Source: Solirubrobacterales bacterium (GTDB lineage: Bacteria; Actinomycetota; Thermoleophilia; Solirubrobacterales; Solirubrobacteraceae). From it: 34,347 nt of DNA. Below are positions 1 through 34,347 of this stretch, in pieces. The translations under genes and the position numbers were made by a program. The stretch lies in assembly GCA_027306855.1 (NCBI GenBank), contig DAHUYZ010000021.1, positions 1 to 34,347 on the forward strand, read 5' to 3'. Every line of letters starts with the position of its first letter. Position 1 is the stretch's first letter. The notes beneath the pieces are model-generated. The model was not told the DNA's origin. It did no database searches and saw only the letters and a program-made list of their open reading frames with translations.

Positions 1-88
1 TCGTCGAGCAGCAGGGCTGAGCGCCGGCAGGCCGGCCGTCGCCCCGACCGGAGCGGGCGGCGGCCGGTGTGGGATACTGGAGGCGCGT

Positions 89-162
89 CGGGGCGTGGCG
101 CAGCCTGGTAGCGCGCACCGTTCGGGTCGGTGAGGTCCCCGGTTCAAATCCGGGCGCCCCGA
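89..162 (+). tRNA. tRNA-Pro (anticodon CGG)
   Basis: The cloverleaf folds completely. The acceptor stem pairs 89-95 (CGGGGCG) with 155-161 (CGCCCCG), and A162 is the discriminator base. The D arm is GCGC 98-101 with GCGC 111-114. The anticodon stem CACCG 116-120 pairs with CGGTG 128-132 around the loop TTCGGGT, giving anticodon CGG at 123-125, which reads proline codon CCG. The T stem CCCGG 138-142 pairs with CCGGG 150-154 around TTCAAAT. CCA is not encoded. A GATACT hexamer at 73-78 could be its -10 box. Confidence 0.96.
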
Positions 163-165
163 TAC

Positions 166-181
166 TCTTTGTCTGCAAAGA
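166..181 (+). other. small inverted repeat just after tRNA-Pro
   Basis: TCTTTG (166-171) and CAAAGA (176-181) form a perfect 6-bp inverted repeat around a TCTG loop, four bases after the tRNA 3' end. The stem is AT-rich and has no following T-run, so it is a weak terminator candidate or a tRNA-trailer processing hairpin. Confidence 0.3.
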
Positions 182-227
182 TGACGAGAAGGCACCGATC
201 CGGCTCCGATGCGATGAGCTTGAAGCC

Positions 228-797
228 ATGCTGATCTATTCGATGAGCGTCTCGGTGGATGGCTTTATCGCCGACCGCGAGGGCGCGTTTGGGTGGACGG
301 CCCCTAGCGAGGATCTGTTTCGCTTCCACCTCGCGCGGGTGCGCGAACTTGGCTGCCATCTGTGCGGCCGCAAGCTCTACGAGACGATGCTGGTGTGGGA
401 GACGGATCCGTCGTTGCGCGCCACCGAGCTCGAAGCCGCGTTCGCCGACGTCTGGTGCGCGCTTCCGAAGGTCGTCTTCAGCCGCACGCTCGACAGCGTC
501 CAGGGCAACGCTCGGCTCGCCGAGGGGTCGGTGGCCGAGGAGGTCGCCGCAGCGCTCGCCGCGACTGACAAGGACGTCGAGATCGGCGGGGCCGGCCTGG
601 CGGCGGCGGCGATTGAGCTCGATCTCGTCGACGAGCTGCGTATGTTCCGCTATCCGATCGTCGTTGGTGGTGGCACGCCCTTCCTGCCGCCGGTCACCAA
701 AGACGTTCGGCTAGACCTGGTCGAGACCAGGACCTTCGGCTCGCACGTGATCTACGAGCGCTACGGGCGTGTCCGCGAGGAGAACGAAGTTATGTAG
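228..797 (+). CDS. dihydrofolate reductase family protein (RibD C-terminal-like)
   Basis: This 189-residue protein has the RibD_C/DHFR-like fold: an N-terminal strand followed by SVDGFIAD, a central GRKLYETM segment that normally lines the NADPH site, an EIGGAGLAAAAI segment, and a C-terminal VDELRMFRYPIVVGGGTPF block. Family members are NADPH-dependent reductases of pterin- or pyrimidine-like substrates, and the exact substrate cannot be read from sequence. A longer open frame runs back through tRNA-Pro, so I place the start at ATG 228, the first Met after the tRNA; ATG 243 is an alternative. The ribosome site is weak. It stands alone and is followed by a hairpin at 810-829. Confidence 0.85.
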   Translation: MLIYSMSVSVDGFIADREGAFGWTAPSEDLFRFHLARVRELGCHLCGRKLYETMLVWETDPSLRATELEAAFADVWCALPKVVFSRTLDSVQGNARLAEGSVAEEVAAALAATDKDVEIGGAGLAAAAIELDLVDELRMFRYPIVVGGGTPFLPPVTKDVRLDLVETRTFGSHVIYERYGRVREENEVM

Positions 798-809
798 CGC
801 GATGACATG

Positions 810-832
810 CCCTGTGCGGTGCCATAGGGTTT
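810..832 (+). terminator. candidate terminator after the RibD_C-like gene
   Basis: CCCTGTG (810-816) pairs with CATAGGG (823-829) with one G-U pair around a 6-base loop, followed by TTT at 830-832. It lies 12 bases after the stop at 797 and before the cupin remnant. The U-tract is short, so termination strength is uncertain. Confidence 0.4.
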
Positions 833-837
833 CGACC

Positions 838-933
838 GTGCCGTTTACGCTCAGGAACCTAAAGGAGGATCTGGAGGATCTCGGAGCCAGGTTCGACGGC
901 GCGCCGTGGAGTCAATCGTCTAGAACAATCTAG
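838..933 (+). pseudogene. truncated cupin-domain protein remnant
   Basis: From GTG 838, with AGGG eight bases upstream, 31 codons read MPFTLRNLKEDLEDLGARFD then GAPWSQ, before a few unrelated codons and TAG at 931-933. The first 26 residues resemble the N-terminus of small actinobacterial cupin proteins, whose next segment would be the metal-binding beta-barrel. That barrel is absent: the frame ends and the neighbouring radical SAM gene begins on the other strand. I read this as the 5' remnant of a deleted cupin gene. The break coincides with a tandem TCTAGAACA repeat. Recognition is from memory of the family's N-terminus, so it is moderate. Confidence 0.5.
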
Positions 934-937
934 AACA
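919..937. repeat. direct repeat TCTAGAACA x2
   Basis: TCTAGAACA occurs at 919-927 and again at 929-937, one base apart. It sits where the cupin remnant loses homology and where the reverse radical SAM gene ends (stop 930-932). CTAG tetramers are generally rare in high-GC actinobacterial DNA, so two in 19 bases stand out. It may mark a deletion or rearrangement junction. Confidence 0.6.
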
Positions 938-1964
938 GTGTCTGCTGCGTCCGCGGCGGGACTCTCGAGGTCGCTGTCGATTCTCCGGGCACGCGCGAGG
1001 ATCGCGTGAATCCGCGGGCTCGTCCCACTCGGCGCACGAGCCCGGCCAGGCGCACCCGTTCGTCCTTTGGCGCATAGGCACCTTTCCGATACAGCTCTTC
1101 ATAGCGCTCGACGAGGTCGGTCCGCTCGGCGTGCAGCCACCGCATGAACACCTCCCTCACGCCCGGGCGCAGGTGCAAGGCGACCCCGCCGATGCTCGTC
1201 GCGCCGGCGTCGATCGCGCCCTGCAGCAGCGGCTCGACCTGGTGGGGTGAGTCGTTGATCCCAGGCATCAGCGGGGCTATCAGTACGCCCGTTGGGATGC
1301 CGTTGCGATTCAGCTCTGTCACCGCCTCCAGTCGCGCCCGGGGGTTGGGCGTGTGCGGCTCGGTGGCACGCCATGCACGCTCATCGAGCGTCGGGATCGA
1401 TAGGCAGGCGCTGAAGGTCGTCCGCTCGGCTATCTGCTTCAGCAGCGCCAGGTCGCGCAGGATCAGCGGTGACTTGGTCAGCACCGAGCACGGGTTGCCC
1501 GCCCCGCCCGCCGCATCGCGCAGCGCCTTCCAGATGCCGACCATCAGCCGGTAGCGGCCCTCCACCCACTGGTAGGGGTCGGTGTTGGTCCCGAGCGCCA
1601 CGTGCTCGCCGGTCCATGAGCGCCGCGCCAGCTCGGCACGCAGCACCTCGGGCGCGTTGACCTTGACGACGATCTCGCGCTCGAAGTCGCGGCCGGCGTC
1701 GAAGCCGAGATAGGTATGCGTGGGACGGGCGAAGCAGTACACGCACGCATGTCCGCAGCCCCGATACGGGTTGATCGTCCAGCGAAACGGCATCCGCGAG
1801 CGCCCGGGCACGCGGTTGAGCACCGAGCGCGCACGAACCTCATAGAAGCGCATGTCGAGCGCCTCGGGGGCGTCGAAGTGGCGCACGACCGCCTCGTCGC
1901 GATAGCCGGGCAGGCGCCGCTGCTCGTCTGCCTGCTCAGCGAGATTGCTCCAGCGCACGAACAT
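930..1964 (-). CDS. radical SAM protein, Rv2578c/SplB-like (COG1533)
   Basis: This 344-residue protein carries the radical SAM cluster motif CxxxCxxC at C70, C74 and C77 inside NPYRGCGHACVYCFARPTH, which is typical of the Rv2578c-like branch of the SplB/COG1533 superfamily. It should bind a [4Fe-4S] cluster and SAM; its substrate is unknown, though the nearest characterised relatives are DNA-lesion repair enzymes. The last five residues are QQTLF, which fits the bacterial beta-clamp-binding pattern QxxLF. A perfect LexA-type palindrome (1958-1971) overlaps the start codon. ATG 1964 is used; GTG 1958 (third codon, giving a VRWSNL start) matches homologue N-termini about as well. Together these features suggest a damage-inducible repair role; that is inference. 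Confidence 0.88.
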   Translation of the reverse strand: MFVRWSNLAEQADEQRRLPGYRDEAVVRHFDAPEALDMRFYEVRARSVLNRVPGRSRMPFRWTINPYRGCGHACVYCFARPTHTYLGFDAGRDFEREIVVKVNAPEVLRAELARRSWTGEHVALGTNTDPYQWVEGRYRLMVGIWKALRDAAGGAGNPCSVLTKSPLILRDLALLKQIAERTTFSACLSIPTLDERAWRATEPHTPNPRARLEAVTELNRNGIPTGVLIAPLMPGINDSPHQVEPLLQGAIDAGATSIGGVALHLRPGVREVFMRWLHAERTDLVERYEELYRKGAYAPKDERVRLAGLVRRVGRARGFTRSSRVPGESTATSRVPPRTQQTLF

Positions 1965-1971
1965 ATGTTCG
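1958..1971. promoter_or_regulatory. LexA (SOS) box
   Basis: CGAACATATGTTCG is a perfect 14-bp palindrome. It matches the Gram-positive LexA consensus CGAACRNRYGTTYG at every position and the core of the mycobacterial form (CGAAC-N4-GTTCG). It lies exactly over the translation start of the reverse-strand radical SAM gene, where repressor binding would block transcription of a short-leader or leaderless mRNA. The neighbouring VOC gene starts 126 bases away and is less likely to be the target. Confidence 0.75.
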
Positions 1972-2096
1972 CATAAGCCCCCCCGGGCGGTGTAACGATA
2001 GCGCTGGGCGTGGCATGATCGACATCGGCCTGCATCCCCTTCTACGTTTGCTGTAACCCTCGATAGCGCAACCCGGCGAGCACTACGAAAGGACGG

Positions 2097-2540
2097 ATGA
2101 TGGATGCGCGGATAGACGTGATCACGCTGGCAGTCGCTGACCTGGATCGGGCGCTCGCGTTCTACCGCGACGGCCTGGGACTAATCTCCCGGGGGGTGCT
2201 CGGCACGGAGTTCGCCGGCGACGAGGACACGCCCGCCGGGGCGATCGCGCTGTTTGAGCTCCAGAGTGGCCTGATGCTCTCGCTCTATCCTCGCACTGAG
2301 TTGGCAAAGGACGCACGTGTCGCCCTCGGGCCGCCCAAGCCGGGTGAGTTCAGCATCGGGCACATGGTCGGCAGTAGAGCCGGGGTCGACGCTCTCCTCT
2401 CCCAGGCGCAGGCGGCTGGCGCCACGCTCACCGACCAGCCGCACGATCGCCCTTGGGGCATCTACTCGGGCTACTTCCGCGATCCCGATGGACATCTGTG
2501 GGAGATCATCTACAACCCCCGCTACCGCTCGCCGGCGTGA
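2097..2540 (+). CDS. VOC-family (glyoxalase/dioxygenase-fold) protein
   Basis: This 147-residue protein has two betaalphabetabetabeta half-modules. The first begins with ITLAVADLDRALAFYRDGLG; the second ends with FRDPDGHLWEIIYNPRY, which carries the usual metal-ligand Glu (WEI). VOC members include glyoxalases, ring-cleavage dioxygenases and drug-binding resistance proteins; the specific reaction is not determinable here. The start is ATG 2097 or the adjacent ATG 2100, preceded by GAAAGGACGG. Its stop overlaps the GTG start of the MFS exporter, so the two are probably translated together. A VOC protein paired with an efflux pump could indicate a detoxification or antibiotic-tolerance unit, which is inference. 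Confidence 0.88.
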   Translation: MMDARIDVITLAVADLDRALAFYRDGLGLISRGVLGTEFAGDEDTPAGAIALFELQSGLMLSLYPRTELAKDARVALGPPKPGEFSIGHMVGSRAGVDALLSQAQAAGATLTDQPHDRPWGIYSGYFRDPDGHLWEIIYNPRYRSPA

Positions 2541-4039
2541 GCGTGCCGCGTGTTGAGGATCCAGCGACAGTAGCTTTCGGCAGTGCGCTTGGGCGCCGAG
2601 TGCTCGTGGTGGCGGTGCTCGGCTCCGGCATGGCGTTTCTCGACGGGACCGCCGTGAACGTCGCATTACCGACGATCGGTCGTGATCTGGGTGCTTCGAC
2701 TAGCTCGCTGCAGTGGATCCTCAACGGTTATCTGTTGACGCTCGCGTCGCTCATCTTGATCGGTGGGTCGCTTGGAGATCGCTATGGGCGGCGAGGAGTG
2801 TTCGTGCTTGGTGGCGGCCTGTTCACGATCGCCTCCGCGCTGTGCGCTATCGCCCCGAGCTCGGGAGCTCTCGTGGCGGCGAGATTCCTGCAGGGGGTGG
2901 GCGGAGCTCTTCTGACTCCCGGCAGCCTCGCGATGATCGAGTCGGGCTTCAGGCGCGAGGATCGTCCGCGCGCGATCGGTGCGTGGTCCGGCCTGACGGG
3001 AGTGGCGGCTGCGCTGGGACCGCTGCTGGGCGGCTATCTCGTCTCTGCCGTGTCCTGGCGTGCCATCTTCCTGATCAACGCGCCAATCGGTGTGTATGTT
3101 GTCATCGCGGCCCGCAAGGTTCCCGAGACCCGCGATCGGAGCGCTCGAGGGCCGCTGGACATCCGCGGCGCATTGCTCGCGGCGTTCGCGCTCGCCGGTG
3201 TCACGTACGCGTTGATCGAAGGGCCCCGACATGGGCTTTCCCCATCGATCGCGCTGCCGGCGGGACTGGGCGTGCTCGCCGCCGTGGCCTTCTTCGCTCT
3301 GGAGAAGAGCACACCCAACCCGATGTTGCCATTGGACATCTTCGCCTCACGCCAGTTCAGCGCAGCCAACCTGATCACGTTCGTGGTCTACGCAGCTTTG
3401 GGGGGAGTGTTCTTCTTACTGGTCGCGTTCCTGCAGATCTCGCTCGGCTATTCCCCGATCGCGGCCGGCGCGGCATCGCTTCCGGTGACTGCGCTGATGC
3501 TCCTGCTCTCCTCCTCCTCAGGTGCGCTCGCCCAGCGCATCGGACCGCGGATACCGCTCACCGTCGGACCGATGGGCGTTGCGGCCGGGATGCTGCTGAT
3601 GACGAGGATCGCGCCCGGGGACAGCTACGTGGCAAGCGTGCTGCCCGCTGTGGTGGTCTTCGGGCTTGGCTTGGCGCTCGTTGTCTCGCCCGTCACCGCG
3701 ACGGTGCTGGCGGCGGCGGAAGCCCGTCGCTCGGGGATCGCGTCGGGCATCAACAATGCCGTGGCGCGAGTCGCCGGGCTGCTCGCCGTCGCGGTGCTTC
3801 CATTGATCGCGGGGCTAGAGGGCCATCGCTTCTATGACCCGGCCTCCATGACCGACGGGTTCCGGGTCGCGATGATCGCCTGCGCCGCGCTCGCCGGGAT
3901 CGGCGGCGCGCTCGCCTGGCTGACGATCAGCGACGACGCGCTGCGAGCCGAGCCGGAGCATCGGGGGGAGCCGCCGGTCGAGATGTCGAGGGACTATTCG
4001 TGTGGCGTCACCGAGCCGCCGGCGGTTGGATCTCGGTGA
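2537..4039 (+). CDS. DHA2-family MFS drug transporter (14 TM)
   Basis: This 500-residue integral membrane protein shows the EmrB/QacA signature LDGTAVNVALPTIGRDL in TM1, motif A GDRYGRRGVF in the TM2-3 loop, and a motif C-like GPLLGGYLVSAVSWRAIFLIN segment with its proton-antiport Gly/Pro pattern. It should be a proton-coupled multidrug exporter in the cytoplasmic membrane. The start GTG 2537 lies in a GTGA overlap with the VOC stop; upstream codons in the open frame belong to the VOC reading region. The tail runs past the last TM with a polar segment and overlaps the convergent bcp gene by 32 bases. Confidence 0.92.
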   Translation: MSVPRVEDPATVAFGSALGRRVLVVAVLGSGMAFLDGTAVNVALPTIGRDLGASTSSLQWILNGYLLTLASLILIGGSLGDRYGRRGVFVLGGGLFTIASALCAIAPSSGALVAARFLQGVGGALLTPGSLAMIESGFRREDRPRAIGAWSGLTGVAAALGPLLGGYLVSAVSWRAIFLINAPIGVYVVIAARKVPETRDRSARGPLDIRGALLAAFALAGVTYALIEGPRHGLSPSIALPAGLGVLAAVAFFALEKSTPNPMLPLDIFASRQFSAANLITFVVYAALGGVFFLLVAFLQISLGYSPIAAGAASLPVTALMLLLSSSSGALAQRIGPRIPLTVGPMGVAAGMLLMTRIAPGDSYVASVLPAVVVFGLGLALVVSPVTATVLAAAEARRSGIASGINNAVARVAGLLAVAVLPLIAGLEGHRFYDPASMTDGFRVAMIACAALAGIGGALAWLTISDDALRAEPEHRGEPPVEMSRDYSCGVTEPPAVGSR

Positions 4040-4487
4040 GCGCGCCGAGCACGAGCTTGTCGTGCTCGGAGGGCTTGACCTTGCGCAGCACGCGGGCGAT
4101 GCGCCCGTCGGCGTCGATGATGAAGGTGCTGCGCTCGGCACCCATGTAGGTGCGCCCGTACATCGACTTCTGAACCCACACGCCGTAGGCCTCCGTGACG
4201 GAGTGGTCCTCGTCGGCGAGCAGCGTGAAGTCCAGGCGCTGCTTGTCGTAAAACTTTTTGACGCGCGAGACAGGATCGGGCGAGACGCCGAGCACGACCA
4301 CCCCCGCGCGCTGGTAGTCGGCGCTGTGGTCGCGAACTCCGCACGCCTGCGTGGTGCAGCCGGGCGTGTCGGCCTTGGGGTAGAAGTAGAGGACGACCGT
4401 CTGGCCGCGGAAGTCAGACAGCTTGACGGCGCGCCCATCCTGATCGGGCAGCTCGAAGTCGGGGGCGGACATGCCGGGCTCGATCAC
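4008..4487 (-). CDS. bcp: thioredoxin-dependent thiol peroxidase (Bcp/PrxQ peroxiredoxin)
   Basis: The 159-residue protein reduces H2O2 and organic hydroperoxides using thioredoxin. The peroxidatic cysteine is C44 in DTPGCTTQAC and the resolving cysteine is C49, the C-x4-C spacing of atypical 2-Cys PrxQ/Bcp enzymes. PDFELPDQDG and FIIDADGRI are further family blocks. I chose GTG 4487 (VIEPGMSAPDF) because it gives the usual family length; an upstream GTG at 4568 would add 27 residues with no homology, and ATG 4472 is also possible. It converges with the MFS gene and diverges from the STAS operon. Confidence 0.92.
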   Translation of the reverse strand: MIEPGMSAPDFELPDQDGRAVKLSDFRGQTVVLYFYPKADTPGCTTQACGVRDHSADYQRAGVVVLGVSPDPVSRVKKFYDKQRLDFTLLADEDHSVTEAYGVWVQKSMYGRTYMGAERSTFIIDADGRIARVLRKVKPSEHDKLVLGALTEIQPPAAR

Positions 4488-4636
4488 GCCCGCATCGTAG
4501 TGGACGTCTGTTCGAGGAATCGCCTTGGGCCTGATCGACCGGGCGAAAGTATCCGAATCAAAAGACACACGCGCGCGCTAGCTGCCGGCCCGGCTGATGG
4601 TGTCGTTGCCTGGGTCCGGGCGCGTGAGGGTTGACG

Positions 4637-5041
4637 ATGCTCAGACGAATCGACACGTTCGGCGCCACAGAGTCGAGGCCAACGGCCTTCGCGATCATGA
4701 GGCGCGAGCTCGAGGACGGCACGAGCGTCGTGTCGGTCGATGGCGAGCTCGACCTCGCAAGCTCTCCGCGCCTGAAGTGGATGCTCGTAGAGTGCCTGGA
4801 GGCAGGCTGTAAGCGGCTGGTGATCGATCTGTCGCACGTCGCGTTCCTGGACTCGACGGCCCTCGGCGTGCTCGTAGCGATCAACCGTCGCCTCGACGAG
4901 GGGCAGATGGCGATCGTGTGTGCCCGCGAAACCCTGCTCGACATCTTCGAGCTCTCAGGCACCGCGAGGGTGTTTGCGATCCACCCGACGCTCGGTGATG
5001 CGCTCGCTCGCGTGCGAGGGCAACTGGCGCAGGCAGGCTGA
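4637..5041 (+). CDS. STAS-domain anti-sigma factor antagonist
   Basis: This 134-residue protein is a single STAS domain. VDGELDLASSPRLKWMLVE and VIDLSHVAFLDSTALGVLV are the diagnostic blocks; S73 in LDSTALG is the residue normally phosphorylated by an RsbW-type kinase. Unphosphorylated antagonist binds the kinase and frees a sigma factor. ATG 4637 follows GAGGG by six bases; a TTG at 4631 and Met at 4697 are alternatives. A SpoIIE-type phosphatase gene starts 16 bases downstream and is the obvious candidate to dephosphorylate it. No RsbW kinase with an intact ATP site and no sigma gene lies next to it. Confidence 0.9.
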   Translation: MLRRIDTFGATESRPTAFAIMRRELEDGTSVVSVDGELDLASSPRLKWMLVECLEAGCKRLVIDLSHVAFLDSTALGVLVAINRRLDEGQMAIVCARETLLDIFELSGTARVFAIHPTLGDALARVRGQLAQAG

Positions 5042-5057
5042 TCGGGGTTCCGGGAGA

Positions 5058-7163
5058 ATGAGCGCCACTCGCGAGCGTTTCTCGCACGGTTCGGTCATCG
5101 GCCGGCCGGCGCTCGCAGTGCCCCTGCTGGGCGGTGCGCTCCTATGCGGCGCTCTCCTGCTCTTCGTATCCCTGGCAACGTTGGGACCGAGCGCGATCGC
5201 GAAGGCCGACCGCGGCGGCGGGGGCTCCAGGGGACACGCAGGACAAGAACAGGGCGCCAGTCAAGGTCAGGGCGAGGGCCAGGCATCGAAGAGCGCTCAA
5301 GGCAAAGGTCACAGAGACGGCAAAGGTCAATCCTCAGGCCAGGCCGAACAGGGCGGCGCGCAAGAACGAGGTCACGGACGGGCGGGCAACAACGGCGATG
5401 GTGGGCGGGGCAACGCCGAAGCAGGCAACGCTCCAAAAGGCAACGGGCACGAAGGCGGCGAGGGACAGGGCAGCGCTTACGGGCAAGGCGGGCAAGGCAG
5501 CCAAGGCGGGCAAGGCGGCGGCGGAGGTCAACGGCACGGAGAAGGGGAAGGGAAGCAAGGTCAGGGAGAGGCGAAAGGGAGTGGGAATGGGCGCGGCAAA
5601 GGGCGCGGCGACGGCAAAGAAGCGGGCGCCCGACCCGAACCGACGGGGGACAAGGCGGCCTCCGCGGCCTCTGACGGCTCGGCGAGAACGGCTTCTGCGG
5701 TCGTAGCCCCCAAGGTCTCGGCTGCGACGACGGTGCAGCAAGCAAACCCGACTTCGTCACCGGCTCCGGCGTCAAGCGCCGCACCGACTGCGCTCAGCAC
5801 GTCCGCGTCACCGGCTGCGATCCCTGCCCGACACGTCGCGCTCGCCCGCCCGCACCATCGCCGTCGCCGCGGATCGCGCCTCTCCGCATCGACAGGACTC
5901 AGATCGAGCTCGGAGCGAGCCCTTCAGAGCACGTTCGCCCGCGCAGCGCTGCCGATCGTGACGAGCCCCGCGCCGGCGCGGCACGTGGTCAGGCCGGCGC
6001 ACCGCTCGCTTGCGCAGAGCGCTCTCCCGCCGCTGGCTCGCACGATCACGAAGATTGTCGGCGTAGTCCCGCCGCGGGTCTGGATCCTGATTGGGGCGCT
6101 GTTCGCGATGGCACTGGCGAGCGGCGCTCGCTCGCTGCTTGCGGCCCGCAAGTCGCGGTTGCTCGAGCACCAGCGCGCCACCTTGCTCGAAGACGTAGGG
6201 CTGTTGCAGGCCGCGCTGCTCCCCACTGTGCCGGCGCGCCTTGGCCCGGTCGCGGCTTCAGCCGCCTACCGGCCCGCCGAGGGTCCCGGCGCGGGCGGAG
6301 ACTTCTATGACGTGTTCGCGCTGAGCGAAGGGAAGGTCGCGGTGGTCGTCGGCGACGTTTCAGGTCATGGGCGCGGCGCCTTGCCGCACACGGCGCTCGT
6401 TCGCTACACCCTGCGCGCCTACCTGGAGGCGGGCCTCTCGCCCCGCGAGGCGGTCAAGACGGGGGGCGTTGTGCTCGAACACCAGCTGGGAGAGTTGTTC
6501 GTGACTGCGCTTGCGGCGACGTACGATCCGCGTGAGCGCACGCTCGTGTACGCGTCCGCCGGCCACCCGCCCCCGCTCGTGTCCGGCGCGAAGTCGTTCG
6601 AGCCGGTGATCGCTGCGTCGGCGGCCCCGATCGGGATCGGGGCACGGACCGGGACGCGCCAGACGGTGCTTTGGCTGCCTGGCAAAGCGAGGGTGTGCTT
6701 CCACACCGACGGTGTAACCGAGACGAGGGTTGGGTCTGAGCTGTACGGCGCGGGACGCCTCGAGCGCGAGCTTGCCGCTCTCGATGACGACGCGCGCGCG
6801 CAAACGCTGATCGAGCGCGTCGTTGACACGACCGATGCCCGGCCCGATGACATGGCGGTGTGCTTGCTGGCGATCGAGGGCCACGGAGGGGTGCCGACGG
6901 TGCTCCTGCAACAGATCGAGCTGGGTGCCGATGACGTAGATAGCGAGCGAACGAGGCAATTCCTGCGCGCCTGTGGTGTGCGGGAGGCGGGGATAGCCGC
7001 CGCGCTCCCCGGCGCGAAGGCGCACGCGAAGCAAGCGGGATCGGTGTTGATAGAGGTGCGCTACGAGGACGGCATGGCTAAGGCCGACTGGGCTTCCGAC
7101 AACGTGGCCTGGCTGCACGCGACGGGGTCAAGGCGCGCGGTGGGGGCGAGGGCTTCGCTATGA
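5058..7163 (+). CDS. membrane SpoIIE-type PP2C phosphatase with low-complexity ectodomain
   Basis: This 701-residue protein begins with a signal-anchor TM (about 18-43). A Gly/Gln/Lys-rich stretch follows (about 50-200), then an Ala/Ser/Pro-rich stretch, and a second TM (about 341-362). The PP2C_SIG domain (about 382-605) keeps the metal-binding aspartates in GGDFYDV (D415), VGDVSGHG (D433), HTDGVTE (D551) and PDDMAV (D597/D598), so it should be active. Residues about 613-701 resemble an RsbW-like HATPase fold but lack the ELxxNAxxH N-box. Both termini of the low-complexity part are flanked by TMs, placing it outside the membrane, perhaps as a wall-contact sensor. ATG 5058 is chosen because earlier codons overlap the STAS gene. 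Confidence 0.88.
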   Translation: MSATRERFSHGSVIGRPALAVPLLGGALLCGALLLFVSLATLGPSAIAKADRGGGGSRGHAGQEQGASQGQGEGQASKSAQGKGHRDGKGQSSGQAEQGGAQERGHGRAGNNGDGGRGNAEAGNAPKGNGHEGGEGQGSAYGQGGQGSQGGQGGGGGQRHGEGEGKQGQGEAKGSGNGRGKGRGDGKEAGARPEPTGDKAASAASDGSARTASAVVAPKVSAATTVQQANPTSSPAPASSAAPTALSTSASPAAIPARHVALARPHHRRRRGSRLSASTGLRSSSERALQSTFARAALPIVTSPAPARHVVRPAHRSLAQSALPPLARTITKIVGVVPPRVWILIGALFAMALASGARSLLAARKSRLLEHQRATLLEDVGLLQAALLPTVPARLGPVAASAAYRPAEGPGAGGDFYDVFALSEGKVAVVVGDVSGHGRGALPHTALVRYTLRAYLEAGLSPREAVKTGGVVLEHQLGELFVTALAATYDPRERTLVYASAGHPPPLVSGAKSFEPVIAASAAPIGIGARTGTRQTVLWLPGKARVCFHTDGVTETRVGSELYGAGRLERELAALDDDARAQTLIERVVDTTDARPDDMAVCLLAIEGHGGVPTVLLQQIELGADDVDSERTRQFLRACGVREAGIAAALPGAKAHAKQAGSVLIEVRYEDGMAKADWASDNVAWLHATGSRRAVGARASL
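5205..5640 (+). repeat. low-complexity G/Q/K-coding tract
   Basis: Imperfect short repeats of GGCAAxG/GGGCAAGGCGG-type units encode a Gly-Gln-Gly-rich segment of the phosphatase ectodomain. Purines dominate the coding strand, and long stretches are open in the other two forward frames too, as expected from repeat expansion and not from additional genes. Confidence 0.8.
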
Positions 7164-7585
7164 GCGCCACGGCGGTGCTTGCACCCGACGCGGCGATTGC
7201 GCTGGGGATCGCTTCGACGGCCATGCCGTTCGCGAGGGCGCCGCAGGACGAGGCCGAGCGCTGGCTTCGCATCCTGCGACTGCACGGCGAGGCGGGCGTG
7301 GCGCTGCAGGCGATCGGGGTCGGCGAGCAGCCACTGACGCCGAGCGCTTGGCCGGCCGAGAAGGAGAGCGAAGGCGTCTATCCGACAGAGGAGCGCGACT
7401 CGGTCGGGCGCGTGGCCGACGAGGCGATGAGGATTGCGGAGCGCAGAGGCGCGAAGGGTGTCACGACGGTTGATCTATTGCGGGCTGTCATGCGCGTGTA
7501 CGGCCCGCACTTCGACCGGCTGCTCGAAGCGCACGGCACCGATCATGCCGAGCTGGTCCGGCGCCTGAGTATCCAGGCGCATTGA
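7160..7585 (+). CDS. orphan Clp N-domain-like protein
   Basis: The start ATG 7160 lies in an ATGA overlap with the phosphatase stop, so the genes are translationally coupled. The 141-residue product appears to hold two Clp-N-type repeats: about 30-60 (WLRILRLHGEAGVALQAIGV) and about 82-138 (VADEAMRIAERRGAKGVTTV followed by DLLRAVMRVYG and a leucine-rich helix). Clp-N modules recruit substrates or adaptors to ClpC/ClpA unfoldases; here there is no ATPase domain, so it may be an adaptor, a decoy or a stress sensor tied to the STAS/phosphatase pair. The domain assignment is from pattern recognition and needs a profile search. Confidence 0.6.
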   Translation: MSATAVLAPDAAIALGIASTAMPFARAPQDEAERWLRILRLHGEAGVALQAIGVGEQPLTPSAWPAEKESEGVYPTEERDSVGRVADEAMRIAERRGAKGVTTVDLLRAVMRVYGPHFDRLLEAHGTDHAELVRRLSIQAH

Positions 7586-7646
7586 GCAAGCCATAGACCC
7601 GATCCCGTAGTAGTGGCGTGCCGGCAAACGCGGGCCGATAGGAGCG

Positions 7647-8477
7647 CTACTTCTTGGGGCAGGGCACCTTCGTTGTGACCGTGACCATTGCGCCGCCGAA
7701 GAACTTCAGTTCGGCCTTGCCGGGGAAGCCTCCCTTGGGGCACTTCTTGGGAACGGTGCCGTAAGAGATGAGTTTGCCTTTCTTCTTGGTCGCGGCGCCG
7801 ACCTTGATCTTGATGCGCTCCACCGACGCGTAAGGGGCACCGGGGACGGTCGAAACGAGCGGCACCTGCGTGACGAGCTCGGGCCCGAACGGCCTCGCGG
7901 CGGTCGTAAAGCTGCCCTGGGAGAGCACTTCGAGCGCCACTGGGCTCCTGCCTTCGGTAAAGAACGCCAGGCCACCGCCGGGCGCGAAGAAGGCCTGGAC
8001 GGTCGCTTTCTCCTGAACACGCGTGCCGCCGAAGCTGACGACACCGAGCACTTCGCCCTTTGGGCTCGCGATCGACTTGCGCGGGCAGTGCTGCACTTCG
8101 TGGCTTTCGAGCGTGGCGGTCGGGCAGCTCGCGAAGCCTTGCGGGTGCAGCTTGGTGCCGCTGGGCAAGTAGACGTTGACCCCGATCAGCGGCGGCGGGA
8201 AGCCCCCGTATTCGGTGCCGCTGATCGTAAAGAGCGTTTCGACTGCGGCCCCGGCACCGAGGAGGTTGCCGGTGTGGGGGTAGTTGCGGCTTTTGGCTGA
8301 GTTCGGGTTGACCGGCACGGGCACGACCCTCGCCTTGAGCGTGACGACCGGCGCCGCCAGGGCGCTCGCCGCAACCAGCGGCGCCGCGAGCAGTGCGATC
8401 GAGATGGCCGCCACGCATCTCGATATCCGGCGTGATCCTCTGAAGCTACGGTGCTGGCCTGCGAGTCGGGCGGTCAT
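7647..8477 (-). CDS. secreted protein of unknown function
   Basis: This 276-residue protein has a Sec signal sequence (about 20-42, ending ALAAPV) after a basic N-terminus. The mature part is beta-rich and dominated by V, P, T and G, with conserved-looking blocks (GGFPPPLIGVNVYLPSG, CPTATLESHEVQHCPRKS) and several Cys that could form disulfides, including a C-terminal CPKG...CPKK pair. The start is ATG 8477 with AGGAGA about five bases upstream. I do not recognise a catalytic motif; it resembles uncharacterised extracellular proteins that are abundant in Solirubrobacterales. It stands alone with 120 bases of upstream DNA before the cyclase gene. Confidence 0.75.
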   Translation of the reverse strand: MTARLAGQHRSFRGSRRISRCVAAISIALLAAPLVAASALAAPVVTLKARVVPVPVNPNSAKSRNYPHTGNLLGAGAAVETLFTISGTEYGGFPPPLIGVNVYLPSGTKLHPQGFASCPTATLESHEVQHCPRKSIASPKGEVLGVVSFGGTRVQEKATVQAFFAPGGGLAFFTEGRSPVALEVLSQGSFTTAARPFGPELVTQVPLVSTVPGAPYASVERIKIKVGAATKKKGKLISYGTVPKKCPKGGFPGKAELKFFGGAMVTVTTKVPCPKK

Positions 8478-8597
8478 AGCGGTCTCCTTTGCGCGTTGCG
8501 CTCGTCTACACCCTCAACACCGCACCGGCTAACAAGTCGCGTCGGCAAAACATATATGGGCGTCTACCGTGCGGCTCGCGCGGGAAGCAGAGACCGC

Positions 8598-9704
8598 TCA
8601 GGCCACGAGCGAGGCGAGGAACGACTCGTCGAGCGCGCTCAGCTGCTCGTGCTCGCCCTCCTCGTCCTCGGCTGCGGGGGCGGCCATGACGCGATTGCGG
8701 CCCCCGTGCTTGGCCTTATAAAGGGCCTCGTCCGCTTCCTTGAAGAGAGTGTCGTAGTCGATCGCCTCACCGCAGGCCGAGCTAAGTCCGAGGGAGATCG
8801 TCGTACGGATGCCCGTCGGACGCGCGTTCGCCACAGCGGCGCACAAGCGCCCCCCAATCTCGATGCCCGCCCTCCGTCCGATGCCTGGGAGGAGGATCAG
8901 GAACTCCTCGCCGCCGAGCCTGTAGATGAGCTCGAAGGAGCGCAGCCGCTTGCGCAGCTCATAGGCGATGTCGCGCAGCACCGCGTCGCCCCTGTCGTGG
9001 CCGTGCTCGTCGTTGATCTGCTTGAACTCGTCCACGTCGCACAGCATCAAGCAGACCGGCTGGCGCGAGATGCGCGCCTGGCAGGCGAGCTCGATGAAGC
9101 GCGGCAGCAGCGCGTGGCGGTTCAGAAGGCCCGTCAGCGGGTCGAGGATCGCCTCCCCGCGATGATGCAGCTCGGCGGCCTGCAGCGCCCATACGACCGA
9201 CACGACTCCCGCCAGCAGCGCAAGCGTCGCCATCACGTCGACCGGGTCCTTGATCGTTGCGTTCGGCGCGACCCCCAGCGTGCACGCGAGGATGGTCGCG
9301 ACCGTGATCACCAGGCCGGCGATCACCACGCGCGGCCTGAAGCGCGCCGCGACGATAGCCGCCGGAAGCACCATCCACGGCAGAGACGGGCTCTATGGCC
9401 CCCCACTGAACGCGACCCCGATCGCGATCGTGAGCTGAGTGGTCGCCATCGCCCATACGCTCACCCGCTCGGGGCGCGCGCTGCGCACGATCCGCTGCTC
9501 GACGGAGATCAGGTTCACGGCGGTGACGGCGAACGGGATCAACACCCACCAGCCGATCCACGGCGCGCTCGCGAGCAGTGTCGCCCCAACCGCCCCGATT
9601 CCGACCAGACGAATCTTGCGCACGCGCTCGTTCGCGTCGACCACTCGTGCTCGGTCGAGCTCCGTCGGGCACAGCCACGACTGATTGGTTCCCTCGCTCC
9701 TCAT
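8598..9704 (-). pseudogene. membrane diguanylate cyclase (GGDEF) interrupted by in-frame TAG
   Basis: From ATG 9704, with AAAGGAT five bases upstream, the frame encodes an N-terminal set of TM helices. At codon 104 it meets TAG (9393-9395), and it then continues in the same frame through SPSLPWMVLPAAIVAARFR, more TMs and a GGDEF domain to 8598. GGP-x-SP-x-LPW is a familiar motif in this membrane-cyclase family, so the TAG replaces one residue in the middle of a conserved segment. The catalytic part looks intact: DPLTGLLNR (about 188-196) and GGEEF (about 264-268). The I-site is RSFE in place of RxxD. Possible readings are a recent pseudogene, a base error, or reinitiation at ATG 9374 giving a 258-residue product. 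Confidence 0.8.
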
Positions 9705-9792
9705 GCCGATCCTTTCGGTCGATATAGCCTCATCCTTGAGAGATGGGTCGCCTGAACCCCATCCAAGAAGACAATTGTATGCACAGACCCGG
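9705..9792. promoter_or_regulatory. divergent promoter region, cyclase / MBL gene
   Basis: This 88-bp AT-richer gap separates two divergent genes. It holds a perfect inverted repeat GATGGG (9742-9747) / CCCATC (9758-9763) and a CAATTG-TAT stretch near 9772-9780. No convincing -35/-10 pair is visible by eye, so the assignment rests on position and base composition. Confidence 0.4.
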
Positions 9793-10641
9793 ATGAATAC
9801 TCGGATTACGCCGGGAAGCGCCAGGCGCGTGCGGACCTCGGCTAATGTCGCGTTCACCGTGAGCGGCGAGGCTTCAGAGGACGAGCGACTCGCGCAGCGC
9901 GGGATCGTCCGCCTTCGCGCCGAGAACCCCGGACCGCTCACCCTGTCGGGCACGAACACCTGGATCGTCGGAGGAGACCCCGCGTGGGTCATCGATCCGG
10001 GTCCGCTCCTCGACGACCATCTGGAGGATGTGCTCGGCGAGATCGGTCGCCGTGGAGGGCTCGGCGGGATCGCGCTCACCCACGACCATGACGATCACCG
10101 CGAGTCGGTGCCCGTGCTGCGCCAACGCTTCCCCGCGCCGCTTGCCGCCGGGCGCGGCGAGGTCGAGATGCTGCTCGCCGACGGCGCCTTCTTCGGGCCG
10201 CTCCAGGCGCTCCGCACCCCCGGCCACGCCCCGGACCATTTCGCCTTCCTCATGGGCGACGCATGCTTCACCGGCGATGCCGTGCTCGGCGAGGGCAGCG
10301 TCTTCATTTCCCCCGACCCTGGCGCGCTGCGCGGCTATCTCGATGCGCTCTCCCGCTTGCGCGAGCTCGGCACGGCGGTCCTCTGCCCAGGCCATGGCCC
10401 TCCGATATGGGACCCTCGCGCGCGGCTGTCTGAGTACATAGAGCACCGCCTGGACCGCGAGCGTCTGCTGCTCGACGCGCTCGCCCGCGGCGTGCGCTCG
10501 ACGACGGACATGCTCGACGCCGCCTGGTCTGACGTTCCCGAGGTCCTACGTCCCGCCGCCTCGGTCACGCTTGCCGCGCACCTCGACAAGCTCGCCGAAG
10601 AAGGTCGGCTCCCCGACGGCGTCGAACGACCATTGCAGTGA
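9793..10641 (+). CDS. metallo-beta-lactamase-fold hydrolase (LACTB2-like)
   Basis: The protein binds two metals through the MBL motif HDHDDH in LTHDHDDHRES, followed by the downstream ligands His in TPGHAPDH, Asp in FTGDAVLG and His in CPGHGPP. NPGPLTLSGTNTWIVG at the N-terminus and the C-terminal helical winged domain match the LACTB2/beta-lactamase-like-2 group, whose members include endoribonucleases and thioester hydrolases. ATG 9793 gives 282 residues; GTG 9859 would fit the family's usual N-terminus more closely, and neither has a strong ribosome site. Its stop (TGA 10639-10641) overlaps the ATG of the GH15 gene, so the pair forms an operon. Confidence 0.88.
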   Translation: MNTRITPGSARRVRTSANVAFTVSGEASEDERLAQRGIVRLRAENPGPLTLSGTNTWIVGGDPAWVIDPGPLLDDHLEDVLGEIGRRGGLGGIALTHDHDDHRESVPVLRQRFPAPLAAGRGEVEMLLADGAFFGPLQALRTPGHAPDHFAFLMGDACFTGDAVLGEGSVFISPDPGALRGYLDALSRLRELGTAVLCPGHGPPIWDPRARLSEYIEHRLDRERLLLDALARGVRSTTDMLDAAWSDVPEVLRPAASVTLAAHLDKLAEEGRLPDGVERPLQ

Positions 10642-12509
10642 TGGCGTCGAGCCCCTCATCGACCACCGACTCGCCGTTTCCGCCGATCGCCGACTACGCC
10701 TACCTCTCGGACTGCCATACAGGCGCGCTCGTCGCCTCCGACGGCTCGGTCGAGTGGATGTGCCTTCCCCATTTCGACTCGCCGTCCATCTTCGGGGCGG
10801 TGCTCGATCGCGGCGCCGGGTCCTTCAGGGTTGGCCCGTACGGGGTGTACGTGCCGGCCGGCCGCCGCTACATGCCCGGCACGAACGTGCTCGAGACGAC
10901 CTGGATGACCCCGCAGGGCTGGCTGCGCGTGATCGACGCGCTGACGATCTCCGACTGGCATGCAGACGAGCGCAACACGAGCCACACGCGACCGCCGACA
11001 GACTTCGACGCCGACCACCTGCTCGTGCGGCTCGTCGAATGCGTCCAGGGCCAGGTTCAGGTCGAGATGGTGTGCGAGCCGATGCTCGACTACGGCGCGA
11101 GCGCCGCCTCGTGGAGTTTCGACGAGGACGACGACGGATCCGGACTGCGCGCGTCAGGTGGCGACACGGCCTTCCGCCTGCTCCCGGACACGCGAATGGG
11201 CATCGAGGGCAACAGAGCCCAGTCGCGCCACACGATGTCAGAGGGCGAGAAGCGCTTCTGCGCGATCTCCTGGACCGAGGATCTGCGCGGCCCGCGCAGC
11301 GCCGAACAGGCCGAGGGCCACATCGAGCGCACGAGCCACTTCTGGCGGACGTGGCTCGCTGAAGGGCGCTATCCCGACCACCCCTGGCGCGTTCACCTGC
11401 AGCGCTCGGCGCTGACTTTGAAGGCGCTCACGTTCATGCCGACCGGAGCGCTCGTCGCGGCCCCGACGACGTCGCTGCCGGAGACGCCGAGGGGATCGCG
11501 CAACTGGGACTACCGGTACTGCTGGATGCGCGACGCCGCCTTCACGCTCTGGGGCCTGCACGCGCTCGGCCTCGACTGGGAGGCCGATGACTTCATCCAG
11601 TTCCTCGCCGACATGGAGCGAAACAAGGACGGATCGCTTCAGATCATGTACGGGATCAAGGGCCAGAAGGACCTGACGGAGTCGACGCTCGACCACCTGA
11701 AGGGCTACGAGGGCGCGCGACCGGTGCGGATCGGCAACGGCGCCTACAGCCAGCGCCAGAACGACGTCTACGGCGCCGTGCTCGACTCGGTCTACCTGCA
11801 CGCCAAGCAGCGCGACCACATCCCGGAGCGGCTGTGGCCGATTCTCATCGACCAGGCGAAATGCGCGGCGAAGGTCTGGAAGCAGCCCGATCAGGGCATC
11901 TGGGAGGGGCGCGGACAGCCGCGCCACTACGTCTCTTCAAAGCTCATGTGCTGGGTCGCGCTAGACCGCGGGGCGCGCCTGGCCGAACGGCGCGGCGAGG
12001 ACCAGACGGCGCAGGAGCTCCAGGCGATCGCCGATGAGATCAAGGCGGACATCCTCGAGAAGGGCGTCGATTCGCGCGGAGTCTTCCGCCAGCACTACGA
12101 GACGGACGCGCTCGACGCCTCCAACCTCTTGATCGTGCTCCTGCGCTTCCTGCCGGCCGACGACGAGCGCGTGCGCGCGACCGTGATGGCGATCAGAGAC
12201 GAGCTGACCGAGAACGGCCTGGTCCTGCGCTACCGCACAGACCAGACCGACGACGGCCAGAACGGCGAGGAGGGCACGTTCTTGATCTGCTCGTTCTGGC
12301 TCGTCTCGGCCCTCGCTGAGATCGGCGAGTCCGAGCAGGCGCGCCATCTTTGCGAGCGGCTGCTCTCATACGGGTCGCCGCTCGGCCTGTACGCCGAGGA
12401 GCTGGAGGCCTCCAGCGGGCGCCACAGGGGCAATTACCCCCAGGCGTTTACGCACCTTGCGCTGATCAACGCGGTCAGCCATGTGATCGGCGATCAGTCG
12501 GAGTCGTAG
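10641..12509 (+). CDS. GH15 family glycoside hydrolase (trehalase / glucoamylase type)
   Basis: This 622-residue enzyme has the N-terminal beta-sandwich (IADYAYLSDCHTGALVASDG, FDSPSIFGAVLD) and the C-terminal (alpha/alpha)6 barrel of GH15. The barrel blocks include SRNWDYRYCWMRDAAFTL and GIWEGRGQPRHYVSSKLMCW with likely general acid E422. EEGTFLICSFWLV holds the likely general base at E543 or E544. Mycobacterial members of this subgroup are trehalases; others cleave alpha-1,4-glucans, so the substrate is left open. No signal peptide is seen, so it is cytoplasmic. ATG 10641 overlaps the MBL stop; GTG 10638 is adjacent. The gene ends 16 bases inside the convergent Nudix gene. Confidence 0.9.
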   Translation: MASSPSSTTDSPFPPIADYAYLSDCHTGALVASDGSVEWMCLPHFDSPSIFGAVLDRGAGSFRVGPYGVYVPAGRRYMPGTNVLETTWMTPQGWLRVIDALTISDWHADERNTSHTRPPTDFDADHLLVRLVECVQGQVQVEMVCEPMLDYGASAASWSFDEDDDGSGLRASGGDTAFRLLPDTRMGIEGNRAQSRHTMSEGEKRFCAISWTEDLRGPRSAEQAEGHIERTSHFWRTWLAEGRYPDHPWRVHLQRSALTLKALTFMPTGALVAAPTTSLPETPRGSRNWDYRYCWMRDAAFTLWGLHALGLDWEADDFIQFLADMERNKDGSLQIMYGIKGQKDLTESTLDHLKGYEGARPVRIGNGAYSQRQNDVYGAVLDSVYLHAKQRDHIPERLWPILIDQAKCAAKVWKQPDQGIWEGRGQPRHYVSSKLMCWVALDRGARLAERRGEDQTAQELQAIADEIKADILEKGVDSRGVFRQHYETDALDASNLLIVLLRFLPADDERVRATVMAIRDELTENGLVLRYRTDQTDDGQNGEEGTFLICSFWLVSALAEIGESEQARHLCERLLSYGSPLGLYAEELEASSGRHRGNYPQAFTHLALINAVSHVIGDQSES

Positions 12510-13159
12510 CCGGGCTCGCCCGGCAGCAGCACGCGCGCGACCTCGCCCTCGAGCACGACCTTCGGCTCGACCGGCCGCACCTCGCGCCCGCGCGCGTAGT
12601 CGAGCAGCTCGACCGCGCTCTGAAAGGCTCCGAGCTGTTCGAGGTGCTTGATAGTTGGGAACACGAGCGTGAGCTCGTCGCGCTCTGACGCCTCCAGTGC
12701 CGCCTGGGGCGTGAACCAGCCCATATCGACGCACTCCTCGCCGTCGATCACAGGCTCCTGACCGGCCGGCAGCTCGGCGAGGAAGAACAGCGTGTCGAAG
12801 CGGATCGCGACCTGAGCCGGGGTTATCCAGCGCGAGAACGCCACGAGCTCATCGGGGTCGGCGAGCGCTATACCCGCCTCCTCGGCCAGCTCGCGAACGG
12901 CAGCCGCCCTGTGCGCGAGCTCGCCGTCGCGTTCATCGACCGCGCCGCCCGGGAACACCCATACGCCGCCCATGAAGCGCGCCTTCTCCGTGCGCTTGAC
13001 GAGCAGCACCTCGAGCTCATCCGAGCCGCCGCGCAACAAAATCACGGTCGCGGCCTGGCGCGGCGGCGTGGCCTGCCCGAGATTCAACTCCTGGCCAGGC
13101 TCTCCGAGCGTCCCCGGCCGCTCTTGCCGGTCCTCGTCTCGAGTCGTCTCGGCGCTCAC
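12494..13159 (-). CDS. Nudix hydrolase (NUDT19/CoA-diphosphatase-like)
   Basis: The 221-residue protein contains the Nudix core FPGGAVDERDGELAHRAAA followed by VRELAEEAGI, which supplies the metal-binding REUxEExGU segment. The spacing between the first Glu and the Arg is one longer than the textbook box, as in NUDT8/NUDT19-like members. It probably hydrolyses a nucleoside-diphosphate-linked compound. The first codon of homology is well inside a longer open frame; GTG 13159 is chosen because further upstream lies the rubredoxin gene, only 32 bases away and divergent. AGGG about nine bases upstream may serve as ribosome site. Confidence 0.85.
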   Translation of the reverse strand: MSAETTRDEDRQERPGTLGEPGQELNLGQATPPRQAATVILLRGGSDELEVLLVKRTEKARFMGGVWVFPGGAVDERDGELAHRAAAVRELAEEAGIALADPDELVAFSRWITPAQVAIRFDTLFFLAELPAGQEPVIDGEECVDMGWFTPQAALEASERDELTLVFPTIKHLEQLGAFQSAVELLDYARGREVRPVEPKVVLEGEVARVLLPGEPGYDSD

Positions 13160-13191
13160 GTCGCTGACCCTACAGAGATAAGCTTCCCGGC

Positions 13192-13374
13192 ATGAGCACC
13201 ACCCAGACCCTGCAGCGCTGGATCTGCGAGTCCTGCGGCTACATCTACGATCCCGAGGACGGCGACCCCGACGGCGGCATCCCGCCAGGCACCGCCTTCG
13301 AGGACATCCCCGACACGTGGTACTGCCCGGTCTGCGGCGCACGTAAGCGGGATTTCACCCTGTATGAGGACTAG
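13192..13374 (+). CDS. rubredoxin
   Basis: This is a 60-residue one-electron carrier. Four cysteines in two CxxC pairs (C12/C15 and C45/C48) bind a single iron, with the classical blocks [20 protein letters not shown] and [13 protein letters not shown]. Rubredoxins donate electrons to alkane hydroxylases, oxygenases or peroxide/superoxide reductases; no such partner lies adjacent. The ATG at 13192 lacks a good Shine-Dalgarno site. A TAAGCT hexamer at 13179-13184 would, if a -10 box, give an almost leaderless message. It diverges from the Nudix gene. Confidence 0.95.
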
Positions 13375-13414
13375 AGCAGACGCTCTCTGAGCCGCGTTTG
13401 CGAGGCAGCGCGCC

Positions 13415-14716
13415 ATGACTGGAACGGGCGCCGACTGGGCCGAGCTTGCGCGACTCGACAGCCGGCACGTCTGGCACCCCTACGCGCCGCTGCCAACGGC
13501 CAATCCGTCGCTTCCCGTCGTCTCCGCGGAGGGTGTGCGGCTACGGCTTGCCGACGGGCGCGAGCTGATCGACGGCATGTCCTCGTGGTGGTGTGCGATC
13601 CACGGTTACCGGCATCCTGCCCTGGACGCGGCGGTACAGGGCCAGCTCGGGCGAATGGCGCACGTCATGTTCGGGGGGCTCACCCACGAGCCGGCGGTGC
13701 GACTCGCCGAGCGCCTCGTGGAGCTTGTGCCGGACGGGCTCGAGCACGTGTTCTTCGCCGACTCCGGATCTGTGTCGGTCGAGGTCGCGATCAAGATGGC
13801 GCTCCAGTACCAGCTTGCTATCGGGCATCCGCAGCGAACCTGCCTCTTGACCGTCCGCGGCGGCTATCACGGCGACACGTTCGGCGCGATGGCCGTCTGC
13901 GACCCGGTCGGCGGGATGCACGGCATGTTCGCCGGCGTGCTTTCCGAGCACGTCTTCGCGCCCCGCCCGCCCGACGGCTTCGACAGCGGCCTCGACGAGG
14001 AATGGGAGCGATGGGCGGCCGAGGTGCGCTCGCTTGCGGCCACTCACGCGGACGAGCTGGCGGCGGTGATCGTCGAGCCGGTCGTCCAGGGCGCGGGCGG
14101 GATGCGCTTTCACTCGCCCGCGTGCGTCGCCCTGCTGCGAGAAGTGTGCGACGAACACGGACTGCTGCTCATCCTCGACGAGATCGCGACTGGCTTCGGA
14201 CGAACGGGCGCGCTGTTCGCGTGCGAGCACGCGGGCGTCGTCCCGGACATCATGTGCATCGGCAAGGCTCTCACCGGCGGCTACATGACGCTTGCGGCGA
14301 CGCTCTGCACGTCAGGGGTCGCCCAGGCGATCTCTTATGGGGAGGGTGGGGCGCTGATGCACGGCCCCACCTACATGGCCAACCCACTCGCCTGCGTGAC
14401 CGCGCTCGCCTCGATCGATCTGCTCGCCGACGACGGCTGGCGCGGAAATGTCGCGCGTATCGAGTGCGGCCTGCGCGAGGGCCTTGCCCCAGTTCGCGAT
14501 CTGCCCGGCGTCGCCGACGTGCGCGTGCTTGGCGCGATCGGAGTCGTCCAGCTCGACCACCAAGTCGACGTCGCTGCAGCTACCGCCGCCGCCGTACAGC
14601 ATGGCGTGTGGCTGCGTCCCTTCCGCGACCTCATATACACGATGCCGCCGTACGTCATCGGTGACGACGACTTGGCACAGGTCGCCGGTGCGGTTATCGC
14701 GGCCGCAGACGATTGA
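13415..14716 (+). CDS. bioA: adenosylmethionine-8-amino-7-oxononanoate aminotransferase
   Basis: BioA converts KAPA to DAPA with SAM as amino donor. The 433-residue protein shows the BioA-specific [15 protein letters not shown] near the N-terminus (51-67), [12 protein letters not shown] (PLP-binding D255) and the Schiff-base lysine K284 in [21 protein letters not shown] in the C-terminal half is another class III aminotransferase block. It is transcribed towards the bioBFD cluster and its 3' end overlaps bioD by 23 bases, an arrangement that could cause transcriptional interference between the two halves of the same pathway. Confidence 0.96.
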
Positions 14717-15383
14717 GCAAGCGGTCCCCTGCGCGCGCCAATTTTGCGATGTCGGTACTCATGATCTCTTCGAGCGTGACTACTTCTGTCGCTCCGATTC
14801 GCGCGATCGTGTCGCGGTTGGAGCGCTCCATCTCTGACGGCACCGTCCGCCAGGGTGTGAGGACGACTGACGCAACAGTCAGACCGGCCGTGCGCGCTGC
14901 AGCGAGTGTGAGCAAGGTGTGATTGATTGTCCCAAGCCCCGGGCGGGCCGCGATCAGTAGCGGCAGACCCAGCTCGACGGCGAGATCGCGCACCGTGAAG
15001 TCGTCGGCCAACGGCACGAGCAGGCCTCCGACGCCCTCGATGATCAGCGTCCCCCCTCGATCGGCGGCTTGCCGGGCCGCGGCGCGGGCGTTCGCCACGA
15101 GCTCGCCCGGCTCGACGCGTCGGCCTGCCATCGCCGCCGCCAGATGCGGGGACACCGCCGGCCCGAAGCGCAGCGGCGCGACGTCGTTCGCGTTAATGCC
15201 CGCCGCGAGCGCGAGCAACTCGTGATCGGGCGGCCATTCGCCCGGAGGCTCGTCGAGGCCCGTGACGACGGGCTTGTGCGCGGTCACCGGCTCCCCCGCG
15301 GCCCTCATTGCGGCGAGCAGGGCGGCGCTTACGATCGTCTTGCCCGCCCCGGTGTCGGTTCCGGTTACGAACAGTCCGCGCAC
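14694..15383 (-). CDS. bioD: dethiobiotin synthetase
   Basis: BioD makes dethiobiotin from DAPA, CO2 and ATP. The 229-residue protein starts at GTG 15383 and carries the P-loop GTDTGAGKT (8-16), the substrate lysine and threonine in AHKPVVTG, and the [10 protein letters not shown] block that binds DAPA and metal. It is last in the bioB-bioF-bioD operon, 33 bases after bioF. I see no clear Shine-Dalgarno site in this gap, which suggests coupling to bioF translation. Confidence 0.95.
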
Positions 15384-15416
15384 GTCGTAGGTGCTACCGA
15401 GATGGGAGGGGCCAAG

Positions 15417-16757
15417 TTAGGCGGCGCGGGCGATGCACGTCTCGCGCTCCCCGTCGAACGGGGCGCTGCCGATCTCCCCGCGCTCACCGTCGAACGGGGC
15501 GCTACGAACATCGCGGGCAGCATGTGCGGGCCGAGGCTTGACCGAGGTGACAGCTGGGACTCGCCGGTGCGCCGGCTCCCCGATCTCGCGCGGGTCTAGC
15601 CCCACCTCGCGCGCCGCGGCCGCCAACGCCTTGGCGGCTACCTGCAGCTCGCTGGTGGTATGCGAGGCCATCGCCGCCAACCGCAGTCGTGCGCTGCCTA
15701 TAGGGACTGTCGGTGGCCGTATCGCCTGGGCGAACACGCCTCGCTCGAGCGCGGCCTGGCAGAGGCGTACCGCGTCCGAGTCGCCTCCTACGACGAGCGG
15801 CACGATGTGCATGTCGGTCTCTCGCACCGCGAAGCCCTCGTCCGCGAGAGCGCCCCGCAGCGTGCGGGCGGCTGCGTGTAGGCGACTCACCTTGTGGGGG
15901 CGCTCCTCGAGCAGCCCCAGAGCGGCGAGCGCACCGGCGACAGCGGGCGGTGGAGGGGCTGTCGAGAAGATCAACGAGCGAGCGGAGTTGACGAGATAGC
16001 GGACCATCTCCTCGTTTGCGCAGACATATCCGCCGTAAGAGCCGAGCGCCTTGCTGAGCGTGCCTACGATCACGTCCACCTCGCCCTCCAGGCCGGTGGC
16101 CGCCACGGCGCCGCGTCCGCCCTCGCCGAGCGCTCCGGTCGCGTGGGCCTCATCCACGATCACGCGCGCGTCGTGCTCGCGGGCGAGCTCGACTATCTCC
16201 TGCAGTGGGGCTACATCGCCATCCATCGAGAACACCGAGTCGGTCACGATCAGGCGCCTTCCTTCGCCTGCATGACGGCACAGCTTACGCTCGAGATGAT
16301 CCATGTCACGGTGGCGATAGACGACCACATCCGCGCGGGACGCACGGCACCCGTCGATGATCGACGCGTGGTTGAGCTCGTCGGAGAAGATCACGTCGCC
16401 CGGGCCCGCGAGCGTGCCGATAGCGCCGAGGTTGGCGAGGTAGCCCGACCCGAACAGCACGCACGCCTCGGTTCCCTCGAATTCGGCCAGTCGCTCCTCG
16501 AGGCGCCGATGGATCGTCATCGTACCCGACACGAGTCGCGAGGCGCCCGCGCCGACGCCCCAGCGCATCGCCGCATCCGCAGCGGCCTCGCGCACCTTCG
16601 GATGGTCGGCGAGGCCCAAATAATTGTTCGAGCAGAGCAGCAGCACCGGCTCGCCCTCGAGCAGCACGCGCGGGCCCTGGGGACCGGACACCATCCGCAG
16701 GCGCCGGTCCAGACCCAGCCGCTCGAGCTCCGCCAGACGTTCTTCGATGTCGCTCAT
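15417..16757 (-). CDS. bioF: 8-amino-7-oxononanoate synthase with C-terminal repeat extension
   Basis: BioF condenses pimeloyl-ACP/CoA with alanine to form KAPA. In the 446-residue protein, NNYLGLADHP, GSGYLANLGAI, DEAHATGALG (about 202-211) and K236 in GTLSKALGSYGG (PLP Schiff base) are all present. ATG 16757 follows GGAGAG about ten bases upstream and sits 25 bases after bioB; the open frame further upstream overlaps bioB. About 50 residues beyond the usual end (after about 391) form a basic, low-complexity tail containing SAPFDGER twice, encoded by two near-identical hairpin units. The tail is unlikely to be needed for catalysis. Confidence 0.95.
   Translation of the reverse strand: MSDIEERLAELERLGLDRRLRMVSGPQGPRVLLEGEPVLLLCSNNYLGLADHPKVREAAADAAMRWGVGAGASRLVSGTMTIHRRLEERLAEFEGTEACVLFGSGYLANLGAIGTLAGPGDVIFSDELNHASIIDGCRASRADVVVYRHRDMDHLERKLCRHAGEGRRLIVTDSVFSMDGDVAPLQEIVELAREHDARVIVDEAHATGALGEGGRGAVAATGLEGEVDVIVGTLSKALGSYGGYVCANEEMVRYLVNSARSLIFSTAPPPPAVAGALAALGLLEERPHKVSRLHAAARTLRGALADEGFAVRETDMHIVPLVVGGDSDAVRLCQAALERGVFAQAIRPPTVPIGSARLRLAAMASHTTSELQVAAKALAAAAREVGLDPREIGEPAHRRVPAVTSVKPRPAHAARDVRSAPFDGERGEIGSAPFDGERETCIARAA
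15444..15503. repeat. tandem 36-bp-spaced hairpin repeat in the end of bioF
   Basis: A 24-bp unit (15444-15467 and 15480-15503, one mismatch) is repeated at 36-bp spacing. Each copy holds an inverted repeat around CGA, perfect in the first copy (CCCCGT-CGA-ACGGGG). On the reverse strand the two copies encode SAPFDGER. It could be a small interspersed hairpin element captured by the gene. Confidence 0.7.
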
Positions 16758-16782
16758 GCAGCCGTCTCTCCGTTCTCGTCGA

Positions 16783-17967
16783 TCAATCGCCCCAGCCCGC
16801 CGGCACCGCGTTGCGCGCCCCGTCCGGTCGTGGGGGAACCGCACGCTTAGCTCGGAAGCGAAGCTGGGTCGAGGGGTCCCACAGCCGGATCTTCAGCTCG
16901 GCCGCCTGTGACTCGGGCGCCGGCTCTTCGTGCGAGCCGCCCAGCAGTCCGTCGATCACATCGGGCGTCTCACCGTCGAGCCACCCTGACCGATTGTCGG
17001 GTCTGGGGTTCGACCCGTTGTCGGGCTGGCGCGCGACGTTCAGTCCGAGCTCCTCGAACATGCCCCTGTCGAAGTCAGGCTCAGAGCCGAGTGTCGTCAG
17101 GAAGTTGCCCATCATCACGCCGTTCAATCCCGCCTTGACCGCCAGCGGCTGCAGCTCGCCAAGGTTCTCCACGCGTCCGCCGCACAGACGGAACAGCGCT
17201 TCCGGGAGGATCAGCCTAAAGATCGCGATCCACTTGACCGCCTCCCACGGGTCCATGTAGTCGCGATCGCCGAACTTTGTGCCCGGCCTGGGATTGAGCA
17301 GGTTGATCGGCACGCTCGTTGGGTTGATTGCGGCCAGCTCGAACGCCATCTCCACGCGCTGCTCTCTGCTCTCGCCGAGGTTGAGGATGCCTCCGACGCA
17401 CGTCTCCAGGCCAGCCTCCCTTACCGCCTGAATCGTGCGCAGCCGGCCCTCGTAGCGGACGGTCGTGGAGACTTCGTCGTAGTAGCCGGACGCCGTCTCC
17501 ACGTTGTGGTGCACGCGCTGGATGCCCACGTCCTTCAACGCCTTTGCGCGTGCGGGCGACATGTGCCCGATCGAGGCGCAGCGCTTCAGGTTCGTGTGCT
17601 CGGCGACGAGCTTCGCGCCCTCCAAGATCTTCTCGAAGTCGCGCTTTGAGAGGCCCTGGCCCTGCGTAACCATGCAGAAGCGATGAGCACCCGCCGCTTC
17701 GGCCGCGCGCGCATGCTCGAGGATCTGCTCCGGGTCCATCATCGCGTGCATCGGCGTTTCCGCGTCGGCGAAGCGCGACTGGGCGCAGAAGCCGCAGTCC
17801 TCGGCGCAGCCACCCGACTTGGCGTTCACGAGCGAGCAAAGGTCGGTCGAGTCGCCGAAACGCTCAACCCGCGTGTCCCATGCGCGCTGCACAAGCGCTT
17901 CGATCTCGGCGCGATCCTCGATCTGGCCGAACTCCAGCGCTTCCTCGCGCGTGATAAGGGACGGCAT
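16783..17967 (-). CDS. bioB: biotin synthase with C-terminal extension
   Basis: BioB inserts sulfur into dethiobiotin. The radical SAM motif is C54-xxx-C58-xx-C61 in GGCAEDCGFCAQS. The [2Fe-2S] ligands correspond to C98, C130, C190 and R260. YYDEVSTTVRYEGRLRTI and NLLNPRPGTKFGD are further BioB blocks. The 394-residue protein is about 80 residues longer than the core enzyme; residues from about 313 are polar, with a PDNGSN/PDNRSG repeat, and look unstructured. ATG 17967 has GGAGG seven bases upstream. It is the first gene of the bioB-bioF-bioD operon, with a 123-bp leader region separating it from the MMPL stop. Confidence 0.96.
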   Translation of the reverse strand: MPSLITREEALEFGQIEDRAEIEALVQRAWDTRVERFGDSTDLCSLVNAKSGGCAEDCGFCAQSRFADAETPMHAMMDPEQILEHARAAEAAGAHRFCMVTQGQGLSKRDFEKILEGAKLVAEHTNLKRCASIGHMSPARAKALKDVGIQRVHHNVETASGYYDEVSTTVRYEGRLRTIQAVREAGLETCVGGILNLGESREQRVEMAFELAAINPTSVPINLLNPRPGTKFGDRDYMDPWEAVKWIAIFRLILPEALFRLCGGRVENLGELQPLAVKAGLNGVMMGNFLTTLGSEPDFDRGMFEELGLNVARQPDNGSNPRPDNRSGWLDGETPDVIDGLLGGSHEEPAPESQAAELKIRLWDPSTQLRFRAKRAVPPRPDGARNAVPAGWGD

Positions 17968-18090
17968 GTGGCGACCTCCGGTCGGTGAAGTTATGAACGT
18001 TAGGTTGAGCGCCGGACAGTACCGTTCGCGCGCTATCCACGGGATCGATGGTGCCCTGGGTGATCCACAGACGCCTGTCTCATGGGAGGC
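17968..18090 (-). promoter_or_regulatory. bioBFD promoter region with imperfect dyad
   Basis: The gap between the MMPL stop and bioB must hold the operon promoter. It contains an imperfect dyad TGAAC-GTTAG-GTTGA at 17994-18008 (one mismatch between arms), 27 bases before the bioB start. The TGAAC half-site recalls BioQ operators, but the spacing differs, so a biotin-repressor role is only a guess. No clear -10/-35 pair or strong terminator was found. Confidence 0.35.
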
Positions 18091-21000
18091 TCACTCGAAG
18101 GCCGGCAGCCGGCGCTCCAGCCAGCCCGGCAGCCACCAAACCCGCGGGCCCGCGATGCGCATCACCGCGGGCAGCAGCACGAGGCGCACGATCGTCGCGT
18201 CGAGCACGACTGCGATCGTCAGGCCGATGCCGAACTGGCGCAGAGGGATCACGCTTGCGCTCGCGAACGCCGCGAACACGGCGGTCATGATGGCCGCCGA
18301 GCCTGTGATCACGCCGGCGGTGTGGCGCAGGCCGAAGTGGATCGCGCCGTTCGCGTCGCCTTTGGCCACCCACTCCTCGCGCATGCGCGTCAGCAGGAAG
18401 ACCTCGTAGTCGATCGACAGCACGAACATGATCGACAGGATCCCCGCGCCTGAGGTCGCGTCGATGTAGCCAGGGCCTCCGAGCACGTGGTGCTCAGTCA
18501 GCAGCTCCAGCGCGCCGAGCGCGACCGCGATCGTCGCGAGGTTGAGTGCCACCGCCAGCAGCGCAAGCGGCAGCGCCCTCAGCACGACCACCAGCGTGAG
18601 CCCCGCCACCAGTGCGAGCGCGAGCACGAGCCACGGCACGCGCGCCGTGTTCGCGTTCTTGTAGTCGAGCAGGTACTGGGCGCCCTGGCCGATCGCGACG
18701 CTGCCGCCGGTCGCCTTCGCGAGGGCCGGGAGGGTGGCGCGCAGCCTGCCCGACAGGGCGGTCGTCGCGGCCGCGTTCGGCGCGCTCTTCGCGACCACCA
18801 TCATGCGCACGGTCTGGCCGCCGCCGTCGACGTTGACCATCTGCGCGACCTGTTCGCGCATCGGATTGACCGTCCCGTCGAGCGCCGTCAGCACCAGGTA
18901 GCCGGAGTCGATCGCGTTTGGCGCGTCGCTGTGCAACAGGCGCCAGTCGCGCTCGTAGCCTTCGAGCATGCTCGCGTAGGTCGCGAGCGGGCCCTGCGCT
19001 CCGTCCAGGCCCGACGCGAGAGCGCCGCTGCGCCCGACCGCGCTCGAGAGGCCGCCGGCGAGCTTTTCGTCTCCCGCGGTCAGCCTGCCAAGGCCGCCCG
19101 CCAGCTGCCTGTTCCCCGCGCTCAATCTCCCCAAGCCGCCCGCCAGCTGCCTGTTCCCCGCGGTCAGCCTGCCCAGGCCGCCCGCGAGCCGCTTGTTGCC
19201 GGCCGTGAGCTTGCCGAGTCCTCCGGCGAGCTGCTGGTTGCCGGAGCTCAGCTTGCCGAGCCCGCTCGTCAGCTTGCTCGCTCCGCCGTTCAGGGCGCTC
19301 AGGCCGTTGTTCAGGGCATGACCGGCCCCCGCCAGCTGGTGCAGCCCTTCTCTGAGCTGGACCGCTCCTTCTTCGGATTCGCGCGTTCCCTTGGCCACCC
19401 TGTCGGCGCCCGCCGTCAGGCGATCGAGGGAGCTCGTCAGTTGGGCAAGCTCGGCGGGAAGCGCTTCAAGCGCATGCAGCCCTTCCGTCAGCTGCCGTTC
19501 AAGGGCCGCCAGCTGTGAGAGGTCGCTCTGTTCGATCAGCTGTTCGAGGGCCGCGAGGTCCTGCGCGAGCGCCTGATAGCGCGGATCTTCGCGCCCCGCG
19601 GTCATCGCTTTCAGTTCGCGCATCGCTTCGCGCACCCGGTCGCTCAGCAGCCGGCTCGATTCCTGTAGCGAGGAGAGCTTTGCCGACCACGACTGCAGTT
19701 GCGTCGCGAGAATCTCGACCGGCGCAACGGCCGCGTGAACCGTCGCGTCGAGCGCGTCCATGCCTTGGGCGAGCTGCGCCGCGCCGCCCGCCAGTTCGTG
19801 GTCGGAGCTCGCCAGTTTGTCGGCGCCCGCGGACGCTTCGTCGAGGCCGACCGCCAGCTTGCTCGATCCTTCGGCCGCCTGGCCGATCCCTTCGCTCAGC
19901 TGCTTGGCGCCACTGCTTGCGTGCCCCGTTTCGCGGGCGAGTCGGCTCGCGCCGCTGTGCGCGCGCCCCGTTTCCCTCGCCAGCTTGCTCGCGCCCGCGT
20001 GCGCCTTGGCGCTTTCGCGCGCCAGCAGCTTTGCGCCTCTCTGTGCGCGCGCGCTTTCCCCGGCAAGTCGGTTGGCGCCACTGTCAGCGTGCGCCCCGCC
20101 GCCGCTGAGCGCGTGCGCGCCGGACGCGGCCACGGCGAGGCCGCTGCGCAGCTGCGCGACTCCCCTGCTCGCGCTGCTGAGCCCGGCGCGCAGGCTTCCG
20201 ATTCCCTGCTTGGCGCCCTTCAGGCGCTTTGGGGCGGATTCGAGCGCCGCGTGCGCTTGCGCCAGCCTCTGCCTTGCGCCCGCCACCGACGCCGGCCCCA
20301 TCACAACCGCCACGTCATGGTCCTTGGCGACCTCTTCCTGCCAACGCATCAATGCCTGCAGTCGCTTCGTCGTCGTCATCGCCCCTTGCTTTGCGTTGTC
20401 GACGATCACGAACGGCGCCGACCAGCCCGGCCCGATCGTGCGTTCCACCATCTTCACGGCTTCGCGCGCCGGACTCCCTGCCGGAAGCTGGCTCGGGTCC
20501 GGCGGCCCCAGGCGCAGCGCGCCCGCGGGCGCCGCGAGCAGGAGCATACCGCCGAGGATCAGCGGGATCGTGATCGCCGGGTGCCCTATCAAGCGCTCGG
20601 CCAGCGCCGCCGCGCCCGCGCGCTTCGTGCCTGCACGGCGCGGCATGTGGATTTCCCAGCTGTTCAGCCGCGGGCCGAGCAGGCGCAGGAGCGCGGGCAT
20701 GGCGCTGAGCGCGAGCGCCACGCTGAGCAGTCCCGAGATGACGACGCCGATAGCTACGGGCCCGAGCAGCCCCGGCGTCGCCACCCCGCTCGCCGCGAGC
20801 ATGGTGAGCGCCAGCGTGCCGCCCGCCCCGATGATCGTCCGCCCGGCTGCCTTCGTGGCGATCGACACCGCCTCTTCGTAGTCCCAGCCCGCGGCCAGCT
20901 CCTGGCGCACGCGCGAAACCATCAGCAGCGCGTAGTCGACGCCCAGCGCGAGGCTCATCATCGCCGCGATCGCCACCCCCAGCGAGTTGATCGGCGTCAC

Positions 21001-21681
21001 GAACGTCGCCAGCCACAGCAGGCCATGCCCCGCCATGACCGTCGCCGCGCCCATCGCCAGCGGGACCGCGGCGGCCACCGGCGAGCGGAAGACGAGCAGC
21101 AAGACGAGGATCAGAATCGGCAGCGCGATCATCTCGGCTTTCTCGGTGTCCGATAGCGTCGATTCCTGAAGCGCATGCCCAATCACGGCAAGGCCCGTCA
21201 GGTAGCTGTGCACTGGCGCTCTCACCGTTCGGGCCAGGATGGCTTCGGTGCGGGGCGCGATCTCCATCGCTTCGCTCTGCGGGCGCACGTAGTTGACGAG
21301 CACGAACGCCGTCCCTCCCTTCGGGCGCAGCGAGCGCGCCATCGAAGAGCTCATCGTCGTCGAGGGGTCCCACGGCGAGAGCACCTGTACCCCGCCGAGG
21401 GCGCGCAGCCGTGCCACGAGCTGCGGCCCCTGGCTGTTGAGCGGGCCTTCCGGGCCGCGCAGCAGGATGGCGACGGGGATCGTGTTGCCGAAGCCCGCAT
21501 TCAGAAGCTCTTCGGCATGCGAGGAGGGTGTGCCCGGGACCTGCAGCGACATCGGGCTCAGCCTTCCTTCGATGCCGCTCCCCAGAGCGGTCAGCGCGAG
21601 GATCGCAACGCCCCACGCGATCAGCGTTCGCGACGAGCGCCGCCTCGGCACGCTGCCGGGTTGTGGGCGGCGGTCGCTCAT
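18091..21681 (-). CDS. MMPL/RND-family exporter with long LxxG-repeat loop
   Basis: This 1196-residue membrane protein has a duplicated RND architecture. TM1 is followed by a periplasm-side loop and a bundle of five TMs (ending near residue 345) with SLALGVDYALLMVSR. After a further TM comes a very large extracytoplasmic loop (about 400-1000), then a second bundle with LSIDYEVFLLTRMREEW. The GVDYALL and SIDYEVF blocks carry the proton-relay aspartate/tyrosine pair of MMPL proteins. The big loop contains many 14-residue units of the LAGGLGRLTAGNRQ type, related to the xxxLxxG heptads of YhgE/Pip-like proteins. It probably exports a lipid or hydrophobic drug. It diverges from a MerR regulator, its likely controller. 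ATG 21681 has only a weak ribosome site. Confidence 0.92.
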   Translation of the reverse strand: MSDRRPQPGSVPRRRSSRTLIAWGVAILALTALGSGIEGRLSPMSLQVPGTPSSHAEELLNAGFGNTIPVAILLRGPEGPLNSQGPQLVARLRALGGVQVLSPWDPSTTMSSSMARSLRPKGGTAFVLVNYVRPQSEAMEIAPRTEAILARTVRAPVHSYLTGLAVIGHALQESTLSDTEKAEMIALPILILVLLLVFRSPVAAAVPLAMGAATVMAGHGLLWLATFVTPINSLGVAIAAMMSLALGVDYALLMVSRVRQELAAGWDYEEAVSIATKAAGRTIIGAGGTLALTMLAASGVATPGLLGPVAIGVVISGLLSVALALSAMPALLRLLGPRLNSWEIHMPRRAGTKRAGAAALAERLIGHPAITIPLILGGMLLLAAPAGALRLGPPDPSQLPAGSPAREAVKMVERTIGPGWSAPFVIVDNAKQGAMTTTKRLQALMRWQEEVAKDHDVAVVMGPASVAGARQRLAQAHAALESAPKRLKGAKQGIGSLRAGLSSASRGVAQLRSGLAVAASGAHALSGGGAHADSGANRLAGESARAQRGAKLLARESAKAHAGASKLARETGRAHSGASRLARETGHASSGAKQLSEGIGQAAEGSSKLAVGLDEASAGADKLASSDHELAGGAAQLAQGMDALDATVHAAVAPVEILATQLQSWSAKLSSLQESSRLLSDRVREAMRELKAMTAGREDPRYQALAQDLAALEQLIEQSDLSQLAALERQLTEGLHALEALPAELAQLTSSLDRLTAGADRVAKGTRESEEGAVQLREGLHQLAGAGHALNNGLSALNGGASKLTSGLGKLSSGNQQLAGGLGKLTAGNKRLAGGLGRLTAGNRQLAGGLGRLSAGNRQLAGGLGRLTAGDEKLAGGLSSAVGRSGALASGLDGAQGPLATYASMLEGYERDWRLLHSDAPNAIDSGYLVLTALDGTVNPMREQVAQMVNVDGGGQTVRMMVVAKSAPNAAATTALSGRLRATLPALAKATGGSVAIGQGAQYLLDYKNANTARVPWLVLALALVAGLTLVVVLRALPLALLAVALNLATIAVALGALELLTEHHVLGGPGYIDATSGAGILSIMFVLSIDYEVFLLTRMREEWVAKGDANGAIHFGLRHTAGVITGSAAIMTAVFAAFASASVIPLRQFGIGLTIAVVLDATIVRLVLLPAVMRIAGPRVWWLPGWLERRLPAFE
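19050..19295 (-). repeat. 42-bp tandem repeats in the MMPL gene (cluster A)
   Basis: At least five 42-bp units encode 14-residue repeats with a LAGGLGRLTAGN-like consensus. One 28-base stretch is identical at 19093 and 19135, exactly 42 bases apart, indicating recent duplication or gene conversion. Confidence 0.85.
19790..20095 (-). repeat. 42-bp degenerate repeats in the MMPL gene (cluster B)
   Basis: About seven more diverged 14-residue units (patterns such as SGASRLARETGHAS and AGASKLARETGRAH) precede cluster A in the protein. They share the periodicity, are richer in Arg/Glu/His, and are more diverged in DNA, so they are probably older. Confidence 0.75.
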
Positions 21682-21737
21682 CTCTACGCGCCCGTCGATC
21701 GGAGGGGGATGAGCCGCATTACTGTGTCCTCACGTAT

Positions 21738-21774
21738 TGGCACACAATCCAATGTTACATCATTCTGTGTTCCA
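21738..21774. promoter_or_regulatory. nested dyad operator between MMPL and MerR genes
   Basis: TGGCACACA (21738-21746) and TGTGTTCCA (21766-21774) form an inverted repeat with one mismatch. A second perfect repeat, ATGT-T-ACAT (21752-21760), has the same centre, base 21756. The region is AT-rich in GC-rich surroundings. A TATGCT hexamer at 21786-21791 could be the -10 box of the MerR gene. The likely binder is the MerR protein encoded alongside. Confidence 0.6.
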
Positions 21775-21797
21775 TTGGGATCGGGTATGCTTTGGGG

Positions 21798-22595
21798 GTG
21801 GCAGATACCCCGACGACCGCCCCGACGACGATCGCGACCACGAAGGGCGAGGCGATGACGATTGACGAGCTCGCTCAGGCCGCGGGCCTGACCGTGCGCA
21901 ACGTGCGCAACTACCAGTCGCGCGGCTTGATCCCTCCGCCGCAGGTGCGCGGCAGGGTCGGCTACTACGGGCCCGAGCACCTCGCCGAGCTGCACCTGAT
22001 CCGCGAGATGCAGGCCCAGGGCTTCAACCTGGCCGCGATCGCTCACCTGCTCGAGCAGGCGCGCGGCGCCGAGGAGCAGGTGCTCGGCTTTACGCGCTCT
22101 TTGATGACGCCCTTCGAGACGGAGGCTCCCGAGATCGTTCAGGAGGACGACCTTTCGCGGCGACTCGGCCGCGGAGAGGGTCTCGATCCTAAGCTGCTCT
22201 CAAAGGCCCGCCGCCTCGGGCTGGTCGTCCCGATCGGCGAGGGCTGCTTCGAAGCGCCAAGCCCGACGCTGCTCGCCGCCGGCGAGCGGCTCGTCAGCCT
22301 CGGGGTGCCGCTCGAGACGGCGCTCGACATGATGGCGCGCCTGCGGCGCCACACCGAGCGCGTCGCACAGACGTTCGTCGAGATCTTCCTCCAGTTCATC
22401 TGGGAGCCCTTCGACAAGGCCGGTCGCCCCGAGGCCGACTGGCCGCGCGTGCAACAGGCGCTCGACGAGCTGCGCCCGCTCGCCTCCGATGCGCTTATAG
22501 CCGTCTTCCGCCAGACGATGACGAGCGCCGTCGAGGTCGCCTTCGGCAGGCGGCTCGACGAAGAAGCGCGCAAAAGCTCAAAAGCTCGCGCCTGA
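21798..22595 (+). CDS. MerR-family transcriptional regulator
   Basis: The protein has an N-terminal MerR winged helix (TIDELAQAAGLTVRNVRNYQ, then SRGLIPPPQVRGRVGYYGPE) followed by LHLIREMQAQGFNLAAIAHLLEQ and an effector-type helical C-terminus without metal-binding cysteines, so a drug or lipid ligand is more likely than a metal. GTG 21798 lies seven bases after a TATGCT hexamer and would give a leaderless message. ATG 21855, just ahead of the HTH and after AAGGGCGAGG, is an equally good start (246 residues). It is divergent from the MMPL exporter, the usual layout of a regulator and its pump. Confidence 0.88.
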   Translation: MADTPTTAPTTIATTKGEAMTIDELAQAAGLTVRNVRNYQSRGLIPPPQVRGRVGYYGPEHLAELHLIREMQAQGFNLAAIAHLLEQARGAEEQVLGFTRSLMTPFETEAPEIVQEDDLSRRLGRGEGLDPKLLSKARRLGLVVPIGEGCFEAPSPTLLAAGERLVSLGVPLETALDMMARLRRHTERVAQTFVEIFLQFIWEPFDKAGRPEADWPRVQQALDELRPLASDALIAVFRQTMTSAVEVAFGRRLDEEARKSSKARA

Positions 22596-22604
22596 CAACG
22601 CTCT

Positions 22605-22634
22605 GTTAGGGTACCCTAATTAGGGCAACCTAAC
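22605..22634. promoter_or_regulatory. 30-bp composite palindrome (TTAGGG/CCCTAA half-sites)
   Basis: A perfect palindrome TTAGGGTACCCTAA (22606-22619) is directly followed by a near-copy, TTAGGGCAACCTAA (22620-22633). With flanking G and C the whole 30 bp is itself a dyad, matching at 26 of 30 positions, centred on CCCTAATTAGGG. It ends one base before the AAGAGGAGG ribosome site of the next gene. Half-sites resemble DtxR/IdeR boxes (TTAGG...CCTAA), but the 19-bp iron-box spacing is not met; a TetR- or MerR-type repressor is also possible. Confidence 0.7.
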
Positions 22635-22648
22635 AAGAGGAGGCGGCG

Positions 22649-23542
22649 ATGCGACGCTCACCATTTTTCGACGGGGTAGCTCAGTCCGAGGTGTCGATTG
22701 CCGGGCAACCGGCGAAGGTGCCGATCTTCTATTACGACGGCACGGCGACGAGCGCGGTGTTCGCCGCTCGCCTGGGAGCTCTGCGGCGGCTGATGCCCGA
22801 TCGCCGCTTCTCGCCGGCGCGGCTCGCCCCGGGCCTCGGGGCCGTGGCCGTCACGTGCTTCGAGTACCGAGACACAGACATCGGCCCCTACAACGAGCTT
22901 GCGATCTCCGTTGTGCTCAACGAGCCGTGGTTCTTGCCCAACCTGCCCGGTCGCGCTCTCATCGCAAGCCTGCGCCGGCGCCAACTGCACGCCTGGGTCC
23001 AGCACCTACCGGTCACGACTGAGATCGCAAGGGCGGGAGGCGTCGACTTCTACAACTACCCCAAGTTCATCGCCGGCATCGACTTCGCGCAGAGCGACCG
23101 CACGCGCACCTGCCGCCTGAGCGAGGGCGCCGAGCACATTCTCACGCTCTCGGGAGAGCGGATCGCGACGCCGCGCGCCGAGCAGTTCCAGCTGTTCAGC
23201 CATCTCTACATGGACCGCCAGCCCCAGAGCTCGGAGTTCAAGATCTCAGCGAACGCGATGGGCGTGAGCATCAACCCCCGGTCGGCGGCGCTCGAGCTCG
23301 GCACGCGTCATCCGATCGCACGCGAGCTCGATGCGCTGCTGGTCGCTCGTCGCCCGATCCAATACCAGTACCTGGCGAGCTTCGAGGGGATCCTCTATGG
23401 GCCCGAGCACATCACGCTCGCGCTGATGGAGCCGCTGATCGCACAGTACGCGGCAAAGACCGCCGGGTCGCCGGCAAGCGCCTCCGCATCCGGGACCCCG
23501 CCCTCCGCGACCGGCGCCGACACGACGGCGCGGGCCGCATAG
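22649..23542 (+). CDS. acetoacetate decarboxylase-family protein
   Basis: The 297-residue protein has the ADC fold signature: the lysine in FYNYPKFIAGIDF (K139) corresponds to the Schiff-base region, preceded by AISVVLNEPWFLP and followed by FQLFSHLYM. Characterised relatives decarboxylate acetoacetate, but many ADC-superfamily members act on other keto acids. ATG 22649 has a strong AAGAGGAGG ribosome site five bases upstream and a palindromic operator just before that. An Ala/Ser/Thr-rich tail follows the fold. The neighbouring acyl-CoA dehydrogenases begin ten bases downstream, suggesting one lipid- or steroid-like catabolic operon. Confidence 0.85.
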   Translation: MRRSPFFDGVAQSEVSIAGQPAKVPIFYYDGTATSAVFAARLGALRRLMPDRRFSPARLAPGLGAVAVTCFEYRDTDIGPYNELAISVVLNEPWFLPNLPGRALIASLRRRQLHAWVQHLPVTTEIARAGGVDFYNYPKFIAGIDFAQSDRTRTCRLSEGAEHILTLSGERIATPRAEQFQLFSHLYMDRQPQSSEFKISANAMGVSINPRSAALELGTRHPIARELDALLVARRPIQYQYLASFEGILYGPEHITLALMEPLIAQYAAKTAGSPASASASGTPPSATGADTTARAA

Positions 23543-23552
23543 GCGGCGCGTC

Positions 23553-25079
23553 ATGACGCCACTTGCGAGGAAGCAGCGCCCGCTATCTGAGGACTTCCCG
23601 CGACTCATAGACGGCGGCAACGCGCTCGACGTACGCGAGCTCGAGCGTCTGCGCGCACGTGCGCGGCGCTTCGCCGAGGAGCACGTCAGTCCCCGCGCGA
23701 TGGAGATCGACCGGCGCACCGACGAGGACCCATCATGGTTCGACTGGGATCTCGTGCGGGCAGGGGCCGAGCACGGGATGCTCAGCTTCTTGATCCCCAA
23801 GCCGGCCGGCGGCGGAGGCGGTCTCTCCACCGAGGCGGCGGTCGTGATGGAGGAGTTGTGCGCCGCCTGTCCGGGGATCGCCCTGATCTTCGGCGCGCAT
23901 GCGCTCGGAATATCCCCTCTTCTGCTCGGCGGGCCCTCTCAGTGGGACGGCGTCCTCTCCGAGCTCGTGTGCTCCGAACGCACCACCAGGCCACTGCTGA
24001 TGGCGTGTGCGATCACCGAGCCCGAAGCCGGGACCGACGTCGAGGACCCCGACCTCTTGGCGCGCGCGCGGATCACCAGCCATGCCCGGCGCGTGCCCGG
24101 CGGCTTTCGCCTGAGCGGCGCCAAGCGCTTCATCTCAAACGGCAGCGTCGCCCGCTGGATAACGCTCTTGATGCCGACGGATCCGCGCGATCCGGCACAC
24201 ACCTGGACCTGCTTCCTCGTGGACGCCAGCAGCGAGGGCTTCTCCGTGAACCGAGTCGAGCACAAGATGGGCCAGCGTGCCGCCCACGCCGCGGAATTGG
24301 CTCTAGATGAAGTGTTTGTCCCCGACGAGCGCGTCGTCAGCAGGGAGGGCGACGGAGCGGCCGCCACGATGATCGTGCTCGCCTGCTCACGTCCCCCTGT
24401 CGGGGCGATCGCCACGGGGATCGCTCGCGGGGCATACGAGCGGCTGCTTGTTTGGCTGGAGGAGGACCGTGCGGCAAAAGGCCTGCTCGAGCGCCAGCAC
24501 GTCCAACTCGTGCTCGCGAGCATGGAGGAGGAGATCCACCTCGCCCGCCAGGCCTACATGGACGCCGCCACCGAGCTCGATTACCGGGCGCTCGGCGGCG
24601 CGATGAGGCATCCCGCGGTACGGGCTCTCGGGCATGTGCCGGCCGGCATCCGAAAGCGCCGTTCCGTACGCGGGCTGCTCGCTTCTGATCGCATGCGGGA
24701 CACGACCATCTCGATCCTGCATCGCACAACGAGCGAGTCAGCCGTCACTCGCTCGGTCGCGCTCTCCTCAATGGCGAAGGCGCGTGGAGGCGACGTGGCG
24801 ATGCGCGTCACCGGTGCGGCCCTGGAGATCGTGGGGCTGCGCGGCGTGCGGATCAGGGCGGAACTGGAGAAGCTGTGGCGCGATGCCAAGCTGTGCCAGA
24901 TCTACGAGGGCACCAACCAGCTCAACCGCCTGGAGGTCTATCGCGGCCTGTGCCGGCGAGAGACGATCGCCTGCCTGCCTCCACTGCTTGCCCACCGCTC
25001 CGCCGTGCCGCCGCCGGACGCTGGAGTCGGCGGGAGCCGCGAAAAAATCCTCGCAGGTGAGAATGGAGGTCCGCGATGA
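23553..25079 (+). CDS. acyl-CoA dehydrogenase, catalytic-type subunit
   Basis: This 508-residue flavoenzyme shows the ACAD N-terminal helical domain (FAEEHVSPRAMEIDRR), the mid-domain FAD/substrate block ACAITEPEAGTDVEDPD, GAKRFISNGSVARW, and the C-terminal KLCQIYEGTNQLNRLEVYRG with the expected catalytic base E452. It is longer than a standard 380-400-residue ACAD because of an insertion before the last helices (about residues 340-390) and a C-terminal tail. Its stop overlaps the ATG of a second, smaller ACAD. In actinobacteria such adjacent pairs often form alpha2beta2 enzymes acting on bulky or sterol-derived acyl-CoAs. Confidence 0.88.
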   Translation: MTPLARKQRPLSEDFPRLIDGGNALDVRELERLRARARRFAEEHVSPRAMEIDRRTDEDPSWFDWDLVRAGAEHGMLSFLIPKPAGGGGGLSTEAAVVMEELCAACPGIALIFGAHALGISPLLLGGPSQWDGVLSELVCSERTTRPLLMACAITEPEAGTDVEDPDLLARARITSHARRVPGGFRLSGAKRFISNGSVARWITLLMPTDPRDPAHTWTCFLVDASSEGFSVNRVEHKMGQRAAHAAELALDEVFVPDERVVSREGDGAAATMIVLACSRPPVGAIATGIARGAYERLLVWLEEDRAAKGLLERQHVQLVLASMEEEIHLARQAYMDAATELDYRALGGAMRHPAVRALGHVPAGIRKRRSVRGLLASDRMRDTTISILHRTTSESAVTRSVALSSMAKARGGDVAMRVTGAALEIVGLRGVRIRAELEKLWRDAKLCQIYEGTNQLNRLEVYRGLCRRETIACLPPLLAHRSAVPPPDAGVGGSREKILAGENGGPR

Positions 25080-26203
25080 GCACGCAGACGACTACGAGCG
25101 GCGAGCGGGCGGCGCTGCTCGCTATGGCCCGCGATCTCGCGCGCCACGAGCTGCTAGCGCGCAGCGTGGATCTTGACCGGGGCGATCGCGAGGCGATCGC
25201 CGAGTGTTGGCGCAGCCTCGTAGGCGTCGGTCTCGACAGGGCGCTGCTCGGCGAACGGCACGGAGGCGTCGAGCTAAGCGTGCGCGACCTGCTCGCCGCA
25301 CTCGAGGAGCTCGCGGTCGGCGACGGTGGGATCGCGATGTGCGTGCTGCTCTGCAACACCGCTCTGGCGACACTCACAGACGAGCAGCTCAGCGAAATCC
25401 CCTGGGGAGCGCGCTGGGCGCTCGTGCCGGCCACGTCCGGTACGGAGGTGACCGTGTCGGACGGAGCGCTCGACGGTCGCATCGAATGCGCTCTCGGCGC
25501 TCTCGGCGCTCACGGACTCGTCGTCATCCTCGACGGACCCGAGCCGGCGGCGTTTGCGATCGACGCCGGCGCAGCCGGCTCGAGGCTCGAGCGTGACGTC
25601 ACGCAAATGGGATTGCGCGCGGCGCCCGCCGCGTTGATCGAGCTGGCAGACATCGACTGTCCGTGCCCTGCAGGGCGCGCGCCCGCTCTGGATGGGTCAG
25701 ACTGCTCCAACGGGATGATGAGCGCCGCGAACGCGCGGGCGCTGCTGCGCGCCGGCACCGCTGCGATCGCAAATGGGATCGCCCGGCGCGCGCACGAGAT
25801 GGCGCTCGAATACGCCCACGCCCGTCAGCAGGGAGGAGTCGCGATCATCGAGCACGACGCTGTCAGCGACATGCTGTCGGCGATGGCGGTGAGACTGGCA
25901 TGTAGGCCAGAAGTCGGCGCCGGGCGGTTTGGCTCCGACATGACCGCCGATCCGCTCGGCCTCGCCATCGATCAGAAGTACGCGCTCGCCGTAAAGATCG
26001 CCGCCACCGACGCCGCCGTCGCAACGACGACCGACGCAGTCCAGGTGTTCGGCGGGACCGGCTACATGGTCGAGACCGGCGTCGAGAAGTTGATGCGCGA
26101 CGCCAAGTACTGCCAGCTGTTCCCCGAGCCCAATTGGGTCGCGCACGACGAGCTGATGCGCTCAGAGCGCGCCGGTCTGCGTTCCGGCGAGCCCGAGCAG
26201 TAG
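25076..26203 (+). CDS. acyl-CoA dehydrogenase-like partner subunit
   Basis: The 375-residue protein starts in an ATGA overlap with the first ACAD. It retains the C-terminal block DAVQVFGGTGYMVETGVEKLMRDAKYCQLF, but the catalytic YEGT motif is replaced by FPEPNW. The mid-domain ITEPxxGSD flavin/substrate motif is also missing, where PATSGTEVTVSDG is found. I infer a non-catalytic or weakly catalytic partner of the preceding ACAD, as in mycobacterial heterotetrameric FadE pairs. The riboswitch of the next operon starts about 20 bases after its stop. Confidence 0.82.
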   Translation: MSTQTTTSGERAALLAMARDLARHELLARSVDLDRGDREAIAECWRSLVGVGLDRALLGERHGGVELSVRDLLAALEELAVGDGGIAMCVLLCNTALATLTDEQLSEIPWGARWALVPATSGTEVTVSDGALDGRIECALGALGAHGLVVILDGPEPAAFAIDAGAAGSRLERDVTQMGLRAAPAALIELADIDCPCPAGRAPALDGSDCSNGMMSAANARALLRAGTAAIANGIARRAHEMALEYAHARQQGGVAIIEHDAVSDMLSAMAVRLACRPEVGAGRFGSDMTADPLGLAIDQKYALAVKIAATDAAVATTTDAVQVFGGTGYMVETGVEKLMRDAKYCQLFPEPNWVAHDELMRSERAGLRSGEPEQ

Positions 26204-26221
26204 CATCCTGCGCGTACATAC

Positions 26222-26386
26222 GGTCGGTGGCGAAGGGAAGCCGGTGAGAGTCCGGCGCGGACCCGCCACTGTGACCGGGGATGCCGTCCGCAGCGCGCAA
26301 CCTGCGCGAAGCCACTGATCGCCGCGATCGCGGGACCGGGAAGGCGCGGAGGGTAGGCCCGGGAGCCAGGAGACCTGCCTCCGGCC
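26222..26386 (+). promoter_or_regulatory. cobalamin (B12) riboswitch aptamer
   Basis: The conserved core reads GGGAAGCCGGTGAGAGTCC then GGCGCGGACCCGCCACTGT. It is followed by ACCGGGAAGG and the B12 box AGCCAGGAGACCTGCC at 26364-26379. The closing P1 helix can be drawn between GGTCGG (26222-26227) and CCGGCC (26381-26386) with one G-U pair. The aptamer senses adenosyl- or methylcobalamin, and genes under such elements are nearly always for B12 synthesis, transport or B12-independent bypass. Here it precedes an uptake operon. Confidence 0.96.
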
Positions 26387-26390
26387 GGCA

Positions 26391-26421
26391 AGCCCACAAG
26401 CCCTCGTGGAAAGGGGTGGCT
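26391..26421 (+). promoter_or_regulatory. riboswitch expression platform: SD-sequestering hairpin
   Basis: AGCC-c-AC (26391-26397) can pair with GTGGCT (26416-26421), and inside it CCCT (26401-26404) pairs with AGGG (26412-26415). The GGGG at 26413-26416, the only Shine-Dalgarno candidate for ATG 26427, lies wholly in this stem. This fits translational repression by B12, with no terminator T-run visible. Confidence 0.6.
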
Positions 26422-26426
26422 CAATC

Positions 26427-27158
26427 ATGAAACGCATTACTCTCACCGCGGCCGGCGTCTGCGCCGTCGCTCTCTTGCCGGCAGTGGCGCCGTCAATCGC
26501 TGCGGCGAACCGAACCGGCTCCGCCGTTTCGATCCGGGTGGAGGGGATGAGCCGGACGCTCTTGCCCGAAACGGGGTTGAGCCCGCGCTCGAGCGAGATC
26601 GACAAGGATGGCAAGCCCACCGACACATGCGTCGGGGACACAGCGGCCGTAGCGCTGGAAGACGGCACTCACGGCCACTGGACCGCAGGCACATACTCCT
26701 CGGGCCTCGGCTACCCGGTGATAGGCATCGAGAAAGAGTCGTATCCGTTCACATCCGACTACTACTGGTCGCTGTGGATCGACGACAAGCCTGCGACCAC
26801 GGGCATCTGCGGCGCGACGCTCAAAGCCGGTGACAGCGTCCTGTTCTTCCCGCAGTGCTCCCAGGAAAGCGCGGCGAGCTGCCCGCAGGGTCTGTTCGAT
26901 CCCGCGGTTCTGCGGGTGAGCGGCCCCTCGCGCGCGCGCGAGGGCAAGAACGTCAAGGTCAAGGTCAGCTCGCTGGCCAACCTCACAGGCGCGCCGTCGC
27001 CCGGTGCGGGCGTCAAGCTGACGTTCGGCAAGCGATCGGTCAAGACCAACGCCGCCGGAGTGGCGCAAGTGCGCTTCGCCAAGGCCGGCAAGTACAAGAT
27101 CGTCGCTACCGCGCCCAACTCGATCCGCGCCGAGTTGACCGTGCAGGTGAGCGGCTAG
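26427..27158 (+). CDS. secreted transcobalamin-C-like (DUF4430) protein
   Basis: This 243-residue exported protein has a signal peptide (1-27, ending SIAAA). Residues about 33-145 form a DUF4430/transcobalamin-C-like beta domain, recognisable from VSIRVEGMSRTLLPETGL, the aromatic YPFTSDYYWSLWIDDKPA hairpin and ATLKAGDSVLFF; in human transcobalamin the equivalent domain covers one face of B12. Residues about 160-243 look like an Ig-type bacterial repeat (GAGVKLTFGKRSVKTNAAGV). Cysteines C68, C128, C144 and C152 could form two disulfides. ATG 26427 is preferred to GTG 26406, which lies inside the riboswitch hairpin. It is the first gene of the riboswitch operon. Confidence 0.85.
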   Translation: MKRITLTAAGVCAVALLPAVAPSIAAANRTGSAVSIRVEGMSRTLLPETGLSPRSSEIDKDGKPTDTCVGDTAAVALEDGTHGHWTAGTYSSGLGYPVIGIEKESYPFTSDYYWSLWIDDKPATTGICGATLKAGDSVLFFPQCSQESAASCPQGLFDPAVLRVSGPSRAREGKNVKVKVSSLANLTGAPSPGAGVKLTFGKRSVKTNAAGVAQVRFAKAGKYKIVATAPNSIRAELTVQVSG

Positions 27159-27162
27159 ACCG

Positions 27163-28089
27163 ATGCTGTTGCGGCGCACCCCGGCTCCGGCGGTCGCGCT
27201 CGCGGCGCTGTGCGCGCTCGCAAGCTGCGGCCTCGGGCCGGGTGCCGCGCCGAAAGACGCCCAGCTCACGGTCACACGCGACTTTGGGACGCGCGTCGTG
27301 CTTGCAACGCGCGCTCCGAAAGTGGTAGGCCAGGAAACGATCATGAGCCTGCTGGCGCGCAACGCGCGCGTAAAGACCCGCTACGGAGGAGGGTTCGTGC
27401 AGTCGATCGACGGTCTGTCCGGCGGCAGCCAGGCAGGTGAGCCGATCGACTGGTTCTACTACGTCAACGGCGTCGAGGCGCCCGTGGGCGCGGCCAACAC
27501 GAACGTTCACAGCGGCGACCGCGTCTGGTGGGACCTGCACGATTGGAGCCAAACGGAGGACGTGCCGGCGGTGGTCGGCTCGTTTCCAGAGCCGTTCCTA
27601 CACGGCAACCAAGGCAAGCAGGTCGGCGTCGAATGTGCGCAGCCGTCGTCCTCGGCCTGCAAGTCGGTCGCTTCTCGTTTGCGCGCGCTGGGCGTCCCGG
27701 TCGTACTCGAGGCGCTCTCCGGCAAGGGGGAAGTGCGAGAGCTGCGCGTCCTCGTCGGCCCGCTCGCATCGATCGAGGCCAACCCAAATGCCCGGCTCGT
27801 CGGGCAGGGTCCGACTCATAGCGGCGTCTACGCCCGCTTCCCCTCCGACGGTCGCACGATTGCGCTGCTCGACGAGCGCGGTCGGACGGTGCGCACGCTC
27901 GGCGCCGGCGCCGGCCTGATCGCCGCTGCGCACAACGGCGAACAGGCTCCGGTCTGGCTCGTAACCGGCACCAACGCCGCCGGCGTCCAGCTGGCCGCCT
28001 CACGGCTGGATGAAGCTTCGCTGAAAGATCGCTTCGCGCTCGCCCTCTCCCCGAACAAAGAAGAGCTCGCGTTGCCGGCCGGAGGATGA
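27163..28089 (+). CDS. lipoprotein with transcobalamin-C-like (DUF4430) domain
   Basis: The 308-residue protein has a lipobox (LASC, C22), so it should be anchored on the outer face of the membrane. Residues about 35-130 form a second DUF4430-type domain, with MSLLARNARVKTRYGGGFVQ, DWFYYVNGVEAPVGA and VHSGDRVWWDLHDW. Residues about 133-300 form a further domain of unknown type containing a possible C-C pair (VECAQPSSSAC). It begins four bases after the first DUF4430 gene, and GGAGG just before its stop serves the TTG start of ecfT. A role as membrane-bound substrate receptor is inferred. Confidence 0.85.
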   Translation: MLLRRTPAPAVALAALCALASCGLGPGAAPKDAQLTVTRDFGTRVVLATRAPKVVGQETIMSLLARNARVKTRYGGGFVQSIDGLSGGSQAGEPIDWFYYVNGVEAPVGAANTNVHSGDRVWWDLHDWSQTEDVPAVVGSFPEPFLHGNQGKQVGVECAQPSSSACKSVASRLRALGVPVVLEALSGKGEVRELRVLVGPLASIEANPNARLVGQGPTHSGVYARFPSDGRTIALLDERGRTVRTLGAGAGLIAAAHNGEQAPVWLVTGTNAAGVQLAASRLDEASLKDRFALALSPNKEELALPAGG

Positions 28090-28093
28090 GCGC

Positions 28094-29017
28094 TTGAGGA
28101 GCATGCTGTTCTACCGACGCCTGCCTAGCCCTTTGCATGCGACGCGTGCGACGATCGGGGCGGCATGGGCGACCGCGCTGATAGTCGCTGCGCTGAGCAC
28201 CGATCATCCCGTCGTGCTCGGCGTACTCTGCGTCTGCACGCTGCTCGCCGGGATTGGTGCCGCAGTTGGCGCAGAGCTGGCACGCTCGCTTCGGATGGCG
28301 GCGATCGTCGCCGTTCCGATCGTGCTCGGCAACCTGCTCGTCTCGCGCGATGGTCTCACCGTGTTCGCGCGTCTCGGCGATCTCGGCCCGTTCGGGCAAG
28401 GTGATTTGACGGTCGAGGCGCTCGTCTACGGAGCGGTCATCGCGCTCAAGGTCAGCGTAGTGATGCTTGCGACCACGCTTGCGAGTCTCGCCGTCGATCC
28501 CGATGAGCTGCTGCTGATCGCACGCCGATTCTCGTTTCGCACCTCACTCACCGTGTCGCTCGCGACGCGCATGGTCCCCGTGCTCGGGCGCGACGCCCAG
28601 CGCCTTGCCGAGGCACAGCGCACGCGTGGGGACTGGATCGGGGCGCAGACCGGAAGAAGAGACGCTCGCTTTAGCGTCCGCCGCGCGCGCACGCGAGCCC
28701 GGCTGATCAGCGCGATAGTCGGCTCCTCGCTGGACCGGGCGCTCGATGTGGCGGCGACGCTCGAGCTCCGCGGCTTCGCGTCCGCCCGGCGCGCGCCGCG
28801 ACGGCGTGAGCCATGGTCGCGCCACGATCTCGCGTTCACGGCATCGGCCTTTGCGATCATCGCGCTTGCCCTGCTCGATCGCGCCCTTGTGCTCGCGCCG
28901 TTCAACGCGTATCCACTGGTGAGGATGAGCGCTGGGCCACCCGCGCTGGCGCTGTGCGTCGCGCTTGGCGTGGCTGCGCTCGCGCCGTTTGCCGATCGCC
29001 GAGGCATAAGACGATGA
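28094..29017 (+). CDS. ecfT: ECF transporter T component (EcfT/CbiQ-like)
   Basis: This 307-residue membrane protein couples ATP hydrolysis to the S component. N-terminal TMs are followed by coupling-helix motifs of the Ala-Arg-Gly type, here seen as AEAQRTRGDW and AATLELRGFAS, flanking the cytoplasmic region. TTG 28094 has GGAGG (28081-28085) eight bases upstream; ATG 28103 is the alternative. The stop forms an ATGA overlap with the fused ATPase gene. It is longer than many EcfT proteins because of a C-terminal TM pair. Confidence 0.9.
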   Translation: MRSMLFYRRLPSPLHATRATIGAAWATALIVAALSTDHPVVLGVLCVCTLLAGIGAAVGAELARSLRMAAIVAVPIVLGNLLVSRDGLTVFARLGDLGPFGQGDLTVEALVYGAVIALKVSVVMLATTLASLAVDPDELLLIARRFSFRTSLTVSLATRMVPVLGRDAQRLAEAQRTRGDWIGAQTGRRDARFSVRRARTRARLISAIVGSSLDRALDVAATLELRGFASARRAPRRREPWSRHDLAFTASAFAIIALALLDRALVLAPFNAYPLVRMSAGPPALALCVALGVAALAPFADRRGIRR

Positions 29018-30813
29018 GCGGGATCGTCTTCGAGCGTGTCACCTACACATATCCAGGCGCGGCCGAGCCCGCACTGCGCGACGTCACGCTCGAAGTGCGT
29101 CCCGGTGAACTGTGTCTGCTCGCCGGTCTCTCTGGGCACGGTAAGTCGACTCTGCTGCGCGCTACTTGCGGCCTTGCGCCCCATTTTCACGGCGGAACGT
29201 TCGCTGGGCGTGTGACCGTCTGCGGGCTCGATACGCGCGAACACCCTCCCGCTCGTCTGGGCACGCACGTCGGCGTCCTCTTCCAGGATCCGGAGACCCA
29301 GCTCGTGATGGGGTCTGTTCGGGCTGAGCTCGCGCTTTCTCTGGAGAGCCGCTCCGGCAGTGCAGCTGCAGTCGCGCGCGGCGTGGAGGAGGTGGCGCTT
29401 GCGCTCGGCATCGACCATCTCCTGGACCGCTCCACCCACGAGCTCTCCGGCGGGGAGCAGCAGCGCGTGGCGCTCGCCGCGGCGCTCGCCGGCCGCCCGC
29501 GGGTGGTGCTGCTGGATGAGCCGACCTCTCAGCTGGACCCAGTCGCGGGCGATGAGCTGATAGGGCTGCTGCGCCGGCTCAACCAGGAGTGGGACACGAC
29601 GATCGTGCTGTCTGAGCACCGTCTGGAGCGTTGCCTCCCGACGGCCGACCGCGTGATCTGCCTGCACGACGGCGGCGTTGCATACGACGGTGATCCGGCC
29701 TCGTTCCTCTCGTTCGCAAACCAGTCTGCCCCCGCACTTCAGACACCCGGCGCGCGGCTGTTCGCGCTCGCGGGCCTTCGTCAGGCGCCGGTCGGCGTCA
29801 AGCAGGCGCGTGGCGCGTTGCGTCGCCGGGGACTGCTACCGCACGAGAACGACCCCACAGAGTGTGCGCCCGCAGACGGGCCAGACTCGGGGCAGCGTGG
29901 ACACAGGGGCGGTCGGGGCGCTGGTCTTCGCGTTCGCCTGCGAGGTCGCAGTGTGTCGGCGGCCGTCGGAGTGCACGGTCTGTGGTTCGAGGTCGATCGT
30001 GGACCCGCGATCCTGCGTGGAGTCGAGCTTACCGTCGAGCCCGGTGAGAGCGTCGTGTTGATGGGCCGCAACGGCGCCGGCAAGTCGACGCTGCTGCGCC
30101 ACATGGCGGGCTTGATGACGCCGACGCGCGGGCGCATCGAGCGGGCCGGCCGTGTCGCCCTGCTGCTACAGAACCCCGGCGACTACATACTCCACGAGCG
30201 CGTCGCCGACGAGCTTTCTGCGGCGGCGCTACGCACTGCCGGTCTGCAGGAGCTCGCTGAGCGCAATCCGCGCGACCTATCGGGCGGCGAGCGTCAGCGT
30301 CTGGCGCTCGCGATTGTCGCCGGCGAGGGTGAGCCTCCGGCGCTGCTCGCATTGGACGAGCCGACGCGTGGGATGGATCGCGAGGCTAAGACGGCGCTCT
30401 GTGCCGAGCTGTGCCGCCGCGCATCGGAGGGACAAGGCGTGATCGTTGCGACTCACGACCCCGAGTTCGCGGCGAGCTGCGCGGAGCGTGCGGTGCTGCT
30501 TGCCGACGGGCGCGTGATTGCCGATGGGCCGGCCGCCGAGCTGCTCGCCGGCGGCTGGTACTTCGCGACCGAGACGGCCCGCATACTGGGGGGCGCCGGC
30601 GGGGCGCTGCTGCCCGAGCAGGGAGCGCTGCTGATCGAGCGGGCTATGCGCGCAAAAGGGTCTGCCGACGATTGGACGGGGAGCGGCCCGATTGATGGAG
30701 GTCAGGCAGATGGTGCCTCAGCGGACCGCGATCCCGCGAACGAGGTGTCGTCCGCTGCCCCTCTATCGGGTCGGCTGAGCGCTTCAGTCGCGGCCGCGGA
30801 GGCCCAACGGTGA
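29014..30813 (+). CDS. fused ECF double ATPase (EcfA-EcfA')
   Basis: This 599-residue protein joins two ABC ATPase domains in one chain. The first (about 1-250) has Walker A GLSGHGKST (38-46), signature LSGGEQQRVALAAAL and Walker B VVLLDEPTSQLD. The second (about 315-545) has Walker A GRNGAGKST (351-359), signature LSGGERQRLALAIV and Walker B LLALDEPTRGMD. A basic, Gly/Arg-rich linker of about 65 residues joins them and the C-terminus is polar. In most ECF systems these are separate EcfA1 and EcfA2 subunits. ATG 29014 overlaps ecfT; the stop overlaps the GTG of the S-component gene. Confidence 0.93.
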   Translation: MSGIVFERVTYTYPGAAEPALRDVTLEVRPGELCLLAGLSGHGKSTLLRATCGLAPHFHGGTFAGRVTVCGLDTREHPPARLGTHVGVLFQDPETQLVMGSVRAELALSLESRSGSAAAVARGVEEVALALGIDHLLDRSTHELSGGEQQRVALAAALAGRPRVVLLDEPTSQLDPVAGDELIGLLRRLNQEWDTTIVLSEHRLERCLPTADRVICLHDGGVAYDGDPASFLSFANQSAPALQTPGARLFALAGLRQAPVGVKQARGALRRRGLLPHENDPTECAPADGPDSGQRGHRGGRGAGLRVRLRGRSVSAAVGVHGLWFEVDRGPAILRGVELTVEPGESVVLMGRNGAGKSTLLRHMAGLMTPTRGRIERAGRVALLLQNPGDYILHERVADELSAAALRTAGLQELAERNPRDLSGGERQRLALAIVAGEGEPPALLALDEPTRGMDREAKTALCAELCRRASEGQGVIVATHDPEFAASCAERAVLLADGRVIADGPAAELLAGGWYFATETARILGGAGGALLPEQGALLIERAMRAKGSADDWTGSGPIDGGQADGASADRDPANEVSSAAPLSGRLSASVAAAEAQR

Positions 30814-32381
30814 GTTGGCCGCTTGCCTCGTTTGCGATTGTGTTCGCCGTGCTCGTCGTCGGCTGGATCGCCTACGAGCGCTCGCGTCCCTCGGCCCTGA
30901 TGATCGCCATCGTCGGCACGCTCTCGGCGATCGCGGCGCTCGGCAGGGACGCTTTCGTGGCGTTGCCGGACGTAAAGCCCATCACTGCGATGACGCTCGT
31001 CGTCGGTTACGCGCTAGGGCCGCTACCCGGCTTCACCGTCGGCGCAATCGGGATGCTCGCGTCAAACATAGTTCTCGGCCAAGGGCCGTATACACCGTGG
31101 CAGATGGCCGCCTGGGGGCTCGTCGGGCTCTTCGGCGCAACGCTCGGTCGCGCCTACGGGCAGCGGCGAGCTGGGCGCCTGACGCTTGCTCTCGCCTGCG
31201 CGCTCAGCGCGCTGGTGGCCAAGGAGATCATGAACGTCTATGAGTGGACCGTCTCGGCCAACAACACGCTCCCTGCGCTTGCTCTCACGGTCGGCAAGGG
31301 CGTCCCGTTCGACGTGACCGACACTGTCGCAAGCTTCCTGTTCGGACTCGCGTTCGGCCCCGAGCTCGCTCGCCTGCTCGGCCGGATGCGCGCGCGTATG
31401 ACGGTCACCTGGGAGTCGGTCGCTACGCCGCTTGCATTGTTGCTCGCCTTGGCGGTCATGGTGGCAGGCTCGTTCACGTGGGCGGTGCCGAGCGCTCGCG
31501 CGGGCGGTGGCGGTGCCTCCTCAGCCGGTGTGTTCGCGCGCACGATCGGCTACCTGCGCTCCGCCCAGAACAGCGATGGAGGCTTCGGCGCGGGGCGCGG
31601 ACAGCGCACCAGCGAGCTGTACTCGGCGTGGGCCGCGATCGGCCTTGCGGCCGCCGGCATCGACCCGCTGTCGCTGCGGCGCGACGGCCATACGGTTCTC
31701 GAAGCGATCCGTCGCGAAGCTGCGACGCTCAGCGGCGCAGGCGATTTCGAGCGCACGATCCTCGCGCTGCGTGCCTGCCGCGCCTCGACCCGCGCCTTCC
31801 CGGGCGGCGACCTACTCGCTCGACTTCTCCGCTACCGCTCGAATGACGGCTCGGTTGGCCGGCTCGTCAACATCACCTCGTTCGCGATCTTCGCTCTGCG
31901 CGCGACGGGACGATCGGCTTCTGACCCGTTCGTTCGCAGCGCCGCGATCTGGCTCGAGCGCCAGCAGAACGCGGACGGGAGCTTCAGCTTTGCCACCCGG
32001 GGCGCCGCGGGCGACGTCGACGATACGGCCGCCGCGCTGCAGGCTCTAGTAGACGCCGGTCAGCGCACGAGCCGCGGTGTCGCGCGCGCTGCCGCCTATC
32101 TGGTGCGTGCACAGAATCTCGACGGCGGCTATCCCCAGCAGCTCGGTGGGCCGTCCAACGCCCAGTCCACCGCGTGGGCGATTCAGGGACTGGCAGCAGC
32201 GGGACGCGACGTGCGTGCGGTCAGGCGCGGCCGAGGTCGCTCGCCGCTCGAATACCTGCAAGCGCTGGTAGCGCCCAACGGCAGTGTCCAGTACACCTGG
32301 ACCAGCGCGCAGACTCCCGTCTGGGTTACGGCGCAGGCGCTTACCGCGTTCGCGCAACGACCATTTCCGATCGTGCCGTAG
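30810..32381 (+). CDS. ECF S component fused to alpha/alpha-toroid (transcobalamin alpha-like) domain
   Basis: This 523-residue protein starts with GTG in a GTGA overlap. Residues about 1-195 are a typical ECF S component with about six TMs (MTLVVGYALGPLPGFTVGAI, QGPYTPWQMAAWGLVGL). An extra TM (about 205-225) leads to an extracellular region of alpha/alpha-toroid repeats: SAQNSDGGFG (251-260), ERQQNADGSFSF (383-394), RAQNLDGGYPQQ (433-444) and a final APNGSVQY. Such QxxDG repeats occur in prenyltransferase/squalene-cyclase toroids and in the alpha domain of intrinsic factor and transcobalamin. The riboswitch and upstream DUF4430 genes point to a corrinoid as substrate. The 3' end overlaps cgoX by 41 bases. 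Confidence 0.88.
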   Translation: MSWPLASFAIVFAVLVVGWIAYERSRPSALMIAIVGTLSAIAALGRDAFVALPDVKPITAMTLVVGYALGPLPGFTVGAIGMLASNIVLGQGPYTPWQMAAWGLVGLFGATLGRAYGQRRAGRLTLALACALSALVAKEIMNVYEWTVSANNTLPALALTVGKGVPFDVTDTVASFLFGLAFGPELARLLGRMRARMTVTWESVATPLALLLALAVMVAGSFTWAVPSARAGGGGASSAGVFARTIGYLRSAQNSDGGFGAGRGQRTSELYSAWAAIGLAAAGIDPLSLRRDGHTVLEAIRREAATLSGAGDFERTILALRACRASTRAFPGGDLLARLLRYRSNDGSVGRLVNITSFAIFALRATGRSASDPFVRSAAIWLERQQNADGSFSFATRGAAGDVDDTAAALQALVDAGQRTSRGVARAAAYLVRAQNLDGGYPQQLGGPSNAQSTAWAIQGLAAAGRDVRAVRRGRGRSPLEYLQALVAPNGSVQYTWTSAQTPVWVTAQALTAFAQRPFPIVP

Positions 32382-33807
32382 CGCCCAGCACCCGCTCGGC
32401 GGCGGCTCGGCCCTGCGCGATGCACTGCGGCACGCCCATGCCGCGGTACGCCGCGCCCGCAAGCGCGATCCGAGGGAAGGGCTCGAGGTGGCGCTCTATG
32501 CGCCCGATGCGCTCGAGATGGCCTGGCTCGTAGTGGGGCAGCGCATCGTTCCAGCGCGTCACATGCACGCTGCGCGGCGCGCCGACCAAGCCGGCAACCT
32601 CGCGCAGGTCGCGAACGAGACGATCGGTCAGCTGCGCGTCATCCATGCCGATCGCCCGATCGACGCTTGCGCGCGCCACCGAGCAGCGCAGCCACAGCTC
32701 GCCGCCGGTTGACAGGTGAGGCCACTTGTTCGACAGCAGCGTGCACCCCCCGAGTAGGCGCCGCTCGCGATGTGGGACGAGCAGACCCGATCCGCGTAGC
32801 GGTCGCGAGGCGGCGTCGACGGGGTAGGAGATCGTTGCGATCACCGCCGAGAGGTAGGCAATCTCCGCCAGCTCCATCGCCGCCTGCGGAGCGACGGCGC
32901 TCAAGATGTCGGCGGCCTCGAACGCCGGCGCAGCGATCACGACGCCGTCTGCCGCAAGCCGCTCACCGTTCGCGAGACCGACCGCATAGCGGTCCTGCGG
33001 GATGCGTACGAGCAGCCGTGCGCGCGTCCCGCGGCGAATGCCGAGCAGCTCGGTCTCCCGCAGCCGATAGTCGAGCCGCTCGACGATGCGCTCGAGACCT
33101 TCCGGCAGCGTCGCGAACGGAGGGGCCTGCGGCTGTGCGTAGCGCGTGGTTGGCTGTGCGCCGGCGCGTGCGGTTTGAGCCCTCGCGGCGAGCATGCCCT
33201 TGATGAGGCTGCGGTGCTCGCGCGCGATCGCCTCCAGCTGAGGCGCGGTCGCCCGCAGGCTCAGGCCGTCGCAGCCGGTGCCGTAGATCGTTCCGAGCAG
33301 CGGGTCCACGAGCCGATCGAGCGCTTGACGCCCCAGTCGCCCGCCGATCAGCTCGGCGACCGAACGATCTTGGTGCGTCGAGAAGGCAGGAAACAGCAGA
33401 TCGAGCGACGCTCGCGCGACGCCCCAGGGCGAGAGGATGCCCGAGCGCAGCAAGGGCCCCGCGCCATCCGGCAGGCCGCCGAGGATGCCGGGCGGCAACT
33501 CGCGCAGCCGTCCGCGCGCCCACACACTGGTCGCCATCGTGGCCGGTGCCATCAGCTCGCCATCCAAGTCCAGCTCGCGGCAGAGCTCGATCGCCGCCGG
33601 GATGCGCGTGAGCAGCGACTCGGCGCCCACGTCGATCATGCGCCCATCGATCGGCTCGCTACGGATCTTCCCGCCGAGACGCTCGCCGGCCTCCAGCAAC
33701 GTCACTCGCGGCTGCTGCGGATGCTCTTGCGATCGCGTCAGCGCGTGCGCGCAGGCGAGGCCTGCGATCCCTCCGCCGATCACCACGATGTGGGGACGCT
33801 CACTCAT
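32341..33807 (-). CDS. hemY: coproporphyrinogen III / protoporphyrinogen oxidase (HemY/CgoX)
   Basis: This 488-residue FAD enzyme begins with the Rossmann motif VVIGGGIAGLACA and shows EAGERLGGKIRSE, DVGAESLLTR, DPLLGTIYGTGCDGLSLRA and the C-terminal FAD block IALAGAAYRGMGVPQCI. In Gram-positive bacteria this enzyme oxidises coproporphyrinogen III (CgoX) just before iron insertion by ferrochelatase, the gene found directly upstream. ATG 33807 overlaps the ferrochelatase stop by eight bases, indicating coupling; the longer open frame upstream lies inside that gene. The symbol cgoX is preferred by some for this branch. Confidence 0.93.
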   Translation of the reverse strand: MSERPHIVVIGGGIAGLACAHALTRSQEHPQQPRVTLLEAGERLGGKIRSEPIDGRMIDVGAESLLTRIPAAIELCRELDLDGELMAPATMATSVWARGRLRELPPGILGGLPDGAGPLLRSGILSPWGVARASLDLLFPAFSTHQDRSVAELIGGRLGRQALDRLVDPLLGTIYGTGCDGLSLRATAPQLEAIAREHRSLIKGMLAARAQTARAGAQPTTRYAQPQAPPFATLPEGLERIVERLDYRLRETELLGIRRGTRARLLVRIPQDRYAVGLANGERLAADGVVIAAPAFEAADILSAVAPQAAMELAEIAYLSAVIATISYPVDAASRPLRGSGLLVPHRERRLLGGCTLLSNKWPHLSTGGELWLRCSVARASVDRAIGMDDAQLTDRLVRDLREVAGLVGAPRSVHVTRWNDALPHYEPGHLERIGRIERHLEPFPRIALAGAAYRGMGVPQCIAQGRAAAERVLGATARSEMVVARTR

Positions 33808-34347
33808 AGGACGTGCGGTCCGGCGACTCACAGCGATCGAGCACGATCTCGGCGAGCGCATCCAAGAACGCCGGGTCGGCATTGGGCGAGGTCGTTCGCT
33901 CAAACGCAAGCCCAACCCTAGAGGCGAGTGCGCGGCATTCGACGTCGAGGTCGTAGAGGATCTCCAGATGGTCGGCGGTGAAGCCCGCCGGGCACACGAT
34001 CACGCCCGGAACGGCGGCCGTGGCGCGCTCGCGGATCACCTGTGTGATGTCGGGGCCGATCCACTCATCGACGGTCCGACCGGCGCTCTGCCAGGCCACC
34101 GACCAGCGCGTAAGCCCGGCGCTTGCCGCGACGGCTGCGGCCGTCTCGCGGAGCTGCAGCGGATAGGGGTCGCCGCTCGAGAGGATGCGCACGGGGAGGC
34201 TGTGCGCGGTGAAGACCACCTCGGCGTGCCGGGCGGCGAAGGCCTTGCCGGCTGCGGAGGATCCGGCCTGCGCGAGCAGCGGCCGGCCCTGCGGGCTGCG
34301 GAAGATGTTCAGCGGCCCGCGCACCCGGTAGTGCGTGCCCTCGTGAT
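33800..34347 (-). CDS. hemH: ferrochelatase (coproporphyrin type), 5' end outside the window
   Basis: About 180 C-terminal residues are present and the frame stays open to the window edge, so the N-terminal part lies beyond 34347. The catalytic histidine motif VVFTAHSLPVRIL, the SAGRTVDEWIGPDI block and the metal-side VCPAGFTADHLEILYDLDVE with its conserved Glu identify ferrochelatase. In actinobacteria it inserts iron into coproporphyrin III (CpfC). It overlaps the oxidase gene, forming a cpfC-cgoX unit. A GTG at 34324 in this frame is internal, not the start. Confidence 0.92.
   Translation of the reverse strand, partial: HEGTHYRVRGPLNIFRSPQGRPLLAQAGSSAAGKAFAARHAEVVFTAHSLPVRILSSGDPYPLQLRETAAAVAASAGLTRWSVAWQSAGRTVDEWIGPDITQVIRERATAAVPGVIVCPAGFTADHLEILYDLDVECRALASRVGLAFERTTSPNADPAFLDALAEIVLDRCESPDRTSYE

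What the first reader, a model, noticed from the sequence alone, without database searches (positions are those of the whole stretch)
26222..32381. Split, membrane-tethered transcobalamin-like B12 capture system fused to an ECF importer
A cobalamin riboswitch leads five coupled genes: two exported DUF4430/transcobalamin-C-like proteins, EcfT, a single-chain double ATPase, and an S component whose C-terminal half is an extracellular alpha/alpha toroid with QxxDG repeats. Human intrinsic factor and transcobalamin combine exactly these two folds in one chain and hold B12 between them. Here the alpha part is covalently attached to the transporter while two beta parts are separate, one free and one lipid-anchored. 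This suggests a substrate is clamped between toroid and beta domain directly above the S component. The individual families are known; the combined arrangement as a working capture-and-import machine is, as far as I know, not described.
Basis: partly seen in the sequence, partly recalled or inferred. Interest (0 to 1): 0.92.

Follow-up and report, generated by a model that had tools for sequence, protein, structure and literature searches.

The report
Bacterial B12 importer with transcobalamin-like captors
An uncultured actinobacterium carries a vitamin-B12-controlled importer with outer parts of which one resembles half of the human B12-carrier proteins, hinting that bacteria and animals may grip the vitamin in a similar way.

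Summary
A cobalamin riboswitch (26211-26396) heads five tightly packed genes: two exported DUF4430-type proteins (one weak), EcfT, a double ATPase, and an S component fused to an outer alpha/alpha toroid. The S profile finds ECF-CbrT (6FNP), a proven B12 importer, at E 6.7e-23; the next S component scores 1.9. The 92% complete MAG has one such riboswitch and B12-dependent enzymes, but no corrin-ring methylases, CobS or BtuC-like permease were found. B12 import is very likely. The lipoprotein's N-terminal domain is DUF4430, the family of the transcobalamin C-terminal part, and its model matches that beta domain. The toroid is nearest to terpene cyclases; a specific likeness to the transcobalamin alpha domain was not seen. 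So the two-fold claim is half shown. The gene set is conserved in relatives, with the toroid often a separate exported protein. CbrTUV and an [quoted passage not shown] are already named in Lactobacillus papers. New, as far as ten open-library searches show, are the toroid partner, its fusion to S and the transcobalamin reading. Clamping of B12 above S is a good, untested model.

The parts
26211..26396 (+). Cobalamin riboswitch (RF00174), the only RF00174 match in the own MAG
26427..27158 (+). D1: exported protein (signal peptide by eye), weak DUF4430 match (residues 109-140, below cut-off) and a weak carboxypeptidase-regulatory/Ig-like C-terminal match (below cut-off); possible second beta domain
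27163..28089 (+). D2: lipoprotein; N-terminal DUF4430/transcobalamin-beta-like domain (about residues 34-127) and a conserved C-terminal domain without clear relative (about 150-308)
28094..29017 (+). EcfT transmembrane coupling protein (CbiQ family)
29014..30813 (+). Double EcfA ATPase in one chain (two complete motif sets)
30810..31412 (+). CbrT-like S component (residues 1-201 of the fusion)
   Evidence: (6fnp_A E 6.7e-23)
31413..31520 (+). Further hydrophobic helix and linker (residues about 202-237), partly low model confidence, with a signal-peptidase-like A-x-A
31521..32378 (+). Alpha/alpha toroid, twelve helices (residues 238-523; ten-residue pLDDT means of 93 or more from 241 to 520); outside the membrane by inference from exported relatives

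Best explanation
This is a dedicated vitamin B12 (cobamide) importer of the ECF type. What the sequence shows: behind a cobalamin riboswitch lie, in one packed operon, a CbrT-like S component with its own EcfT and double ATPase, and three outer parts: a DUF4430 lipoprotein (D2), a weaker DUF4430-type protein (D1), and an alpha/alpha toroid made in one chain with S. What is inferred: the riboswitch lets the operon be expressed when B12 is scarce. The lipid-anchored beta domain of D2 and the toroid together take up one cobamide outside the membrane, in the way that the two domains of transcobalamin close on B12, and pass it to the S component below; S then topples and joins EcfT and the ATPases, which drive release inside. 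The toroid is brought into place by the S component and either stays tethered or is cut free by signal peptidase at the A-x-A after its membrane helix.
For: S profile matches ECF-CbrT 6fnp_A at E 6.7e-23 over 26-201; next S component (folate) 1.9. CbrT binds and transports cobalamin and cobinamide (PMC5997447, passages). Riboswitch before the operon in 28 of 30 relatives scanned; the two misses (L056, L057) are contigs cut inside the operon. The own MAG has MetH-, mutase- and small B12-binding-type genes (names read from sequence) and PduO, but of TP methylases only a CobA/HemD-type and an RsmI-like one, no CobS, and a single FecCD hit that reads as ZnuB-like. D2 model (pLDDT 91.1): Foldseek lists 3u7z (a bacterial protein), then transcobalamin beta 5np4 (TMt 0.62) and 5no0 (0.64), TC:CD320, haptocorrin, intrinsic factor. 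Of 18 class genomes tested both ways, 10 have S/toroid and DUF4430, 8 neither. Loci picked by DUF4430 outside the class: 12 of 15 hold the CbrT-like S, 7 the toroid. L195 has, in one chain before a DUF4430 protein, T, AA and S, two DUF4430-like repeats (by eye; Pfam lists none) and a toroid (profile only, 1e-10). A Lactobacillus plasmid has T, AA, S, an exported 350 aa protein and a DUF4430 protein in a row. Conserved polar or aromatic toroid residues gather at inner-helix starts: 8 of 13 against 32 of 128, p 0.0035.
Against: Nothing was measured. The toroid's nearest relatives are terpene cyclases, not transcobalamin. The D2 fold matches are modest (only 2 of 1051 at E 0.001 or less), and cellulose synthase BcsB and an alpha-glucuronidase appear at E-values like those of transcobalamin; by sequence the D2 profile finds no transcobalamin in the PDB. 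CbrT of L. delbrueckii binds B12 at nanomolar Kd without captors. D2 and toroid were not folded together. Two loci (L052, L054) show no toroid. No B12 riboswitch was found in 3 of 10 more distant loci (L191, L195, L202) nor in the Lactobacillus plasmid locus. The Lactobacillus toroid assignment rests on motifs and on sharing 15 of the 36 best-kept letters; Pfam gives that protein nothing. Most loci were found with the S-toroid query, which favours that pairing.
Confidence: 0.62

Rival explanations
1. B12 importer in which S, EcfT and the ATPases do the work and the outer proteins serve another role, for example stabilising S, reaching through the wall, or choosing between cobamides; the toroid does not bind B12.
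For: CbrT alone binds cobalamin at nM Kd. The toroid is nearest to terpene cyclases. G127 and G130 keep D1-D2-T-AA-S and only an S match was found in their genomes.
Against: The toroid is fused to S in 66 of 80 loci (found with an S-toroid query) and is the next gene in others; it is also found in 7 of 15 loci picked by DUF4430; its conserved polar residues gather at inner-helix starts.
Confidence: 0.25
2. The toroid is an exported enzyme related to class II terpene cyclases that acts on a lipid, and sits in the operon for another reason.
For: Best sequence and fold matches are squalene-hopene cyclases and drimenyl diphosphate synthase; the window copy reads DVDD at 402-405.
Against: DxDD is kept in only 30 of 64 fused sequences; within that stretch only Asp404 and Thr406 are invariant, and Asp404 is kept in 61% of 18 split toroids. 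Relatives export it and it stands behind a B12 riboswitch.
Confidence: 0.06
3. The importer takes a precursor or another substrate (cobinamide, cobalt, a lower-ligand base) rather than a complete cobamide.
For: CbrT also takes cobinamide. EcfT is of the CbiQ family.
Against: No CobS and no ring methylases were found in the MAG, so it could hardly finish a cobamide from cobinamide or cobalt, unless the genes lie in the missing part (92% complete).
Confidence: 0.07

Closest known systems
ECF-CbrT of Lactobacillus delbrueckii (PDB 6FNP; PMC5997447, passages seen)
   Same: S component of the same family (E 6.7e-23); EcfT and two ATPase domains; B12 as likely substrate.
   Different: There one ECF module serves several S components (passage); the words accessory, auxiliary and lipoprotein and DUF4430 (listing) do not occur in that paper.
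CbrTUV cobalamin ECF transporter and its additional lipoprotein component (PMC6722938 and PMC9963975, passages seen)
   Same: T, double ATPase, S and a DUF4430 protein in one row on L. plantarum pMF1298-5, named CbrV, CbrU, CbrT there; a lipoprotein so labelled stands in a proteome table.
   Different: S is not fused to a toroid; the 350 aa exported neighbour is annotated fucose-binding lectin II; no riboswitch found at that locus.
Human transcobalamin, intrinsic factor, haptocorrin
   Same: Beta domain: DUF4430 and fold match of D2. The alpha part is also a six-hairpin barrel (recalled).
   Different: Alpha and beta lie in one chain there; no specific match of the toroid to the alpha domain was seen; no importer attached.
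NCBIfam SCO2321 family membrane protein (NF053823)
   Same: Best named family of the toroid, E 5.7e-27; also hit by 5 of 5 toroids from other operons.
   Different: All scores are far below the family cut-off (at most 100.7 of 300 bits).

Membership tests
ECF transporter with its own energising module | EcfT, two EcfA domains with full motifs, S component in one operon | tested here: met
CbrT (cobalamin) S components | Specific sequence relation to CbrT over the whole S core | tested here: met
   6fnp_A E 6.7e-23 over 26-201, next S component 1.9
CbrT (cobalamin) S components | Transport of cobalamin | not testable with these tools
   indirect only: riboswitch and gene content
Transcobalamin/intrinsic factor | Beta domain (DUF4430 / transcobalamin C-terminal fold) | tested here: met
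   D2: Pfam 3e-15; model against 5np4, 7qbe, 4kki, 2pmv, at E 0.0015-0.0077. D1: below cut-off
Transcobalamin/intrinsic factor | Alpha domain, six-hairpin barrel specifically like TCN2/GIF | tested here: inconclusive
   Helical toroid modelled at high confidence, best matches terpene cyclases; TCN2 not in the 50 listed of 445; second aligner not available
Transcobalamin/intrinsic factor | Pfam PF01122 sequence family | tested here: not met
   0 of 9 genomes or records at E 10; also not listed for the window protein at E 1
Transcobalamin/intrinsic factor | Alpha and beta domains in one chain | tested here: not met
   Separate chains in the window. L195 may have both in one chain: toroid by profile, DUF4430-like repeats by eye
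Class II terpene cyclase | Conserved DxDD acid motif | tested here: not met
   30 of 64, window copy included

The most novel reading that the evidence does not exclude
A two-part bacterial intrinsic factor built onto an importer: the lipid-anchored beta domain closes B12 against a toroid that is part of, or delivered by, the S component, and the pair is an older form of the animal transcobalamin design.
Probability: 0.35. Interest if true: 0.85.

Novelty: new variant of a known kind. Interest (0 to 1): 0.64.

Why it matters
In ECF transporters the S component itself is taken as the substrate binder (PMC5997447, passage). A conserved set of outer captors around a B12 S component, in Actinomycetota and in Lactobacillus, would add to that picture, give DUF4430 proteins and SCO2321-type toroids a function, and offer a bacterial counterpart for the origin of intrinsic factor and transcobalamin. 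It would also explain how such bacteria, with B12-dependent enzymes but no corrin synthesis found, obtain the vitamin.

Tried and rejected
Terpene cyclase activity was set low because DxDD is kept in 30 of 64. Cobalt transport was set low because the S part is CbrT-like. BtuCDF as a rival uptake route: the one FecCD hit stands among a Fur-like gene, a second permease and an ATPase and reads as ZnuB-like. Other known B12 routes (BtuM, BacA-type) and B12-independent methionine synthase were not searched for. Of riboswitch families only RF00174 was sought in the whole MAG.

Searches for a sequence link between toroid and transcobalamin alpha gave nothing. The D2 profile found no transcobalamin by sequence. 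The two Lactobacillus proteins found no meaningful PDB relative. D1 alone found no PDB sequence. The plasmid search with D2 gave no match. The claim that the arrangement is not in print rests on ten searches of one open library, which lacks most subscription papers; Rodionov et al. 2009 is recalled, not read. Other passages looked at without use: PMC2667541, PMC9306216, PMC7478625, PMC10117117 (no passage).

A-x-A after the last helix: 58 of 64 within 15 residues against 42.4 expected from shuffles of the same Ala-rich tails; within 24 residues 60 of 63 against 52.2. Suggestive, not proof.
Full report
What is there. The packing (two gaps of 4 bases, two overlaps of 4) points to one transcript.

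Whose genome. The window lies in an unnamed 2.23 Mb MAG, 92% complete. Two same-family genomes (G111, G139) have contigs as long as those of Conexibacter records (L110, L113), so the family is probably that of Conexibacter (inference).

Substrate. A profile of 64 S-toroid proteins (A2: window plus 63 loci; of 80 loci I left out 6 short ones and 11 of the remaining 74 did not translate cleanly) finds 6fnp_A at E 6.7e-23 over the S core, and the next S component, for folate, at 1.9. 6FNP is ECF-CbrT of L. delbrueckii, shown to bind and import cobalamin and cobinamide (PMC5997447, passages only); that chain A is its S component I infer from its length (182) and the match. The own MAG has one RF00174 match, here; three B12-binding domains, in MetH-like, mutase-like (MeaB-like gene beside it) and small B12-binding proteins (names read from sequence); PduO; no CobS; two TP methylases, a CobA/HemD-type and an RsmI-like one; and one FecCD hit that reads as ZnuB-like. 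It thus seems to depend on imported, complete cobamide. The MAG is incomplete, so absences are not certain.

Conservation of the set. In 40 regions of unnamed class genomes D2 is found in 36; the four without (L032, L051, L056, L057) are cut by contig ends. In 80 named loci D2 is found in 62, always as D2-T-AA-S, and the other 18 start inside the operon near a contig end. These loci were found with S-toroid queries, so the S-toroid link is favoured by the choice; the D2, T and AA links are not. S and toroid are one gene in 66 of 80. In other families of the class the toroid is mostly the next gene; in ten separate toroid proteins printed, export signals are seen by eye and 4 have a tail helix. 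In L053 and L055 the toroid lies before D2, in L053 behind a D1-like gene. L052 and L054 show no toroid. A cobalamin riboswitch is present in 28 of 30 loci scanned. In the phylum 35 of 198 genomes have DUF4430, 25 of them outside the class; of 15 of these 25 that I fetched, 12 have the CbrT-like S and 7 the toroid in the region; of 10 of these 15 scanned, 6 have RF00174, 1 AdoCbl-II and 3 neither. For 18 class genomes tested both ways, 10 have S/toroid and DUF4430, 8 neither, none is discordant; relatedness is not corrected for.

The transcobalamin reading. D2 is DUF4430; transcobalamins carry DUF4430 at the C terminus (PMC4350170, one passage). D2 was modelled with 57 sequences (pLDDT 91.1). 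Foldseek lists first a Ruminococcus protein (3u7z, E 7e-4), then human transcobalamin beta with and without cobalamin (5np4 TMt 0.62, 5no0 0.64), TC:CD320, haptocorrin and intrinsic factor at E 0.0015 to 0.017; BcsB and an alpha-glucuronidase stand among them at like E-values but with low TM-scores for their own length. S-toroid was modelled with 64 sequences (pLDDT 89.8; residues 199-207 and 220-235 below 50). Its fold matches are squalene-hopene cyclases (8pak TMt 0.63), drimenyl diphosphate synthase and prenyltransferases; transcobalamin is not among the 50 shown of 445, and the second aligner was not available. PF01122 hits nothing in 9 genomes or records at E 10. So the beta half is supported and the alpha half only by fold class. 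L195 seems to hold two DUF4430-like repeats (by eye; Pfam lists none there), a toroid (profile hit 1e-10, not seen by Pfam) and a tail helix in one chain, followed by a DUF4430 protein, T, AA and S, which would argue that these parts act together.

Where the toroid sits and what it keeps. Split relatives export it (by eye), so it should lie outside. In the fusion one more hydrophobic helix follows the S core, with an A-x-A within 15 residues in 58 of 64 (42.4 expected by shuffling), so release by signal peptidase is possible. Over 64 fused and 18 split toroids, 13 of the 36 best-kept positions are polar or aromatic; 8 lie at starts of inner helices, 0 at starts of outer ones (background 32 and 26 of 128; p 0.0035). 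Inner and outer were assigned by alternation from the helix list, not from coordinates. DxDD is kept in 30 of 64.

What is known. CbrV, CbrU and CbrT are named on L. plantarum pMF1298-5 (PMC6722938, passage); that locus holds T, double ATPase, S, an exported 350 aa protein and a DUF4430 protein. I read the 350 aa protein as a toroid from motifs, and it shares 15 of the 36 best-kept toroid letters, but Pfam finds nothing in it. A proteome paper lists an [quoted passage not shown] and mentions a DUF4430 protein next to rtpR (PMC9963975, passages); whether they are one protein I did not check. The original prediction (Rodionov et al. 2009) is recalled. Ten searches of the open library showed me no account of the toroid or of the transcobalamin likeness in these operons.

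Verdict. A real and conserved B12 importer with likely captors, a new variant of the CbrTUV kind. My estimates: B12 import 0.93; joint capture by D2 and toroid 0.6; a lasting tether 0.55.

Noticed in passing
L053:13311-13753 and L053:13780-16080 (+); L055:13418-13806: Two cobalamin riboswitches back to back on opposite strands; in L053 the second leads another exported protein with a weak toroid match and a collagen-like stretch, apart from the transporter. It might be a free B12 binder.
   Followed up: partly
L189:4833-9446, L190:6910-12426, L191:2514-8171: Very large proteins (about 1540-1890 aa, stop to stop) with two or three DUF4430 domains and propeller-like matches just before DUF4430, ATPase and S genes; in L189 an AdoCbl-II riboswitch lies at the start.
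   Followed up: partly
L195:7342-9666 (-): One chain with two DUF4430-like repeats (by eye), a toroid by profile and a tail helix: a possible natural join of the parts in the order beta-beta-alpha.
   Followed up: partly
window 27610-28089: The C-terminal domain of D2 (two cysteines kept in 52 of 57 each) has a confident model but no clear fold relative in the list; it may be a docking domain.
   Followed up: no
window 13415-17967: A bioA, bioD, bioF, bioB-like biotin cluster on both strands (read from ORFs).
   Followed up: no
window 23553-26203 and 32341-33915: Two acyl-CoA-dehydrogenase-like genes directly before the riboswitch and a protoporphyrinogen-oxidase-like gene facing the operon downstream (read from ORFs).
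   Followed up: no
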